This document shows positions 1 through 64,000 of a DNA stretch of 64,000 nt, one piece after another. Made by a program: the position numbers and the translations under genes. The stretch is taken from contig QBKD01000001.1 of assembly GCA_003053925.1 (NCBI GenBank), forward strand, positions 1,426,001 through 1,490,000. The letters are read 5' to 3'. Every line of letters begins with the position of its first letter. Positions within the stretch are counted from its first letter, which is position 1. The notes beneath the pieces are model-generated. The model ran no database searches. It was not told where the DNA came from and worked only from the letters and a program-made list of their open reading frames with translations. This stretch comes from Microbacteriaceae bacterium MWH-Ta3. Its GTDB lineage: Bacteria; Actinomycetota; Actinomycetes; Actinomycetales; Microbacteriaceae.

Positions 1-635
1 CCGTATGTGTATCCCTCGTCATCGTGCGCTTGGAGTAACGGTGCACCGGATTCGGGGACGGGGCACACGACCGAATCTTCTAACGAGTCGGCCGGAGAAA
101 CGGTCTGATACCACCGATCAATAAGGTTCGCGTTCAAGAGCAACGTCACCAAATCTGCTCCGCCTTCACACAGAATTCGGCGATAGCCCCGCTCGCGCAG
201 TGCACCAATCACAAATTCGCCCGTAAAAAGGGGAATATGCGCCACTTCGTGGCCCGATATCTCGGATTCCGCGGTGTCTGTGGTGATGACAATCAGCCCG
301 CCATCTGCGCGCTCGACGGCGCCAGCCGGAGGAGTTGCGGAGCGCGACACGATAGCAATCGGCATGTCCCGCGGAACACCGAGTGGCTCGTTGCGAACCG
401 TCGCGGCACCCATGACTACGACGTCGGCCGAGGCGCGCAACAGTTTCACAATTCTGCGGTCAAAGCCACCCGTCAGGCCGTCACTCGAGCCATCGGCACC
501 CGCCATGTGCCCGTCCTCGGTCGTGATGACGTTACTCCACACCCACTCACTGTCATCGGACTCAACCCACAGATCCGCGAAGTCCGCGAACGAGTCGACG
601 GTTGCCGAGAACGGGTAGTCCATGTGTATCGTCAT
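1..635 (-). CDS. RibD C-terminal-domain reductase (dihydrofolate/pyrimidine reductase family), partial
   Basis: The gene runs off the left edge; 211 codons are visible without a stop, read leftwards from an ATG at 635-633 (MTIHMDYPFSA). A second in-frame ATG lies at 623-621. The segments VVVMGAATVRNEP and CEGGADLVTLL match the NADPH-binding core of RibD_C/DHFR-fold reductases, which act on riboflavin intermediates or, in actinobacterial stand-alone forms, on dihydrofolate. No deaminase domain is seen in the visible part. The gene is divergent from zapE, the arrangement known for M. tuberculosis Rv2671/Rv2670c, which supports a Rv2671-like enzyme. The exact substrate cannot be told from the sequence. 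Confidence 0.82.
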   Translation of the reverse strand, partial: MTIHMDYPFSATVDSFADFADLWVESDDSEWVWSNVITTEDGHMAGADGSSDGLTGGFDRRIVKLLRASADVVVMGAATVRNEPLGVPRDMPIAIVSRSATPPAGAVERADGGLIVITTDTAESEISGHEVAHIPLFTGEFVIGALRERGYRRILCEGGADLVTLLLNANLIDRWYQTVSPADSLEDSVVCPVPESGAPLLQAHDDEGYTY

Positions 636-641
636 GTCGCC

Positions 642-647
642 ATTCTC
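642..647 (-). promoter_or_regulatory. possible -10 of the reductase gene
   Basis: On the minus strand GAGAAT lies with six bases between it and the ATG at 635, the same spacing as the leaderless promoters elsewhere in the window. The first base is not the usual T and no -35 box is evident, so this is weak. Confidence 0.25.
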
Positions 648-654
648 TCGCGAG

Positions 655-660
655 TAGGCT
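655..660 (+). promoter_or_regulatory. candidate -10 box of zapE
   Basis: TAGGCT, about 26 bases before the zapE GTG, fits an actinobacterial TANNNT -10. No -35 hexamer is convincing. Confidence 0.3.
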
Positions 661-685
661 TAGGACGGATACAGAGGGGTGTGTG

Positions 686-1672
686 GTGTCGGTAATACAT
701 TTGGTCGGTCGCGACCCGCAACTGACGACGGCGCAAATGTTGGCCCACCTCACGCCTCCGCCACAGTTTCAGTCGGCATCTTTTGAGTCGTACAGACCAG
801 ACGATTCGTACCCGTCGCAGTCCGATGCGCGCGATCAGGTCTCGCATTTTTTTGATGCGGCCGCTCGTAAGGGTTTGTTCGGAAAGGCCCTCGTTCAACC
901 ATCGGGGATTTATCTAGATGGTGGCTTTGGTGTGGGTAAAACACACCTATTGGCGGCCGCATGGCACACCGCTTCGGGGCGCAAATACTTTGGAACGTTT
1001 ATCGAGTACACCGCGCTTGTTGGCGCGCTGGGGTACGCCAACGCGGTGCAGGCGCTGAAGGGTGCATCGTTCATCGCCATCGACGAATTCGAGCTGGATG
1101 ATCCGGGCGACACGATGCTGATGACGCGCCTTCTGGGCGAACTCATGGAAACCGGTACGAAGGTGATGGCGACCTCAAACACGCCGCCCAACGCGCTGGG
1201 CGAGGGGCGCTTTGCCGCAGCAGATTTCTTGCGCGAAATCCATGCCCTCTCCGCGCGCTTCACCACTTTGCGCATCGACGGCGTCGACTACCGGCATCGT
1301 GAAAATTCGGGACATGCTGTTGTCTCGAGCGAAGCCGAAATCGAGGAGTACTGTGCAGGCGCGTCCGGTTCGATCGCGCACGACGCGTTCCGTGACGTTG
1401 TTCGGCACCTCGCACGCGTACACCCCAGCAAATATCACATGCTTATCGACGGTGTGGATGGCATTGCCTGGACACAGGTGACAGAATTCACCGACCAAAA
1501 TGACGCGTTGAGATTCGTGGCCCTGGTGGACCGCCTGTATGACGCGGATATTCCCATTCGCGCTGCGGGTGTTGCTGTGGATGAAATTTTTCCTGCCTCA
1601 ATGCTCGAGGGCGGATATCGCAAGAAGTATTTGCGCGCGATGTCGCGTCTTGTCGCGCTCACACACAAGTAG
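686..1672 (+). CDS. zapE: Cell division protein ZapE (AFG1-like ATPase)
   Basis: Cytoplasmic P-loop ATPase of the AFG1/ZapE family, which in E. coli acts at the FtsZ ring and in mitochondria assists protein quality control. The Walker A motif GGFGVGKT is at about residues 79-86 and a Walker B-like FIAIDEFELDD at about 127-137, followed by a sensor region with MATSNTPP. I chose GTG at 686 (MSVIHLVGRDPQL): AGAGGGG at 673-679 is a suitable ribosome site. GTG at 683 is an alternative, and the longer reading from 602 overlaps the divergent gene. The product is 328 residues, normal for actinobacterial ZapE. It is monocistronic and divergent from the reductase gene. Confidence 0.9.
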   Translation: MSVIHLVGRDPQLTTAQMLAHLTPPPQFQSASFESYRPDDSYPSQSDARDQVSHFFDAAARKGLFGKALVQPSGIYLDGGFGVGKTHLLAAAWHTASGRKYFGTFIEYTALVGALGYANAVQALKGASFIAIDEFELDDPGDTMLMTRLLGELMETGTKVMATSNTPPNALGEGRFAAADFLREIHALSARFTTLRIDGVDYRHRENSGHAVVSSEAEIEEYCAGASGSIAHDAFRDVVRHLARVHPSKYHMLIDGVDGIAWTQVTEFTDQNDALRFVALVDRLYDADIPIRAAGVAVDEIFPASMLEGGYRKKYLRAMSRLVALTHK

Positions 1673-1825
1673 TTCACGGCAGCGGTTCCTCGTGGTGCGA
1701 CACGCGCCTGAAACATTTGCCGCATTCGTTAACCTGCAGGAAACCTCACACACGATTCGCCGAAACGCAACCCCCAGAACATAGAGGCAGGTCGAAAGAC
1801 CACCACACTATGAAAGGGAACTGTT

Positions 1826-3028
1826 ATGGAATCTGGAAACTTGACGTGGGCGGTTGTGGCCACAGCACTTGTGCTGTTCATGACGCCAGGCGTCGCATTC
1901 TTCTACGGTGGCCTCGTGAAGGCCAAGAGCGTTATCTCGATGATGATGATGAGCTTCGGCGCAATCGGACTCATCGGAGTCCTCTGGATTCTCGTGGGCT
2001 TCAACATGTCGGCGGTTAGCGATGTGTGGCAATTCGCGGGTGATCCGTTCAGTAACTTCGGCCTTGCCGCCGCAGACAACGAGACTCTGATTGGAGCTGC
2101 ATACGGCGCAACCTTTGCGATTATTACCGTTGCCCTGATCTCGGGTGCCATTGTTGACCGTGCGCGTTTCGGGGCCTGGATGGTCTTTGTTGCGATCTTT
2201 GGTGTCTTCGTGTACTTCCCCGTCGCAGCATGGGTATGGGGCGGCGGCTGGATCATGGGCCTTGGTGAAACGCTGGGACTGCCCGGTGTTATTGACTACG
2301 CCGGTGGAACCGCGGTACACATCAACGCAGGTGCCGCTGCTCTGGCGCTGGCTTTGGTATTGGGTAAGCGCGTGAAGTTCGCAAAGGGCACTCACCAGCC
2401 ACACAACGTACCCCTGATGCTCATTGGTGTCGCGATCCTGTGGTTCGGCTGGTTCGGTTTCAACGCTGGCGCTGAATTCCTCGGCGACATGGGTGGTGTC
2501 GGTCTGATCACGATTAACACGCTGGGCGCAACTGCCGCCGGTATCCTCGGCTGGATGCTCGTCGAAAAGATCAAGGACGGCAAGGCAACGAGCGTTGGCG
2601 CAGGTTCTGGTGCCGTCACGGGTCTGGTAGCTATTACTCCTGCATGTGCCAACCTCACACCCGGCTGGGCGCTGGTTTTGGGACTCATTGCGGGTGCCAT
2701 CAGCGCACTGGCAATTGAACTGAAGTTCAAGCTGGGCTTTGACGACTCGCTCGATGTTGTGGGAATTCACCTCGTCGCTGGTTTCATCGGAACGGTGTAC
2801 CTGGGCTTCTTCGCAACCGACACCGGACTGTTCACGGGTGGCGACACGGGTCAGCTCGTCGTGCAGCTCATCGCCTCGGTGGGCGTCATGATCTACTCGT
2901 TCGTTGTGTCCTTGATTGTCGGATACGCCATCGAAAAGACCATCGGCTTCCGCTTGAAGCCCGAGGACGAGATGGCCGGTATCGATACCGTCGTGCACGG
3001 TGAAGTCGGATACGCCATCAACGACTAG
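1826..3028 (+). CDS. amtB: Ammonium transporter AmtB, first copy
   Basis: Amt/Mep/Rh family integral membrane channel for ammonium uptake, 400 residues with about 11 hydrophobic segments and no separate signal peptide. Visible family features are FFYGGL near residue 25, the conserved Asp157 in VIDYAG, the first twin-His His165 in AVHINAG and the second twin-His His316 in VVGIHLVAG. The ATG at 1826 follows AAAGGGAA. It is followed by two hairpins and then by a second amt gene whose protein is very similar by eye. No glnK (PII) gene is attached, although amtB-glnK-glnD is the common actinobacterial order. The 153 bases upstream (1673-1825) hold no gene and no operator that I can name. Confidence 0.95.
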   Translation: MESGNLTWAVVATALVLFMTPGVAFFYGGLVKAKSVISMMMMSFGAIGLIGVLWILVGFNMSAVSDVWQFAGDPFSNFGLAAADNETLIGAAYGATFAIITVALISGAIVDRARFGAWMVFVAIFGVFVYFPVAAWVWGGGWIMGLGETLGLPGVIDYAGGTAVHINAGAAALALALVLGKRVKFAKGTHQPHNVPLMLIGVAILWFGWFGFNAGAEFLGDMGGVGLITINTLGATAAGILGWMLVEKIKDGKATSVGAGSGAVTGLVAITPACANLTPGWALVLGLIAGAISALAIELKFKLGFDDSLDVVGIHLVAGFIGTVYLGFFATDTGLFTGGDTGQLVVQLIASVGVMIYSFVVSLIVGYAIEKTIGFRLKPEDEMAGIDTVVHGEVGYAIND

Positions 3029-3031
3029 AAC

Positions 3032-3068
3032 TTCGTGGGGGCACATTCGGGTGGATGTGCCCCACGAA
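3032..3068 (+). terminator. hairpin after the first amtB
   Basis: Arms at 3032-3046 and 3055-3068 pair over 14 bp with one bulged G and an 8-base loop, three bases after the amtB stop. There is no T tract, so it may be an mRNA-stabilising hairpin or a non-canonical terminator. Confidence 0.5.
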
Positions 3069-3091
3069 CCTCTCACATCACTATCTGCAAC

Positions 3092-3116
3092 ACGTGCGTA
3101 ACGTACGCACGTTTTT
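3092..3116 (+). terminator. intrinsic terminator between the two amtB genes
   Basis: A perfect 9-bp stem (3092-3100 with 3104-3112), a 3-base loop and a run of five T at 3112-3116 make a canonical intrinsic terminator. It implies that the second amtB has its own promoter. Confidence 0.8.
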
Positions 3117-3203
3117 GTAATATCCCCGAAACATTGGGGGAGCCTCCCTGTAATCCTTGTGCCGCACCATGGTGACACCACCACACAGCGACAGGGGACA
3201 TCA

Positions 3204-4409
3204 ATGGATACTGGGCACATGGTCTGGGCCGTGATGGCAACGGCACTCGTACTCTTCATGACACCGGGACTCGCGTTTTTCTATGGAGGCCTCGTGAAGG
3301 CCAAGAGCGTTATCTCCATGATGATGATGAGCATCGGTTCTATCGGGCTCATCGGCGTTCTGTGGATCCTTTTCGGCGACAGCATGAGTCGAGTCGCTAA
3401 CCCGGGTGATTTCGCCGGTAACCCGTTCGGAGATTTTGCCCTCGTAGCGGCAGACAACGAGCGACTTCTGCAGTCCGCCTTCGCCGCCTCGTTTGCGATT
3501 ATCACTGTTGCGCTTATTTCGGGCGCAATCGCTGACCGAGCGAAATTCGGCGCATGGATGGTCTTTGCAGGGCTTTACGCCGTACTCGTGTACTTCCCGG
3601 TGTCGGCGTGGGTGTGGGGCGGTGGCTGGATTCAGCACCTCGGCGAATCGCTCGGACTTCCCGACGTGATTGATTACGCGGGCGGACTCGTCGTCGAAAT
3701 CAATTCGGGTGCAGCCGCGTTGGCGCTGGCTCTAGTCTTGGGCAAGCGTGTCAATTTCGGTAAGGGCGTCCACCAACCTCACAACGTGCCGCTGACTCTG
3801 ATTGGGTTTGGAATTCTCTGGTTCGGTTGGTTCGGGTTTAACGCGGGCGCGGCAGCGTTCGGGGACATGTCGACAATCGGCGTCATCTTCATGAACACCT
3901 TTGCGTCAAGCGCCGCCGGTATTTTGGGATGGATTGTCATCGAGAAGTTCAAGGACGGTAAGGCCACCAGCGTTGGCGCAGCGAGTGGCGCGGTGGCGGG
4001 ATTGGTGGCCATTACTCCGTCGTGCGCGAATTTGACGCCGGGCTGGTCATTGCTCTTGGGTGCGATCGCAGGAATCATCTCGGCCTACGCCATCGAGTTG
4101 AAGTTCAAGCTGGGCTTCGACGACTCGTTGGATGTTGTGGGATTGCACCTCGTAGCCGGCCTTGTCGGAACGCTCTATCTGGGGTTCTTCGCAACCGGCA
4201 CAGGGCTCTTCACGGGTGGCGATCTGGGTCAATTGGCAGTGCAGTTGATTGCGGCCTTAGCCGTGCTCGTGTACTCGTTCTTTGCCGCGCTCATCATCGG
4301 CTTCACGGTCGACAAGTTCATCGGTTTCCGGATTCACTCGGATGATGAGCTTGCCGGAATCGACACCGTGGTTCACGGCGAGCTGGGATACGCGCTCGAA
4401 GCCGACTAA
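3204..4409 (+). CDS. amtB: Ammonium transporter AmtB paralogue with Glu at the first twin-His site
   Basis: Second Amt family channel, 401 residues and collinear with the first copy. ATG 3204 (MDTGHMVWAV) follows ACAGGGGACA and matches the N-terminus of the neighbour; an upstream in-frame start at 3159 lacks this match. Asp157 and the second twin-His His316 are present, but the first twin-His is replaced by Glu165 (codon GAA at 3696-3698, context LVVEINSG). The same His-to-Glu exchange is known in fungal Mep1/Mep3 transporters, where it changes transport properties. The two copies probably arose by tandem duplication and may have specialised for different pH or ammonium conditions; that part is inference. 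Confidence 0.94.
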   Translation: MDTGHMVWAVMATALVLFMTPGLAFFYGGLVKAKSVISMMMMSIGSIGLIGVLWILFGDSMSRVANPGDFAGNPFGDFALVAADNERLLQSAFAASFAIITVALISGAIADRAKFGAWMVFAGLYAVLVYFPVSAWVWGGGWIQHLGESLGLPDVIDYAGGLVVEINSGAAALALALVLGKRVNFGKGVHQPHNVPLTLIGFGILWFGWFGFNAGAAAFGDMSTIGVIFMNTFASSAAGILGWIVIEKFKDGKATSVGAASGAVAGLVAITPSCANLTPGWSLLLGAIAGIISAYAIELKFKLGFDDSLDVVGLHLVAGLVGTLYLGFFATGTGLFTGGDLGQLAVQLIAALAVLVYSFFAALIIGFTVDKFIGFRIHSDDELAGIDTVVHGELGYALEAD

Positions 4410-4420
4410 CACGTAGGGAG

Positions 4421-4459
4421 ATGCGACAAGGGACGTCCCGCGGGCGCCCCTTGTCGCAT
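4421..4459 (+). terminator. hairpin after the second amtB
   Basis: Arms at 4421-4432 and 4448-4459 pair over 12 bp around a 15-base GC-rich loop, 12 bases after the stop codon. There is no T tract; it could serve transcripts from both sides, as the tRNA-Val(CAC) gene ends towards it. Confidence 0.6.
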
Positions 4460-4490
4460 TGACGAAGATGTGAAACAGACGGAGATATCG

Positions 4491-4563
4491 TGGGCGATAC
4501 CGGACTCGAACCGATGACCTCTTCCGTGTGAAGGAAGCGCGCTACCAACTGCGCCAATCGCCC
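4491..4563 (-). tRNA. tRNA-Val (anticodon CAC)
   Basis: A 73-nt cloverleaf on the minus strand. The acceptor arms GGGCGAT and ATCGCCC pair perfectly, the anticodon stem CTTCC/GGAAG closes a TTCACAC loop giving anticodon CAC, and the T loop has GGTTCGAGTCC. The discriminator is A and the CCA is not encoded (next bases CGA). It ends towards the amtB hairpin and is divergent from the plus-strand tRNA cluster. Confidence 0.96.
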
Positions 4564-4681
4564 GCCTCGATAATCTTGCCATATCGACACGGTGTACGGG
4601 TTCACTCGGCGATTTCAGGGCTAATTTCTGGGAAATATCCTGGGAAAATTGCGGAAAACGCGCGACACGGTCGTGTCGGTT

Positions 4682-4709
4682 TTGCGTTCACAGAAAAATC
4701 GGTTAGAGT
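4682..4709 (+). promoter_or_regulatory. candidate promoter of the tRNA-Gly/Cys/Val cluster
   Basis: TTGCGT at 4682-4687, a 16-base spacer and TAGAGT at 4704-4709 lie 25 bases before tRNA-Gly. A near-palindrome at 4663-4678 sits directly upstream. The rest of the 170-base gap (4564-4733) shows no gene. Confidence 0.5.
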
Positions 4710-4733
4710 CATGGAGTTGCAGAAATGCAGCGT

Positions 4734-4805
4734 GCGGATGTGGCGCAGTGGTAGCGCATCACCTTGCCAAGGTGAGGGTCGCGAGTTCGAATCTCGTCAT
4801 CCGCT
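4734..4805 (+). tRNA. tRNA-Gly (anticodon GCC)
   Basis: A 72-nt cloverleaf with acceptor arms GCGGATG/CATCCGC, anticodon stem TCACC/GGTGA and loop TTGCCAA giving GCC. The T arm contains GAGTTCGAATCTC and the discriminator is T. CCA is not encoded. It is the first gene of a three-tRNA cluster. Confidence 0.97.
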
Positions 4806-4835
4806 CGGAAAGGCCCGTAGGGTCATACCCCACAC

Positions 4836-4906
4836 GGTGGCGTGGCCGAGAGGCGAGGCAGCGGCCTGCAAAGCCGTCCACACGGGTTCAAATCCCGTCG
4901 CCACCT
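4836..4906 (+). tRNA. tRNA-Cys (anticodon GCA)
   Basis: A 71-nt cloverleaf with acceptor arms GGTGGCG/CGCCACC and an anticodon loop CTGCAAA giving GCA. The T arm contains CGGGTTCAAATCCCG and the discriminator is T. CCA is not encoded. It lies 30 bases after tRNA-Gly. Confidence 0.96.
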
Positions 4907-4932
4907 CGCAGGTCACACAACTTCATAGCCTT

Positions 4933-5004
4933 GGGCGATTGGCGCAGCGGTAGCGCGCTTCCCTGACACGGAAGAGGTCACTGGTTCGATCCCAGTATCG
5001 CCCA
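4933..5004 (+). tRNA. tRNA-Val (anticodon GAC), with encoded CCA
   Basis: A 72-nt cloverleaf with acceptor arms GGGCGAT/ATCGCCC, anticodon stem CTTCC/GGAAG and loop CTGACAC giving GAC. The discriminator A at 5004 is followed by CCA at 5005-5007, unlike the four other tRNA genes in the window. The 3' part of this gene, from T4982 through the CCA, is the first 26 bases of a 79-nt unit that then repeats in tandem. Confidence 0.97.
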
Positions 5005-5228
5005 CCAACTTTTACACGGAAGACCGAGCCTGTGGCTCGTCTCACCACGGTGTGGTTCGCTGGTTCGATCCCAGTATCGCCCACCAACTTTTACACGGAA
5101 GACCGAGCCTGTGGCTCGGCTCACCACGGTGTGGTTCGCTGGTTCGATCCCAGTATCGCCCACCAACTTTTACACGGAAGACCGAGCCGGTGGCTCGGCT
5201 CACCACGGTGTGGTTCGCTGGTTCGATC
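4982..5228 (+). repeat. tandem array of 79-nt units derived from the 3' end of tRNA-Val(GAC)
   Basis: Three complete units (4982-5060, 5061-5139, 5140-5218) and a 10-base start of a fourth (5219-5228). By eye they differ at two positions: T5040 is G in units 2 and 3, and the T in the first hairpin loop becomes G in unit 3. Each unit has the tRNA T arm, 3' acceptor strand and CCA (26 nt), then 53 nt holding ACACGGAAGA (also in the tRNA anticodon arm, 4966-4975), a hairpin CCGAGCC/GGCTCGG (one pair shorter in unit 1) and a small hairpin ACCAC-GGT-GTGGT. No 5' tRNA half is repeated, so the extra copies cannot fold as full tRNAs. The period is not a multiple of three, which argues against a coding role. 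The function is unknown. Confidence 0.93.
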
Positions 5229-5278
5229 GTCTCCGCGACATGCACGACTCCTGGCAAATGGGGCGTCGACTCATTCCG

Positions 5279-5284
5279 TAGAAT
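5279..5284 (+). promoter_or_regulatory. candidate -10 box of thrS
   Basis: TAGAAT, 36 bases before the thrS start and downstream of the repeat array, would give a short thrS leader of about 25 bases. No -35 box is clear. The bases 5229-5278 show nothing else. Confidence 0.45.
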
Positions 5285-5314
5285 TGACAGGTTGCTTACC
5301 GCAGGAGGATCGAC

Positions 5315-7297
5315 GTGTCGGAACCCATTTCACTCAGCCAGCCCAACACGGGGTTCGAGCTGTTCACCGACCGTACCGTTGTCGCCATGCGCGTCAACGG
5401 CGAGCTACGTGACCTTGCGCACCAGGCACAAGCAGGCGACACGGTCGAGGCCGTAACAATCGGTTCCGACGACGGCCTGGCCATTTTGCGCCACTCCGCG
5501 GCCCACGTGCTGGCGCAGGCTGTGCAGCGCATCAACCCCGAGGCCAAGCTCGGCATTGGCCCGCCCGTGACGGACGGCTTCTATTACGACTTCGATGTCG
5601 ACACCGCGTTTACCCCCGAAAACATGACCGCGCTCGATAAGGAAATGAGCCGCATCATTCGTGAGGGCCAGCGTTTCATGCGCCGTGTTGTCAGCGAAGA
5701 CGAGGCTCGTGCGGAACTGGCGCACGAACCGTACAAGCTCGAGCTCATCGGCTTGAAGGGCGGCAGCACCGGGGACGACAACGAGAGTGTCGAGGTGGGT
5801 GGTGCCGAACTCACCATCTACGACAACGTTGATCCCAAGACGGGCGAGACGGTCTGGAAGGACCTGTGTCGCGGACCGCACCTTCCCAACACTCGCATGA
5901 TCGGCGAGGGCGTCAAGCTCATGCGCCTTGCGGCCGCCTACTGGCGTGGTTCCGAGAAGAACAAGCAGCTACAGCGCATCTACGGCACGGCATGGCCATC
6001 GAAGCAGGAACTGCGCGACTACACCGAACGCCTGGAGGAGGCCGCCAAGCGCGACCACCGTCGTTTGGGTGCCGAACTTGACCTGTTTTCATTCCCCGAT
6101 GAAATTGGTTCCGGGCTGGCCGTTTTCCATCCCAAGGGCGGTGTGATCCGCAAGACGATGGAAGATTATTCGCGCAAGCGTCACGAAGAGGCCGGATACG
6201 ACTTTGTCTATTCGCCGCACATCACCAAGCAGAACCTGTTTGAACAGAGTGGACACTTGGCGTGGTACAAGGACGGAATGTTCCCGCCCATGCACCTCGA
6301 CGAAATCCGTAACGAGGCGGGCGAGGTCACGCGCGCCGGTGTCGATTACTACCTCAAGCCGATGAACTGCCCGTTCCACATTCTGATTTTCCGTTCACAG
6401 GGTCGGTCGTATCGCGACTTGCCTCTGCGACTTTTCGAATTCGGCTCCGTGTACCGATACGAGAAGAGCGGTGTGGTGCATGGCCTCACCCGCGTTCGTG
6501 GCATGACCCAGGACGACGCACACATTTTCACCACGGTCGAATCCATGGAGGATGAACTCAAGGGCGTCATCGACTTCGTTCTCGGTTTGCTACGCGACTA
6601 TGGTTTGACGGATTTCTACCTCGAGTTGTCGACCCGCGACGCAACGAAGGAAAAGTTTGTCGGAGACGATGAGCTGTGGGAGACGGCCACAGCAACGTTG
6701 GAGCGTGTCGCGACCGAGACAGGCCTCACCCTGGTTCCAGACCCTGGTGGAGCCGCGTTCTATGGGCCAAAGATTTCTGTCCAGGCACGCGATGCAATCG
6801 GTCGAACCTGGCAGATGTCCACTATTCAACTTGATTTCAACCTGCCCGAACGTTTTGACCTGGAGTACACGGCCAACGACGGTTCGCGGAAGCGTCCCGT
6901 CATGATTCACCGCGCCCTGTTTGGGTCGATCGAGCGGTTCTTCGGCGTACTCATCGAACACTATGCAGGTGCCTTCCCTGTGTGGCTGGCACCAGTACAG
7001 GTGGTCGGAATTCCCGTTGCCGAGGAGTACGCCGATTACCTGCACGGAATCATCACCGAGCTAAAGTCGCGTGGTGTTCGTGCGCAACTTGACGTGTCCG
7101 ATGATCGCATGCAGAAGAAGATTCGCAACCACACCATGGCGAAAGTTCCATATCAGCTGATTGCGGGTGAGGACGATCGTGCAAATGGCGCGGTGTCCTT
7201 CCGATTCCGAAACGGCGAACAAATCAACGGCGTACCTGTTGCTGATGCAATCGACCGAATTCTGTCGCACATCGAAACTCGTTCCGTGGACCTCTAA
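5315..7297 (+). CDS. thrS: Threonine--tRNA ligase
   Basis: Class II aminoacyl-tRNA synthetase that charges tRNA-Thr, 660 residues. Domain order: a TGS-like N-terminus (about 1-60), an editing domain with HSAAHVLAQ, a catalytic core with NCPFH (zinc ligand Cys), motif 2 around GSVYRYE and [14 protein letters not shown] and MIHRALFGS (zinc ligand His residues), then an anticodon-binding domain. The GTG start at 5315 is set by GCAGGAGGA at 5301-5309. The stop overlaps the ATG of the HIT gene by one base (TAATG), so the two are translationally coupled. The thrS-HIT pair is conserved in actinobacteria. Confidence 0.97.
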
Positions 7298-7845
7298 TGC
7301 CCGACTCGCGGTTCGAAACTTCGGAAGGGCATCCGGGAACGCCCGATGGCTTTCAGCGACTATGGACGCCTCACCGCATGGTCTATCTGGCACAAGAGAC
7401 GGGACATGTTGGTTGTCCCTTCTGTACCGCGCCGGAGGGAAGCGATGAGGACGGTCTCATCGTGTTTCGGGGGACCGTGTCCTATGTTCTGCTGAATCTG
7501 TATCCCTACAATTCCGGTCACGTGTTGGTGTGCCCCTACCGCCACGTTGCGACCTACGATCAAGCAACGGCGGAGGAAGTTGCGGAAATCGGCGAACTGA
7601 CACAGATTGCGATGCGCGTCCTGCGTGACGTGAGCGGCTGTGTGGGATTCAACCTGGGAATGAACCAAGGAGAGGTCGCAGGTGCAGGCATCGAGGAGCA
7701 CTTGCATCAGCACATCGTTCCTCGTTGGCGTAACGACGCAAATTTCTTTCCGATTATTGCCCAAACCAAGGCAATTCCGCGTTTGTTGGGTGAGGTGCGG
7801 GAGCAGCTCGCGCAGGCGTGGCCCACGACAACTACACTTGAATAA
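7297..7845 (+). CDS. HIT-domain protein, probable Ap4A phosphorylase
   Basis: Histidine-triad nucleotide hydrolase/transferase of 182 residues. It has a metal-site-like CPFC at the front and the triad EEHLHQHIVPRW near residues 132-143. Its place behind thrS matches M. tuberculosis Rv2613c, which phosphorolyses diadenosine tetraphosphate; that specific activity is inferred from synteny. The ATG overlaps the thrS stop by one base. In many actinobacteria pgsA and PIM-synthesis genes follow; here pdxS follows after 36 bases. Confidence 0.85.
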   Translation: MPDSRFETSEGHPGTPDGFQRLWTPHRMVYLAQETGHVGCPFCTAPEGSDEDGLIVFRGTVSYVLLNLYPYNSGHVLVCPYRHVATYDQATAEEVAEIGELTQIAMRVLRDVSGCVGFNLGMNQGEVAGAGIEEHLHQHIVPRWRNDANFFPIIAQTKAIPRLLGEVREQLAQAWPTTTTLE

Positions 7846-7881
7846 CCCCCTCGGGATAACCCTCTACTAGGAGTGATACAC

Positions 7882-8772
7882 ATGGCGGAAAACACCGTCG
7901 GAACCGCGCGAGTGAAGCGCGGACTTGCCGAAATGCTCAAGGGCGGCGTCATCATGGACGTCGTGACTGCCGACCAGGCAAAGATTGCGGAAGACGCGGG
8001 CGCTGTTGCCGTTATGGCACTCGAGCGTGTTCCCGCGGACATCCGCGCTCAGGGTGGTGTCGCTCGTATGAGTGATCCCGATCTGATCGATGAAATCATT
8101 GCGTCGGTCTCGATTCCCGTCATGGCCAAGGCGCGTATTGGTCACTTCGTCGAGGCACAGATTCTTCAGACGCTTGGCGTTGACTACATCGACGAGTCCG
8201 AGGTGCTGTCGCCGGCAGACTACGTCAACCACATTGACAAGTTCCCCTTCACGGTGCCGTTTGTGTGTGGCGCAACGAACCTGGGCGAGGCCCTTCGTCG
8301 TATCACCGAAGGTGCCGCCATGATTCGCTCCAAGGGTGAAGCAGGCACGGGCGATGTGTCCGAGGCAACGAAGCACATTCGCACCATTCTGGGCGAAGTT
8401 CGTGCGCTGTCGGCTAAGACCGACGACGAACTTTACGTCGCCGCCAAGGAACTGCAGGCACCGTACGACCTGGTCGTTGAGGTTGCACGTACCGGCAAGC
8501 TTCCCGTCGTGCTGTTCACCGCAGGTGGTGTGGCCACTCCCGCGGATGCTGCGCTGATGATGCAGTTGGGTGCGGATGGCGTATTCGTCGGCTCGGGTAT
8601 TTTCAAGTCGGGTAACCCCGCAGCTCGTGCGGCGGCAATTGTCAAGGCAACCACCTTCTATACCGATCCCGCGGTTGTGGCAGAGGCATCGCGTGGACTG
8701 GGCGAGGCCATGGTCGGCATCAACGTGTCTGACCTGCCAGCCCCTCACCGCCTGTCCGAGCGTGGCTGGTAA
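7882..8772 (+). CDS. pdxS: Pyridoxal 5'-phosphate synthase subunit PdxS
   Basis: Synthase subunit of the DXP-independent vitamin B6 pathway. It joins ribose 5-phosphate, glyceraldehyde 3-phosphate and ammonia from PdxT to make PLP. The (beta/alpha)8 protein has 296 residues, with conserved [35 protein letters not shown] and VGSGIF segments. ATG 7882 ([11 protein letters not shown]) was chosen because AGGAG at 7869-7873 is 8 bases upstream; GTG at 7873 lies inside that site. The 3' end overlaps pdxT by 11 bases. Confidence 0.97.
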
Positions 8773-9376
8773 TCAGACGCCTCTGATTGGCGTGCTCGCC
8801 CTTCAGGGCGATGTGCGCGAGCACGACGAGACTCTGCGTGCGTTGGGGTACGACACAGTCCTGGTGCGTACCCCAGCGGACGTTTCTCGTGTGGACGCCT
8901 TAGTCATCCCGGGCGGAGAGTCCAGCGTCATCGACAAGCTCTCGCGCATTTTTGGGGTGCGCGAGCCGATTGTGTCCCGCATTCAGGGCGGCATGCCGGT
9001 TCTGGGAACGTGCGCGGGCCTGATTATGTTGGCACACACAATCTCGGGCGGCATTCATGACCAACAAACATTCGGTGGTCTCGATATCACCGTCGCGCGA
9101 AACGCCTTTGGCTCCCAGGCGGAATCGTTCGAGGCGGACCTCATCGTCGATGGTGTGGCCGCAGAACCCATTCACGTGGCCTTCATTCGCGGTCCCGTCA
9201 TCACCGATGTAGGACGTGGCGTCGAGGTCATTTCGACGTTGCCGTCTGGCCAAATAGTCGGTGTACGACAGGGTGCCCTCGTCGGTGTGTCATTCCACCC
9301 CGAGGTTGTCGGTGAGACCCGTCTTCACCGCTGGTTCGTCGAGTCGCTTGTGCGCGACGCGATGGCCAATCGATAG
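8762..9376 (+). CDS. pdxT: Pyridoxal 5'-phosphate synthase glutaminase subunit PdxT
   Basis: Class I glutamine amidotransferase that supplies ammonia to PdxS. The protein begins [17 protein letters not shown] from GTG 8762, inside the end of pdxS, and has 204 residues; the longer open frame to 8570 only shadows pdxS. The catalytic Cys is in LGTCAGLIM and the His-Glu pair in SFHPEVV. Its TAG stop is also the first half of a TAGAAT hexamer that is a candidate promoter for yebC. Confidence 0.94.
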
Positions 9377-9379
9377 AAT
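9374..9379 (+). promoter_or_regulatory. candidate -10 box of yebC, formed on the pdxT stop codon
   Basis: TAGAAT; its first three bases are the pdxT stop. Initiation near 9386 would leave a leader of about 20 bases that contains the yebC ribosome site. Confidence 0.45.
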
Positions 9380-9406
9380 TTCACCGCACACCATCGAGAG
9401 GTAACA

Positions 9407-10168
9407 ATGTCCGGTCACTCCAAATGGGCTACAACAAAGCACAAAAAGGCGGTAATTGACGCCAAGCGTGCGAAGTCCTTTGCCAAGCTCATCAAGAACA
9501 TCGAGGTCGCGGCCAAGATGGGCGGCGCCGACATGAGCGGAAACCCCACCCTGGTTGATGCTGTCTACAAGGCTAAGAAGACGAGTGTTCCCAACGACAA
9601 CATCGATCGCGCCATCAAGCGCGGCGCAGGTCTGTCGGGCGAGTCCATCGAGTACATGACCATCATGTACGAAGGATATGCAGCGGGTGGCGTTGCCCTG
9701 CTGATTGAATGTCTCACCGATAACAAAAACCGTGCCGCCGCGGAAACACGTACGGCAATGTCGCGTAACGGCGGCACCATGGCCGATCCTGGTTCAGTTG
9801 CCTACAATTTCACGCGCAAGGGCGTCATTTCAATCACCAAGGTCGACGGTGTGACCGAAGATGACATCCTCGAAGCAGTTCTCGACGCGGGCGCCGAAGA
9901 AGTTATCGACCGTGGCTTGGGTTTTGAAGTTATTACCGAGCCGTCGAACCTTGTTGCGGCCCGAATGGCGCTGCAAGATGCGGGAATCGATTTTGATGGC
10001 GCGGAAGCGGAATTCGTTCCCTCGGTACAAATCGAAATCGATGCCGATACTGCACGCAAGGTTTTCAAGCTCATCGATGCGCTCGAAGACTTGGACGATG
10101 TGCAGAATATTTTTGCAAACTTCTCGATTTCGGCGGATGTTCAAGCCGAGCTCGATAACGACGAGTAG
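9407..10168 (+). CDS. yebC: YebC/PmpR family regulatory or translation-assisting protein
   Basis: Cytoplasmic TACO1/YebC family protein of 253 residues, starting [15 protein letters not shown], the family signature. Members were described as transcriptional regulators and, more recently, as factors easing ribosome stalling at polyproline. AGAGG at 9399-9403 precedes the ATG. It stands before ruvCAB, the usual arrangement. Its stop is followed after three bases by the TTG of ruvC. Confidence 0.95.
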
Positions 10169-10171
10169 CCG

Positions 10172-10717
10172 TTGCGTATTCTCGGCATCGATCCCGGCCT
10201 TACACGCTGTGGAGTCGGTGTCGTCGACGTCGATGTTCGCCGCGCCGCAACGTTCGTGGCGGTTGACGTCGTGCGCTCACCTGCCGATTTGCCTCTTGAA
10301 TCACGTCTCTTAAGTATTCGCAATCAACTCGTCACAATGCTCGATGAGTGGACTCCCGATGTGATTGCCGTCGAACGTGTGTTCGCGCAACACAATGTTC
10401 GCAGCGTGATGGGGACAGCCCAAGTTGCGGGTATCGCGCTGTTATTAGCAGCAGAGCGCGGAATTCCGGTGGCGATGCATACGCCATCGGAGGTCAAAGC
10501 CGCAGTGACGGGCTACGGAAAGGCGGACAAAGCGCAGGTCACGGCAATGATCACGAAGCTCTTGAATCTTGCCGCCCCGCCTAAGCCTGCCGACGCAGCA
10601 GATGCCCTTGCCTTGGCCGTGTGTCACGCGTGGCGCGGGTCTGCGCTCATCACGCCGGCAACGGAAACCCCTGCTCAGCGCGCGTGGCGCGATGCGCAAA
10701 ATCGTGCGCGCTCGTAG
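10172..10717 (+). CDS. ruvC: Crossover junction endodeoxyribonuclease RuvC
   Basis: Holliday-junction resolvase that cuts junctions moved by RuvAB. The protein begins [14 protein letters not shown] from a TTG codon at 10172; no ATG or GTG fits, and the family N-terminus starts here. The acidic catalytic residues are visible in GIDPG, AVERVF and the C-terminal [10 protein letters not shown]. It has 181 residues. The stop TAG begins the TAGGCT hexamer that lies 12 bases before ruvA. Confidence 0.95.
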
Positions 10718-10720
10718 GCT
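10715..10720 (+). promoter_or_regulatory. candidate leaderless promoter of ruvA on the ruvC stop codon
   Basis: TAGGCT with six bases to the ruvA ATG at 10727. This is the fixed spacing seen at seven starts in the window and predicts an mRNA that begins at the AUG. Confidence 0.5.
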
Positions 10721-10726
10721 AATCGA

Positions 10727-11296
10727 ATGATTGCTTCTCTGCGCGGCACGGTGTCCACGGTATCGTCCGGCGATGCTGTAATCGATGTAGGTGGCGTCGG
10801 ATATCAGGTTCTCGTGACGCCTGCGCACGCGCAGTCGTTACGAGTGGGTCAGGAGGTTGACCTTGTCACCGTACTGATTCCGCGCGAGGATGAATGGACC
10901 CTCTTTGGGTTTATGTCCGCACACGAGAAGGCTCTCTTCGGCGTTTTACGCAGCGTGACCGGCGTGGGCCCCAAAACCGCGCTCGGTATCTTGGGGCAAC
11001 TGACGGCAGACGAAATCGCCGACGCCGTTGCGACCGGCGACGATTCCGTGTTCCGGCGTGTCAGCGGCATCGGTCAGAAGACTGCGTCCTTGATTATTGT
11101 CAGTCTGACGGGCAAGATGCCGCAGGCGGGTAGTTCGTCAACATCGTCCGACCTGGTGGCGGCGCTTACCGGCCTCGGGTGGTCAGACAAGGCGGCTCGT
11201 GATGTCGCGCGCGACGTCACCACAGCGCACCCGAACGCAAGCGTGGCGGAACTTTTGCGCCACGCATTGGCGACCATGAAGGGAGCCGCATCGTGA
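10727..11296 (+). CDS. ruvA: Holliday junction branch migration complex subunit RuvA
   Basis: Junction-binding partner of RuvB, 189 residues. It has the N-terminal OB-fold (MIASLRGTV), two helix-hairpin-helix motifs ([10 protein letters not shown] and [10 protein letters not shown]) and the C-terminal RuvB-contact domain ([11 protein letters not shown]). There is no clear ribosome site before the ATG, in keeping with the leaderless promoter proposed here. The stop overlaps the ruvB GTG by four bases (GTGA). Confidence 0.96.
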
Positions 11297-12285
11297 GCCT
11301 CGACGACGCCGCTACCGAGGGTGACATCAATTTTGAGGGCGCGCTACGCCCCGGTTCCTTGGACGAATTCGTGGGTCAACAGAAGGTGCGCACTCAACTG
11401 TCGGTTCTCCTGAGTGCGGCGGCTATGGAATCTCGCGCGGCGGACCACATTCTGTTGGCCGGTCCGCCCGGATTGGGTAAAACCACACTGGCGATGATCG
11501 TGGCACATGATTCGGGATCTGCGCTTCGGATGTCCAGCGGACCCGCAATCCAGCACGCCGGCGATCTCGCGGCTATTCTGTCGTCACTTCAGCCCGGAGA
11601 CACGCTGTTTATTGACGAAATCCATCGAATGGCACGGTCCGCCGAGGAAATGTTGTACCTCGCGATGGAAGATTTCCGCATCGACATCGTGGTTGGTAAG
11701 GGTCCCGGTGCGACGACAGTTCCCCTCGAGATCGCACCGTTCACACTGGTCGGCGCCACCACGCGCAGTGGAATGTTGCCCGCGCCGCTTCGTGACCGAT
11801 TCGGATTCACCGCACATCTGGAGTACTACGACGTTCCCGAGGTGGAAACCATCCTGCAGCGCAGCGCGTCGCTCCTGGGTATCGAGCTCGATTCCACCGC
11901 AATCCATGAACTTGCGCGCCGTTCGCGTGGAACGCCGCGCATCGCTAATCGTCTGTTGCGACGAGTTCGTGATTACCTCGTCGTACATGCGGCAGAGGGC
12001 ACCGCAGAGGCCGTGTCGGCCGCGCTGCATGTATACGACATCGACGACAGCGGGTTGGATCGCATCGACAGGGCGGTCGTCACCGCGTTGATCACGACGT
12101 TCGGTGGGGGACCGGTGGGGATTTCCACCCTTGCCTCGGCAGTGGGCGAGGAGAAGGACACGATCGAATCGGTCGTCGAGCCTTATCTGGTGCGCATTGG
12201 ATTCATTGCGCGAACTCCGCGTGGTCGCACGGCGACAGATGCCGCGTGGAACCATGTCGGGCTCGTTCCGCCCAGCAGACTATAG
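11293..12285 (+). CDS. ruvB: Holliday junction branch migration ATPase RuvB
   Basis: AAA+ motor that drives branch migration with RuvA, 330 residues. Walker [10 protein letters not shown], Walker B FIDEIHR, sensor 1 GATTRSG and the C-terminal winged helix (FIARTPRGR) are visible. The GTG start at 11293 overlaps the ruvA stop. The end overlaps TATAGT, a candidate -10 for the yajC-secDF genes. Confidence 0.97.
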
Positions 12286-12286
12286 T
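12281..12286 (+). promoter_or_regulatory. candidate -10 box of yajC-secDF at the ruvB stop
   Basis: TATAGT spans the ruvB TAG (12283-12285). It would give a leader of about 26 bases containing the yajC ribosome site TGAAAGGA. Confidence 0.45.
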
Positions 12287-12318
12287 GAAAGAATTGTTTC
12301 CCGCTGAAAGGATTTCCC

Positions 12319-12618
12319 GTGGAAGAGTTTGACTGGACTACCGTCATGATGGTCGCCGTTCTGGCAATGATGGTTCTCTTCATGATTCGCAACTCGCGTA
12401 AGCGTAAGGCTGACCTCGAGAACCTGCGTACTCAGATTGCTCCCGGCGCCGAGGTCATGACCAGCGGCGGTTTGTTCGGCGTCATTGTGAGCATCGACGA
12501 GGAAAACAACCAGGCAGTTATCGAGTCGGTACCCGGCACTCGTTTTCGCGTGCACACGCAGGCCATTGGCCGCGTCGTCGAGCCCGTTGCTGCGGCCGAC
12601 GCCACCGACGCCGCCTAG
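12319..12618 (+). CDS. yajC: Sec translocon accessory subunit YajC
   Basis: Single-pass membrane subunit of the SecDF-YajC complex, 99 residues. One hydrophobic helix (about 10-22) is followed by RNSRKRKADLE and a cytoplasmic domain with the family pattern MTSGGLFGVIVSI. The GTG start at 12319 follows TGAAAGGA. secD begins 30 bases after the stop. Confidence 0.93.
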   Translation: MEEFDWTTVMMVAVLAMMVLFMIRNSRKRKADLENLRTQIAPGAEVMTSGGLFGVIVSIDEENNQAVIESVPGTRFRVHTQAIGRVVEPVAAADATDAA

Positions 12619-12647
12619 TCTTCTTTCTCTCAACCTTCGGAGTTTCA

Positions 12648-14348
12648 GTGTCTTCTCGTAGTGCACGCAGTGGTGCGATTCGTTCGCTTGTATGGCTGCT
12701 CGTAATTTTCCTTGGCCTGGCTGGCATGATCGGCTGGGGTGTGGCATCGAATCAGGGCGGATGGACCCCGAAGCTTGCCCTTGACCTCGAGGGCGGAACG
12801 CAGATTATTCTGGCGCCGCAAATTGCCGAGGGTGTCACCATCACGGAAGAGCAGTTGTCTCAGGCGGTGGCAATCATTCGTCAGCGTGTGGACGCTTCGG
12901 GCGTGAGTGAAGCCGAAGTAACGACTCAGGGCGGTAGCAACATTGTGGTGTCGTTGCCGGGTACACCTGATGAAGAAACTCTGGACCGCATTCGGTCATC
13001 GGCCAAGTTGGAGTTCCGTGCCGTTCTTGCGACCGATGCACAAGCGAACATCGATGCATACAACGCAGCCAATGCCACTGCACTTGAAGAAGACCCCACG
13101 GCGATTCCCGCTCCGCTGTTCCCCGAGCCCACGGCCGACCCGACGGACGGTTCGGACCTGAACTGGATTGACGCGGATCTCACGGCGTTGTATCAGAATT
13201 CCACGTGTGAGGAACTCGACGCAGCGGGCGCCAACACCGCAAACCCTGCCGAGCCATTGGTTGTCTGTGATGACGCAGGCGTGTACAAGTACATTCTTGG
13301 ACCGGTCGAGGTAGACGGTGCGCAGGTAATTGACGCCTCGGCAAACCTCGTGGCAGGGGCAAACGGTGTCGTCACGAATGAGTGGGGCGTCTATTTGACG
13401 TTCAACGAGGCGGGTACCACGGCGTTCCGTACCGTCACCGAGCGTTTGATCACGTTCACGGGCGTGCAAAATCAGTTCGCAATCGTGCTGGATGGCAAAG
13501 TTATCTCCGCACCGATGACCAATTCGGCAATTACCGATGGCAAGCCGGTCATCAGCGGAACTTTCACCCAGGACACCGCGATAGTTTTGGCCGACCAGTT
13601 GAAGTTCGGTGCGCTGCCCATTGGCTTCGCGGTTCAGTCGCAGGACACCATCACGGCCACGCTGGGTCTGGAACAGCTGAATAGCGGTCTGATTGCCGGT
13701 GGTATTGGTCTGTTGCTCGTGATCATCTACTCGTTGTTCCAGTACCGTGCACTCGCCTCGGTCACGATTGCGTCGCTCATCGTCGCGTTCGGACTTACCT
13801 ATTTGGTGATTACGTATCTCTCGGCTGCGAATGGTTACCGTCTGTCATTGGCCGGTGTCGCGGGTTTGATCGTGGCCATCGGTATCACCGCCGACTCGTT
13901 TATCGTCTACTTCGAACGTGTCCGTGATGAACTGCGTGACGGTCGTAGCCTCGGTTCCGCCATCGATTCCGGTTGGTCCCGCGCGCTGCGCACCATTGTC
14001 GCGAGTGACTTTGTCAACGTGCTCGCCGCGGTCATTCTGTTTGTGCTGGCCGTCGGAAATGTTCGTGGCTTTGCATTTACGTTGGGTGTCACCACGATTG
14101 TCGACCTCGTCGTTGTCATTCTGTTTACGCACCCCTTGTTACAGCTGTTGGGTCGCACGTCGTTCTTCGACAGTGGACACAAATGGAGTGGACTTGACCC
14201 CAATGCGTTGGGAGCGGTGTATCGCGGTCGCGCAAAGTTCGTTCCCTCGGCAGAAATCGCCGCGACAAAACGTGCGTCGGTTTCGAAGGAGGCCGCCAAG
14301 CGTCAATCGATTGCCGAACGCAAGGCCGAGCAGGGAGGCGAAAAATAA
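12648..14348 (+). CDS. secD: Protein translocase subunit SecD
   Basis: Membrane component of the accessory translocase that uses the proton gradient to pull exported proteins. It has 566 residues: TM1 near 13-32, a long external domain with the signature LDLEGGTQI and an Asp/Pro-rich insert bearing two cysteines (STCEEL, VVCDDAG), then five helices with GITADSFIVYFERVRDE. The basic tail SKEAAKRQSIAERKAEQ is cytoplasmic. GTG 12648 follows CGGAG. The stop overlaps the secF ATG by one base. Confidence 0.96.
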   Translation: MSSRSARSGAIRSLVWLLVIFLGLAGMIGWGVASNQGGWTPKLALDLEGGTQIILAPQIAEGVTITEEQLSQAVAIIRQRVDASGVSEAEVTTQGGSNIVVSLPGTPDEETLDRIRSSAKLEFRAVLATDAQANIDAYNAANATALEEDPTAIPAPLFPEPTADPTDGSDLNWIDADLTALYQNSTCEELDAAGANTANPAEPLVVCDDAGVYKYILGPVEVDGAQVIDASANLVAGANGVVTNEWGVYLTFNEAGTTAFRTVTERLITFTGVQNQFAIVLDGKVISAPMTNSAITDGKPVISGTFTQDTAIVLADQLKFGALPIGFAVQSQDTITATLGLEQLNSGLIAGGIGLLLVIIYSLFQYRALASVTIASLIVAFGLTYLVITYLSAANGYRLSLAGVAGLIVAIGITADSFIVYFERVRDELRDGRSLGSAIDSGWSRALRTIVASDFVNVLAAVILFVLAVGNVRGFAFTLGVTTIVDLVVVILFTHPLLQLLGRTSFFDSGHKWSGLDPNALGAVYRGRAKFVPSAEIAATKRASVSKEAAKRQSIAERKAEQGGEK

Positions 14349-15346
14349 TGTCGCGCTTTACAGATTTGGGTAACAGCCTGTACACCGGCGATAAGTCATT
14401 TGACTTCGTGGGCCGCCGCTGGCTCTGGTACGCGGTCTCGGCCGTTATCGTCCTGTTGACCATCGCCATTACCTCCCTTCGAGGCGGATTCCTCTTCGGA
14501 ATTGAATTCCGTGGTGGCTCAGAATTCCGTATTTCTCAGCCTGCTGTCGTGGACGTCGAGATCGCTCACGATGCCGTTGCATCTGTCATCGGCAAATCCG
14601 AGGCACGTATTTCTGTTGTGGGTCAGGACTCTATTCGTGTCCAAACAGAGCAGCTGACGACAGAAGACACCGATGCCGTGCGTTTGGCCTTGGCTGATTC
14701 GTACAGCGTGACTGTGAACGAAGTGACGTCAAGTTTCATCGGTGCGTCATGGGGTGCAGATATCACCGGTCAGGCACTTCGTGCACTGGCAATATTCCTT
14801 GGCGTGGTAGCCGTAATTATGGCGCTGTATTTCCGTACGTGGAAAATGTCGGTAGCCGCTCTCGTAGCGCTCGTTCACGACCTCGCACTCACGGCCGGAA
14901 TCTACGGCGTGTTGGGTCTCGAAGTTACGCCTGCTGCCGTGATTGGTTTGCTGACCATCCTGGGCTACTCGTTGTATGACACCGTGGTTGTGTTTGACAA
15001 GATTCGCGAGAACACCACCTACGCGCACAGCAGTAGTGGAGCGACCTTCGCGGAATCGGTAAACCTTGCCGTAAACCAGACGTTGGTGCGATCCATCAAC
15101 ACGAGTGTCGTGGCCGCCTTGCCTGTAGCCGCAATTCTCTTTATTGGCTCGGTGCTTCTCGGTGCAGGTACGCTGCGGGATATCGCGTTGGCGCTGTTCA
15201 TTGGTATTTTGGCGGGAACCTACTCGACAATCTTTATTGCAGCGCCGATGTACGCCCACCTGCGTGAATCGGAGCCCGAGGAATCCAAATGGGGACGCGC
15301 GCAGAAGGTTCGTGTCGAGCGTGTGGGTGACGGCGCGGTCCGCTAA
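14348..15346 (+). CDS. secF: Protein translocase subunit SecF
   Basis: Partner of SecD, 332 residues with six helices and the first external domain beginning FLFGIEFRGGSEF. The conserved SLYDTVVVFDKIREN segment is present. It starts in the TAATG overlap with secD. A short gap of 32 bases leads to rel; no apt gene intervenes as it does in M. tuberculosis. Confidence 0.95.
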   Translation: MSRFTDLGNSLYTGDKSFDFVGRRWLWYAVSAVIVLLTIAITSLRGGFLFGIEFRGGSEFRISQPAVVDVEIAHDAVASVIGKSEARISVVGQDSIRVQTEQLTTEDTDAVRLALADSYSVTVNEVTSSFIGASWGADITGQALRALAIFLGVVAVIMALYFRTWKMSVAALVALVHDLALTAGIYGVLGLEVTPAAVIGLLTILGYSLYDTVVVFDKIRENTTYAHSSSGATFAESVNLAVNQTLVRSINTSVVAALPVAAILFIGSVLLGAGTLRDIALALFIGILAGTYSTIFIAAPMYAHLRESEPEESKWGRAQKVRVERVGDGAVR

Positions 15347-15355
15347 TTTCAGGAA

Positions 15356-15361
15356 TACACT
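15356..15361 (+). promoter_or_regulatory. possible -10 box of rel
   Basis: TACACT, 18 bases before the rel ATG; the ribosome site GGAGG (15370-15374) lies between. No -35 box is visible. Confidence 0.3.
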
Positions 15362-15378
15362 GACAAGCGGAGGTACAC

Positions 15379-17619
15379 ATGAGCGAGGTGTCGACAACAG
15401 GGACTCTGTTCAAGCGCTCGCTTCTGCCACGAATCTTCGCAAAGTCGGAAACCGGCGGTCAACTCGAGCGCATTATTAAGGCACTTCGCCAGTCCAATCC
15501 GCGTGCCGACGTTGCAGTCGTTGAGCGGGCGTACGACGTTGCAAAGAAGGCCCATGAGGGCCAAATGCGGCGTTCGGGCGAGCAGTACATCACTCACCCT
15601 CTTGCCGTCGCCGAGATTCTTGTGGAACTAGGAATTGGCCCCAAAACCATCGCAGCGGCATTACTGCACGACACGGTCGAGGATACGGACTATTCTCTCG
15701 AAGCGCTCCGGGCCGATTTCGGCGACCAAATTGCACTCCTCGTTGACGGAGTAACCAAGCTCGATAAATTGAAGTACGGCGACTCCGCGCAAGCAGAAAC
15801 CATGCGCAAAATGGTGGTTGCCATGTCGAAAGACATCCGTGTCTTGTTGATCAAGCTCGCAGACCGCCTGCACAATGCGCGCACCTGGGGATTCATGCCC
15901 ACCGCTTCGGCCGAGAAGAAGGCCCGCGAGACGCTCGAAATATACGCGCCGCTGGCTCATCGACTGGGTATTCAAAGCATCAAGTGGGAGCTCGAGGATC
16001 TTTCCTTCGCGGTGTTGTACCCCAAGCTATACGTCGAAATCGATTCGTTGGTGAAGGAACGTACTCCGGAGAGTGACCGTTTCGTCCAAGATTTAATCGA
16101 GCAAGTATCGGGTGACCTACGCGTCGCCCGCGTAAAGGGCGAGGTCAAGGGTCGCGCGAAGCAGTACTACTCGATTTATCAAAAAATGATTCGGTCATCG
16201 CGCGAGTTCAACGATATTTACGACCTCACGGGTATTCGTATTTTGGTACCCAGCATTCGCGATTGCTACGCGGCGCTCGGTGCCGTGCACGCTCGCTGGA
16301 ACCCGATGCCAGGCCGCTTCAAGGACTACATCGCAACGCCGAAGTTCAATCTGTATCAGTCGTTGCACACCACGGTATTCGGTCCCGGTGGCCGCGCGGT
16401 CGAAATCCAAATCCGTACGTATGACATGCATCGCCGGGCCGAATATGGTGTGGCCGCACACTGGAAATACAAAGAACGTCAAAATTCAGGCAAGAGCACG
16501 GACGATATTCGTCCTGACGAGAACATGGCGTGGCTGGCGCACATCACCGACTGGGAGGCCGAGACCGAGGACCCCACCGAGTTCCTCGACACTCTACGTT
16601 TCGAGATTGGCGCGAAGGAAGTCTACGTCTTCACTCCGCAAGGCAAGGTTGTGGGTTTGCCTGCCGGCGCCACTCCCGTGGACTTCGCATACACCGTGCA
16701 CACCGAGGTGGGCCACCGCGCAATGGGGGCCAAGGTAAACGGCCGGCTTGTGCCGCTTGATTCCACGCTGAATAGTGGCGATAGCGTCGAAATCCTGACC
16801 TCGAAGAGTCAAGAAGCAGGACCCAGCCAGGACTGGTTGAACTTCGTTAAGAGCCAGCGAGCAAAGAGCAAGATTCGTGGTTGGTTCCAAAAGGAACGCC
16901 GAGACGACGCCATTGAGCACGGTAAAGAGTCGTTGGCGAAGGCCGTGCGCAAACGTAACCTCCCGCTGCATCAGTTATTGTCTGCGGACAACATGACGCA
17001 TGTCGCAACTATGTTGCGCTACCACGACATCGACACCCTGTATGTGGCGCTGGGCGAGGGGCGCATCTCGTCACAGTCGGTGCTGGAGAAACTCACATCA
17101 TTGGCGCATGAGCACGATGACGATACCTTCACCGTTCCCACACGGACACCCACAGCACTCAAGGTCAACGATGCGGGAGTCTTGGTCAAGGGTGCGTCGG
17201 ACATTCTGGTCAAGCTCGCGAAGTGTTGCACTCCTGTTCCGGGTGACGAGATCATCGGTTTTGTCACGCGCGGCAGCGGGGTATCAATCCACCGTGGTGA
17301 CTGTCCGAACGTGAAGTCCTTCGAGGCGGAACGCGAGAGATTCATCGATGTCGAATGGGCGCCCTCAAACAAGAGCGTGTTCCGTGTGCACATTCAGGTC
17401 GAAGCACTCGACCGTTCGGGTCTGTTGTCCGACATCACCCGGGTCCTCAGCGAGCACCATGTGAATATTCTCAGCGCATCCGTAGCAACCGACGCCAACC
17501 GCTTGGCGACGAGCCGCTTCCTCTTTGAAATGGGCGACACGGTTCATCTCGATCGACTTCTCAACGCTGTACGCCGCATCGACGCTGTATACGACGTGTA
17601 CAGAGTAAAGGCCGGCTAG
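15379..17619 (+). CDS. relA: Bifunctional (p)ppGpp synthetase/hydrolase Rel
   Basis: Long RelA/SpoT homologue of 746 residues that makes and degrades the alarmone (p)ppGpp in amino-acid starvation. Order: HD hydrolase with LLHDTVEDT (about 45-200), synthetase with GRAKQYYSIYQKM and YQSLHTTVFGP (about 240-370), TGS (VYVFTPQGKVVGLPAG, about 405-465) and a C-terminal ACT domain (LDRSGLLSDITRVLSE). Both catalytic halves look intact, as expected for the single actinobacterial Rel. GGAGG is 4 bases before the ATG. It is convergent with the DUF349 gene. Confidence 0.97.
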   Translation: MSEVSTTGTLFKRSLLPRIFAKSETGGQLERIIKALRQSNPRADVAVVERAYDVAKKAHEGQMRRSGEQYITHPLAVAEILVELGIGPKTIAAALLHDTVEDTDYSLEALRADFGDQIALLVDGVTKLDKLKYGDSAQAETMRKMVVAMSKDIRVLLIKLADRLHNARTWGFMPTASAEKKARETLEIYAPLAHRLGIQSIKWELEDLSFAVLYPKLYVEIDSLVKERTPESDRFVQDLIEQVSGDLRVARVKGEVKGRAKQYYSIYQKMIRSSREFNDIYDLTGIRILVPSIRDCYAALGAVHARWNPMPGRFKDYIATPKFNLYQSLHTTVFGPGGRAVEIQIRTYDMHRRAEYGVAAHWKYKERQNSGKSTDDIRPDENMAWLAHITDWEAETEDPTEFLDTLRFEIGAKEVYVFTPQGKVVGLPAGATPVDFAYTVHTEVGHRAMGAKVNGRLVPLDSTLNSGDSVEILTSKSQEAGPSQDWLNFVKSQRAKSKIRGWFQKERRDDAIEHGKESLAKAVRKRNLPLHQLLSADNMTHVATMLRYHDIDTLYVALGEGRISSQSVLEKLTSLAHEHDDDTFTVPTRTPTALKVNDAGVLVKGASDILVKLAKCCTPVPGDEIIGFVTRGSGVSIHRGDCPNVKSFEAERERFIDVEWAPSNKSVFRVHIQVEALDRSGLLSDITRVLSEHHVNILSASVATDANRLATSRFLFEMGDTVHLDRLLNAVRRIDAVYDVYRVKAG

Positions 17620-17650
17620 TTCACTCGATGTGAGCGCCCTAACCGGCCTT
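17608..17650. terminator. possible shared hairpin between rel and the DUF349 gene
   Basis: AAGGCCGG at 17608-17615 can pair with CCGGCCTT at 17643-17650 across a 27-base loop that includes the rel stop. The long loop and missing T tract make this uncertain. Confidence 0.3.
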
Positions 17651-17668
17651 CGCTGTAGCGTATGTGGT

Positions 17669-18865
17669 TTAGCTCAGCGCGGCGAGCCATTCACGCTTTG
17701 CCGCAATTTCCTTCGTCACACGATCGACAGCCGCAGTGTTATTCGCCTTCTGAGCGGCGGCGAGCTCGGCTTCTAGTGCTTCGATCGCCTGCTCAACCTG
17801 AGCGGCGAATCCCTGAGCTCGAGCAATCTTTTCGGGGTTAGTCTTGTCGAGGTGCTCGGCTTCGCGTGCGCGTACCGCACGTTCGATCGCACTGAACTTC
17901 GCGTTGATGTCGCGCTCCACCTCACGAGCCAGGCGGCCGATTGACGACCACGCTTCGCCCAGCTTGCGCAGACCCTGGAGGGCCTTGGCCAGGTCCTTTT
18001 CCGCTTCAATCCATGCGTACTCGGCCAGCAGAGCCGTCTTCTTTTCGAGATTCTGCGCCCATTCTGCGCTTCCCGCTGCATGCAGAGCATCGCCGGCCGC
18101 CTTGAACTTTGCCCACAGAGCGTCGTCCACTGACTTTGCCATGCGGGGGACTGTTTTCCATTCGTCCAGCAATCGGCGGTAGTCGCCCAGTGCGGCAGCT
18201 CCACGCTCGCTCAGCGCTTCGGCGCGCTCGATTAAGTCATTCTTGCGGGCCTTTGCGTCGCGCTCCGCGTTGTGGCGCGTGGCAAAGAATGCGCGCTGGC
18301 GGCGTTCAAAGTCTTGGCGTGCGGTGCGGAAACGCGACCACAGTTCATCCGCCGCCTTCTTTGCAACACGGGCCGAACTCTTCTGCTCGGCCTGCCACTG
18401 TGCAAAGAGTTCGGCAATCTCGTCGCCCGTCTTCTTCCAATGGATCGCGTCATCAGACTGTGCTGCCAATTCTTCCGTGCGAGCAACAATCGCCTCACGA
18501 CGTGCGAGCGATTCGGCGGCTGCGGCCTTGTTCTGTTCTTCCTGCTCGGCCTTGACCGATTCCAGGCTGCTGTTGATCACGGCTACACGAGTGCGCAGGG
18601 CTTCGATATTTCCGACCACATTGGGTGCAACGAGTGCCGCCGTGAGCGTTTCCGCAACGTGAACCAGATCTTTCGCAGCCGCGCCGGCGCGTGCGCGCTG
18701 TTCCAGCAGCAGCACCTGGCTGTCGAGGTCGTGGAACTTCCGTTCAAAGAAGGCAAGGGCTGCAGCGGCATCACCGTCAAGAAACTGACCCACCGAGCGC
18801 CATTCGCCGTCGTTTACCCACACGGTACCGTCGGCGTCGACGCGACCCCACTGTTCGTTTGACAC
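17669..18865 (-). CDS. DUF349 domain-containing coiled-coil protein
   Basis: A 398-residue cytoplasmic protein, Ala/Glu-rich with long predicted coils and several DUF349 repeats (patterns such as DELWSRFRTARQ, DALWAKFKAAGD and WSSIGRLAREVE). The biochemical role is not established for this family in actinobacteria. I chose GTG 18865 (MSNEQWGRVDADG): GAAGG at 18879-18875 is 9 bases away. The TTG at 18874 would sit directly on that site. DUF349 genes beside rel are common in actinobacteria. It points towards rel and is divergent from rarA. Confidence 0.85.
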   Translation of the reverse strand: MSNEQWGRVDADGTVWVNDGEWRSVGQFLDGDAAAALAFFERKFHDLDSQVLLLEQRARAGAAAKDLVHVAETLTAALVAPNVVGNIEALRTRVAVINSSLESVKAEQEEQNKAAAAESLARREAIVARTEELAAQSDDAIHWKKTGDEIAELFAQWQAEQKSSARVAKKAADELWSRFRTARQDFERRQRAFFATRHNAERDAKARKNDLIERAEALSERGAAALGDYRRLLDEWKTVPRMAKSVDDALWAKFKAAGDALHAAGSAEWAQNLEKKTALLAEYAWIEAEKDLAKALQGLRKLGEAWSSIGRLAREVERDINAKFSAIERAVRAREAEHLDKTNPEKIARAQGFAAQVEQAIEALEAELAAAQKANNTAAVDRVTKEIAAKREWLAALS

Positions 18866-19009
18866 GATTTCCAACCTTCATTTAGTAGACAACTTCTTTA
18901 GCGTACACAGGAAACGCCGCGCGTATCCGTAGAGAGAACGTTTGTTATCGCCTTGTAATGGTCATGTTTGTCAGGTCGGTGGCCGAAAGTCTCGCACCAG
19001 CCATCGTCC

Positions 19010-19015
19010 TATCAT
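19010..19015 (+). promoter_or_regulatory. candidate leaderless promoter of rarA
   Basis: TATCAT followed by six bases and the GTG at 19022. The start has only a weak GGGA in front, which suits leaderless initiation. Confidence 0.45.
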
Positions 19016-19021
19016 GGGACT

Positions 19022-20320
19022 GTGACCTCCGACGGACTCTTTAGCGGCTACCAGCCGCTTGCTGTGCGCATGCGACCGTCGACCATCGACGAGGTCGTTG
19101 GTCAGGCACATGCGCTGACGGAGGGATCGCCGTTGAGGCGTTTGGCATCACCACAGAACGGTCCCGCAGTGTCCGTGATTCTGTGGGGCCCGCCCGGTAC
19201 CGGCAAGACCACTCTGGCGCACGCAATTTCGCAGTCGTCGCAACGCCATTTCGAGGAACTGTCCGCCGTGACCGCGGGAGTTCGGGATGTTCGGCGCGTG
19301 ATGGACGAGGCGATTGGTCGGTTGTCAGATTCGGGTCGTGGCACGGTTCTCTTCCTGGACGAGATCCATCGATTCACCAAGGCTCAGCAAGACGCACTGT
19401 TGCCCGGCGTCGAGCGCGGGTGGGTTACGTTGATTGCCGCTACGACAGAAAACCCGTCCTTCTCGGTCATCACGCCACTACTCAGCCGTTCATTACTGGT
19501 AACGCTTCGACCGTTGACCGATGATGACATCCGAACACTCGTCGAGCGCGCAGTTCATGCACCTCATGGGCTTGCCGACCGCGTTTTGCTGGATGACGAG
19601 GCCACGTCGGTGATCGTGCGACTGTCGGGCGGCGATGCTCGTCGTGCGCTCACCATTCTTGAAGCGTGCGCAGCAATGGTCGAAGACGGCGCAACCATCA
19701 CCGACGACATCGTTGCCGCCGCGACAGACCGTGCTCTGCTGCGCTACGACAAAAACGGTGATGAGCACTACGACGTGATCAGCGCGTTCATCAAGTCCGT
19801 TCGTGGAAGTGACGTCGATGCCTCGTTGCATTACCTGGCGCGGATGATTGAGGCGGGGGAGGACGCGCGCTTCATCGCTCGTCGGCTGATTATTCTTGCG
19901 GCGGAGGACATCGGTGTGGCCGATACCTCATGTTTGACAGTTGCCGTCGCAGCCGCCGAAGCGGTTCAACTGATTGGGATGCCCGAGGGACGCATCCCGC
20001 TGGCTGAAGCAACCATTCATTGCGCACTCGCTCCGAAGTCGAATTCCGTGATTTCCGCAATAGACGCAGCGATCGCCGATGTGCGTGCGGGGAAATTTGG
20101 CCCCGTCCCGCTGCACCTGCGCGATGCGCACTACCTGGGCGCGAAAAAATTGGGCCACGGGGTCGGCTATGTGTACCCCCATGCCGTTCCGGGGGCTATC
20201 GCCGCGCAGGAATATCGTCAGGGAAGCGCCACAACGTACTATCACCCGACCGGCATTGGGCGCGAGAAGGAACTTGCCGAGAGGCTCGAAAGAATTCGCG
20301 CGGTGTTGCGCGGGTCGTGA
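19022..20320 (+). CDS. rarA: Replication-associated recombination protein A (RarA/MgsA-like AAA+ ATPase)
   Basis: Clamp-loader-like AAA+ ATPase acting at stalled replication forks, 432 residues. Walker A GPPGTGKTT, Walker B LFLDEIHRF and sensor 1 AATTENPSF are visible, followed by the MgsA C-terminal domain (RLIILAAEDIG, AVAAAEAV). GTG 19022 gives MTSDGLFSGYQPLAVRMRP; the in-frame TTG at 18968 adds residues without family character. The rpsD leader follows. Confidence 0.94.
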   Translation: MTSDGLFSGYQPLAVRMRPSTIDEVVGQAHALTEGSPLRRLASPQNGPAVSVILWGPPGTGKTTLAHAISQSSQRHFEELSAVTAGVRDVRRVMDEAIGRLSDSGRGTVLFLDEIHRFTKAQQDALLPGVERGWVTLIAATTENPSFSVITPLLSRSLLVTLRPLTDDDIRTLVERAVHAPHGLADRVLLDDEATSVIVRLSGGDARRALTILEACAAMVEDGATITDDIVAAATDRALLRYDKNGDEHYDVISAFIKSVRGSDVDASLHYLARMIEAGEDARFIARRLIILAAEDIGVADTSCLTVAVAAAEAVQLIGMPEGRIPLAEATIHCALAPKSNSVISAIDAAIADVRAGKFGPVPLHLRDAHYLGAKKLGHGVGYVYPHAVPGAIAAQEYRQGSATTYYHPTGIGREKELAERLERIRAVLRGS

Positions 20321-20344
20321 ATGGAATATCGGGCGGACCTCTGC

Positions 20345-20350
20345 TAGTCT
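20345..20350 (+). promoter_or_regulatory. candidate -10 box of rpsD
   Basis: TAGTCT at 20345-20350 predicts initiation near 20357 and so a leader of about 137 bases for rpsD. No convincing -35 box. Confidence 0.45.
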
Positions 20351-20356
20351 GAGGGG

Positions 20357-20493
20357 GTTCCACTGCAGTGGGTCGGAGCGCGGCTGCACCACCCACCTAC
20401 AGCGAACGCCGGTAGCCAGCGTTTGGAGTGGTCAAAACTTCGTTTCCTCTAATCCGGAAACAGTCATCTTTCCCTGTAACGAAAAGGATCATC
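20357..20493 (+). promoter_or_regulatory. structured rpsD leader
   Basis: A gene-free leader with at least two possible helices: GTGGGT 20368-20373 with ACCCAC 20391-20396, and AACGC 20405-20409 with GCGTT 20419-20423. The length and structure would suit autogenous control by ribosomal protein S4, which is known in other bacteria with different RNA motifs. No specific S4 motif was recognised. Confidence 0.35.
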
Positions 20494-21123
20494 GTGTCAG
20501 ACAAGTCACGTACCCGCGCCAAGGTTCGCCTTTCGCGCGCGCTCGGAATTGCACTTACCCCCAAGGCAGCGCGCCTTATGGCCGAGGGTTCGTACCCTCC
20601 CGGTCAGCACGGCCGCACGAAGCGCAAGTCGGAAGGCGACTACGCCACCCGTCTGCGCGAGAAGCAGCGTCTTCGGGCCCAGTACGGCATCCGCGAAGCC
20701 CAGATGCGTAACACCTTCAACGAAGCCCGTCGTACGGCTGGCCTGACCGGTGAGAACCTGGTCGAGCTCCTCGAGATGCGTCTTGACGCGCTCGTGCTGC
20801 GCGCCGGTTTCGCACGTACCACGGCTCAGGCACGTCAGATGGTTGTCCACCGCCACATCTTGGTGGACGGACAGCTTGTTGACCGCCCCTCGTTCCGCGT
20901 CAAGCCCGGACAGCTGATTCACGTCAAGGCTCGCTCGGAAGAGACCCCCTTGTTCCAGGATGCCGCAACCGGCATCCACCGCGACGTGCTTCCCGCCGTT
21001 CCCGGTTACCTGGACGTGGCCCTCGAGAAGCTCGAGGCCCGTCTGCTGCGTCGCCCCAAGCGCGCCGAGGTTCCCGTGACCTGTGAAGTCCAGCTCGTGG
21101 TTGAGTACTACGCAGCTCGATAG
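20494..21123 (+). CDS. rpsD: 30S ribosomal protein S4
   Basis: Primary 16S rRNA-binding protein of the small subunit body, 209 residues. It has the N-terminal region with YPPGQHG and an S4 RNA-binding domain (LEMRLDALVLRAGF, ARQMVVHRHILVDG). There are no zinc-ligand cysteines in the N-terminus, so this is the zinc-free form. GTG 20494 (MSDKSRTRAKVRL) follows AAAAGGA; the open frame to 20428 covers leader RNA. A strong terminator follows. Confidence 0.96.
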   Translation: MSDKSRTRAKVRLSRALGIALTPKAARLMAEGSYPPGQHGRTKRKSEGDYATRLREKQRLRAQYGIREAQMRNTFNEARRTAGLTGENLVELLEMRLDALVLRAGFARTTAQARQMVVHRHILVDGQLVDRPSFRVKPGQLIHVKARSEETPLFQDAATGIHRDVLPAVPGYLDVALEKLEARLLRRPKRAEVPVTCEVQLVVEYYAAR

Positions 21124-21140
21124 AACTGTTGTGCAGTCAC

Positions 21141-21169
21141 AGGGGGTGGGCGACAAGCCCGCCCCCTTT
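21141..21169 (+). terminator. intrinsic terminator of rpsD
   Basis: Arms 21141-21151 and 21157-21167 form an 11-bp GC-rich stem with one G-T pair and a 5-base loop, followed by TT. Confidence 0.75.
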
Positions 21170-21181
21170 GACGTTCCCCGT

Positions 21182-21187
21182 TAGAAT
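21182..21187 (+). promoter_or_regulatory. candidate -10 box before the small membrane protein and alaS
   Basis: TAGAAT just after the rpsD terminator; a start near 21194 would leave a leader of about 15 bases carrying AAAGGAGGT. Confidence 0.45.
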
Positions 21188-21208
21188 AGGCACAAAGGAG
21201 GTCTGCGC

Positions 21209-21394
21209 ATGTCAAAGGCTGTGTGGTTTGTTACCGGCTTCATCGGAGGCCTCGCATTGGCCCATTTTGTAGCGCGCGATCCGCGTGGCAAGGCGCTACT
21301 CGACGAGGTTGACGCCCGTACCACCGAGTTCCTGGGCGGACTTACTGCGGGGTATGCCTCGCGTGACGATGACAATCGTCGAACCGCCGAATAA
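21209..21394 (+). CDS. small membrane protein of unknown function
   Basis: A 61-residue protein with one transmembrane helix near the N-terminus (VWFVTGFIGGLALAHFVA) and a short acidic/basic tail. A very good ribosome site (AAAGGAGGT, 21194-21202) supports translation. It lies between rpsD and alaS, a position where relatives carry small DUF948/DUF6167-type membrane proteins; I cannot prove membership. The function is unknown. alaS begins 23 bases after its stop. Confidence 0.75.
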   Translation: MSKAVWFVTGFIGGLALAHFVARDPRGKALLDEVDARTTEFLGGLTAGYASRDDDNRRTAE

Positions 21395-21417
21395 CGCTCT
21401 CCACCACGAAGGACATT

Positions 21418-24075
21418 ATGCAAACCGCTGAGATTCAACGTCGCTGGCTGTCGTACTTTGAGAAGAACGGGCACACGATTGTTCCGTCTGCATCACTGGT
21501 TTCCGACGACCCCACCCTGTTGTTCACGGTGGCGGGAATGGTTCCCTTTATCCCTTATCTCACCGGCGTAGTTCCCGCACCGTATCCCCGCGCAACGAGC
21601 GTCCAGAAGTGCATTCGCACGCTGGACATCGAAGAGGTGGGCAAGACCACGCGTCACGGCACGTTCTTCCAGATGAACGGCAACTTCTCGTTTGGCGACT
21701 ACTTCAAGGAAGGCGCCATCGGGTACGCGTGGGAACTTCTGACGACGTCCGAGGCCGATGGAGGTCTGGGCTTCAACGAACGCGATCTGTGGGTCACCGT
21801 CTATGAAGAGGACGATGAAGCCATTGATATTTGGCGTCGCGTCGCCGGTATCCCGGAAGAGCGTATTCAACGCATGGGTAAGACGGACAACTTCTGGTCG
21901 ACCGGTCAGCCCGGCCCCGCTGGCCCGTGCTCCGAAATTTACTTCGACCGCGGCCCCCAGTTCGGCCCCGATGGCGGCCCCGCTGTCGACGACACGCGAT
22001 ACCTCGAAATTTGGAACCTCGTGTTCATGCAGTACCTGATCAACGATGTAAAGAGCAAGACGGACTTCACAATTCTGGGTGAACTTCCGCAGAAGAATAT
22101 CGACACGGGTATGGGTATGGAGCGCGTTGCTTTCATCAAGCAGGGTGTTGACAACATGTACGAAACCGACCAGGTTCGCCCCGTACTGGACATGGCGGCA
22201 GAACTCTCCGGACGTCGATACGGTGCCGACCACGATGACGATGTTCGCATGCGCGTCATTGCCGACCACATTCGCTCCTCGCTCATGCTGATGAGCGACG
22301 GTGTGACTCCGGGTAACGAGGGTCGCGGCTACATCCTGCGCCGACTGATGCGTCGTTCGATTCGCGCCATGCGACTGCTGGGCGTGGACGCGCCTGTTTT
22401 CGGCGAACTTTTTGCCGCCTCACGCGACGCGATGAAGGGCTCGTACCCCGATGTCGAGGCGCATTACGACCGCATCCAGCGCACGGCACTGGGAGAGGAA
22501 GAAACCTTCCTCCGCACATTGGCGTCGGGAACTCAGATTCTGGACTTGGCTGTCGCCGACACGAAGTCGGACAAGAAGGCTGAGCTTCCGGGAAACACCG
22601 CGTTCCTGTTGCACGACACCTATGGCTTCCCGATTGATCTGACGATGGAGATGGCGGAAGAGGCGGGCCTCAGCGTTGATCGCGCCACATTCGACTCTCT
22701 GATGTCCGAACAGCGCACTCGTGCAAAGGCCGACGCAAAATCCAAGCGTGGGACCATTGCGGATTTGTCGGTGTACTCCGAAATGCGCAAGCAGGGCGAG
22801 ACCGTTTTCACCGGCTACACCGACCTGACCACGGAGTCGTCGGTTGTGGGAATTATCCGCGATGGTGCAGTGGTGTCGTCGGCTCAGGTCGGTGACACCA
22901 TCGAAATCGTGCTTGCGGAAACAAGCCTGTGGGCCGAATCCGGCGGACAGGACGCCGACGAGGGCACGATTGTGGGCAATGGGTTCGTCCTCGATGTCGT
23001 CGATGTTCAGAAGCCCATCGGTGGACTGATTTCGCACACGGTGCAGGTTCGTGACGGCGAAGTGGCAACGGGCATGCTCGCCACAACGATGGTCGACCAG
23101 GCGAACCGGCTGCGGGCTGCACAGGCTCACTCGGCTACGCACCTCGTTCACGCGGCGCTGCGCCAGACGCTCGGCCCCGATGCTCACCAGGCCGGTTCGT
23201 ATAACAAGGCCGGTTACATGCGTTTCGACTTCGCCTGGAATCAGGCGCTGTCGGCGGCGACGCGCTCCGAAATTGAGAACATTGCGAATAATGCCATCAC
23301 CGACAACCTTGAGGTCGTCACCCGCGTAATGGGTCTGGATGAGGCCAAGGAACTCGGTGCCATGGCGCTCTTCGGCGAGAAGTATGGCGAGCGAGTCCGC
23401 GTCGTCGATATCGGTGGCCCGTGGTCACGCGAACTGTGTGCGGGAACTCACGTCTCGCGTTCCTCCGAAGTTGGATTGATCAACCTGGTCAGCGAGGCAA
23501 GCGTGGGATCGTCAAACCGTCGAGTAGAGGCACTCGTGGGAACGGCAGCATTCCAGCAGTTTGCGGTGGAGCGCGCCCTGGTAAACGAATTGACATCGAG
23601 CCTGAAGGCTCCGCGTGACGAGGTCATGGGGCGAGTCACCGAGCTCATCGAGCAGTTGAAATCTGCAGAGAAGCGCATCGCCCAGTTCGAGGCCGACCGC
23701 ATGCGTGAGCGCGTGCCGGCACTTGTTGCCTCAGCCACAGTACTGAACGGTATTCACGCCGTCATTGACTCTGTTGGTGTCGTGGGCAGCGCGGATGACC
23801 TGCGTCTGCTTGCCAGTGATGTTCGCGATCGCTTGGCCGCACATCCCGCGGTTGTCGCTATTGCCGGAGTTGTCGAGGGCAAGGCAGCGGTCATCGTGTC
23901 GACCACTGCGCCCGCGCGTGACCTTGGTCACAAGGCTGGTGCGTACGCCAAGCGTGCTGCGGCAATCTTGGGCGGTGGCGGTGGCGGTCGCGACGATATG
24001 GCGCAGGGTGGCGGACCGCAGGTCGCACACATTGCCGACGCGCTGGACGACATCCGTTCGACAATTCAGGCTTAA
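21418..24075 (+). CDS. alaS: Alanine--tRNA ligase
   Basis: Class II synthetase for tRNA-Ala, 885 residues. The catalytic core begins MQTAEIQRRWLSYFEKNGH with motif 2 around HGTFFQMNGNFSFGDY. The editing domain has the metal site HSATHLVH and CAGTH, and a coiled C-terminal DHHA1 domain ends with a Gly-rich run and DDMAQGGGPQ. AAGGAC precedes the ATG. ruvX starts two bases after the stop. Confidence 0.97.
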   Translation: MQTAEIQRRWLSYFEKNGHTIVPSASLVSDDPTLLFTVAGMVPFIPYLTGVVPAPYPRATSVQKCIRTLDIEEVGKTTRHGTFFQMNGNFSFGDYFKEGAIGYAWELLTTSEADGGLGFNERDLWVTVYEEDDEAIDIWRRVAGIPEERIQRMGKTDNFWSTGQPGPAGPCSEIYFDRGPQFGPDGGPAVDDTRYLEIWNLVFMQYLINDVKSKTDFTILGELPQKNIDTGMGMERVAFIKQGVDNMYETDQVRPVLDMAAELSGRRYGADHDDDVRMRVIADHIRSSLMLMSDGVTPGNEGRGYILRRLMRRSIRAMRLLGVDAPVFGELFAASRDAMKGSYPDVEAHYDRIQRTALGEEETFLRTLASGTQILDLAVADTKSDKKAELPGNTAFLLHDTYGFPIDLTMEMAEEAGLSVDRATFDSLMSEQRTRAKADAKSKRGTIADLSVYSEMRKQGETVFTGYTDLTTESSVVGIIRDGAVVSSAQVGDTIEIVLAETSLWAESGGQDADEGTIVGNGFVLDVVDVQKPIGGLISHTVQVRDGEVATGMLATTMVDQANRLRAAQAHSATHLVHAALRQTLGPDAHQAGSYNKAGYMRFDFAWNQALSAATRSEIENIANNAITDNLEVVTRVMGLDEAKELGAMALFGEKYGERVRVVDIGGPWSRELCAGTHVSRSSEVGLINLVSEASVGSSNRRVEALVGTAAFQQFAVERALVNELTSSLKAPRDEVMGRVTELIEQLKSAEKRIAQFEADRMRERVPALVASATVLNGIHAVIDSVGVVGSADDLRLLASDVRDRLAAHPAVVAIAGVVEGKAAVIVSTTAPARDLGHKAGAYAKRAAAILGGGGGGRDDMAQGGGPQVAHIADALDDIRSTIQA

Positions 24076-24077
24076 GC

Positions 24078-24539
24078 ATGGAGCGCGGTGTCCGGCTGGC
24101 GGTCGATGTTGGTCGCGCCCGCGTGGGTGTCGCGCGCAGTGATCCCGATGGCCTCATGGCGGTACCCGTCGAAACCATTCCGCGCGACAGTGCACTGGCA
24201 CGACTTGCAGAACTAGTCTCCGAATATCAGCCGCGCGTGATTGTCGTGGGGCTTCCCGTCAATTTGCACAACAACGAAACCGAATCGACCCGAGACTCGC
24301 GGGACTTTGCGCGACAGCTCGCCTCGTCACACGAGGTGTCGGTGGTGCTCGTTGACGAACGGCTGACCACAACGGCAGCTCTTGGCGCATTGCGGACATC
24401 GGGGCGCTCTGCCAAGAATTCTCGCGGCGTGGTCGACCAAGTGGCGGCGGTCATGCTGTTAGAGACTTATCTGGATTCGGAAAAGGGCGGACGGCCCCTC
24501 GGAGAACGTGTGGAGGCTCACCATGACAACGACGCGTAG
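24078..24539 (+). CDS. ruvX: YqgF/RuvX family Holliday-junction resolvase-like protein
   Basis: RNase H-fold protein of 153 residues implicated in 16S rRNA 5'-end processing and proposed as a resolvase. The acidic sites are in LAVDVGRARVGVA and VLVDERLTT, and VVGLPVNLHN is also typical. It sits between alaS and mltG as in most actinobacteria and overlaps mltG by 17 bases. No separate promoter is seen. Confidence 0.92.
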   Translation: MERGVRLAVDVGRARVGVARSDPDGLMAVPVETIPRDSALARLAELVSEYQPRVIVVGLPVNLHNNETESTRDSRDFARQLASSHEVSVVLVDERLTTTAALGALRTSGRSAKNSRGVVDQVAAVMLLETYLDSEKGGRPLGERVEAHHDNDA

Positions 24540-25635
24540 TTCACATCGATCCCGGAAGGCAGGTGCTCGGAAACGCCTCGTCGCGATCATCGTGGCCGCC
24601 GTTGTCGTTGTCGGAGGAACGGGAGCCGGCATTGCCTGGACGCTGTTCGAGGAAGAAATTCGCTCGGTGCTGGGGCTTCCCGCACACAACGATTACACGG
24701 GACTGGGCACTGCACCCGAGGTGACAATTGTCATTGCACCCGGCGACTTCGGCGATGCGGTCGCGCAACAACTCGTTGACAAGGGCGTCACCAAGTCATT
24801 CGATGCCGTTTATGACCTGCTGCTGGCCGACGCTTCACTGACCTTCACGCCGGGAACGTATGTGTTGAACACGGCGATGAGCGCTCGAGCTGCCCTCGAC
24901 ATTCTGACAAATCCTGCCAATCGAATTGTCGCGGGTGTCACCATTCCCGAAGGCACCGTGCTGCCCACGGCACTGCAACTGCTGAGCGACGAGACGGGCA
25001 TTCCGCTCGCTGATTTCGAGTCGGCCGCGGCGGATCCACAGCTCTATGGTGTTCCCGCCGAGGCGCCGTCGCTGGAGGGCTATCTGTTTCCTGCCACATA
25101 CGAATTTGATGACGGCGTCACGGCACAGCAGGTACTGCAGAGGCTCGTGTCCGAAACGTTTACACGACTCGATGCCCGCGGCGTCGAGCCAGTTGATCGG
25201 CACCGGGTCCTGACTCTTGCAGCGCTGATTCAGCGCGAGGCAGGGTCAAACGCCGCAGACTTCCCTAAAGTGGCGCGAGTGTTCCTGAACCGCATCGAGG
25301 CCGATTGGCTTCTGCAGTCCGACGCAACTGTGGCATATGGTACGGGTAATTTGGACACGGTATGGACGACCGATGCTGAGCGTGCCGATGAATCAAACCC
25401 CTACAACACCTATGTTCATGCGGGGCTGCCCATCGGTCCGATTGGACTTCCCGGTGAGATCGCGATTGATGCGGCACTTAATCCCGCAGCCGGTGAATGG
25501 TTCTTCTTCGTTCCTGTGAACCTTAAGACCGGCGAAACGGTGTTTTCCGAGACCACAGCTCAGCACGATGCCGCCGTAGCACAGTTGCGGGCATGGTGCC
25601 GCGCCTCGGACGAGAACGCGGCCTATTGTGAGTGA
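24523..25635 (+). CDS. mltG: Endolytic murein transglycosylase MltG
   Basis: Membrane-anchored enzyme that cleaves nascent glycan strands and sets their length, 370 residues. A basic cytoplasmic start (SSHRSRKAGARKR) is followed by one transmembrane helix (about 24-46) and an external YceG domain with the catalytic Glu in ALIQREAGS and the YNTYVHAGLPIGPI segment. ATG 24523 was chosen because GTGGAGG lies just upstream. The end overlaps aroE by 8 bases. Confidence 0.94.
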   Translation: MTTTRSSHRSRKAGARKRLVAIIVAAVVVVGGTGAGIAWTLFEEEIRSVLGLPAHNDYTGLGTAPEVTIVIAPGDFGDAVAQQLVDKGVTKSFDAVYDLLLADASLTFTPGTYVLNTAMSARAALDILTNPANRIVAGVTIPEGTVLPTALQLLSDETGIPLADFESAAADPQLYGVPAEAPSLEGYLFPATYEFDDGVTAQQVLQRLVSETFTRLDARGVEPVDRHRVLTLAALIQREAGSNAADFPKVARVFLNRIEADWLLQSDATVAYGTGNLDTVWTTDAERADESNPYNTYVHAGLPIGPIGLPGEIAIDAALNPAAGEWFFFVPVNLKTGETVFSETTAQHDAAVAQLRAWCRASDENAAYCE

Positions 25636-26476
25636 TTCCTTCGAGGTGTGGGGCTCGCCCATCGCACATTCCTTGTCGCCCACCCTGCACCGTGCCGCTT
25701 TCGCGGCTCTAGGGCGCGACTGGACATACAACGCGCGCGACGTGCCAGAGGCGGAATTCGACGCGGAATGGGCGGCCCGATCGACAGCGCTCCGCGGGCT
25801 GTCCCTCACCATGCCGTTGAAGGAGTGCGTCATTCCCTACCTCGGGCACATCGACGAGGTTTCGGGCATCGTCGGTGCGGTGAACACCGTTCGTGTCACC
25901 GCAGCAGGCGCCCTGGGTTTCAACACCGACGTGTGGGGTGCCGAACAAGCGATGCGCGATGTACTGGGCGACAACAAGCCCGATACCGCGGTGATGTTGG
26001 GGGCGGGAGCGACGGCCCGATCGTGCGCCGTCGCTCTGCGTAATCTGGGTGTGCGCCAGCTGGATGTTGTCGTACGTACCCCGGCACGAGCCTCGGAGCT
26101 CGTTGCACTGGCCGAGAAACTCGGCATTGCGGTTACGGTGCATGCCCTGGACTTGGTACCCCCGTTGCATGCCGATATCGCCGTCAATACCATTCCGCAC
26201 GGTTCGGACATTCCTCAGGCGGCGGTAACAGCCATCACCACAGAGGCGCTCTTTGATGTCGTCTACGCAAACTGGCCCACCGATTTGGCGCGTGAATGGG
26301 CATCGCGAGGCGCCACTGTCGTCAGTGGGCTGTCCATGCTGGCGTGGCAGGCGTTACGGCAGCAAAGAATATTCGCGCATCACGATCCCGAACAGCCGCT
26401 CTCTGATGAGACGCGTGTTTTTGCCGCGATGTGTGCCTCGGTGGGTCTCGAACGGCCCCAAGGTCTGAAAGGATAG
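25628..26476 (+). CDS. aroE: Shikimate dehydrogenase (NADP)
   Basis: Reduces 3-dehydroshikimate to shikimate, 282 residues. The shikimate site is seen in HSLSPTLHR, the catalytic Lys in SLTMPLKE, the Asp in FNTDVWG, and the nucleotide loop in [10 protein letters not shown]. The GTG start at 25628 lies within the end of mltG. It heads the aroE-C-K-B-Q run, and aroC follows after 4 bases. All five enzymes needed from DAHP to chorismate are present here except DAHP synthase and EPSP synthase. Confidence 0.94.
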
Positions 26477-26480
26477 AACA

Positions 26481-27677
26481 ATGCTTCGTTGGTTGACTGC
26501 AGGTGAATCCCATGGTCCGGAACTCATTGGTGTGATGGAGGGCCTGCCCGCAGGCGTACCCGTTTCACTCGAGGCAATCGGAGAGGATTTGGCACGTCGT
26601 CGACTGGGCTATGGCCGCGGCGCGCGCATGAAGTTCGAGGCCGACGACGTCAGTATTTCCGGCGGAGTACGCCACGGACTGACGATGGGAAGTCCCGTCG
26701 CGCTGCGTATTGGCAACACCGAGTGGCCCAAATGGCAAACGGTCATGAGCACGGAACCCGTCGACCCAGCTGAGCTTGAGACGGGTCGCGGCGCTCCTCT
26801 GACGCGCCCTCGTCCTGGTCACGCGGATCTTGCGGGCATGCAAAAGTACGGATTTGACGAAGCCCGACCGGTTTTGGAACGCGCTTCGGCGCGCGAGACG
26901 GCAACTCGCGTAGCGTTGGGCGCCGTGGCTCGGAGCTTCCTCGCGGAACTAGGCATCGAGGCCGTGTCCCACACACTGTCGATTGAAACGGTCCGAGTCC
27001 CCGACAATGCGGCATTGCCGCGTCCGTCGGATGTCGCGGCGTTGGACTCCGATCCGTTGCGGTGCTTCGACCCCGCAACGAGCGCGTCCATGGTGGCGCG
27101 TGTAGACCAGGCCCATAAGGACGGTGACACGCTCGGCGGGATCGTCGAGGTGCTCGTGTACGGCCTGCCTCCGGGGTTGGGCAGCTACGTCCATTGGGAC
27201 CGTCGTCTCGACGCGCGACTTGCTGCGGCGCTCATGGGTATTCAAGCGATCAAGGGCGTCGAGGTCGGTGATGGGTTCGACACCACACGCCGTCCGGGTT
27301 CGGGCGCTCACGATGAAATGGTTCCGGGCGAAGAAATCGAGCGCTTGACGGATCGCGCGGGTGGCATCGAGGGCGGCATGACGACGGGTACGGTTCTGCG
27401 CGTGCGCGCCGGCATGAAGCCCATCGCCACCGTCCCCAAGGCGCTGCGCACAATTGACGTGAACACCGGTGAAGCCGCTGCGGCACACCACCAGCGTTCG
27501 GATGTGTGTGCCGTTCCGGCTGCCGGAGTGGTCGCGGAAGCCATGGTGATGTTGGTTATTGCCGAAGCTGTTCTGGAAAAGTTTGGGGGAGACTCGGTCG
27601 CCGAGACTCGTCGCAATATCGAGAGCTACCTGCGCGAGATGCCGGCGGCTCTGGTCACCAAACGAGACCGTCCGTGA
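26481..27677 (+). CDS. aroC: Chorismate synthase
   Basis: FMN-dependent last step to chorismate, 398 residues, starting [23 protein letters not shown]. The conserved [21 protein letters not shown] and SGAHDEM segments are present and the length is normal. AAAGGA precedes the ATG. The stop overlaps the aroK GTG by four bases. Confidence 0.97.
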
Positions 27678-28171
27678 CACCGCGTGCGGTCCTCATTGGG
27701 GCTCCCGCCGCAGGCAAGACTCGGTTAGGTAAGCGGATCGCGAAAATTCTGGGCGTGTCGTTTGCGGATACCGACAAGATGGTCGTCGCCCAGCACGGAC
27801 CCATTCCCAAAATTTTCGCAGAGCACGGTGAAGCACAATTTCGTATCTGGGAACGCGAAGCGGTGGTCGAGGCGCTGGCCTCTGACGGCGTGGTCGCTTT
27901 CGGAGGTGGCGCCATCGTGAATCCCGACACCCAGCGCGACGTTGCGGGCCTCACCGTCATTCACGTGAGCATCACACCCGAGGCAGCGGAAAAGCGTCTC
28001 GTGGATGACTCTCGTCCGCTCCTGACCGGCGGAATTGAGGCATGGAAGACACTGGTCGCCGCGCGACAGCCGATTTACGATCGTGTGTCGACCTTCACCG
28101 TGGACACCTCGCGCAGGCCCATTGACCACATTGCTGAAGAAGTAGCCCTCAGATTGCAGGAGAACGCATGA
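27674..28171 (+). CDS. aroK: Shikimate kinase
   Basis: Phosphorylates shikimate at O3, 165 residues. The P-loop is GAPAAGKTR, the shikimate-binding Asp is in [14 protein letters not shown] holds the substrate Arg, and FGGGAI is the glycine loop. GTG 27674 overlaps the aroC stop; the longer open frame to 27506 shadows aroC. It overlaps aroB by four bases (ATGA). Confidence 0.93.
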
Positions 28172-29235
28172 GCACCATCACCGTGTCGGGAACTCCGGGA
28201 TATGACGTCGTCGTCGGTCGCGGCGTTCGTCACAGCCTGGGCAACGTACTCGGGCCGAACGTGCGCAAGGCGTTGCTGATTCATGCTCCCGTCATGAGTG
28301 CGGAGGCCGAAGCTATTCGCGAGAAACTCAAGGGCACCATTGACGTGCTCTTGGCCGAGATTCCCGATGCCGAGAACGCCAAGCGCATCGAGGTTGCAGC
28401 CTTCTGTTGGGGCATTATGGGCCAGTCCGACTTCACCCGCTCCGATGCGGTTATTGGGCTCGGCGGCGGCGCCACGACGGACCTTGCCGGATTTGTTGCG
28501 GCCACCTGGCTGCGGGGCGTCCGCATGGTGCACATTCCCACCACAGTCCTGGGTGCGGTTGACGCATCGGTAGGCGGAAAAACCGGAATTAACACCGCAG
28601 AGGGCAAGAATCTCGTGGGCGCGTTCCACGCTCCCGCCGGCGTGCTTGTCGACCTGGATCTGCTCGACTCTTTGCCGGAAATGGAAATCCGCGCAGGTTT
28701 CGCCGAAATTATTAAGGCCGGCTTCATCGCGGACACCGAAATACTCGACATTATTGAGGCGGACCCGGCGGCCGCCATTCGCACCGATTCGGCGCAATTC
28801 CAGGATCTACTCGAACGCGCAATCCGCGTCAAGGCACGAGTCGTGGGGGAGGACTTCACCGAGCAGGGGCTACGCGAGATTCTCAACTACGGCCACACCC
28901 TCGGGCATGCCATCGAGCACACCGAGCGCTATCAATGGCGACACGGTGCCGCGATTTCCATCGGAATGGTGTTCGCCGCCGAGTTGTCGCGTCTGACGCG
29001 CGGCCTTACCGACATCGAGGTCGATCGGCACCGCACAATCTTCCGCGAACTGGGTTTACCGACGGAGTACCCCGCGGGCCGATGGCCGACCCTCTTGGCA
29101 ACAATGCAGCGGGATAAGAAAGCGCGGGGAAGTCTGCTGCGATTCGTTCTGCTGGAATCCATCGGTCGTCCCGTGGTGTCCGGTGTCGCCGACGACTCGT
29201 TGTTGTTCGCGGCATTTCACGAGATCGCTAGTTAG
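28168..29235 (+). CDS. aroB: 3-dehydroquinate synthase
   Basis: Converts DAHP to 3-dehydroquinate with NAD and a divalent metal, 355 residues. The NAD region GLGGGATTDLAGF, GGKTGINTAEGKNLVGAF and metal-ligand segments (GFAEIIKAG, NYGHTLGHAIEH) are intact. The ATG overlaps the aroK stop. Its TAG stop forms the first half of the TAGGCT hexamer in front of aroQ. Confidence 0.97.
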   Translation: MSTITVSGTPGYDVVVGRGVRHSLGNVLGPNVRKALLIHAPVMSAEAEAIREKLKGTIDVLLAEIPDAENAKRIEVAAFCWGIMGQSDFTRSDAVIGLGGGATTDLAGFVAATWLRGVRMVHIPTTVLGAVDASVGGKTGINTAEGKNLVGAFHAPAGVLVDLDLLDSLPEMEIRAGFAEIIKAGFIADTEILDIIEADPAAAIRTDSAQFQDLLERAIRVKARVVGEDFTEQGLREILNYGHTLGHAIEHTERYQWRHGAAISIGMVFAAELSRLTRGLTDIEVDRHRTIFRELGLPTEYPAGRWPTLLATMQRDKKARGSLLRFVLLESIGRPVVSGVADDSLLFAAFHEIAS

Positions 29236-29238
29236 GCT
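29233..29238 (+). promoter_or_regulatory. candidate leaderless promoter of aroQ on the aroB stop codon
   Basis: TAGGCT with exactly six bases to the aroQ ATG at 29245; identical in hexamer and spacing to the one before ruvA. Confidence 0.5.
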
Positions 29239-29244
29239 GGAACA

Positions 29245-29682
29245 ATGACGTCGATTCTCGTCCTTAATGGACCCAATCTGAACCGCCTGGGGTCTCGTGA
29301 ACCCGATGTGTACGGTTCCACGACGTTTCCGGAACTCGTCACCGAGCTCGAGGGCTCATCACAGGGATCAGAGACGATTGTTGTGCGACAGACGAATTCC
29401 GAATCGGAACTCATCGAATGGCTGCACGAGGCGGTGGACACCGGCTCTCACGTCGTACTGAATCCCGCGGCCTTTACCCATTATTCGTATGCGTTGCGGG
29501 ACGCCGCCGCACTCGTCTCGAAGGCCGGTCTCAGCCTGGTCGAGGTCCACATTTCGAATCCGCACGCGCGTGAAGAATTCCGGCACACGTCGGTTATTTC
29601 CGGCGTCGCGACGGGCGTCATCGCGGGATTCGGCATCGACTCGTACCGCCTGGCACTGGCCGCGATTCGCTCGCGCCTCTAG
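29245..29682 (+). CDS. aroQ: 3-dehydroquinate dehydratase, type II
   Basis: Dodecameric type II dehydroquinase, 145 residues. It has the N-terminal LNGPNLNRLGSREPDVYG with the active-site Arg/Tyr loop, NPAAFTHYSYALRDA and EVHISNPHAREEFRH. The family's small size is matched. No strong ribosome site lies before the ATG, consistent with leaderless initiation from the hexamer on the aroB stop. Confidence 0.95.
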   Translation: MTSILVLNGPNLNRLGSREPDVYGSTTFPELVTELEGSSQGSETIVVRQTNSESELIEWLHEAVDTGSHVVLNPAAFTHYSYALRDAAALVSKAGLSLVEVHISNPHAREEFRHTSVISGVATGVIAGFGIDSYRLALAAIRSRL

Positions 29683-29690
29683 TCGCGCAA

Positions 29691-29696
29691 TAAACT
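29691..29696 (+). promoter_or_regulatory. possible -10 box of efp
   Basis: TAAACT between aroQ and efp, 41 bases before the efp ATG. No -35 box is evident. Confidence 0.3.
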
Positions 29697-29731
29697 TTCC
29701 CCTAGGCGCAACGAAAGCAAGGTAGAAACGC

Positions 29732-30295
29732 ATGGCAACGTCCAATGACATTAAAAATGGCGCAGTACTGAAGATCGATGGTCAGCTGTGGACCACAATC
29801 GAATTCCAGCACGTCAAGCCGGGCAAGGGTGGCGCATTTGTGCGCACCAAGCTGAAGAACGTCATGACGGGCAAGGTCGTGGACCGCACGTTTAACGCCG
29901 GCGCAAAGGTCGATTTCGAGACCGTAGACCGTCGCGATTTCCAGTATCTCTATGCGGATGGTGCGGACTTCGTGTTCATGGATCTTGACGACTTCGACCA
30001 GGTCACCGTTCCCGGTGTAATTGTCGGCGATTCTGCCAATTACATGCTCGAGAACCAGAACGTGCAAATTGCGATGAACAACGGTTCGCCGTTGTACATT
30101 GAACTTCCCACCTCGGTTGTCCTCGAAATCACGTACACCGAGCCGGGCCTCCAGGGCGACCGTTCGACCGGTGGCACCAAGCCCGCAACCGTCGAAACGG
30201 GTCTGGAAATTCAGGTTCCGCTGTTCCTCGAACAGGGCACCAAGGTCAAGGTGGACACCCGCACGGGTGAATACCTTGGTCGCGTGAACGACTAG
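29732..30295 (+). CDS. efp: Elongation factor P
   Basis: Relieves ribosome stalling at polyproline runs, 187 residues in three beta-barrel domains. The loop tip carries Lys32 in [10 protein letters not shown], the residue modified in many bacteria; whether it is modified here cannot be told. The stop overlaps the nusB GTG by one base. Confidence 0.97.
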
Positions 30296-30714
30296 TGGGC
30301 GCACGCTCCAAGGCTCGCAAGAAGGCAATGGACCTTCTGTACGAAGCCGAACAGAAGAACATCGACTTCGGCGAGATGCTCGATATCTCGAACCGACGTG
30401 ATGCAACCAAGGTTCAAAAGCTGTCCGAGAACGACTACGCCAACGCGATTGTGGCGGGAGTTCACGAGAACTATTACCGCATTCAGGATGTTCTCGATGC
30501 CAACCTTCGCGGCTGGACATCGGATCGACTGTTCCCCGTGGATCGCGCCATTCTGCGCATCGCCTTGTGGGAATTGCTGTACACGGACACAAAGCCGGAG
30601 GTTGTCCGATCCGAGGCATTGTCGCTGGCGGGCGAATACGGCTCGGACGATGCGGTGTCGTTTATCGGTGGAATCATCGGTAGCGTCGTGCGCGATGCAC
30701 CCGAATCCGAGTAG
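30295..30714 (+). CDS. nusB: Transcription antitermination protein NusB
   Basis: Partner of NusE/S10 in rRNA antitermination, a helical protein of 139 residues beginning MGARSKARKKAMDLLYEAEQ from GTG 30295. VDRAILRIALWELL and NEAL-type surfaces (VRSEALSLAGEYGSDDAVSFI) are typical. Its TAG stop coincides with the -10 of the pyr genes. Confidence 0.93.
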   Translation: MGARSKARKKAMDLLYEAEQKNIDFGEMLDISNRRDATKVQKLSENDYANAIVAGVHENYYRIQDVLDANLRGWTSDRLFPVDRAILRIALWELLYTDTKPEVVRSEALSLAGEYGSDDAVSFIGGIIGSVVRDAPESE

Positions 30715-30717
30715 ACT
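30712..30717 (+). promoter_or_regulatory. candidate -10 box of the pyr superoperon, on the nusB stop codon
   Basis: TAGACT; its first three bases are the nusB stop. Initiation near 30724 would produce a 48-base leader containing the PyrR-type element. Confidence 0.5.
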
Positions 30718-30730
30718 GAACACACACGGA

Positions 30731-30765
30731 ATCCTTTAAGTCGTCCTGTGAGGCGGGGAAGGAGG
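30731..30765 (+). promoter_or_regulatory. PyrR-binding leader element covering the pyrR ribosome site
   Basis: The leader has CCTT (30734-30737) able to pair with AAGG (30759-30762), enclosing GTCGTCCTGTGAGGCGGGG-type sequence. The CC-TGTGAG-GG core resembles known PyrR binding loops. The 3' arm includes the AAGGAGG ribosome site of pyrR, so protein binding would block translation, as proposed for actinobacterial pyr leaders. The family assignment is from pattern recognition only. Confidence 0.6.
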
Positions 30766-30771
30766 GGTGTG

Positions 30772-31299
30772 ATGGCATCAAAAGTGGTGCTCTCCAGCCC
30801 TGATATTGAGCGAGCGCTCAAGCGTATTGCGCACGAGATTATCGAAGCGCAACGCGGACGCCACGACCTCGTGTTTCTGGGTATTCCCACCCGAGGCGTC
30901 GTTCTTTCGGAACGTCTTGCACAACTGGTGAACGACATCGAGCCGCAGCACATTGACTGCGGCGTTCTGGACGTCACCATGTATCGGGATGACCTGCGGA
31001 CCAAGTCCACACGTGCGACCACGCCGACCACGATTCCGGCGTCGGGAATCGACGGCAAGACGGTCGTTCTGGTGGACGACGTGTTGTATTCGGGTCGCAC
31101 GATTCGTGCGGCTCTCGACGCGGTCACGGCCTTGGGCCGGCCCGCCGCCGTGCGCCTTGCGGTTCTCGTTGATCGAGGTCACCGCGAGCTTCCGATTCGC
31201 GCGGACTTTGTCGGGAAGAATTTGCCCAGTTCGGTCGACGAACGCGTCTATGTTCAGCTCGCTGAAACCGATGGCGATGAAATGGTGGGCATACGATGA
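30772..31299 (+). CDS. pyrR: Bifunctional pyr mRNA regulator / uracil phosphoribosyltransferase PyrR
   Basis: Binds pyr leader RNA in response to UMP and has weak UPRTase activity, 175 residues. The PRPP loop is [13 protein letters not shown], with GIPTRGVVL and [18 protein letters not shown] typical of PyrR. ATG 30772 (MASKVVLSS) is placed by AAGGAGG at 30759-30765; the in-frame GTG at 30748 lies in the leader structure. It opens the 13-gene run and overlaps pyrB by four bases. Confidence 0.95.
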
Positions 31300-32240
31300 A
31301 GCACTTCATTTCCACTCGCGGAATCGACAGCGCGACCGCGATTCGTTTGTTGGACACCACTGCCGACATGGCGGACGTGCGACAGCGCGACGTCAAAAAA
31401 CTTCCAACTTTGCGCGGTAAAACAGTGGCCAACGTCTTTTTCGAGGACTCGACTCGAACCCGCCTGTCGTTTGAAGCCGCTGCGCTCGCTCTCAGCGCCG
31501 ATGTCTCGACGTTCACCTCGAAGGGCTCGTCGGTCTCCAAGGGCGAGAGCCTGAAAGACACCGTTCAAACACTCGAATCCATGGGTGCGGATTTTATTGT
31601 TCTGCGCCACTGTGACTCGGGTGCGGCCGCGACACTGGCACAGAGCGGCTGGATCAACGCTCACGTGATCAATGCCGGTGATGGCACCCACGAGCACCCC
31701 ACACAAGCACTACTGGATGCCTACACGTTGCGTTCGCGATTGTTCGGAGATTCCGCTCGTGGCCGCAACCTGGCCGGCGTCCGCATTGTCATCGTCGGCG
31801 ATATCCTGCACTCGCGCGTGGCTCGGTCCAATGTGTGGCTACTCGCCACCTTGGGCGCCCATGTCACGCTGGTTGCGCCTCGCACCCTCATGCCTCGCGA
31901 CATTGCCGCCTGGCCCGTCGCGATTGTCCACACGCTCGACGAGGCTCTCGACGAGGGTGTCGACGCGGTCATGACGCTGCGCATTCAGAAAGAGCGCATG
32001 AACGATGCGTTCTTCCCCGACGCTGCCGAGTACACGCGATTCTGGGGCATGACCACCGCGCGGTTTGACGCCGTTCGCGCAAACACGCTTGTTATGCACC
32101 CGGGGCCTATGAACCGCGGGCTGGAAATCGCGGGGTCGATAGCGGACTCGGCGAATTCGACCGTGCGTGATCAGGTGTCACACGGCGTTGCCGCGCGAAT
32201 GGCCGTCTTGTACACGCTTTTAGGGGAGGACGCATCGTGA
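31296..32240 (+). CDS. pyrB: Aspartate carbamoyltransferase catalytic subunit
   Basis: Forms carbamoyl-aspartate, 314 residues. The carbamoyl-phosphate site [12 protein letters not shown], the [11 protein letters not shown] segment and MHPGPMNRG are present. No pyrI regulatory subunit is nearby. The ATG overlaps the pyrR stop and the end overlaps the pyrC GTG by four bases. Confidence 0.97.
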
Positions 32241-33541
32241 GCACCATCATTCGTAAAGCCTCAATTATGGGCGGCGATCCCGCGGACATTCGCATTGAGG
32301 ACGGCCAGATCGTTGCCGTCGGCGTGAATGTGGGTGGTGCCGATGTCGAAATCGACGCCTCGGGCCTCATTGCGCTGCCTGGCCTGGTGGATCTGCACAC
32401 GCACCTGCGCGAACCCGGCGGAGAGTCCTCCGAAACCATCCTGTCGGGGTCGCGTGCGGCTGCCGCGGGCGGATTCACTGCTGTACACGCGATGGCCAAC
32501 ACCTCGCCGGTCGCCGACAACGCGAACGTCGTGGACTATGTGTACCGCAAGGGACTCGAGGCAGGATATGTCGAGGTGCGTCCCGTTGGCGCGGTCACGC
32601 ACAACCTTGCGGGCGAAAGTCTGGCCGACATCGGGGCGATGGCTCGATCGACGGCCGCCGTCACGGTCTTCTCGGACGACGGAAAATGTGTCGGGGATTC
32701 TTTGTTGATGCGCCGAGCGCTGGAGTACGTCGCGACGTTCGGGGGAGTGATTGCACAGCACGCGCAGGATCCTCGATTGACCATCGACGCCCAGATGAAC
32801 GAGGGCGCCATGTCCGCCGAACTCGGACTTGCCGGATGGCCGCGTGTGGCCGAGGAAGCAATCATCGCCCGCGACGTTCTCCTGGCCGAATACACGGGCG
32901 CACGTCTGCACGTGTGCCATCTGTCGACCGCGGGTTCGGTCGAGGTCATTCGCTGGGCAAAGCAGCGCGGTATCCAGGTGACTGCCGAGGCGACTCCGCA
33001 CCACCTGTTGCTCACCGACGACCTGGCGCAGAATTACAACCCATTGTTCAAGGTCAATCCGCCACTGCGCACCCGTGACGACGTCGAGGCGGTTCGTCGC
33101 GGTGTTGCCGATGGAACGATCGATATCGTCGCCACGGATCACGCGCCTCACGGTTCGGCCACCAAGGACTGCACGTGGTCCGATGCCTCCTTTGGCATGG
33201 TGGGCCTGGAATCGGCGCTCTCCATCGTGCAGCACGCCCTGGTTGATACCGGCCTCATCGGCTGGGCGGATGTCGCACGCATCATGTCCACGACGCCCGC
33301 CCGAATCGGGTCGGTTGACGGCTATGACGCTCCCCTCACAGTGGGCTCACTGGCCAACATCACACTTGTTGACCCGTCGGCGACAACCGTCTGGGGCGCG
33401 GACAAACTCGCGGGGCGCTCGACCAACACTCCTTTCACAGGACTCACTCTGCCCGGACGCGTTGTTCACACGTTCTTCCGCGGCACGCACACCGTTCGCG
33501 ATGGCAGCATCGTGGAACTCTCACAGGCAGGAAACGCATAA
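32237..33541 (+). CDS. pyrC: Dihydroorotase, class I
   Basis: Zinc amidohydrolase that closes dihydroorotate, 434 residues. Metal-ligand motif [12 protein letters not shown], later HVCHLST and ATDHAPH are intact. The GTG start overlaps pyrB by four bases and the stop overlaps carA by one. The small membrane gene often found between pyrC and carA in actinobacteria (Rv1382 position) is absent. Confidence 0.97.
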
Positions 33542-34674
33542 TGACGACGACAACATGTTTGGTACTCGAGGACGGTACGCGTTTCGACGGGCACACCTTT
33601 GGTGCCATCGGGGAATCCATCGGTGAAATCGTCTTCCAAACAGGCATGAGCGGTTACCAGGAAACCCTGACCGATCCCTCCTATGCGGGTCAAATTGTGG
33701 TCCAAACCGCACCGCATATTGGCAACACGGGCATGAACGACGAGGACGAAGAGTCGCGTCGAATCTGGGTCGAAGGCTACATCGTTCGCGACCCGTCGCG
33801 CGTGTCGTCGAACTTCCGTTCACAGCGAACTCTCGACGACGATTTGCGCGATGGCGGGGTGGTGGGAATCAGCGGGATCGACACCCGTGCCCTTACCCGG
33901 ATTATCCGCGAAGCCGGTGCCATGCGCGCGGGAATCTTCCCCATCGATGCGCGCACCACGGCCCAGCTGGTCGACCTTGTTCGCGCTGCTCCCGAAATGA
34001 ACGGTCTCAACCTGTCAACACAGGTTTCGGTCTCGGAGTCTTATGTCATCCCCGCGCAGGGCGATTCCTTAGGTGCCCTCGCGGTACTCGACCTCGGCGT
34101 CAAGCAGGCGACGCTCAATCACCTCGCTGCACGAGGCTTCGAGGTGCATGTGATACCGCAATCAGCGACACTCGACGACATTCTTGCGATTTCGCCCGTC
34201 GCCGTGTTTTATTCCAACGGTCCCGGTGATCCCTCCGCAAGCGGCCGCCACATCGAGATTTTACGGGGAATTTTAGATCGCAAGATTCCGTTCTTCGGAA
34301 TTTGTTTCGGCAACCAACTGTTGGGACGCGCCCTCGGTTTCGACACCTACAAACTCAAGTACGGTCACCGCGGTATCAACCAGCCCGTTCTCGACAAGGC
34401 CACTGGTCGCATCGAGATCACCGCGCACAACCATGGATTCGCTGTGGATGCGCCCCGTGACGGTGTCGTGGAATCGCCCGCCGGTTTCGGACGCGTCGAG
34501 GTCAGCCATGTGGGACTCAACGACAACTGCGTCGAGGGTCTTCGCGCGTTGGACGTGCCCGCATTCAGCGTTCAGTATCATCCCGAGGCCGCCGCTGGCC
34601 CGCACGACTCCACATACCTGTTTGATCGATTCCGCGACCTTGTTCTCGCCGAATCCGGAAAGGCTCACAACTAA
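33541..34674 (+). CDS. carA: Carbamoyl-phosphate synthase small (glutaminase) chain
   Basis: Supplies ammonia to CarB, 377 residues. The N-terminal half has [15 protein letters not shown] and [14 protein letters not shown]; the amidotransferase half has the catalytic Cys in [14 protein letters not shown] and the His/Glu in [10 protein letters not shown]. It is coupled to pyrC and carB by TAATG overlaps. Confidence 0.97.
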
Positions 34675-37600
34675 TGCCCAAGCGCGACGATATTAAGAGC
34701 GTCCTCGTTATTGGCTCGGGCCCGATCGTCATCGGTCAGGCTGCAGAGTTTGACTATTCGGGAACACAGGCGTGCCGTGTGCTGCGCGAAGAGGGTGTGC
34801 GCGTGATCCTCATCAACTCGAATCCCGCCACCATCATGACGGATCCCGATTTTGCCGACGCAACCTATGTCGAGCCGATCACCACAGAGGCCATCGAGGC
34901 CATCATCGCCAAAGAAAAGCCCGACGCGATTCTGCCGACACTGGGCGGACAGACCGCTCTGAACGCCGCCATGAAGCTGCACGAACAGGGCATCCTCACG
35001 AAGTACAACGTCGAGTTGATTGGCGCAAAGTTCGACGCAATTCAGCGAGGCGAGGACCGCCAGATTTTCAAGGACCTCGTGCTGGAATCCGGTGCGGACG
35101 TAGCGAAGAGCGTCGTAGTGAATTCCATCGAAGGCGCGCTCGCCTTCATCGCCGAAACCGGGTATCCCGTCGTCATTCGTCCGTCGTTCACCATGGGTGG
35201 CTTGGGCTCGGGATTTGCGTATGACGAGACCGAACTTCGCCGAATGGTGTCGAACGGTCTACACGAAAGCCCCACCAGCGAGGTGCTCCTTGAAGAGAGC
35301 ATTCTGGGCTGGAAGGAATACGAGCTCGAGCTCATGCGTGACACCTCGGATAACACCGTGGTCGTGTGTTCGATTGAAAACGTTGACCCGGTGGGTGTGC
35401 ACACGGGTGACTCCATTACTGTCGCGCCCGCACTGACGCTCACCGACCGCGAATATCAGAATCTGCGCGATATCGGAATCAAGATCATCCGCGCCGTCGG
35501 TGTCGACACCGGTGGGTGCAACATTCAGTTCGCGATCGATCCCGCGAATGGCCGTATCATCGTTATCGAGATGAACCCCCGCGTGTCGCGTTCCAGCGCA
35601 CTGGCATCAAAGGCAACCGGTTTCCCCATTGCTAAGATTGCGGCGAAACTTGCCATCGGGTACCGTCTGGACGAAATTCCCAACGATATTACGGGTGTGA
35701 CGCCGGCGTCGTTTGAGCCGACCCTGGACTATATCGTGGTGAAGGCGCCGCGCTTTGCGTTCGAGAAGTTCCCCGAAGCCGACACCACCTTGACGACCAC
35801 AATGAAATCGGTCGGCGAGGCAATGGCGATTGGTCGAAACTTCACGACCGCGCTGCAGAAAGCGCTGCGTTCGCTAGAAAAGCGTGGCTCGAGCTTCCAC
35901 TGGGACGGTCTTCCCGGCGATAAGGCCGAACTTTTGGCCATCGCGCAGCGTCCCACCGACGGCCGCATTGTTGTTCTGCAGCAAGCCATGCGCGCAGGCG
36001 CAACGGTTGCCGAGGCCTTCGAGGCGACGGCAATCGATCCGTGGTTCCTCGACCAGATCGCCCTCATCAACGAGGTCGCGGAACTCGTCGCCGCGAATCA
36101 CGGCAGCCTTGACATCCTTGCCGAAGCAAAGAATCACGGTTTCAGTGACGCACAGGTGGCCAGCCTCTGGAGCATGAACGAGTCCGAGGTGCGTGCACTT
36201 CGGTACCGCTCGGGTCTGCGCCCCGTGTTCAAGACAGTCGATACCTGCGCAGGGGAATTCCCGGCGCTGACGCCCTACCACTATTCGTCGTACGACTTCG
36301 AGACCGAGGTCGTACCCTCGGATCGCAAGAAGGTCATCATCCTGGGTTCCGGTCCCAACCGAATCGGTCAGGGAATCGAATTCGACTACTCGTGTGTGCA
36401 CGCGTCGTTCGCACTCGCCGAAGCTGATTATGAAACCATCATGATCAATTGCAATCCCGAAACGGTGTCTACCGATTACGACACCTCGGATCGCTTGTAC
36501 TTTGAACCGTTGACACTCGAGGACGTTCTCGAGGTTGTCCACGCCGAGAGCGCCTCTGGTGAACTGGTGGGTGTTGTCGTGCAGTTGGGCGGGCAGACCG
36601 CACTCGGCCTGGCGCACGGTCTGGAAGAAGCGGGCGTTCCCATCTTGGGTACGACCCCCGATGCCATCGATATTGCGGAAGAGCGTGGCCGTTTTGCCGA
36701 GATTCTTGACCGATACGAACTGGTTGCGCCGCGCAACGGGACCGCAACCGATGTGGAGTCGGCCATCACCATTGCCGAAGAGATCGGGTATCCCGTCCTC
36801 GTGCGCCCGTCCTATGTTCTCGGCGGTCGCGGCATGGAGATTGTCTACGACACCGCGTCGATTCGTGATTACTTCGTGCGCATGGAAGGCCAAGCCATCA
36901 TTGGGCCGAACGCGCCACTCTTGGTGGACCGATTCCTCGATGATGCTGTCGAAATCGATATTGACGCCCTGTTCGACGGCGAGACCCTCTATGTCGGCGG
37001 AATCATGGAACACATTGAAGAGGCTGGCGTGCATTCGGGCGACTCGGCCTGTACTTTGCCACCCGTCACCCTGGGTCGTACCGTCATCGACCGTGTCGCA
37101 GCGGCAACTCGGGCAATTGCCGAGGGCATTGGCGTTCGTGGTCTGCTCAATGTCCAGTTCGCTGTGTCGGCCGGGGTGCTGTACGTGCTCGAGGCGAACC
37201 CGCGTGCGAGTCGCACAGTTCCGTTCGTGTCGAAGGCCATGGGCACACAGCTAGCCAAGGCCGCGTCACTCGTCATGGTGGGTCGCTCGATCTCGAGCCT
37301 GATCGCCGATGGTCACCTTCCCGCACACGACGGTACCCATGTTCCGTTGAATGCACCCGTTGCCGTCAAGGAAGCGGTCTTGCCCTTCAAGCGGTTCCGT
37401 AACCTCGAGGGTCGCGTGGTTGATTCGGTCCTCGGGCCGGAGATGCGATCCACGGGCGAGGTCATGGGCATTGACCGCACGTTCCCCGTCGCCTTTGGCA
37501 AGAGCCAGGATGCCGCCTATGGTGGGCTTCCCCGCAGTGGAACAGTGTTTGTCTCGGTTGCCGATCGAGACAAGCGGTCCGTCGTATTCCCCATTCAGCG

Positions 37601-37952
37601 CCTTCACCAGCTGGGCTTTAAGTTGCTGGCTACCGAAGGCACCGCCGAGGTTCTGGCGCGTTACGGAATGCCCGTGACCATCGTCCAGAAATTCTCGAAT
37701 GCCGCTCGCAACGAGGAATCGATTGTTGACCTGATTCGCCGTGGAGATGTGGACATCATCATCAACACTCCGTCGGGGCATTCGGCACGTGCCGATGGTG
37801 CCGAAATTCGTCGCGAGGCGGTATCGGCGGACAAGCCGTTGATTACTACCATCGCTCAGGTTGCGGCCGTTGTCGCCTCGCTGGAGGACACGGGCGTACC
37901 GTTGACCGTCACGAGCCTCCAGGAATACGCAGTGGAGCGCGCCGCGTGGTAG
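34674..37952 (+). CDS. carB: Carbamoyl-phosphate synthase large chain
   Basis: Makes carbamoyl phosphate for pyrimidines and arginine, 1092 residues built of two homologous ATP-grasp halves ([20 protein letters not shown] near 10 and [19 protein letters not shown] near 560) and a C-terminal MGS-type allosteric domain. The length is usual. The start overlaps carA by one base; the stop overlaps the pyrF GTG by seven. Confidence 0.98.
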
Positions 37953-38767
37953 CGGGTCTTTCGGCGCGATTCCTGGACATTCGGTCCGAGTTTGGTGCAC
38001 TCTGTGTGGGTATCGATCCGCACGAATCATTGCTGGAGGAATGGGGTCTGCCCAACAGCGCTGCGGGTGTGCGTGATTTTGGATTGTTGTCCGTCGAGGC
38101 CTGTGCCGGCGAGATTGGCATCGTGAAGCCTCAGGTTGCGTTCTTCGAGCGCTTCGGCGCTGCCGGTATCGCCGCTCTGGAGGACGTCATCGAGGCCGCA
38201 AACGCCGCCGACATCGCGGTGATTGCCGACGCCAAGCGCGGCGATGTCGGCTCTACCATGGACGCGTACTCCGCCGCATGGCTGGACGCGGGTCCGCTGA
38301 AGTCCGCTGCGATGACCGCAAACCCGTATCAGGGCGTGGGCTCTCTCGAGCCCGCAATCTCGCGCGCAGAAAAAGCCGGTTCCACAGTGTTTGTGCTGTG
38401 CGCCACGTCTAACCCCGAGGGGATTGTGCAGCAACACGCAACGGTCGACGGATCTACGCTGTCCGCCTACATTGCCCAAGCCGTTGTTGACCGAAATCGC
38501 GGACAGGTACCTGGTCCCGCGGGTCTCGTGATTGGCGCAACGCTGGACATCGCCTCTTTTGGGCTCGATGTCGAGTCGCTGCAGGGCACCCTTATCCTGG
38601 CGCCGGGCTTTGGATTCCAGGGTGCGCAGTTGGTCAACGTGCGCGACATTTACGGCGATCTTGCGCCCTGGGTTATTCCCTCGGTGTCGCGTTCCGTGCT
38701 GGCGGGAGACCCCGTGCTCATGCGGGAGCGTGTTCGTCGTGCACGCGACGAGGTGCGCGGAGCATGA
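37946..38767 (+). CDS. pyrF: Orotidine 5'-phosphate decarboxylase, type 2
   Basis: Last step to UMP, 273 residues, of the longer actinobacterial/mycobacterial class. The catalytic Lys-Asp network is in [10 protein letters not shown]. The GTG start at 37946 lies inside the end of carB. It overlaps the mIHF-Gmk gene by four bases. Confidence 0.95.
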
Positions 38768-39660
38768 TTGACCCCACCCAGGCCGGTGCGATTGCGGTGC
38801 GCCGACGCCAAGAGCGCGCTGCCGTCAAAAAGGCGATTGCGTCGGGGGAGCGCGATGCGCTCGAGGTAGCTCGTATCGCCTGGGACCAGGATGATTCCAT
38901 CGAGGCGTCGCTGCGTGTCACCGAATTCCTCACCAGCATGCGGGGAATTGGCCCCGACCGTTCAACCGCGATCATGGACAAGCTGGGGATATCGCCTCGC
39001 AAGAGACTCGGTGCTTTGGGTACTCGCCAGATCGAATCCTTGGGTGAATGGCTGCGCTCGACGACTCCCCGAAACTCTCCGGACATCCCGACAGGGCGGC
39101 TCATCGTGCTGGCAGGCCCCACCGCCGTCGGCAAGGGAACGGTCGTCGCACGAATTCGCGAATTGTTTCCCGAGGTCCACTTCAGCGTGTCGGCTACAAC
39201 TCGGGCGCCACGTCCCGGCGAGGTCGATGGGGTTCATTACTTCTTCGTCAGTTCCGACGAGTTCGATTCCATGGTCGAGCGTGGCGACATGCTCGAATGG
39301 GCCCTCGTACACGGGCTCAATCGCTATGGAACCCCGCGTGGCCCAATCGTCGAGGCGCTCACTCGTGGTCATAGCGTGATTCTGGAAATCGATATTCAGG
39401 GTGCGCGATTGGTGAAGAAGGCCATGCCCGAGGCTGTCCTAGTCTTCCTTCTTCCACCTTCGTGGGACGAGCTGGTGCGCCGATTGCGCGGTCGTGGCAC
39501 AGAGTCGGCCGAGGAACAAGAGCGTCGCCTACAGACCGCACAGGTCGAATTCGAGGCACAAGACGAATTTGATGTCGCAATCGTCAACGACAATGTCGAC
39601 GAGGCCGCCGCCGCTGTCGTACACTTAATGACTGAACACCAAACGAAAAGACGAGGTTGA
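38764..39660 (+). CDS. gmk: Fused integration host factor (mIHF-type) and guanylate kinase
   Basis: A 298-residue protein. Residues about 1-105 resemble actinobacterial integration host factor: charged helices, then the HhH-like [20 protein letters not shown] and the basic [13 protein letters not shown]. Residues about 111-298 are a complete guanylate kinase (GMP to GDP) with P-loop GPTAVGKGT (118-126) and the [17 protein letters not shown] site. In M. tuberculosis mihF and gmk are separate adjacent genes. There is no stop or frame change between the two parts here. The DNA-binding part probably acts on the nucleoid; whether the protein is cleaved is not known. It overlaps pyrF by four bases. 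Confidence 0.9.
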
Positions 39661-39662
39661 AC

Positions 39663-39911
39663 GTGATCCACAACAAGGGAATTATTGAACCCCCCATTGA
39701 CGAGCTTTTGGATCGTGTTGACTCGAAGTACCAGCTGGTCATTGTTGCCGCAAAGCGTGCACGCCAGATCAACGAGTACTACACCGAACGTTCGGAAGGC
39801 ACCATTCACACCGCCGGCCCCCTCGTTGAGTCGACCATGGATGAAAAGCCGTTGACCATCGCACTCCGCGAGATCAACGAAGGTCTCGTAGAGTTCACTA
39901 CCGAACAGTAG
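39663..39911 (+). CDS. rpoZ: DNA-directed RNA polymerase omega subunit
   Basis: Small subunit that aids RNA polymerase assembly, 82 residues. The protein reads [22 protein letters not shown], with [12 protein letters not shown] and the conserved [16 protein letters not shown] 39663 fits ACGAGG six bases upstream; the TTG at 39657 would overlap the gmk stop. Gaps to both neighbours are two bases. Confidence 0.94.
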
Positions 39912-39913
39912 CC

Positions 39914-41113
39914 ATGTCGCTGCACAGCCCGCGCGTTGTTGTGGGTCTCACCGGTGGAATTGCCGCCTACAAGGTTGTGTCCGTTATCCGGGAGTTGGTT
40001 GCGGACGGCTGCGATGTTCATGTGGTGCCCAGCGAATCTGCACTAAATTTCGTAGGTCGCGCCACGCTCGAGGCAATCAGCCGGAACCCCGTACACGACA
40101 CTATTTTTGACGGTGTCGCCGAGGTCCGCCATGTTGCGCTCGGTCAGTCAGCTGACGTCATTCTTGTGGCACCCGCTACGGCAAATACTCTGTCCGCCCT
40201 CGCAACGGGTCGTGCAGACACCTTGATGCTCACGACAATTCTTGCGTCGCGCGCACCGCTCGTGGTGGCACCCGCGATGCACACCGAAATGTGGGAGAAC
40301 GCCGCGACTCGATCAAACGTCGCGACACTGCGCGAGCGTGGTGTGACTCTCGTTGGTCCCGGTGTGGGACGTTTGACGGGTACTGATTCGGGAATTGGTC
40401 GGTTGGCAGAACCTGCGGAGATCGTTGCCGCCGTGCGCGCCTCATGCGGGACTCATGATTTGGTGGGACTCAACATCGTGGTGACCACGGGGGGAACCCG
40501 AGAGCCCATTGATCCCGTTCGCTTCATCGGAAACCGGTCATCGGGGATACAGGGCATTGCGCTGGCCACCGCGGCACAGGCTCGCGGTGCCACGGTCACT
40601 CTGATCGCCGGCGCGCTCGATGTGCCACTGCCGTCACAGCTGACGTGTGTCCGCGTAGAAACCGCAGAGGACATGCGGTCCGCGGTACGTGCGGCACACG
40701 CCACTGCCGATGTCGTCATCATGGCGGCCGCAATTTCGGATTATCGGGTCGAAACCGTGTCCTCTGAAAAGCTGAAAAAGTCCGCGGGCGTTCCCGAAAT
40801 TCGTCTTGTAGAAAACCCAGACATCCTTGCCGAGCTTGGTTCCCTGAAATCGGGCACTTTCCTCGTGGGATTTGCCGCGGAAACGAGCGTCGAACGCTTC
40901 GCAGAATTTGCGGCGGACAAAGCGCGCCGCAAGGGAGTGGATCTCCTGGTGGCTAATTCGGTTGCCGACAACGCCGTTTTCGGTTCACAGGACACCGACG
41001 TGCACCTCTTTGACGGGCGGGGAGTCGCCGTGGACTCTGTGCGCGGAAGTAAAGTGTCGGTGGCTCACCGTATTCTCGACCACATCAGCCGATGGAAAGA
41101 TACACACCAATGA
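39914..41113 (+). CDS. coaBC: Bifunctional phosphopantothenoylcysteine decarboxylase / phosphopantothenate--cysteine ligase
   Basis: Two consecutive steps of coenzyme A synthesis, 399 residues. The N-terminal flavin CoaC domain has [10 protein letters not shown], the active His in VRHVALG and PAMHTEMW. The C-terminal CoaB domain has [23 protein letters not shown] and SEKLKK. The end overlaps metK by four bases. Confidence 0.96.
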
Positions 41114-42333
41114 CAAACCTGCAATATTTCACCAGCGAATCCGTAACAAGTGGGCACCCCGACAAGGTGTGCGACCAGATATCCGATGCAATTTTGGACG
41201 AAATGCTCACGGCCGACCCTGCTGCGCGAGTGGCCGTCGAATGCCTGGCCTCCGCAGGATTGATTCACGTCGCAGGCGAGGTCACGACGTCCACGTATGT
41301 GGATATCGCGTCGGTTGCGCGGCGTGTTCTGCGCACGATCGGATACGACTCCGCAGACGCTGGATTCGACGCCGATGCCTGTGGAATCATGCTCTCGATC
41401 GGTGCACAAGCGCCGGAAATCGGAGGCACCGTCTCGACCTCTAAGGAAGTCCGCGAGGGTTCGGTCGATCCACTCGACGCTCAAGGAGCGGGTGACCAGG
41501 GCCTTATGTTCGGCTTCGCCTGCAACGAGACCCCGCAACTGATGCCTGTCACGGTGTGGCTGGCTCATCGCCTGGCTGAGCGCCTCGAAAAGGTACGCAA
41601 GGACGGCACGCTTTCCTACCTGCGCCCCGATGGTAAGACGCAGGTCACCGTAGCGTATGACGACTACACACCCGTCGCCATCGATACGGTCGTCGTGTCG
41701 ACTCAGCATGCGGAATACGTAGACGGCGAACTGCTTACTCAGGCTCGCATTGCCTCTGACGTTCGCGCACATGTCATCGAGCCGGTCCTCGCGTTGACCA
41801 ACCTGGATTCAAGCGCCGTCAACGTGATCATCAACCCGAGTGGTTCGTTTATTCACGGTGGTCCCGGCTCGGACGCCGGTCTTACCGGACGCAAGATTAT
41901 TGTCGACACCTATGGCGGCGCTGCCCGTCACGGCGGCGGTGCGTTTTCGGGTAAAGACCCCTCAAAGGTCGACCGCAGCGCCGCCTATGCCATGCGATGG
42001 GTGGCGAAGAACGCCGTCGCCGCAGGTCTGGCCGATCGCATCGAAGTACAGGTGGCATATGCCATTGGTCAGGCAAAGCCCGTGGGACTGTACGTTGACA
42101 CGTTTGGTACGCACACCGTTGACCCGGCGATCATCCGTGCGGCTCTCACCGAGGTGTTCGATCTTCGCCCGCTTGCCATCATCAACGATCTGCAGCTGAT
42201 TTCGCGCTCGTATTTGCCCACCGCCACGTACGGACACTTCGGGCGCGACGGCGAGAATTTTACGTGGGAGCACACCGATCGTGTTGAGGCGCTGAAGGCC
42301 GCTGTTGCACGTCTGGAGAACGCGTCGCGCTAA
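41110..42333 (+). CDS. metK: S-adenosylmethionine synthase
   Basis: Makes SAM from methionine and ATP, 407 residues. It starts [26 protein letters not shown], and carries [12 protein letters not shown] and [17 protein letters not shown] chose ATG 41110 (ATGA overlap with coaBC) because the family begins here; ATG 41092 would add six residues. The stop overlaps the priA ATG by one base. Confidence 0.96.
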
Positions 42334-44177
42334 TGACCTCCGTCGTTCGGGTCCTTGTTGATTCACCGGTACCCCGGCTAGACCGCCTGCTGGACTATTC
42401 GGTTCCCGAGCGGCTTCGTTCACATATCGTGGTTGGTGCGCGGGTTAAAGTGCCGTTGGGTCGCGGCTCGCGTTTTGTCGATGCGTTCGTCGTCGAGGCG
42501 GCCACGGAATCGAAGGCGGGTGTTGCGCTCACCGACATCGAGGATGTTTTGGGCTCGACTCCGGTTCTGACGCCCAACATGTGGCGCCTTGCGCGGGCTG
42601 TCGCCGAACGGAATGGTGGGTCAACTAACGATGTGTTGCGCGCCGCCATTCCCAAACGTGCCGTGCGTGCCGACAAAGATTCGGGCATTTCACCGCATTC
42701 CTTAACGACGTCCGAGGCCGGCCCACGGCGAATTCTTGCTCTCGACGCCGGAGTAGATGGTTCTGGCGAGCACCTCACGCGTCGAGGATTCCAGATGATT
42801 GCAGGCCGCGTGAAACGCGTTCTTGATTCGGGGCGTACGGCACTGGTAGTCGTTCCTGACTGGCGAGACCTCGAACTGATGGTTCGCGCGGTCGCGCCCC
42901 TGGCGCCGACGATCCGATGGGATTCCAGCGGAACTCCCTCCCAGCGTTACACGCGCTACCTCGAGGTGCTGTCCGGTCGCGCCCGCATCGTGGTAGGAAC
43001 GCGCAGCGCCATTTATGCGCCGCTCGTCAATCTGGGCCTGATCGTGGTGGTCGATGAATCGGATCCACTGCTGACCGAGCCCATCGCGCCCTACGCCAAT
43101 GCGCGTGACGTCGCGCTGTTGCGCAATGGTTTCGAAGGGTGCGAACTCATTTTCGCGTCATTCGCGCCGTCGGTCGATAGTGCGCGCTATCTCGACCTGG
43201 GTTTCGCAGAGTCCGACGGACACATTCCCCAACGTCCTGCCGTCATTCTTGCGAACGATCCTGTGGATGCCCATTCCGCGCATGCCCGGATTCCATCGTC
43301 GGTGTGGCGGCACATCACCACAACCCTGCACACGAAGCCGGTGCTCTTAGTCGTCGCCCGACCGGGTTTCACCCCGCAAATTATCTGCACGCGCTGCCGC
43401 ACCGTTCATCGGTGTGCACGATGCAAAGCCATCATGGGCGCATCGCGCACTGGCGCACCCTCGTGCCGCCTCTGTGGATACACGCCCACTCGATTCGACT
43501 GCGCACAGTGTCACGGCAAGGAATGGGCACCGTCCGGGGTGGGCTCCGAGAGAACCGCCTTCGAGTTGGGGAAGGCCTTTCCGGGAGTGAAGGTGGTGGT
43601 GTCCGACGCCGAACACCGCACGCTCGAGATACCCGACCGTCCCGCTCTGGTGATTGCTACTCGTGGCGCCGAGCCAATCGCCGAGGGCGGATATGGCCTG
43701 GTCGCGATACTCGACGCCGATCGTGAACTGCATAATCCCTCGCTACGCACGACAGAGAACTGCCTGAGATGGTGGGCGTCAGCGGCAGCGTTGGTGGCCG
43801 ATGATGCGTCCGTCATACTTGCGCACGTCAGTGGCGCATTCGGCACACAGTTCGCCACCGGTCAATGGGAGAACATCGTGAACAATGAACTGCGTGAGCG
43901 GCGTGTTCTGGGGTTCCCGCCGGTCACACGAACGATGACCATCACCGGCGACATAGCCGAACTCTCGGATGTTCGCGCGCGGATCGCCGACTCGTCACGG
44001 ACCATTTTGGGCCCCACCCGCACCGAGAAATCGCACCGTCTTGTCGTGCTCGCAGACTTCGCTCACCACCATGCAGTCGTCTCGGAAATTCGCGCCTACA
44101 TCGTTGCCCAGTCCACCACCTCGATTCGACTGCACTGCGACGACATGTCCGTGTTCGATTCCTTCGATGAGGACTGA
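42333..44177 (+). CDS. priA: PriA-like primosomal protein with degenerate helicase motifs
   Basis: Replication-restart protein family, 614 residues against about 730 in E. coli. The N-terminal 3'-DNA-binding domain (VRVLVDSPVPRLDRLLDYSVP), GTRSAIYAPL and all four zinc CxxC pairs (CTRC, CARC, CRLC, CAQC) are present. The Walker A position reads GVDGSGEHL, lacking the Lys, motif II is DESD rather than DEEH, and no QxxGRAGR box is seen before ELRERRVLGFPP. It therefore probably lacks ATPase and helicase activity, as reported for actinobacterial PriA. The fmt gene follows after 12 bases. Confidence 0.9.
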   Translation: MTSVVRVLVDSPVPRLDRLLDYSVPERLRSHIVVGARVKVPLGRGSRFVDAFVVEAATESKAGVALTDIEDVLGSTPVLTPNMWRLARAVAERNGGSTNDVLRAAIPKRAVRADKDSGISPHSLTTSEAGPRRILALDAGVDGSGEHLTRRGFQMIAGRVKRVLDSGRTALVVVPDWRDLELMVRAVAPLAPTIRWDSSGTPSQRYTRYLEVLSGRARIVVGTRSAIYAPLVNLGLIVVVDESDPLLTEPIAPYANARDVALLRNGFEGCELIFASFAPSVDSARYLDLGFAESDGHIPQRPAVILANDPVDAHSAHARIPSSVWRHITTTLHTKPVLLVVARPGFTPQIICTRCRTVHRCARCKAIMGASRTGAPSCRLCGYTPTRFDCAQCHGKEWAPSGVGSERTAFELGKAFPGVKVVVSDAEHRTLEIPDRPALVIATRGAEPIAEGGYGLVAILDADRELHNPSLRTTENCLRWWASAAALVADDASVILAHVSGAFGTQFATGQWENIVNNELRERRVLGFPPVTRTMTITGDIAELSDVRARIADSSRTILGPTRTEKSHRLVVLADFAHHHAVVSEIRAYIVAQSTTSIRLHCDDMSVFDSFDED

Positions 44178-44189
44178 AACAATAGAGCG

Positions 44190-45104
44190 ATGAGTCGTTC
44201 CCTCGTATTTGCCGGCAGCCCGCCTGTCGCGGTGCCGTATCTTGATGCACTGGTTGCCGCGGGCTTCGACGTCACCATGGTTATCACGCGCGAGGATTCT
44301 CCTGTGGGGCGCAAGCGCGTTCTTACACCGACCGCCGTTGCAAATGCGGCCGAGCGGTTGGGCATTCCAGTTGTCAAAGCGAATCGCCTGACAAACGTGC
44401 ACGTCCCCGACGGCACCGAGTTGGGCGTGGTCGTCGCGTATGGCGGGTTGGTGCCCGACTCGCTACTTGCCGAGCCCGTTCACGGATGGCTGAACGTCCA
44501 TTTCTCGGAATTGCCACGCTGGCGCGGCGCGGCACCGCTGCAGCGCGCCATGATGGCGGGCGAGAATTCCGTTGGGGTCACCATCTTCCGTCTGGTGTCC
44601 GAGCTTGATGCCGGGGATGTCGCACACGTGACTCCCGTCGCGTTGGGAGACTACGAAACGGCAACAGAAGCGCTCGAGCGCATCGCACGTTTCACCGCGT
44701 CAGATTTGTCGTATGTTGTGGAGTCGGTGTGTGCAGGCGAGGCCGTGTTCCGACCGCAAGTAGGCACGCCGACTTTCGCAGCAAAGTTGTCGCGCTCCGA
44801 TGGGCGCATTGACTGGGCAAGCCCCAGTACCCGAATCGACGCGATTATTCGCGGCGTCACGTCCGAGCCCGGCGCGTATTCCACCGTTGACGGAAACAGT
44901 ATGGGAATCGTCCGTGCGGTGGTGGGGCCAACCGAGAACGAGTGGGACGCCGCCATAGGAAGCGTGGCAGTTCGCGATCGGCGAGTCCTTGTGCGTTGTG
45001 CCGAGGGAACCATCGAACTAATGCGGGTCAAGCCCGCGGGTAAGGGAGAAATGTCAGCAGCAGATTGGGCTCGAGGCCTCAACACAGCGGTGATTTTCGA
45101 ATGA
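44190..45104 (+). CDS. fmt: Methionyl-tRNA formyltransferase
   Basis: Formylates initiator Met-tRNA, 304 residues. The Rossmann N-domain has LVFAGSPPVAVPYLDAL, the folate-site segment HFSELPRWRGAAPLQRAMMAG and a C-terminal tRNA-binding domain. It ends in an ATGA overlap with rsmB. The usual partner def is not adjacent. Confidence 0.95.
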   Translation: MSRSLVFAGSPPVAVPYLDALVAAGFDVTMVITREDSPVGRKRVLTPTAVANAAERLGIPVVKANRLTNVHVPDGTELGVVVAYGGLVPDSLLAEPVHGWLNVHFSELPRWRGAAPLQRAMMAGENSVGVTIFRLVSELDAGDVAHVTPVALGDYETATEALERIARFTASDLSYVVESVCAGEAVFRPQVGTPTFAAKLSRSDGRIDWASPSTRIDAIIRGVTSEPGAYSTVDGNSMGIVRAVVGPTENEWDAAIGSVAVRDRRVLVRCAEGTIELMRVKPAGKGEMSAADWARGLNTAVIFE

Positions 45105-46429
45105 CAACCTCTGCGCGCCGTGTGGCAATCGCGGTGACGGATCAGATTCGTGCCGACGATGCATATTCCAATCTTGCGCTGCCGCCCGCGATTCGGGCAG
45201 CGCGTCTGGACTCTCGGGATGCCGCATTGGCAACCGACCTGGTGTACGGAACGCATCGGCTGCAAGGTCAATTCGACGCCATCATGTACTTGGCGACGAA
45301 TAAGAACATTTCGCAGCTCGATGGCCGCGTGGTCGACATTCTGCGCCTCGCATCCTATGACCTGCTTGTTCGACAGACGCCGTCACACGTGGTCAATGAA
45401 TGGGTGGATTTGGCAAAGAAAATCACGCCCCGCGCCGCCGGATTCATCAACGCAGTCTTGCGTACCATCTCCCGCCGTTCACAGGCCGAATGGTTCGACG
45501 ACATACGCCGTTCCTTGACGGCCGATGACGCGACAACGGCGATCACCGCACACCCTCGATGGATCCGTGAGGCCTACGCTGCGGTGCGCGGCGACGATAT
45601 TGGAACCCTGATCGAAGCGAATAACGAGCCGCCAGTTCCCACGCTGATTGCGTTACCCGGTCTCGCCACGCGGCCCGCCGACGCATATCCCACGTTGTAT
45701 TCGCCCTACGGCTTCCGCAATCCGATGGGGTCACCCACGCAGTACACCAACGGTTCGCACGGCACCATTCGAGTGCAGGACGAGGGTTCACAGATTGCAA
45801 CGCTTCTGCTGACCGAAGCACAGCCCATTGTCGACAACGAAACATGGCTTGATCTGTGCGCCGGGCCGGGCGGGAAGACCGCAATTCTTGGCGCCGTCGC
45901 ACTGGGGGCACACGCACGTGTTCTGGCCAACGAGGTGTCCGCTCACCGCGCCGACCTAGTGGACGCGGCGGTAGAAGCCACCGCCGATGTCGTCATGGTC
46001 GTGTCCGAGGACGGACGTGACCTCGTGGCGAATCATCGACGGGAATTCAGCCGAGTGTTGGCCGACGTGCCGTGCACGGGCCTCGGTGCACTTCGTCGTC
46101 GCGCCGAGTCGCGGTGGCGCAAGTCTGCCGACAACCTCGCCGAACTTGTGCCTCTGCAGAAAGAGTTACTGGCGGCCGCACTCGATATGACGGCGGTCGG
46201 GGGCCTCGTTGCTTATGTCACGTGTTCACCTCATGTAGCGGAAACTACCGAGGTCATTGACGCGGTTGTCTCGGCTCGGACGGATGTCGAGATCGTCGAC
46301 ACGCCGTCCGTCGCTCGTCGCATCTTCCCGACATTGGTCGATTTCGAACGCGGCACAGCGGTCCAGCTGTGGCCCGACCGCCATGAAACGGACGCCATGT
46401 TTATTCAATTGCTTCGAGTCACGGAGTAG
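45101..46429 (+). CDS. rsmB: 16S rRNA (cytosine-967-C5)-methyltransferase RsmB
   Basis: SAM-dependent rRNA methyltransferase, 442 residues. A NusB-like N-terminal RNA-binding domain is followed by a catalytic domain with DLCAGPGGKTA, the motif IV Cys in ADVPCTGLGALRRR and the motif VI Cys in YVTCSPH. ATG 45101 overlaps the fmt stop; the open frame to 45065 shadows fmt. The TAG stop begins the TAGCCT hexamer in front of rpe. Confidence 0.93.
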   Translation: MTTSARRVAIAVTDQIRADDAYSNLALPPAIRAARLDSRDAALATDLVYGTHRLQGQFDAIMYLATNKNISQLDGRVVDILRLASYDLLVRQTPSHVVNEWVDLAKKITPRAAGFINAVLRTISRRSQAEWFDDIRRSLTADDATTAITAHPRWIREAYAAVRGDDIGTLIEANNEPPVPTLIALPGLATRPADAYPTLYSPYGFRNPMGSPTQYTNGSHGTIRVQDEGSQIATLLLTEAQPIVDNETWLDLCAGPGGKTAILGAVALGAHARVLANEVSAHRADLVDAAVEATADVVMVVSEDGRDLVANHRREFSRVLADVPCTGLGALRRRAESRWRKSADNLAELVPLQKELLAAALDMTAVGGLVAYVTCSPHVAETTEVIDAVVSARTDVEIVDTPSVARRIFPTLVDFERGTAVQLWPDRHETDAMFIQLLRVTE

Positions 46430-46432
46430 CCT
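46427..46432 (+). promoter_or_regulatory. candidate leaderless promoter of rpe on the rsmB stop codon
   Basis: TAGCCT with six bases to the rpe ATG at 46439, the third case in which a stop TAG supplies the hexamer at this spacing. Confidence 0.5.
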
Positions 46433-46438
46433 TTCGTC

Positions 46439-47113
46439 ATGACCGTGCGCATTAATCCCAGCATTCTCAGTGCCGATTTCGTCAACATGGAACATGATCT
46501 CAATCTGATTTCCAACGCCGATTTTGCCCACGTTGATGTCATGGATAACCACTTCGTGCCGAATCTGACGTTTGGGCCACAGATGGTGCAGCGAATCCAG
46601 GATGTCTCGCCCGTGCCGTTGGATGTGCACCTCATGATTTCCGACTGCGACCGATGGGCTCCGCAGTATGCCGAGCTTGGGGCGGCCTCGGTTACGGTTC
46701 ACGCGGAAGCAACGTCGGATCCTGTGGCATTGGCGCGGCGACTCAAAGAAATCGGTGCTCGCGCGGGTTTAGCGTTGAAGCCGGGAACGCCGTTCGACGA
46801 CTATCGTGAAATTGCTCACCACTTCGACCAGTTGCTCGTCATGACCGTTGAACCGGGATTTGGTGGTCAGAAATTTATGGCTGACCAGATGGCAAAAGTG
46901 CGTCAGGTCGCGGAATTCCGTGCTCGGACCGGTGTGTCGCTGTGGATTCAGGTAGACGGCGGAATTGATTCCGACACAATCCAGCAGGCTGCCGAAAGCG
47001 GTGCAGACACCTTTGTTGCGGGCAGTGCCGTGTACGGCAAGGACAATCCCGCTTTGGCGGTCGAAAATCTCCGTAAGATTGCACAGTCACATCATCACCA
47101 TCATCAGGAGTAA
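46439..47113 (+). CDS. rpe: Ribulose-phosphate 3-epimerase
   Basis: Interconverts ribulose and xylulose 5-phosphate in the pentose phosphate pathway, a TIM barrel of 224 residues. INPSILSADF, DVMDNHFVPNLTFGP, DVHLMI and VEPGFGGQKF contain the metal and substrate residues. The natural C-terminus AQSHHHHHQE carries five consecutive His. No clear ribosome site precedes the ATG. Confidence 0.96.
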   Translation: MTVRINPSILSADFVNMEHDLNLISNADFAHVDVMDNHFVPNLTFGPQMVQRIQDVSPVPLDVHLMISDCDRWAPQYAELGAASVTVHAEATSDPVALARRLKEIGARAGLALKPGTPFDDYREIAHHFDQLLVMTVEPGFGGQKFMADQMAKVRQVAEFRARTGVSLWIQVDGGIDSDTIQQAAESGADTFVAGSAVYGKDNPALAVENLRKIAQSHHHHHQE

Positions 47114-47115
47114 CA

Positions 47116-47475
47116 ATGGAAAAGCCAATCGTCGAACCGCCCATGATGGACGAGCCCACTGAACTGGTCATTGAAGACCTCGTCGTCGGTGACGGCGCTG
47201 AAGCTGTTGCCGGAGGCCTCGTCGAGGTTCACTATGTCGGTGTTGATTTCGAAACGGGCGAAGAGTTCGATTCGTCGTGGAGTCGTGGCCAGTCCATCGA
47301 ATTCCCCCTGACGAGCCTCATCCAGGGCTGGAAAGAGGGCATCCCAGGAATGAAGGTCGGCGGTCGTCGCACCCTGATTTGCCCGCCCAACTGGGCATAC
47401 GGTCCTGTCGGTGGGGGACACCGCCTGTCCGGTCGCACGCTGATCTTCGTCATCGACCTGCTGGGTGCGCGCTAA
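47116..47475 (+). CDS. FKBP-type peptidyl-prolyl cis-trans isomerase
   Basis: Proline isomerase of 119 residues with one FKBP domain: VEVHYVGVDFETGEEFDSSW, QGWKEGIPGMKVGGRR and a shortened final strand. No signal peptide is visible, so it is likely cytoplasmic. It starts two bases after rpe and may be co-transcribed with it. Confidence 0.92.
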   Translation: MEKPIVEPPMMDEPTELVIEDLVVGDGAEAVAGGLVEVHYVGVDFETGEEFDSSWSRGQSIEFPLTSLIQGWKEGIPGMKVGGRRTLICPPNWAYGPVGGGHRLSGRTLIFVIDLLGAR

Positions 47476-47479
47476 CCCC

Positions 47480-47485
47480 TAGAAT
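47480..47485 (+). promoter_or_regulatory. candidate leaderless promoter of hisE
   Basis: TAGAAT followed by six bases and the hisE GTG at 47492. GGGGA lies in the spacer but too close to serve as a good ribosome site. Confidence 0.5.
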
Positions 47486-47491
47486 TGGGGA

Positions 47492-47755
47492 GTGAAGTCG
47501 TTTGAAGACCTGTTTGCCGAGCTAAACCGCACGGCGGAAACTCGCCCCGAGGGGTCGGGTACCGTTGCGGAGCTCGACAAGGGCATTCACTTCATCGGCA
47601 AGAAAATCGTCGAAGAGGCTGCCGAAGTCTGGATGGCCGCGGAATATCAGTCCGACGACGACACGGCAGAGGAAATTTCGCAGCTTCTGTACCATCTGCA
47701 GGTTCTCATGATCGCCAAGGGAATCACTCTTGACGATGTGTACCGAACCCTCTGA
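47492..47755 (+). CDS. hisE: Phosphoribosyl-ATP pyrophosphatase
   Basis: Second step of histidine synthesis, a helical protein of 87 residues from a GTG start. [19 protein letters not shown] is the MazG-like metal-binding region. hisG follows after 13 bases. The hisE-hisG pair is the standard actinobacterial order. Confidence 0.95.
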
Positions 47756-47768
47756 CGAAAGGCCTGTC

Positions 47769-48608
47769 ATGCTCCGCGTTGCCATCCCCAATAAGGGAAC
47801 TCTGTCAGACACCGCCCAGCAAATGTTGTCCGAGGCGGGTTACAGTGGTCGCCGCGATCCTCGCGCTCTGCACGTGATTGACACCCGCAATGACGTCGAA
47901 TTCTTCTACCTGCGACCTCGCGATATCGCAACCTATGTCGGCAGTGGCGCCCTCGATGTGGGCATTACCGGTCGCGACCTGCTGTTGGATTCCGAGACCG
48001 ACGCCGTCGAAATTGATGAACTGGGGTTTGGTTCATCAACTTTCCGTTTCGCGGCCGTTCCCGGGGCGTTTAATTCCTTGAGCGACCTCAACGGTCACCG
48101 TGTGGCCACCAGCTATCCCGGACTCGTTCGTGACTTTCTCGCGGGTCACGGGGTAACGGCGAAGCTCATTCGTCTGGATGGTGCCGTGGAATCCGCTGTT
48201 CGGCTAGGCGTTGCGGATGCCGTTGCCGATGTGGTGTCGACCGGGTCAACACTGCGCTCGCAGGGTCTCGACGTTTTTGGCCCTGTCATCTTGGAATCCA
48301 CCGCAGTGCTCATCTCGGCCGCTTCGGACCGCGAGGGAATCGAGACGCTTCGCCGTCGTCTGGCCGGCGTAAAGGTCGCCCGCGAATTCGTACTGATGGA
48401 TTACGACCTTCCGCTGGCACTGTTGGAAGCAGCATCACGCATTACGCCGGGACTTGAGTCACCGACGATCTCGCCACTGCGGGACCCCGAATGGGTTGCC
48501 GTTCGGGCGATGGTGCCTCGCGGCGACATGAATCACATCATGGATGACCTCTATGCGCTGGGTGCGCGGGCCATTCTTGTCAGCCCCATTCACGCCGCGC
48601 GAATCTAA
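47769..48608 (+). CDS. hisG: ATP phosphoribosyltransferase, long form
   Basis: First committed step of histidine synthesis, 279 residues, so the long form with a C-terminal regulatory domain sensitive to histidine. [24 protein letters not shown] and the PRPP loop [15 protein letters not shown] are visible. ATG 47769 follows GAAAGG; the open frame to 47730 shadows hisE. The stop overlaps the hisF ATG by one base. Confidence 0.95.
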
Positions 48609-49369
48609 TGACTGTCGCCGTTCGCGTCATTCCCTGCCTTGACGTCGCCAACGGCAGGGTGGTGAAGGGTGTCAACTTTCTCAACCTTCAGGATTCAGGC
48701 GACCCCGTCGAGCTTGCGTCGCGTTATTACGCGCAGGGTGCGGACGAAATCACCTTCCTTGACGTCACCGCAACGGTCGAAGACCGCTCCACCATGTACG
48801 ACATCGTCGAACGCACGGCAGAAACGCTGTTCATCCCGTTGACTGTCGGCGGTGGAGTGCGAACGGCAGACGATGTTGCGCGTCTGCTGTCGCATGGTGC
48901 CGACAAGATTGGCGTGAATTCCGCGGCAATTCGCCGCCCTGAACTTATTGATGACATTGCCGCTCGATTCGGCGCACAGGTGATTGTGTTGTCGCTCGAC
49001 GTGTTGCGCGATAATTCAGCCCCCAGTGGTTTTCTCGTCACCACCCACGGTGGGCGCGAGAAGACTACGCTAGACGCCCTGGTGTGGGCGCGCGAGGCGA
49101 TTGATCGCGGCGCCGGCGAACTTTTGGTGAACTCGATCGACGCCGACGGCACGAAGGCCGGGTTTGACATCGAACTCATTGCCGCCATGCGAGAAATTTC
49201 GAGCGTCCCTGTCATCGCCTCGGGCGGCGCGGGTCAATTGGATCATTTTCTTCCCGCGATTACGGCCGGTGCAGACGCCGTTTTAGCCGCAAGTGTTTTC
49301 CATAGCGGCACGTTCACCGTTGGTGATGTGAAACGTGCGCTGTCCGAAGGGGGAGTGACGGTTCGATGA
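48608..49369 (+). CDS. hisF: Imidazole glycerol phosphate synthase subunit HisF
   Basis: Cyclase half of IGP synthase, a TIM barrel of 253 residues. The catalytic acids are in [15 protein letters not shown] and LSLDVLRDN; the phosphate sites VGGGVRT and VIASGGAG are present. Its partner hisH is not in the window. It is coupled by overlaps to hisG (1 base) and hisI (4 bases). Confidence 0.96.
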
Positions 49370-49698
49370 CGGATTTCGATGTATCGACCTTGGCGTTCGA
49401 CGAGCGCGGGCTCATTCCCGCGATCATCCAGCAACATGACACCCGCGAGGTGCTCATGCTGGGCTACATGAACGAGGAGTCCATTCGCCTGACATTGTCC
49501 GGCGGTCTCGTGACATTCTGGAGCCGTTCGCGCCAGGAACTCTGGCGCAAGGGGGACACCTCGGGACACGTCCAGAAATTGATCAGAATGCACCACGATT
49601 GTGACTCGGACACCCTGCTGGTGCAGGTCGATCAGGTGGGTGTCGCGTGTCACACGGGAGATCGCACCTGCTTTGATAATCGAGCGGTATCCGCATGA
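49366..49698 (+). CDS. hisI: Phosphoribosyl-AMP cyclohydrolase
   Basis: Third step of histidine synthesis, a zinc enzyme of 110 residues. [27 protein letters not shown] and CHTGDRTCF carry the zinc and magnesium ligands. It overlaps hisF and trpE by four bases each, tying his and trp genes into one unit. Confidence 0.96.
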
Positions 49699-51206
49699 CG
49701 ACGACACGTTCCGAATTTGAGGCGACTCTCGCCCAGTCGCGGGTTGTCACCGTTATCCGAAGTGTGTTCCTGGACTCGGTGTCACCGGCAGCGCTGTACG
49801 ACGCATTGACCGAGAGCAGACCGGGCACGTTCCTTTTGGAATCGGCCGAACAAGGTGGTATCTGGTCGCGGTATTCCTTTATCGGACTCTCGTCCTACGG
49901 TTGTGTCAGCGCACAGGCCGATGCAACGGAATGGATTGACTACGGTCTCTCTGCCGAGGAGGCATTCGGTGGCGACATCCCGTCGGCACCGCTCGACGCA
50001 CTGGACGCGCTGTACGCACGATGGAAGACGCCCGATCACCACGAGCTGCCTCCCTTGACTAGCGGGTTGGTGGGGTTCATCGGCTGGGATGCCATTCGGC
50101 AACTCGAAAATCTTCCCGATGCTCCACCCGCCGAATCGGGTGTCCCGAGTCAGTCGATGTTGTTTGTGCGCGACTTGCTCATTATTGACCACCGAACATC
50201 GCACATTCACGTGTGTACGGCCGTCCTGAATACCGCAGGTGCGACCACACTGTGGGACGAGGCACAAGAACGCCTGAGCTCGATTGTCCAACGCCTCACC
50301 ACGTCGGTGGACATCGCACCCTTTGCTGTTCCTGACGGTGTCGTCGTTGAACCGTCCTCGCGCAGCACGAAAGAAGATTTCCTGCACGCGATTGCGCGAT
50401 CGAAACGTCATATCGTCGATGGTGATGTTTTCCAGGTGGTGATCTCGCAGCGTTTTGATACGCCGGTAACGGCACGCCCTCTCGAGGTGTACCGCATGTT
50501 GCGTGCGTTGAATCCGTCCCCGTACATGTACCTGTTGTCGTTGGAAACTCCCGTCGGCGAGCCCTTCCAGGTGGTGGGTTCGTCGCCCGAGGCGCTGATC
50601 AAGGTCGAGGACGGCAGGGCATTTTCCCACCCCATCGCGGGTAGTCGCCCTCGCGGCGCCACGCCCGAAGATGACGTTGAACTTGCAGCGGATCTTCTGG
50701 CGGATGCAAAGGAACGCGCCGAACATCTAATGCTGGTTGACCTGGCGCGCAACGATTTGTCCCGCGTCTGCGAACCCGGAACCGTTGAGGTCACGGAGTT
50801 CATGGCCGTCGAACGCTTTTCACACATCATGCACCTGGTGTCGAGTGTCGAAGGCACCGTTGCTCCCGACGTCACACCACTGGACGTCTTCCGTGCCACA
50901 TTCCCGGCTGGAACGCTGTCGGGCGCACCGAAGCCTCGCGCGCTGGAGATCATCGATGCTCTCGAGCCAGCTTCTCGTGGCGTGTACGGCGGGGTGGTCG
51001 GATATGTGGGCTTCGGAGGAGACTCGGATTTAGCCATCGCCATTCGCACCGCGGTACTCATGAACGGAGTCGCGACCGTACAGGCCGGAGCCGGTCTCGT
51101 GGCCGATTCCGACCCCGAAAGCGAATATCTCGAGACGGTACACAAAGCTGCTGCGCCGTTACGTGCGGTCGTCACCGCGAACGCGCTTTGTGCGCCACTA
51201 AACTAA
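49695..51206 (+). CDS. trpE: Anthranilate synthase component I
   Basis: Chorismate to anthranilate, 503 residues. The tryptophan-feedback site LLESAE is near residue 36, and HPIAGSRPRG, ERAEHLMLVDLARNDL and FPAGTLSGAPKPRA form the chorismate core. No glutaminase domain is fused and no trpG or trpD is in the window. The ATG overlaps the hisI stop. Confidence 0.96.
   Translation: MTTTRSEFEATLAQSRVVTVIRSVFLDSVSPAALYDALTESRPGTFLLESAEQGGIWSRYSFIGLSSYGCVSAQADATEWIDYGLSAEEAFGGDIPSAPLDALDALYARWKTPDHHELPPLTSGLVGFIGWDAIRQLENLPDAPPAESGVPSQSMLFVRDLLIIDHRTSHIHVCTAVLNTAGATTLWDEAQERLSSIVQRLTTSVDIAPFAVPDGVVVEPSSRSTKEDFLHAIARSKRHIVDGDVFQVVISQRFDTPVTARPLEVYRMLRALNPSPYMYLLSLETPVGEPFQVVGSSPEALIKVEDGRAFSHPIAGSRPRGATPEDDVELAADLLADAKERAEHLMLVDLARNDLSRVCEPGTVEVTEFMAVERFSHIMHLVSSVEGTVAPDVTPLDVFRATFPAGTLSGAPKPRALEIIDALEPASRGVYGGVVGYVGFGGDSDLAIAIRTAVLMNGVATVQAGAGLVADSDPESEYLETVHKAAAPLRAVVTANALCAPLN
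51199..51204 (+). promoter_or_regulatory. possible -10 box before the HGxxPAAW gene
   Basis: TAAACT overlapping the trpE end; a start near 51211 would leave a leader with GAAAGGA. Confidence 0.3.
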
Positions 51207-51228
51207 AGACATCGAAAGGACAGTTCTT

Positions 51229-51453
51229 ATGAACCTTCAGCACGATCCCGGACACGGGGATTCGCCCGCCGCATGGACTGGCATCACGGTCGCAATTATT
51301 GGTATCACCGCAGGTGCAATATTTTTCTGGCTTGAAGATGTCGCATTGGTGTGGGCCTCTGCTGCAGTCACCGTGCTGGGCCCGGTTGTTGGTTGGATCG
51401 TCGCAAAGGCCGGTTACGGCGTCAAGGGCCCGAAGTACAAGGCCAAGCACTAA
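51229..51453 (+). CDS. HGxxPAAW family small membrane protein
   Basis: A 74-residue protein with the N-terminal signature HGDSPAAW and two transmembrane helices (about 16-35 and 41-61), ending in a basic tail KGPKYKAKH. This family occurs in actinobacteria between trpE and trpC; no function is established. GAAAGGA precedes the ATG. The trpC GTG follows the stop directly. Conservation inside the tryptophan operon hints at a role in tryptophan metabolism or transport, which is only inference. Confidence 0.88.
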   Translation: MNLQHDPGHGDSPAAWTGITVAIIGITAGAIFFWLEDVALVWASAAVTVLGPVVGWIVAKAGYGVKGPKYKAKH

Positions 51454-52230
51454 GTGCTGACCGCGCTCACCGCCGGTGCCCTCGCTGACGCGGCGGCTCG
51501 TCGGGACGATGTGTCGTTCGCCCAGATCGAGGCGCGTGCGCTCGAAACTGCACCAGCGCTCGATGCGCTGGGGCTTCTGTCCCGTTCCGATAACGTTCAC
51601 CTGATCGCCGAAATCAAGCGCTCCAGTCCCTCAAAGGGCGCTCTGGCAACGATTGCCGACCCGACAACGCTGGCCCGCCAGTACGAAATCGGCGGAGCGA
51701 CGGCGATCAGCGTGCTAACGGAGGGGCGCAAGTTTGGTGGTTCATTAGCGGACTTGGCCGCTGTGCGAGAGGCGGTGTCTCTGCCGCTCTTGCGCAAAGA
51801 CTTCATCGCCGAGGAATACCAGATTCTCGAGGCCCGCGCCTACGGCGCCGACCTTGTTTTGCTCATCGTCGCGGCACTCGACCAGAAAGTTCTCGAGCGT
51901 TTACATTCCTTCGTTCGCGAACTGGGTATGACACCGCTCGTTGAAACTCATTCAGCCGACGAGGTTCGACGGGCGAACGATATTGGCGCAGAGTTGGTCG
52001 GGGTGAACGCTCGAGATCTATCCACCTTCGAATTGGACACGAACCTGTTTGGTTCCGTGCGAAATCTGATACCTGATGGTGTCGTAGCGGTGGCTGAGTC
52101 CGCGGTTTTTTCGGTCGACGATGTACAGCATTACCGCAACGCGGGTGCCGACGCAGTATTGGTGGGCGAAGCATTGGTTAAAGAGGGCAACCCGGTCGAA
52201 CGGGTACGAGAATTTGTGGGGGTCTCATGA
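51454..52230 (+). CDS. trpC: Indole-3-glycerol phosphate synthase
   Basis: TIM-barrel enzyme of 258 residues. [33 protein letters not shown] and VAESAVF contain the catalytic Lys and Glu residues. The GTG start at 51454 abuts the previous stop. It overlaps trpB by four bases. Confidence 0.95.
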
Positions 52231-53432
52231 GCTTGCAGGACGAATCTGGACCATATTTCGGCGAGTTTGGTGGACGCTTCGTCCCCGAGTCGCTCATCGC
52301 GGCCCTCGACGAGCTCGAGGCCGCGTACATGGCGGCAAAGACGGATCCCGATTTTCTGGCGGAACTTGCAGAATTACACCGTTCCTACACCGGGCGGCCG
52401 TCGATTCTCACCGAGGCTCCGCGATTCGCCGCTCTCGCGGGCGGTGCACGCATTGTGCTCAAGCGTGAAGACCTCAACCACACGGGTTCGCACAAAATCA
52501 ACAACGTTTTGGGACAGGCGCTTCTGGCCCGTCGTCTGGGCAAGACTCGTCTCATTGCCGAGACGGGTGCGGGACAGCACGGCGTCGCCACCGCAACTGC
52601 GGCCGCATTGTTCGGCATGGAGTGCATCGTGTACATGGGCCAAGTGGACACCGAGCGGCAGGCGTTGAATGTTGCCCGCATGAAGTTGCTCGGTGCAACG
52701 GTGGTGCCCGTCACATCCGGTTCGCGAACGCTCAAGGATGCAATTAATGAAGCGATGCGCGACTGGGTGGCCACTGTCGATACCAGCCATTACCTTCTGG
52801 GAACCGTCGCAGGACCTCATCCGTTCCCGGTGATGGTCCGCGATTTCCATGCGGTCATCGGACACGAGGCCCGAGCACAAATGCTCGACCAATTCGGCAC
52901 GCTTCCCACCGCGGTCGCGGCATGCGTCGGTGGTGGCTCGAATGCCATTGGAATTTTCCACCGCTTCCTCGATGACGCCGATGTCGCACTGTACGGTTTC
53001 GAGGCTGCCGGCGACGGAATCGACACGCCCAAGCACGCCGCCACACTCGAGCGCGGACGGCCCGGCGTACTTCACGGCGCAAAGACTTACGTGTTGCAGG
53101 ACGACGACGGTCAGACGATCGAATCTCACTCCATCTCGGCCGGCTTGGATTACCCCGGCGTAGGTCCCGAACACGCCTGGTTGAACGATTCCGGTCGTGC
53201 GACGTACCTGGGTGTCACGGACCACGAAGCCATGACGGCCCTGCGCGACCTGTCGCGCACCGAGGGAATCATCCCCGCCATCGAGACCGCTCATGCACTG
53301 GCCGGCGCACTGCGCATTGCTCGTGACATGTCTCCGACGGACATCATCCTTGTGAATCTCAGCGGACGTGGCGATAAGGATATGGAAACCGCGGCGGCCT
53401 ATTTTGGTCTGATTGAGGGGAAGCACGCATGA
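52227..53432 (+). CDS. trpB: Tryptophan synthase beta chain
   Basis: PLP enzyme that joins indole and serine, 401 residues. The PLP Lys is in HTGSHKINN, with [13 protein letters not shown] and the phosphate loop VGGGSNAIG. It has the standard operon-type TrpB1 length. ATGA overlaps couple it to trpC and trpA. Confidence 0.97.
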
Positions 53433-54217
53433 GTTCACGAGTGGAAGCGGCTCTCGACCGCGCACGCGCTGAAGGCCGAGGCGCGCTCGTAGCCTACCTG
53501 CCGGCGGGTTACCCGACGGTCGACGCAAGCATCGAGGCCGTAAAGGCTGTCATCGCAAACGGTGCCGATGTCATCGAACTGGGCATCCCGTACTCGGATC
53601 CTGTCATGGACGGTCCCGTCATCCAACGCGCGACCGTGACCGCCCTGGAAAATGGCTTCCGCGTGGCACAGGTCTTTGACATTGTCCGCGCCGTTTCGCA
53701 GGGCACGGATGTCCCGATCCTCGTGATGACCTACTGGAACCCCGTTGTGCAATACGGAATCGATCGTTTTGCTGCCGATTTTGCGGCTGCCGGGGGAGCG
53801 GGACTCATTACACCCGACCTCATTCCCGACGAGGCGTCTGAATGGATTCGCGCTGCCGATGCTCACGACCTCGACCGCATTTTCCTTGCCGCACCCTCGT
53901 CCAGCCCCGAGCGCATGAAGCAGGCCGTCGATTCGAGTCGCGGATTTGTGTACGCCGTATCAACCATGGGAATCACCGGTCAACGTGGTGATGTGGATGC
54001 CGCGGCACGTTCGGTTGTTGCCAGCCTGCGTACCGCCGGTGCCGAGCACGTCTGTGTGGGTATCGGAATCTCGACGCCCGACCAGGTTACCGACGTGGTG
54101 TCGTATGCCGAAGGCGCCATTGTCGGTTCGCATCTTGTTGCCGCAGTGGAATCCGGCGGCGCACACGCCGTCGGCCAAGCCACCGCCCTTCTCGTCCGCG
54201 GCCTAGGTCGCGCGTAG
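53429..54217 (+). CDS. trpA: Tryptophan synthase alpha chain
   Basis: Makes indole from indoleglycerol phosphate, 262 residues. [17 protein letters not shown] holds a catalytic acid; [11 protein letters not shown] and [10 protein letters not shown] are typical. Its TAG stop is the start of TAGATT, a candidate -10 for lgt. Confidence 0.96.
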
Positions 54218-54220
54218 ATT
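54215..54220 (+). promoter_or_regulatory. candidate -10 box of lgt on the trpA stop codon
   Basis: TAGATT, first three bases the trpA stop; initiation near 54227 leaves a leader of about 20 bases with GAAAGGA. Confidence 0.45.
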
Positions 54221-54246
54221 GTATTTGTGTCCCTGAAAGGATCAGC

Positions 54247-55203
54247 ATGTTTCCGATGAGCATTCCCTCGCCGCCACTCGAGTGGCAAGTCTTCAACCTC
54301 GGGGCGTGGTTGCGCTCTATTGGCGCAAGCTGGGCAACGTTCGACGTTTCGGTACACACCTACGCCTTGTGCATCTTGGCGGGAATTTTGGCAGCGTTGT
54401 GGCTCTCCAACCGCCGCCTTGTTGCCCGTGGCGCCGAATCGTGGATTGTGATTGACATCGCTTTGTTCGCCGTGCCTTTGGGAATCATCGGTGGCCGCGC
54501 GTACCACGTGCTGACTCACACCGGGGATTACTTCTACGAGGGCGCGGACCTCATGCGCGTGTTCTTTATCTGGGAAGGCGGCATGGCAATTTTTGGTGCC
54601 ATGATCGGCGGACTCTTGGGCGCCTACATTGGTTGCCGTACCGTGGGCATCAATCTGCTGTCGTACCTCGATGCGCTGGCCCCGGGCATGCTCATTGCGC
54701 AGGCGCTGGGACGCGTCGGCAATTACTTCAACCACGAACTCTATGGCTGGCCCACCGACCTGCCGTGGGGCCTCGAAATCGAGTCCACTAACCCCGCATA
54801 CCCGATCGGCTTGCCTGAGGGAATCCTGTTCCACCCCACCTTCCTGTACGAAATGATATGGAACCTGCTGGGCGCTGTGGTCGTTATCTGGTTGGGTCGA
54901 CGCTATGTCCTGCAGTGGGGTCGTCAGTTCGGGTTGTACCTTGCGTGGTATGGCACGGGTCGAATTGTGTGGGAAACCATTCGGTTGGATCCCAGCGATA
55001 TGTTCCTGGGAATCCGCACCAATGTCTGGGCGGCAATCGCGTCCGTCGTAATCGGTCTGGGAATTGTATACATCCAGGGCCGTCGTCACACCGGTCGCGA
55101 GACGTCGGTGTACAGCGATGGTCGCGCCAATTCGACAGAATCCGCGCTAGAATCGCAGGACACCTACTCGGTCGACGAACTTGCCAAGGCTGCCAAGTCG
55201 TAA
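54247..55203 (+). CDS. lgt: Prolipoprotein diacylglyceryl transferase
   Basis: Membrane enzyme that attaches diacylglycerol to lipobox cysteines, 318 residues with about seven helices. GGRAYHVLTH, WEGGMAIFGAMIGG and the Lgt signature GRVGNYFNHE are present, and LFHPTFLYE follows. GAAAGGA precedes the ATG. The C-terminal tail is hydrophilic. Its position behind trpA is typical for actinobacteria. Confidence 0.95.
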   Translation: MFPMSIPSPPLEWQVFNLGAWLRSIGASWATFDVSVHTYALCILAGILAALWLSNRRLVARGAESWIVIDIALFAVPLGIIGGRAYHVLTHTGDYFYEGADLMRVFFIWEGGMAIFGAMIGGLLGAYIGCRTVGINLLSYLDALAPGMLIAQALGRVGNYFNHELYGWPTDLPWGLEIESTNPAYPIGLPEGILFHPTFLYEMIWNLLGAVVVIWLGRRYVLQWGRQFGLYLAWYGTGRIVWETIRLDPSDMFLGIRTNVWAAIASVVIGLGIVYIQGRRHTGRETSVYSDGRANSTESALESQDTYSVDELAKAAKS

Positions 55204-55311
55204 GACCGAACGGTCCGTCACAAGCGGTTCCACCACCCGCGACACACCATAGTCGCTGCCTTGCACACCTCGGGCCAGAGTCGTCCCCTTGAAGAGGAAG
55301 GACGATGCCTC

Positions 55312-58300
55312 ATGGCACTGAACCCTTTTAGCCGCTTTAGCGCAATTCCCGAGGCCTCCGGGCTGTATAACCCCGAGCACGAAAAGGACTCGTGTGGTTT
55401 TGCGATGGTAGCCACCATGCGTGGCTATGCGGGACACGACATTATTGACACCGCCCTGTCGAGCTTGCGCAACCTAGAGCACCGAGGTGCCGTGGGCTCG
55501 GATGCCGGCACCGGCGATGGCGCGGGAATACTTATCCAGGTTCCAGACCGATTCTTCCGTGACGTCGTCACCTTCACGCTTCCCGCAGTGGGCTCCTACG
55601 CAGTAGGTATGGCGTTCCTGCCCCTTGACGACTCCGAACGCGCGGCGGAAAAGTCGGCTATCGAAGCGATTGCGTCGACCGAAGGACTTACCGTGCTGGG
55701 CTGGCGTACCGTCCCCACGGACCCCGTGCACCTGGGAACTCTGGCACGTGAGGTCATGCCCGCATTCGAACAGTTGTTTGTCACGGACGCAACGGGTGAT
55801 CGTGCCGGAATTGAACTTGACCGAGTGACGTTCCGTCTGCGCAAGCGCGCCGAGCGCGAACTCGGCACCTACTTTCCCTCGTTGTCGTCACGAACGATTG
55901 TGTACAAGGGAATGGTCACCACGCTTCAGCTGGAGCCGTTCTTCCCCGATCTATCGGATGACCGCATGGAATCGACCCTCGCGCTCGTGCACTCGCGGTT
56001 CTCGACCAACACGTTCCCCTCGTGGCCGCTGGCTCACCCCTTCCGCTACGTCGCCCACAACGGCGAAATCAACACGGTTCGCGCCAACCGCAACTGGATG
56101 CGCGCGCGTCAGTCACAGTTGGCATCTCCGCTCCTGGGCGACCTGACTCCGTTGTTCCCCATCGTGGCCGACGGCGGGTCCGACTCAGCCTCGTTTGACG
56201 AAGTTGTCGAGTTGCTCGAACTCTCGGGCCGCTCGCTTCCACACGCCGTCATGATGATGATTCCGGAGGCGTGGGAAAACGATTCGGCAATGGATCCCGC
56301 TCGCCGGGACTTCTACCGTTACCACTCAATGCTCATGGAGCCCTGGGATGGCCCTGCCGCGCTGGCGTTCTCGGACGGCAGCATTGCGGGTGCAACCTTG
56401 GACCGCAATGGTCTGCGTCCGGGTCGTTTCGTCGTCACCGACGATGGCCTCGTTGTCCTGGCTTCGGAAATTGGCGTGTACAACGTTGCACCCGAGCGCG
56501 TTGTGCGCAAGGGGCGCCTGCAGCCCGGTCGCATGTTTATCGTGGACACCGTCGCTGGACGGATCATCGAGGACGACGAGATCAAGTCACAGGTCGCTAG
56601 CTTGGAACCGTGGGGCACGTGGGTTGACGACAACCAGGTGATTCTCGAGGAACTTCCCGAACGCGAGCACATCATCCACACCACATCGTCAATTGCGCGT
56701 CGTCAGCGCACCTTTGGGTACACCCACGAAGAAGTGCGCATGCTGATTCAGCCAATGGCACAAAACGGCACGGAACCGCTGGGTGCAATGGGATCAGACA
56801 CGCCCATCGCGGTGTTGTCCGAACGCCCGCGACTGTTGTTCGACTACTTTGCCCAGCAGTTCGCGCAGGTGACGAACCCGCCGCTCGACTCGATTCGCGA
56901 GGAAGTCGTGACCTCGATGGAGGTCGGCCTTGGTCCGGAACGCAATCTACTGACGGCAACTCCCGAACACGCGCGCCAGGTCACCATCGATTTCCCGGTG
57001 ATTGACAACGACGAACTCACCAAGATTCGTCACCTCAGCGAAGATGGCCGCAGCAGCACCCAGACCATTCGTGGTCTCTACCGAGTGGACGACGGTGTCG
57101 ATGCCCTAGAAAAGCGCCTCACCGCAATGTGCAACGAGGTCGATGTTGCGCTGTCGATGGGCGTACACTTCGTAATCCTGAGCGATCGCGATTCGAACGC
57201 AGATCTGGCACCGATTCCGTCGCTGCTGATGGTATCGGCCGTGCACCACCACCTGATACGTCAGGGTCGCCGCATGCAAACGGCGTTAATTGTTGAAGCC
57301 GGTGATGTCCGCGAGGTTCACCACGTGGCGACGCTCATCGGCTTTGGCGCCAGCGCGGTTAATCCATATTTGGCCATGGAGACGGCGGAGAACCTGGTTC
57401 GCCGCGGACGCCTGGACGGTGTCACCCCCGAAAAGGCCGTGAAGAACATCATCAAGGCACTCGGTAAGGGTGTTCTGAAGACGATGTCCAAGATGGGTAT
57501 TTCCACCGTCGCGTCGTATGCCGGCGCACAGGCCTTCGAGGCCGTGGGATTGTCTCGCGAGTTCGTCGACACCTACTTCTCGGGTACCACCAGCCTCCTC
57601 GGCGGAATCACCATCGAGACCATCGCAGAAGAAAACCGCCTGCGACACCAGCAGGCCTACGGTGACGAGCCCTCGGCAAACCCGCACGAGATTCTCGCAA
57701 CGGGTGGCGAATACCAGTGGCGCCGTGAAGGACCTCCACACCTTTTCAACCCCGAAACCGTGTTCAAGCTTCAGCACGCGACGCGGACCAAGCGCTACGA
57801 CATCTTCCGCGATTACACGCGCGCTGTCGACGAGCAGGCCGAGCGCCTCATGACTTTGCGTGGTTTGTTTGGGTTTACCTCGCAGCGTGCACCCATTTCG
57901 ATCGACGAGGTTGAACCCATTAGCGCCATCATCGCGCGCTTCTCGACGGGCGCCATGAGCCTCGGTGCAATCTCGCCGGAAATGCACGAGACACTCGCCG
58001 TCGCCATGAACCGCATTGGCGGTCGCTCTAACACCGGTGAGGGTGGCGAAAGCGTCGAACGACTGTTGGACCCCGAACGTCGCAGCGCAATTAAGCAGGT
58101 GGCGTCCGGTCGTTTTGGCGTCACGAGCATGTACCTCACTCACGCCGACGATATTCAGATCAAAATGGCCCAGGGTGCAAAGCCTGGCGAGGGTGGACAG
58201 CTGCCCGCGAAAAAGGTGTATCCCTGGATCGCCCGCACGCGTATCAGCACGCCCGGTGTGGGACTCATTTCGCCGCCACCTCACCACGACATCTACTCGA

Positions 58301-59865
58301 TTGAAGACCTCAAGCAGCTCATCTTCGACCTCAAGCGTTCCAACCCCGCCGCACGAATCCACGTGAAGCTGGTCTCGGAATCGGGTGTCGGCACGGTAGC
58401 CGCCGGTGTGGCCAAGTCCAAGGCCGACGTCATCCTGATCTCGGGTCACGACGGCGGTACCGGCGCAAGCCCGCTGTCGTCGCTGAAGCACGCGGGCACA
58501 CCGTGGGAGCTCGGTTTGGCGGAAGCCCAGCAGACGCTCATGATGAACGACATGCGTGGGCGCATTGTGTTGCAGGTCGATGGCCAGATGAAGACCGGTC
58601 GCGACGTGGTCATCGCAGCACTTCTGGGCGCCGAGGAATACGGTTTTGCCACCGCTCCCATGGTTGTCTCTGGGTGCATCCTGATGCGCGTGTGCCACCT
58701 CGACACCTGTCCGGTCGGTGTTGCCACTCAGAACCCGTTGTTGCGCGAGCGCTACACCGGAAAGCCCGAGTTCGTCGAAACGTTCTTCGAGTACATCGCC
58801 GAGGAAGTGCGTGAAATCCTGGCATCACTGGGCTTCCGCTCTCTCGAGGACGCCATTGGGCAGCGCCAGGTGCTCAACGTGGACCGTGCGGTCAACCACT
58901 GGAAGACCGAAGGCCTCGACCTGAGTGCAATCCTCGAGGGAAATGATTTCCCCGCAAGTTCGCCTCGTTTCAATGTTTCTCAGCAGGACCATGAAATTGA
59001 CGAACACAGCGACCACCGGGTGTTTGCTGTCCTCGGAGACGCTCTCGTCACGGGACAGCCGACGACGATCGAACTCGACATCCACAACACGGACCGCGCT
59101 ATCGGAACCATGTTGGGCCACGAGCTAACGAAGCTTCACGGTGAAAAGGGCCTCGAGCCCGGCACCATTCGCCTGGAACTTAAGGGTGCTGCAGGGCAGT
59201 CACTGGGTGCCTTCGTCCCTCGCGGAATCAGCATTTGCTTGTCCGGCGACGCGAACGACTATGTGGGCAAGGGGCTTTCCGGTGGCCGCGTGTCGGTTCG
59301 TCCGCCCGTCGGTGCCGCCTTCGAAACGAACCGCAACATTATTGCGGGCAACGTCGTCGGTTACGGAGCAACGAGTGGTGAACTGTTCCTCGCGGGAATG
59401 GTGGGGGAGCGATTCCTCGTGCGCAACTCCGGAGCCACCGCAGTCGTAGAGGGCGTGGGCGACCACGCCTTGGAGTACATGACGGGCGGTATCGCGGTAA
59501 TTCTGGGGGAAACCGGTCGCAACGTGGGTGCAGGCATGAGTGGCGGTAACGCCTTTGTGCTGGATCTGCGGAAGGACCTCGTCAACCAGCCTGCTCTCGC
59601 CAGTGGCGAACTCGAACTGCAGGAACTGACGGATGCCGACCGCGCATTGCTCACCGCACTGCTCACAGAGCACGTGTCCGAAACAGGCTCTGCTTATGTG
59701 CAGGGTCTGTTGGATAACGCCGAAGACACCTTCGCACGCATCACCAAGCTGGTTCCTCGTGACTTCGCAGCGGTGACGGCGATTCGCGAACGTGCCCTGA
59801 TTGAAGGACTTGACCCCGACGGCGATGCCGTTTGGCGGCAGATTATGGAGGTCACCGGTGGCTAA
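55312..59865 (+). CDS. gltB: Glutamate synthase (NADPH) large subunit
   Basis: GOGAT large chain, 1517 residues, making two glutamates from glutamine and 2-oxoglutarate. A class II amidotransferase begins at Cys28 (HEKDSCGFAM) after a propeptide that must be removed. A central domain follows, then the FMN/Fe-S synthase domain with GEGGQLPAKKVYPW, SGHDGGTGASP and Fe-S cysteines in CILMRVCHLDTCPVG, and the C-terminal GXGXG helix (GLSGGRVSVRP). ATG 55312 has GAGGAAGGA nine bases upstream. The 108-base gap before it holds no gene. It overlaps gltD by 8 bases. Confidence 0.97.
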   Translation: MALNPFSRFSAIPEASGLYNPEHEKDSCGFAMVATMRGYAGHDIIDTALSSLRNLEHRGAVGSDAGTGDGAGILIQVPDRFFRDVVTFTLPAVGSYAVGMAFLPLDDSERAAEKSAIEAIASTEGLTVLGWRTVPTDPVHLGTLAREVMPAFEQLFVTDATGDRAGIELDRVTFRLRKRAERELGTYFPSLSSRTIVYKGMVTTLQLEPFFPDLSDDRMESTLALVHSRFSTNTFPSWPLAHPFRYVAHNGEINTVRANRNWMRARQSQLASPLLGDLTPLFPIVADGGSDSASFDEVVELLELSGRSLPHAVMMMIPEAWENDSAMDPARRDFYRYHSMLMEPWDGPAALAFSDGSIAGATLDRNGLRPGRFVVTDDGLVVLASEIGVYNVAPERVVRKGRLQPGRMFIVDTVAGRIIEDDEIKSQVASLEPWGTWVDDNQVILEELPEREHIIHTTSSIARRQRTFGYTHEEVRMLIQPMAQNGTEPLGAMGSDTPIAVLSERPRLLFDYFAQQFAQVTNPPLDSIREEVVTSMEVGLGPERNLLTATPEHARQVTIDFPVIDNDELTKIRHLSEDGRSSTQTIRGLYRVDDGVDALEKRLTAMCNEVDVALSMGVHFVILSDRDSNADLAPIPSLLMVSAVHHHLIRQGRRMQTALIVEAGDVREVHHVATLIGFGASAVNPYLAMETAENLVRRGRLDGVTPEKAVKNIIKALGKGVLKTMSKMGISTVASYAGAQAFEAVGLSREFVDTYFSGTTSLLGGITIETIAEENRLRHQQAYGDEPSANPHEILATGGEYQWRREGPPHLFNPETVFKLQHATRTKRYDIFRDYTRAVDEQAERLMTLRGLFGFTSQRAPISIDEVEPISAIIARFSTGAMSLGAISPEMHETLAVAMNRIGGRSNTGEGGESVERLLDPERRSAIKQVASGRFGVTSMYLTHADDIQIKMAQGAKPGEGGQLPAKKVYPWIARTRISTPGVGLISPPPHHDIYSIEDLKQLIFDLKRSNPAARIHVKLVSESGVGTVAAGVAKSKADVILISGHDGGTGASPLSSLKHAGTPWELGLAEAQQTLMMNDMRGRIVLQVDGQMKTGRDVVIAALLGAEEYGFATAPMVVSGCILMRVCHLDTCPVGVATQNPLLRERYTGKPEFVETFFEYIAEEVREILASLGFRSLEDAIGQRQVLNVDRAVNHWKTEGLDLSAILEGNDFPASSPRFNVSQQDHEIDEHSDHRVFAVLGDALVTGQPTTIELDIHNTDRAIGTMLGHELTKLHGEKGLEPGTIRLELKGAAGQSLGAFVPRGISICLSGDANDYVGKGLSGGRVSVRPPVGAAFETNRNIIAGNVVGYGATSGELFLAGMVGERFLVRNSGATAVVEGVGDHALEYMTGGIAVILGETGRNVGAGMSGGNAFVLDLRKDLVNQPALASGELELQELTDADRALLTALLTEHVSETGSAYVQGLLDNAEDTFARITKLVPRDFAAVTAIRERALIEGLDPDGDAVWRQIMEVTGG

Positions 59866-61315
59866 TCCCGAAGGATTCCTGCGTCACACCGAACGTGAAG
59901 TTCCCAAGCGTCGGCCCGTGCCGCTGCGACTCAAGGACTGGAAAGAGGTCTACGAGGAGCGCGAGGCCGGGCAGATTGAACGCCAGGCGGGTCGCTGCAT
60001 GGATTGTGGCGTGCCATTCTGCCACCAGGGCTGCCCCCTGGGCAACCTGATTCCTGAGTGGAATGACCTGGTCTACCGCGATGACTGGAAGGCGGCAATC
60101 GATCGTCTTCACACGACGAATAACTTTCCGGAATTCACGGGCCGCCTGTGCCCTGCTCCGTGCGAATCGTCGTGCGTATTGGGAATCAATCAGCCCGCTG
60201 TCACGATCAAGCAATCGGAGTTGTCGATTATCGACACGGCGTGGGAGCGCGGCTACATCACGCCGGTTACCCCCGACCGTCTGACGGGCAAGACTGTCGC
60301 TATCGTCGGCAGTGGTCCTGCGGGCCTGGCCGCTGCTCAGCAGCTCACTCGAATTGGCCACACGGTCGCAGTTTTTGAACGCGACGAGGCTCCTGGTGGA
60401 CTGCTGCGCTACGGAATCCCCGATTTCAAGATGGAAAAGCACCACATCGACCGCCGCATTGCGCAGATGGAGGAAGAAGGAACGCGCTTCCGCACAGGCG
60501 TCACGGTAGGAGTCGACATCACCTGGGATGAACTTCGCCTGCGGTACGACGCGGTCATAATCGCCACCGGTGCACCGGTGGGTCGCGACCTTCCGATTCC
60601 CGGGCGCAATCTTGCCGGCATTCACTTCGCCATGGAGTATCTCGCGCGCTCCAACCGCGCGGTAGCGGGGGACACCCCAGCAGACTTCATCGATGCCGCA
60701 GGAAAGCATGTTGTCATCCTGGGTGGTGGTGACACCGGAGCGGACTGCATCGGTACCGCCTTGCGTCAGGGCGCGGCAAGCGTCACGACACTCGCGATTG
60801 GTAAGCAACCACCCCATGAGCGGCCCGCCGATCAGCCCTGGCCGATGGACCCCACGCTGTTCGAGGTTCAGAGCGCACACGAAGAGGGCGGCGAGCGCGT
60901 GTATCTTGCCTCCACCGTCGAGTTTGTGGGCGATGAGGCCGGCAATGTCACGGCTCTCACGGTTGCCGAAACCGAATATTTCGAGGGTGGTCGTCGACCT
61001 CTCGCGGGCACTGAAAAGAACATCCCCGCCGACCTCGTGTTTCTTGCGCTCGGTTTCACGGGTGTTGACACCCAGACCGTTGTGCCGCAGGTGGGTCTCG
61101 ACATCACCAAGCGCGGTGTCGTGGAACGCTCGTCGAAGTTCGACACCAACCTTCCCGGCGTCTTTGTCGCCGGTGATGCCGGTCGCGGCGCCTCGCTGAT
61201 TGTCTGGGCCATCGCCGAGGGCCGCGCTGCGGCCGCACGTGCCGATGAGTTCCTCAGCGGCCAGACCAACCTGCCGTCGCCCGTCCGGGCCACGGATACC
61301 CCGATACACTTCTAA
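59858..61315 (+). CDS. gltD: Glutamate synthase (NADPH) small subunit
   Basis: Electron-input subunit of GOGAT, 485 residues. N-terminal Fe-S cysteines are in GRCMDCGVPFCHQGCPLGN and RLCPAPCESSCVLG, the FAD site is VAIVGSGPAGLAAA and the NADPH site VILGGGDTGADC. GTG 59858 (MANPEGFLRHTE) has GGAGGT just upstream inside gltB. The open frame to 59801 shadows gltB. pyk follows after 29 bases. Confidence 0.96.
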   Translation: MANPEGFLRHTEREVPKRRPVPLRLKDWKEVYEEREAGQIERQAGRCMDCGVPFCHQGCPLGNLIPEWNDLVYRDDWKAAIDRLHTTNNFPEFTGRLCPAPCESSCVLGINQPAVTIKQSELSIIDTAWERGYITPVTPDRLTGKTVAIVGSGPAGLAAAQQLTRIGHTVAVFERDEAPGGLLRYGIPDFKMEKHHIDRRIAQMEEEGTRFRTGVTVGVDITWDELRLRYDAVIIATGAPVGRDLPIPGRNLAGIHFAMEYLARSNRAVAGDTPADFIDAAGKHVVILGGGDTGADCIGTALRQGAASVTTLAIGKQPPHERPADQPWPMDPTLFEVQSAHEEGGERVYLASTVEFVGDEAGNVTALTVAETEYFEGGRRPLAGTEKNIPADLVFLALGFTGVDTQTVVPQVGLDITKRGVVERSSKFDTNLPGVFVAGDAGRGASLIVWAIAEGRAAAARADEFLSGQTNLPSPVRATDTPIHF

Positions 61316-61344
61316 CGACCTTTACCACCACCACAAAGGACACA

Positions 61345-62775
61345 ATGAGACGCGCAAAAATCGTTGCCACGCTGGGACCGGCAACAAACACGTATGACAA
61401 CATCAAGGCGATTATCGAGGCGGGCGTCAATGTCGCTCGTATGAACCTCAGCCATGGCAGCCACGCCGTACACGAGGCGGTGTACACGAACATCCGTGCC
61501 GCTGCTGCCGACTTGGGCCAGCCCGTCGCGGTTCTTGTCGACCTCCAGGGCCCGAAAATCCGCCTGGGAAAGTTTGAAAACGGCCCCCACGACCTCGCGG
61601 TTGGTGACATCTTCACCATCACCACCGAGGACATCCTGGGCACCAAGGACATCTGCGGCACCACCTTCAAGGGCTTGCCGCAGGATGTCGCACCCGGTGA
61701 CACGCTGTTGATCGATGACGGCAAGGTGAACATCCGCGTGCTCGACACCGACGGTGTTCGCGTTCGTACCGAGGTCGTCGTACCCGGTCCCGTGTCCGAC
61801 AACAAGGGCATCAACCTGCCTGGTGTCGCTGTCAACGTCCCGGCGTTGAGCGAAAAGGACGAAGACGACTTGCGCTGGGGTATCCGCATTGGTGCGGACT
61901 ACATTGCGCTGTCGTTCGTGCGTAACGCTGCCGACATCGTGCGCGTTCACGAGATCATGGACGAAGAGGGCAAGCGCCTTCCCGTCATCGCCAAAATCGA
62001 GAAGCCTCAGGCTGTTGCGGCATTGGACGAAATCATCGAGGCCTTCGACGGCATCATGGTCGCCCGTGGTGACCTCGGTGTGGAGTTGCCTCTTGAACAG
62101 GTTCCGCTCGTGCAGAAGCGTGCCGTTGAGGCCGCACGTCGCATGGCAAAGCCCGTCATTGTTGCCACTCAGATGCTCGAATCCATGATTCACTCGCCGG
62201 TGCCCACGCGTGCCGAAACCAGTGACGTGGCCAACGCGATTCTTGATGGCGCCGACGCCGTCATGCTGTCGGGCGAGACCAGCGTGGGTGAATTCCCCGT
62301 GATTACGGTCGCGACCATGGCGCGTATTGTCGAGAACACCGAAGAGCACGGCATGGAGCGTATCCCTGCACTGGGAACGAAGCCGCGCACCCAGGGTGGC
62401 GCGCTCACGCTCGCGGCTGCCGAGGTTGCCGACTTTATCGACGCAAAGTACGTCTGCGTGTTCACCGAATCGGGTGACTCACCACGCCGCATGTCGCGCC
62501 TGCGCATTCGTATTCCCATGATTGCCTTTGCGACCGACGAAGCGATTCGTCGTCGTATGAGCCTCACGTGGGGTATCACCTCGTTCCTCGTGGATGAAGT
62601 GACGCACACCGACGCCATGTTCGTTCAGGTCGACGAAGAGCTGCTCGCAGCAGGCTTGGTCGAAAAGGGCGACAAGGTCGTGGTTATTTCGGGCGCTCCC
62701 GTCGGTGTCGTCGGTTCGACCAACGACATTCGCATTCACGTCATTGGCGATGGTCTGAAGACGGTCGGCAAGTAG
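61345..62775 (+). CDS. pyk: Pyruvate kinase
   Basis: Last glycolytic step, 476 residues. MRRAKIVATLGPA, the active site VIAKIEKPQAV, VARGDLGVELP and MLESMIHSPVPTRAE are intact, and a C-terminal allosteric domain is complete. AAAGGA precedes the ATG. A strong terminator follows. Confidence 0.97.
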   Translation: MRRAKIVATLGPATNTYDNIKAIIEAGVNVARMNLSHGSHAVHEAVYTNIRAAAADLGQPVAVLVDLQGPKIRLGKFENGPHDLAVGDIFTITTEDILGTKDICGTTFKGLPQDVAPGDTLLIDDGKVNIRVLDTDGVRVRTEVVVPGPVSDNKGINLPGVAVNVPALSEKDEDDLRWGIRIGADYIALSFVRNAADIVRVHEIMDEEGKRLPVIAKIEKPQAVAALDEIIEAFDGIMVARGDLGVELPLEQVPLVQKRAVEAARRMAKPVIVATQMLESMIHSPVPTRAETSDVANAILDGADAVMLSGETSVGEFPVITVATMARIVENTEEHGMERIPALGTKPRTQGGALTLAAAEVADFIDAKYVCVFTESGDSPRRMSRLRIRIPMIAFATDEAIRRRMSLTWGITSFLVDEVTHTDAMFVQVDEELLAAGLVEKGDKVVVISGAPVGVVGSTNDIRIHVIGDGLKTVGK

Positions 62776-62785
62776 TGAGTGCAGC

Positions 62786-62819
62786 ACAAAGGCCCCCAGG
62801 TATTCCTGGGGGCCTTTGT
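62786..62819. terminator. strong bidirectional terminator between pyk and tRNA-Leu
   Basis: A perfect 15-bp stem (62786-62800 with 62805-62819) with a TATT loop. The arms end in AAA and TTT, so it can act on both pyk and the minus-strand tRNA. Confidence 0.88.
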
Positions 62820-62824
62820 CGTTG

Positions 62825-62907
62825 TGCCGGATGTGGGACTTGAACCCACACGTCCTTCCGGACAAAGCATTTTGAGTGCTCCGCGTCTGCCATTCCGCCA
62901 ATCCGGC
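62825..62907 (-). tRNA. tRNA-Leu (anticodon CAA)
   Basis: An 83-nt class II tRNA with a long variable arm. Acceptor arms GCCGGAT/ATCCGGC pair, the anticodon loop CTCAAAA gives CAA, and the T arm has GTGGGTTCAAGTCCCAC. CCA is not encoded. Confidence 0.96.
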
Positions 62908-62927
62908 AACTTCGTATTACTTTACCG

Positions 62928-62933
62928 TAAGGT
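62928..62933 (+). promoter_or_regulatory. candidate leaderless promoter of pdtaR
   Basis: TAAGGT followed by six bases and the ATG at 62940; no ribosome site is seen before the gene. Confidence 0.45.
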
Positions 62934-62939
62934 ATCGGT

Positions 62940-63539
62940 ATGACCGATTCATCCGAGAAAAAGAGCCGCCGTGTTGTTGTCGCTGAAGACGAAACACTCA
63001 TCCGGATGGATATCGTCGAGGTTTTGCGCGAAGCAGGCTACGACGTTGTGGGCGAGGCAGCAGACGGCGAGGCGGCCGTTGCGCTCGTCACGGAGCTGAA
63101 ACCTGATTTCGTGGTCATGGACGTCAAAATGCCCAAGATGGACGGATTGACCGCGGCGGAAAAAATTGGCAAGGATCGCATCGCTCCCGTTGTAATGCTG
63201 ACGGCGTTTTCGCAGCCCGAGCTTGTGGAACGGGCAGCCGACGCGGGGGCCGTTGCTTACGTGGTGAAGCCGTTTACCCCCGAGCGCCTGTTGCCCGCAA
63301 TCGAGGTCGCCCTCAGCCGCCACCAACAGATCATTGCGCTGGAATCGGAAATCGCGGATCTCTCCGAGCGCCTCGAGACGCGTAAGGTCCTGGATCGCGC
63401 CAAAGGGCTGCTGCAGGACAAGATGAAGCTCACCGAACCCGAAGCTTTCCGTTGGATCCAGAAGGCGTCAATGGACCGCCGCCTGACGATGCACGAGGTC
63501 GCGGCCGCCGTTATCGAGCAGCTGGCTCCGTCTAGCTAA
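62940..63539 (+). CDS. pdtaR: REC-ANTAR response regulator (PdtaR-like antiterminator)
   Basis: A 199-residue regulator. The receiver domain has the acidic pair in VVVAEDE, phosphorylation site Asp61 in VVMDVKMPKMDG and the switch Lys in YVVKPF; a linker coil precedes an ANTAR RNA-binding domain (about 135-195, RKVLDRAKGLLQDKM, EAFRWIQKASM). ANTAR proteins bind paired RNA hairpins to prevent termination. It resembles M. tuberculosis Rv1626/PdtaR; the cognate kinase is not in the window. Its end overlaps the convergent thioesterase by 8 bases. Confidence 0.92.
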   Translation: MTDSSEKKSRRVVVAEDETLIRMDIVEVLREAGYDVVGEAADGEAAVALVTELKPDFVVMDVKMPKMDGLTAAEKIGKDRIAPVVMLTAFSQPELVERAADAGAVAYVVKPFTPERLLPAIEVALSRHQQIIALESEIADLSERLETRKVLDRAKGLLQDKMKLTEPEAFRWIQKASMDRRLTMHEVAAAVIEQLAPSS

Positions 63540-63951
63540 TATCGCGCAGCAGGTTCGTAATTCGAACCGTTGACAGACGGTTTCCGTCGTCGTCCGTAAT
63601 CGCGATTTCGTGGGTGCATAACGTGCGTCCCAGTGAAATTGCGCTACACGTTCCCGTGACGTACCCCGACTTCACACTGCGGCTGTGGCTCGCATTGATT
63701 TCAATTCCCACCGCGAACCGACCGGGACCCGCGTGAATAGCTGCCGACATCGATCCGAGCGATTCGCCCAGCACGACGTGCGCACCTCCGTGCAAAATGC
63801 CCACTACCTGCGTGTTGCCCTCGACGGGCATACGGGCGACGGAGCGCTCGGCCGAAAGTTCAAGGAATTCGATGCCCATTTTCTCGGCCAGACCGCCCGG
63901 CCGACTAAATCGCTCGGCGATTTGCGGGTCCAATTTGTCGAATACTCCCAT
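63532..63951 (-). CDS. PaaI-family hotdog thioesterase
   Basis: A 139-residue hotdog-fold acyl-CoA thioesterase-like protein. The pattern VVGILHGGAHVVLGESLGS with the HGG loop and Glu, and GIEINASHSRSVKSG, match the PaaI/YbdB group. The substrate is unknown. ATG at 63951 has GGAAGGA about 9 bases upstream. It is convergent with pdtaR and divergent from the gene starting at 63992. Confidence 0.88.
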   Translation of the reverse strand: MGVFDKLDPQIAERFSRPGGLAEKMGIEFLELSAERSVARMPVEGNTQVVGILHGGAHVVLGESLGSMSAAIHAGPGRFAVGIEINASHSRSVKSGYVTGTCSAISLGRTLCTHEIAITDDDGNRLSTVRITNLLRDIS

Positions 63952-63979
63952 GACTGCGAATCCTTCCGGCGGGCCTCGA

Positions 63980-63985
63980 TAGGCT
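63980..63985 (+). promoter_or_regulatory. candidate leaderless promoter at the right edge
   Basis: TAGGCT with six bases to GTG 63992, the same hexamer and spacing as before ruvA and aroQ. Confidence 0.45.
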
Positions 63986-63991
63986 GAACGC

Positions 63992-64000
63992 GTGACCGAT
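63992..64000 (+). CDS. start of a truncated gene, possibly polA
   Basis: Only GTG ACC GAT (MTD) is visible before the window ends. In actinobacteria the DNA polymerase I gene often follows the pdtaR-thioesterase pair, so polA is likely. Nothing in these three codons can confirm it. Confidence 0.3.

Follow-up and report, generated by a model that had tools for sequence, protein, structure and literature searches.

A tandem pair of ammonium transporters in a Microbacteriaceae genome, with glutamate at the first twin-His position of the second copy, and similar pairs in other bacteria and archaea

Introduction

Amt ammonium transporters are commonly described as sharing, almost universally, a twin-His pair in the pore; Glu at the first position counts as an exception of fungi, and its purpose is under debate. 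Open-licence papers treat this Glu as a variation of the fungi (PMC9040831, PMC3647058), and the consulted part of a 2023 review of prokaryotic Amts (PMC10433425) makes no mention of a natural prokaryotic variant; a subscription journal may have published one earlier. In yeast, transport by the Glu-bearing Mep1 is electrogenic and acidifies the cytosol, that by the His-bearing Mep2 is electroneutral, and the H194E mutant of Mep2 acidifies the cytosol like Mep1, a shift towards Mep1 (PMC7048316). For this contrast between Mep proteins, PMC10794816 cites pH optima of 6 and 4.

The same substitution has been engineered in E. coli AmtB. Compared with the parent protein, AmtB H168E has a Km of 12.9 versus 0.8 mM, and its currents are larger (22.3 versus 3.4 nA) and faster (PMC9040831). 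In vitro it shows no K+ current, and its current is only partly lost in D2O, which was read as behavior that is part transporter and part channel (PMC9040831). Here we describe a natural bacterial counterpart that stands directly behind a canonical amt gene.

The tandem amt locus

The window analyzed is a stretch of 64,000 nucleotides from Microbacteriaceae bacterium MWH-Ta3, and its + strand carries two tandem amt genes. The first, amt1 (1826..3028, + strand), encodes a canonical twin-His ammonium transporter of 400 aa, and the second, amt2 (3204..4409, + strand), encodes a 401-aa ammonium transporter in which Glu takes the place of the first twin-His residue. The two proteins are 73% identical and are the only two Amts of this small genome (1.56 Mb, 99.9% complete). 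The amt2 product scores 351.4 bits against PF00909 (cut-off 23.2) and 357.3 against TIGR00836 (cut-off 343.3), and the amt1 product likewise lies above both cut-offs. The AF2 model of Amt2 (pLDDT 94.7) has the eleven-helix Amt fold, with Z scores of 59.8 to AfAmt1 (2b2f) and 58.5 to AmtB (2ns1).

A GC-rich hairpin read directly from the sequence lies 3' of amt1 (3034..3066, + strand; loop region TCGGGTGG). Hairpins that resemble it and have an identical loop lie between the two amt genes in G131 and G272, genomes of two further species of the genus, and we infer that it is a terminator. A second terminator-like hairpin followed by a T run (3092..3117, + strand) came from a scan in which shuffled sequences gave about equal frequency, and is weak evidence alone. 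Antisense to amt1, the - strand contains an open frame of 483 codons (1808-3259), for which codon bias is the likeliest explanation. Further downstream, just 5' of thrS, a 79-bp unit is repeated in 3.1 copies with 98% match (4981-5228); the repeat begins within the tRNA-Val(gac) gene (4933-5007) and copies its 3' end together with a terminator-like hairpin.

Pore residues of Amt1 and Amt2

An earlier note on this DNA had claimed that residue 165 is His in Amt1 and Glu in Amt2. The open frames and codons bear this out: codon 165 is CAC in amt1 (2318..2320, + strand) and GAA in amt2 (3696..3698, + strand), the alignment of the two proteins is gapless there, and GAA is also the codon in G131 and G272. 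The second His is kept in both proteins as the note said, at residue 315 rather than 316 (CAC at 2768..2770 in amt1 and 4146..4148 in amt2, both + strand). Residue 165 aligns with AmtB His168 and residue 315 with AmtB His318, and the match of the AF2 fold to AmtB is consistent with residue 165 being the first twin-His position. The note had allowed that a structure-based alignment might place a different His at this position. This does not apply: the sequence alignment puts residue 165 at the site, and the confident Amt2 model, which superposes on AfAmt1, AmtB and the AmtB H168E structure 2now, is consistent with it at the level of the whole fold.

The rest of the pore is intact in Amt2, including the Phe gate, the Trp, Asp157 and the second His. 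AmtB F107, W148, D160, W212 and F215 correspond to F97, W138, D157, W209 and F212 in both Amt1 and Amt2; AmtB T273 and H318 are also kept in both, and AmtB S219 is Ala in both. Amt1 thus has both histidines of the twin-His, while Amt2 has Glu165 and His315. By profile, fold and the other residues, Amt2 remains an Amt, as fungal Mep1 is. Three residues after the Glu, codon 168 of amt2 (3705..3707, + strand) encodes Ser where amt1 has Ala; the AmtB equivalent is Ala171.

Regulation

A putative GlnR-type box, TTAAC-n6-GAAAC-n17-GAAAC, lies 5' of amt1 (1729..1766, + strand), 97 bp upstream of the gene's start. It agrees with the published GlnR consensus (PMC10704036), is the genome's best match to an a-b-b GlnR box and is the sole match, at <=1 mismatch, to GTNAC-n6-GAAAC-n17-GAAAC in the whole genome. 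The putative box 5' of amt2, GTAAT-n6-GAAAC (3117..3132, + strand), is one base off consensus. A looser pattern, [GT]TAA[CT]-n6-G[AC]AAC, which was relaxed by one base after the amt2 box was seen, has only two matches when both strands of the 64 kb window are counted, one ahead of each amt gene. Boxes at -90/-71 also precede the Glu copies of G131, G272 and an Aurantimicrobium-like genus (g60). GlnR itself is encoded in the genome (GlnR_1st, PF21695, 101.8 bits), and a sigma-70 promoter scan gave no matches. Since each gene has its own box and hairpins lie between them, amt1 and amt2 look like two separately promoted members of a GlnR regulon. All three Amts of M. smegmatis belong to the GlnR regulon (PMC3662644).

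No PII gene (GlnB/GlnK, PF00543) was detected in this genome, while 13 of 14 control genomes gave a match. In a cell that has GlnR and two Amts but no detected PII, ammonium uptake would proceed without the usual PII gating.

Glu-type Amts in other bacteria and archaea

A scan with the motif D[FY]AGGxxVEIxx[GA], using one genome per species, returned at least 116 stretches, at least 114 of which encode Amts with Glu at this site by phmmer and motif. Among the listed Glu-type matches, 94 are from Actinomycetota (Streptomyces, Mycobacterium, Nocardia, Rhodococcus, Arthrobacter and others), 9 from Pseudomonadota, 4 from Planctomycetota, 4 from methanogens, 2 from Bacillota and 1 from another group; these counts are bound by the motif and the listed matches and are not frequencies. 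A frequency was taken instead from a sample of 296 Actinomycetota genomes with a pattern that permits His, Gln, Asp or Glu at the site. The 103 matches, which represent pattern-fitting Amts only, divide into 92 with His and 11 with Glu (~10%), and none of the 103 has Asp or Gln. A hand count found a His copy as well in 9 of the 11 Glu-bearing genomes. Having one Amt of each type is not unusual among bacteria, and the combination genuinely recurs in prokaryotes.

Further His/Glu pairs, in tandem or close together, are present in Nocardioides, Marmoricola, Pseudonocardia, a Clostridia genome and Methanoregula. In the Nocardioides, Marmoricola and Clostridia loci the order is amt-glnK-amt-glnK, with one Amt of the His type and the other of the Glu type, each with what appears to be its own PII gene behind it, recognized by signature regex only. 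In the archaeon Methanoregula, a Glu-type and a His-type amt are adjacent and a PII gene follows the second.

Comparison of the Glu and His proteins showed that, after column 165 itself, column 168 separates them best, with Ser in 34 of 40 Glu rows and Ala in 34 of 40 His rows. In phylogenetically independent pairs, ~4.3 of 7 are for this association and 0.1 against, which falls short of significant covariation with residue 165 (sign test p ~0.125, for a column picked after the scan). The change from Ala to Ser tends to accompany the Glu in these alignments.

Phylogeny and conservation of the Glu copies

The earlier note had proposed an alignment of related Amts to see whether Glu165 defines a clade. 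On an 80-sequence tree built without column 165, the Glu label requires 10 changes, at least 7 of them forced by well-supported branches, so Glu165 is polyphyletic rather than a clade marker, and a single Glu clade is rejected both by these forced changes and by the AU test. Because the root of this tree was not inferred, gains and losses of Glu are not separable overall. The direction is clear for the genus studied here: its Glu copies group at 100/99 within a clade of the genus's His and Glu copies at 99/99, which is nested in a large His clade of the family. This topology indicates that Glu arose in this genus after a duplication within the genus. More broadly, the tree points to His -> Glu having arisen repeatedly in bacteria and archaea, usually beside a standard copy.

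Within the genus we surveyed 15 genomes for amt genes. G131 and G272 have the same tandem His/Glu pair with Glu in the second copy. Three others (G231, G596 and G598) have the His copy only, at an intact zapE-amt-tRNA-thrS locus, and in G594 and G597 the contig ends within amt1. Two further members, with an estimated completeness of 94-95%, had no Amt match at E <= 1e-30, from loss or an assembly gap.

Function of the Glu copy and alternative explanations

We consider it probable that amt2 is a functional second transporter, a tandem duplicate of amt1 that arose within the genus and was re-tuned by the change of the first His to Glu, together with Ala168 -> Ser. By analogy with engineered AmtB and yeast Mep proteins, Amt2 is most likely a working transporter whose filter passes charge more readily, and the best reading of the evidence is a working second Amt with an altered proton/ammonia path that would be faster and less tight. 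Counting against this explanation, amt2 has been lost, or was never gained, in three sister species.

The proposed mechanism would run as follows. Under nitrogen limitation GlnR would induce amt1 and amt2 together. Amt1 would act like AmtB, with NH4+ deprotonated at the entrance, NH3 passing via the pore and H+ running along water wires that His165 joins. The carboxylate of Amt2 would increase pore hydration and ease the passage of charge; turnover and Km would be higher and the handling of protons would differ, but the retained His315 would preserve much of the selectivity. Such a cell could scavenge tightly by one route and use the other, faster one for pulses, or where pH or membrane potential differs. 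The two uptake modes of differing pH behavior that the earlier note supposed are an extrapolation from engineered AmtB and the Mep proteins of yeast. AmtB, a bacterial His-type protein, is itself electrogenic, and the yeast contrast between electroneutral and electrogenic transport may therefore not carry over. We found no measurements on prokaryotic Glu-type Amts in the open-licence literature, and a natural Glu copy that co-evolved with Ser168 need not behave like the AmtB H168E point mutant. The putative nitrogen-limitation boxes on both genes argue against a low-affinity or purely high-ammonium role for Amt2, which they would fit poorly.

Several other accounts of amt2 were weighed. The earlier note had named a sequencing error as a possible source of the Glu, and a decaying pseudogene would be a related explanation. 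We found nothing in support of either and regard them as refuted: CAC -> GAA needs two substitutions, the same residue stands in three species, the frames are open and free of stops, and the Glu copies are under strong purifying selection, with an NG86 dN of 0.12-0.21 between species against a saturated dS of 2.0-2.8 and thus a dN/dS well below 1. A second account concerns origin. Because the Aurantimicrobium-like pair has the same place and order, we considered that both genera share one ancestral His/Glu duplication that was homogenized by gene conversion outside the filter. Gene order, zapE-amtH-amtE-thrS, is identical in two loci of that genus (L149 and L153), and amt1 and amt2 share one identical DNA tract of 29 bp. 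However, a single clade of the genus's Glu copies, the Aurantimicrobium-like Glu copies and L061 is rejected (AU p = 0.00036), the His and Glu copies of the genus cluster with each other at the 99/99 noted above, and synonymous identity between amt1 and amt2 is not above that of orthologues, with no second long tract. Single-His relatives also have this locus, so the interval between zapE and thrS is simply where amt sits. A shared ancestral pair with conversion is therefore disfavoured and in our judgment improbable, and the tree instead suggests that the Glu of this genus was gained independently of the Aurantimicrobium-like one.

The remaining accounts concern what the Glu does. It might be functionally near neutral, with amt2 kept only for gene dosage, and both the growth of AmtB H168E and H168D on low ammonium (Hall and Kustu, cited in PMC3647058) and the patchy presence of amt2 in the genus would fit this. 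Yet a neutral site should drift, and only His or Glu occurs among the 103 Actinomycetota matches although Asp and Gln were permitted; Glu is also kept in three diverged species with Ser at +3 alongside, and the kinetics of AmtB H168E are measurably different. We consider near neutrality unlikely. Alternatively, Amt1 and Amt2 could form heterotrimers in which amt2 mainly modulates Amt1, or supplies a regulatory or sensor subunit, rather than an independent uptake mode. Amt proteins are trimers, yeast Mep proteins show cross-talk in which inactive Mep1 inhibits Mep2 and Mep3 (PMC10433425), and the two genes are adjacent, each with a GlnR-type box; but many Glu-type Amts elsewhere adjoin their own PII gene, like independent Amts, and this account seems to us quite unlikely. 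A re-tuned, functional second transporter remains our preferred explanation.

A wider proposal, which we advance tentatively and with slightly less than even confidence, is that His -> Glu is a repeatedly selected switch after duplication in bacteria and archaea, accompanied by Ala -> Ser, that would give a cell two parallel ammonium pathways like those of yeast Mep2 and Mep1. If the Glu evolved several times in prokaryotes, natural pairs separated by only 73% identity would provide a test bed for the role of the first His in affinity, turnover, proton coupling and selectivity. It would also mean that annotation as an Amt alone does not reveal a microbe's uptake mode.

Comparison with known systems

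The engineered AmtB H168E (2now) has the same substitution at the same position of the same fold as Amt2, and the Amt2 model matches it with VIA Z 51.6 and an rmsd of 2.1 over 352 residues at 39% identity. Amt2 differs in being natural, in having Ser at +3 where AmtB has Ala171, and in having Ala at the position of AmtB Ser219. The amtB-glnK pairs, in which the Amt is gated by PII, differ from this genome in the absence here of any PF00543 match.

The Aurantimicrobium-like pair shares the arrangement, with the zapE-amtH-amtE-thrS locus, His first and Glu second, a GlnR-type box before the Glu copy and no PII gene seen nearby; it is only ~59% identical to amt2 and, by the tree and AU test, would have gained its Glu independently. 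Glu-types of Streptomyces, Mycobacterium, Nocardia and Rhodococcus also have Glu at the first and retain His at the second position, and most of the sampled genomes have an additional His-type Amt. They are ~45-50% identical to amt2 and form an older clade, and those of Streptomyces adjoin a PII gene, which this genome lacks.

Fungal Mep1 and Mep3 resemble Amt2: they naturally have Glu at the first position, keep the second His and coexist with a paralogue of the His type (Mep2). The earlier note's description of the Amt2 filter as Mep1-like is apt for this Glu and goes too far beyond it: ScMep1 has a further Glu right before the second His (PMC9040831), where Amt2 has Leu314. None of the 40 prokaryotic Glu-types sampled has Glu there, and all 40 have V, I, L or C. 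The prokaryotic Glu-types would have arisen separately from the fungal ones, and several times, from His-type prokaryotic Amts. Amt2 represents a natural, recurrent and testable filter change in prokaryotic proteins whose family and fold are ordinary. Repeated evolution of this Glu in prokaryotes, in most cases next to a normal copy, would make it an option for adaptation and not just an oddity of fungi.

Follow-up and report, generated by a model that had tools for sequence, protein, structure and literature searches.

Short hairpin units recur in tandem behind tRNA-Val(GAC) in Microbacteriaceae and look more like a DNA feature than an RNA

Short hairpin repeats behind the gene of tRNA-Val(GAC) recur in several per cent of the sampled Microbacteriaceae genomes, and the array behind this tRNA in the window (the whole stretch of 64,000 nucleotides of Microbacteriaceae bacterium MWH-Ta3 that was analysed) is probably a diverged member of this family. 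The units look more like a recombination or replication feature of DNA at a known integration site than like an RNA; the mechanism proposed for them is inferred. Bacterial islands integrate at tRNA genes more often than at any other hot spot, and where a genome has an array of partial tRNA copies, the usual explanation is that islands have decayed or accreted there. The family described here is gene-free, palindromic and conserved in structure, is tied to one tRNA gene over many genera and has its boundary at the core of an integrase site. Should the hairpin turn out to be a substrate of recombination, this folded DNA site would be distinct from those of integrons and dif, and the expansion and contraction of tRNA-linked repeats could be followed in a natural setting.

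The array of the window

The array has a period of 79 bp and 3.1 copies (TRF: 98% matches, 0 indels, score 482, span 4981-5228; Table 1). A sequence-only reading had described a tandem array of this period between tRNA-Val(GAC) and thrS, with the real tRNA's own 3' end as first unit and with differences at just two positions, and all of this holds: three full units are followed by a partial one, the first unit starts with the T arm of the tRNA found by ARAGORN and continues with acceptor 3' strand and CCA, and by script the only variable offsets are 5031 T/5110 T/5189 G and 5040 T/5119 G/5198 G. Because each unit opens with an intact tRNA 3' end, the tRNA is left undamaged. The window genome (1.56 Mb) has 44 tRNAs; among those checked by scanning their neighbourhoods, tRNA-Val(GAC) alone is followed by further copies of its 3' end.

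Table 1. Features of the tRNA-Val(GAC) locus in the window
Feature	Position	Strand	Basis
tRNA-Val(GAC) gene	4933-5007	+	ARAGORN; Rfam tRNA 69.2 bits
Repeat unit 1: CTGGTTCGATCCCAGTATCGCCCACCA (tRNA 3' end) and 52-nt linker with palindromes	4981-5059	+	TRF, script
Candidate diverged inverted T-arm motif CCGAGCCTGTGGCTCGT, unit 1 (compare CGAACCAGTGACCTCG of relatives)	5024-5040	+	Alignment; similarity alone not significant
Candidate inverted T-arm motif, further copies in units 2 and 3	5103-5119, 5182-5198	+	Script
Stem-loop ACCAC-GGT-GTGGT, unit 1, just 5' of next CTGG	5044-5056	+	Folding, script
Stem-loop ACCAC-GGT-GTGGT, further copies in units 2 and 3	5123-5135, 5202-5214	+	Script
Repeat unit 2; one difference to unit 1, at 5119	5060-5138	+	TRF, script
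Repeat unit 3; one further difference, at 5189	5139-5217	+	TRF, script
Terminal partial unit of 11 bases, CTGGTTCGATC; array stops inside T loop	5218-5228	+	Script
thrS (threonyl-tRNA synthetase), 3' neighbour of the array	5315-7297	+	ORF list

The same reading had also seen a match to the anticodon arm in each unit. The sequence ACACGGAAGA is indeed present at 4966, 5014, 5093 and 5172, but the linker as a copy of the arm is not significant: in local alignments of the window linker with the 5' part of the tRNA, 10-16% of shuffles were equally good. It is therefore unsafe to label the linker a copy of the anticodon arm, and ACACGGAAGA was dropped as a sign of a repeated tRNA half.

The two hairpins of the window fold modestly better than shuffled sequences (z between -0.4 and -2.5). 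The inverted motif agrees with CGAACCAGYGACC at 12 of 16 positions, with one position a gap, and is equalled by 7-9% of shuffles (p about 0.07-0.09).

Occurrence of the arrays

Searching for two T-arm copies at a distance of 44-74 bases, we found matches in 8 of 400 genomes of the family and none with the reversed control pattern; three of the eight (G309, G208 and G035) have a single unit. At a cutoff of E<=0.01 a covariance model matched 39 of 300 genomes of the family; for about 16 of them the match has E<1e-5 and lies beside tRNA-Val. At the level of the order there were four weak matches among 347 genomes, which we read as chance. A scan of GTDB contigs returned, among others, Ruicaihuangia caeni and MAGs of Microbacterium, Aurantimicrobium and Cryobacterium (Ruicaihuangia and Aurantimicrobium belong to the Microbacteriaceae), together with false matches that were real tandem tRNAs; an exact scan of these contigs gave no match to the window's own hairpin.

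The arrays are not the fixed element, annotated throughout the family, that the sequence-only reading had considered as a counter-case: they are present sporadically and differ in sequence and in number of copies. Genome G010 has an array of similar kind and different sequence behind the same tRNA-Val, in which at least four units can be seen, with a gap, while in two further genomes of its genus, G001 and G006, a plain terminator follows the tRNA. Phage and plasmid records contained no DNA similar to the units, and viral contigs gave no match to the array pattern and one to the hairpin pattern (L110), which lies inside a phage-like structural gene and is read as chance; a phage or plasmid origin was rejected on these grounds. 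A literature search for tandem tRNA 3'-end repeats and for attC at tRNA genes, made mostly outside subscription journals, returned nothing matching, and the family is apparently undescribed so far.

Several further sites were observed. In Nocardioides (L048, L053, L057, L060, L062, L063, L065, L067, L070, L073, L074) a different tandem type lies behind tRNA-Val: identity of the partial tRNA copies resumes at the anticodon loop (CACCGAAG) and several copies are preceded by a perfect D-arm palindrome, features for which we set them aside as not belonging to the family. At L215 (G408, about 7300-8960), two complete tRNA-Val genes are 1.36 kb apart, each with one hairpin unit behind it, and the 264-aa ORF between them is RNase H-like by eye. 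At L116 (G246, 8160-9323, minus strand), the hairpin is separated from tRNA-Val by a unit of 1163 bp; this unit has repeats surrounding GTGCGAAGTAGGCC, a second terminator and a small ORF that resembles a membrane protein. A tRNA-Ala-like tRNA at L109 (G060, 1500-1547) has its 3' end repeated once behind it, beside a GC-rich hairpin, which may be an instance of what is seen at tRNA-Val. The partial tRNA-Val copy at L200 (G066, around 1450-1530) starts from CCCTGACACGG, is followed by the motif CAGTGACC and resembles an attR whose crossover point is the anticodon loop.

Shared unit plan and covarying stems

Units of the relatives, with intervals of 69-145 bp, have a common order. The T-arm 3' half with CTGGTTCGATCC... 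leads into the acceptor 3' strand, in many units with CCA; next come a linker or the host's own terminator, a full or partial inverted copy of GAGGTCACTGGTTCGATCC (the variable/T-arm segment of the tRNA) and a stem-loop, after which the next T arm opens with CTGG. In the relatives this palindromic element directly follows either the tRNA 3' end or the terminator, and the stretch between CTGG, at the base of the T stem, and the end of the palindrome is present in one to several repeats. At least ten genomes have the hairpin past an intrinsic terminator that is part of the unit: G178, G266, G116, G235, G240, G193, G151, G136, G289 and G407.

In the hairpin model of the relatives 92.6% of cells are paired, six pairs are changed on both sides and the covariation score was reached by 0 of 500 shuffles. 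Alignment of the short and long hairpin classes gave 33, 20 and 17 cells changed on both sides, with 0 of 2000 shuffles as high. In these sets the arms were placed by manual alignment, and since rows from the same array or genus share ancestry, the shuffle counts make them look more independent than they are. Among the about 320 cells of these hand-aligned sets, 2 are G-U and 5 are A-C, with no strand preference. An unpaired TGACCT is conserved in hairpins across genera, and in the long hairpins a second bulge on the 3' side, mostly ending in GA, also recurs across genera.

The window array has in common with this family the tRNA-Val(GAC) locus, the CTGG boundary, a period in the range of about 70-80 bp and a hairpin before CTGG. 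A folded imperfect palindrome, with variable sequence on a conserved structure, was found in the relatives, whereas folding and motif of the window are not convincing, and the R1 covariance model has no match in the window genome (G000) at E<=0.01. Two relatives of the window genome, G010 and G208, carry the inverted motif. As this motif is weak in the window itself, family membership is argued from position, boundary, period and close relatives.

DNA site or RNA

Strong covariation of the stems, the near absence of G-U pairs, the unpaired TGACCT and the position often past the terminator favour a folded or palindromic site at the DNA level over an RNA mimic. Two of the explanations offered by the sequence-only reading lose ground accordingly: amplification from a CCA-bearing RNA copy fits poorly with units of many relatives that include the tRNA terminator and DNA past it, and functional mimics of the tRNA 3' half are disfavoured both by this extension and by covarying stems with almost no G-U. 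A functional RNA in the wider sense, with the units as mimics of the tRNA 3' half that are cotranscribed with it or as terminator hairpins that follow tRNA-Val, we consider very improbable. Terminator-free genomes, including that of the window, would cotranscribe the array with the tRNA, and the hairpins of relatives are stable (mean z -3.1), but in many relatives the hairpin stands past an intrinsic terminator, the stems are almost free of G-U pairs, the downstream gene varies among genera and no Rfam family reaches the gathering score: at this score only tRNAs were found in the window and in five loci of relatives, and even at E<1 the matches other than tRNA were weak and unrelated. thrS is not constant beside the arrays; a thrS leader or T-box-like control was rejected because other genera have other downstream genes.

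Probable in situ origin of the units

The copies of the unit probably arose in situ and were not imported, because their tRNA ends and terminators match those of the host and because the arrays stop at or near the end of the hairpin. Acceptor variants in the units track the host tRNA (CGCGCAC in G193, G136 and G407, CACCCAC in G289), and unit terminators resemble those of the host lineage, as seen in two genomes of one genus, G193 and G028. In G083, G269, G235, G178 and G193 the array stops at the hairpin or inside it, and in G000, G010 and G208 just after CTGGTTCGATC.

Our preferred reading, to which we give slightly less than an even chance, is that the window array is one case of recurrent short tandem units based on a palindrome that acts at the DNA level and is duplicated in situ. 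The palindromic element would have stood behind the tRNA first; the stretch from CTGG to its end would then have been duplicated in situ, and copy number would later have been altered by recombination between near-identical units. With less certainty, the palindrome may act as DNA, folded as a single strand or as a cruciform, next to the T-arm core, which serves tyrosine integrases as attB; in this way recombination or replication may restart time and again at the CTGG boundary. On this reading the array of the window is a diverged version without terminator.

Quasi-palindrome correction via template switching could, however, keep the stems Watson-Crick without selection; such correction of imperfect palindromes is established in E. 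coli (PMC7202029). A neutral remnant is another reading: replication template switching at the inverted repeat of the tRNA would have created palindrome and tandem copies, free of function, and unequal exchange and palindrome correction would sustain the array. It agrees with the in situ origin of the copies, with their sporadic presence, with the degenerate copies seen in G309, G151 and G243 and with the correction known from E. coli (PMC7202029). We still think it unlikely, as correction should erase bulges, yet TGACCT and the 3'-side bulge ending in GA persist across genera, and as occurrence is concentrated on one tRNA gene.

Link to integration at the tRNA

In G023 (L115, 521-13821), an interval of 13.3 kb with a tyrosine integrase lies between tRNA-Val(GAC) and a second CTGGTTCGATCCCAGTATCGCCCAC and is an ordinary integrative element in this tRNA gene. 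Its attR begins at the same CTGG base as the repeat units and its left end also has tRNA 3' end and terminator; a hairpin is absent. Like integrative elements, the units are flanked on either side by direct repeats of the tRNA 3' end, and no integrase is found inside the repeated intervals (69-145 bp in relatives, 79 bp in the window). Repeated integration or excision at a tRNA attachment site, the first-named proposal of the sequence-only reading, has indirect support in the boundary, which coincides with the attR start of G023, but not in the units, which have no integrase and whose tRNA ends and terminators match the host's.

In a PF00589 census no recombinase tracked the arrays: the array genome G010 has two such genes, like the array-free G001 and G008, and none of the PF00589 genes of G000 is adjacent to the array. 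We rejected a dedicated integrase as required cause because PF00589 counts within the genus are similar with and without an array. What ties arrays to integration would thus seem to be a common site rather than an identified enzyme. At L185 (G000, 2654-4087 and 5994-7526), a third tyrosine recombinase ORF lies near a type I restriction methylase-like ORF and distant from the array.

The units could also be, or have been, mobile cassettes of an integron-like or CTX-like kind, with the hairpin folded as single strand and recombined into the tRNA T arm by a tyrosine recombinase supplied in trans. In favour of this reading, units have the polarity of integron cassettes, in which a core is followed by the body, the folded site and the next core; their inverted and direct half-sites can pair around a bulge, like the two inverted attP sites of CTXphi (PMC5357621); and the unpaired and conserved TGACCT, the small ORF on the unit of about 1.16 kb in G246 and the unit boundary at the integrase attR boundary also speak for it. 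Array genomes have no dedicated recombinase, however, the tRNA end and terminator of the units follow the host, and neither viral contigs (no array match, one chance match to the hairpin pattern) nor phage and plasmid records (no similar DNA) provide a source, so that such cassettes seem an unlikely account. Quite unlikely, too, is an uncharacterised folded single-strand recombination site that builds cassette-like micro-arrays, with the T arm as attI, the bulged hairpin as attC and a non-integron recombinase supplied in trans.

Comparison with known systems

Integron attC arrays keep structure above sequence, their repeats within one genome are near-identical and their consensus boxes are GTTRRRY and RYYYAAC. 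The arrays described here are alike in polarity, in structure conserved over sequence and in near-identical repeats per genome; they differ in the absence of an integron integrase from the PF00589 census, in the absence of gene cassettes save for one case of 1.16 kb and in the box of the units, GTTCGAT, which departs from the attC consensus GTTRRRY.

Elements that use a tRNA as attB, such as that of G023 (L115), share with the arrays the same tRNA-Val(GAC), a 25-bp core from CTGG and a left end with tRNA 3' end and terminator. The units, in contrast, lack an integrase and have an inverted half-site and a hairpin that are absent from the attR of G023.

CTX arrays occur tandemly at one chromosomal site. 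In CTXphi, an IMEX, two inverted attP sites anneal into a bulged folded site (PMC5357621). The units likewise have two inverted att-like segments able to anneal with a bulge and stand in tandem at one site, but this site is, by inspection, the T arm of a tRNA and not dif, on which XerC/XerD act, there is no phage genome and the fold is a predicted one.

In the tandem tmRNA (ssrA) islands of Dehalococcoides, serial partial copies of the 3' end follow an intact tRNA-like gene, the insertion site is in the T loop and a conserved motif lies beside each direct repeat (PMC3146451). The arrays resemble these islands in their series of partial 3'-end copies behind an intact gene; whereas the ssrA intervals are gene-bearing islands, some with a serine recombinase, the intervals here are of 69-145 bp, gene-free, near-identical and palindromic.
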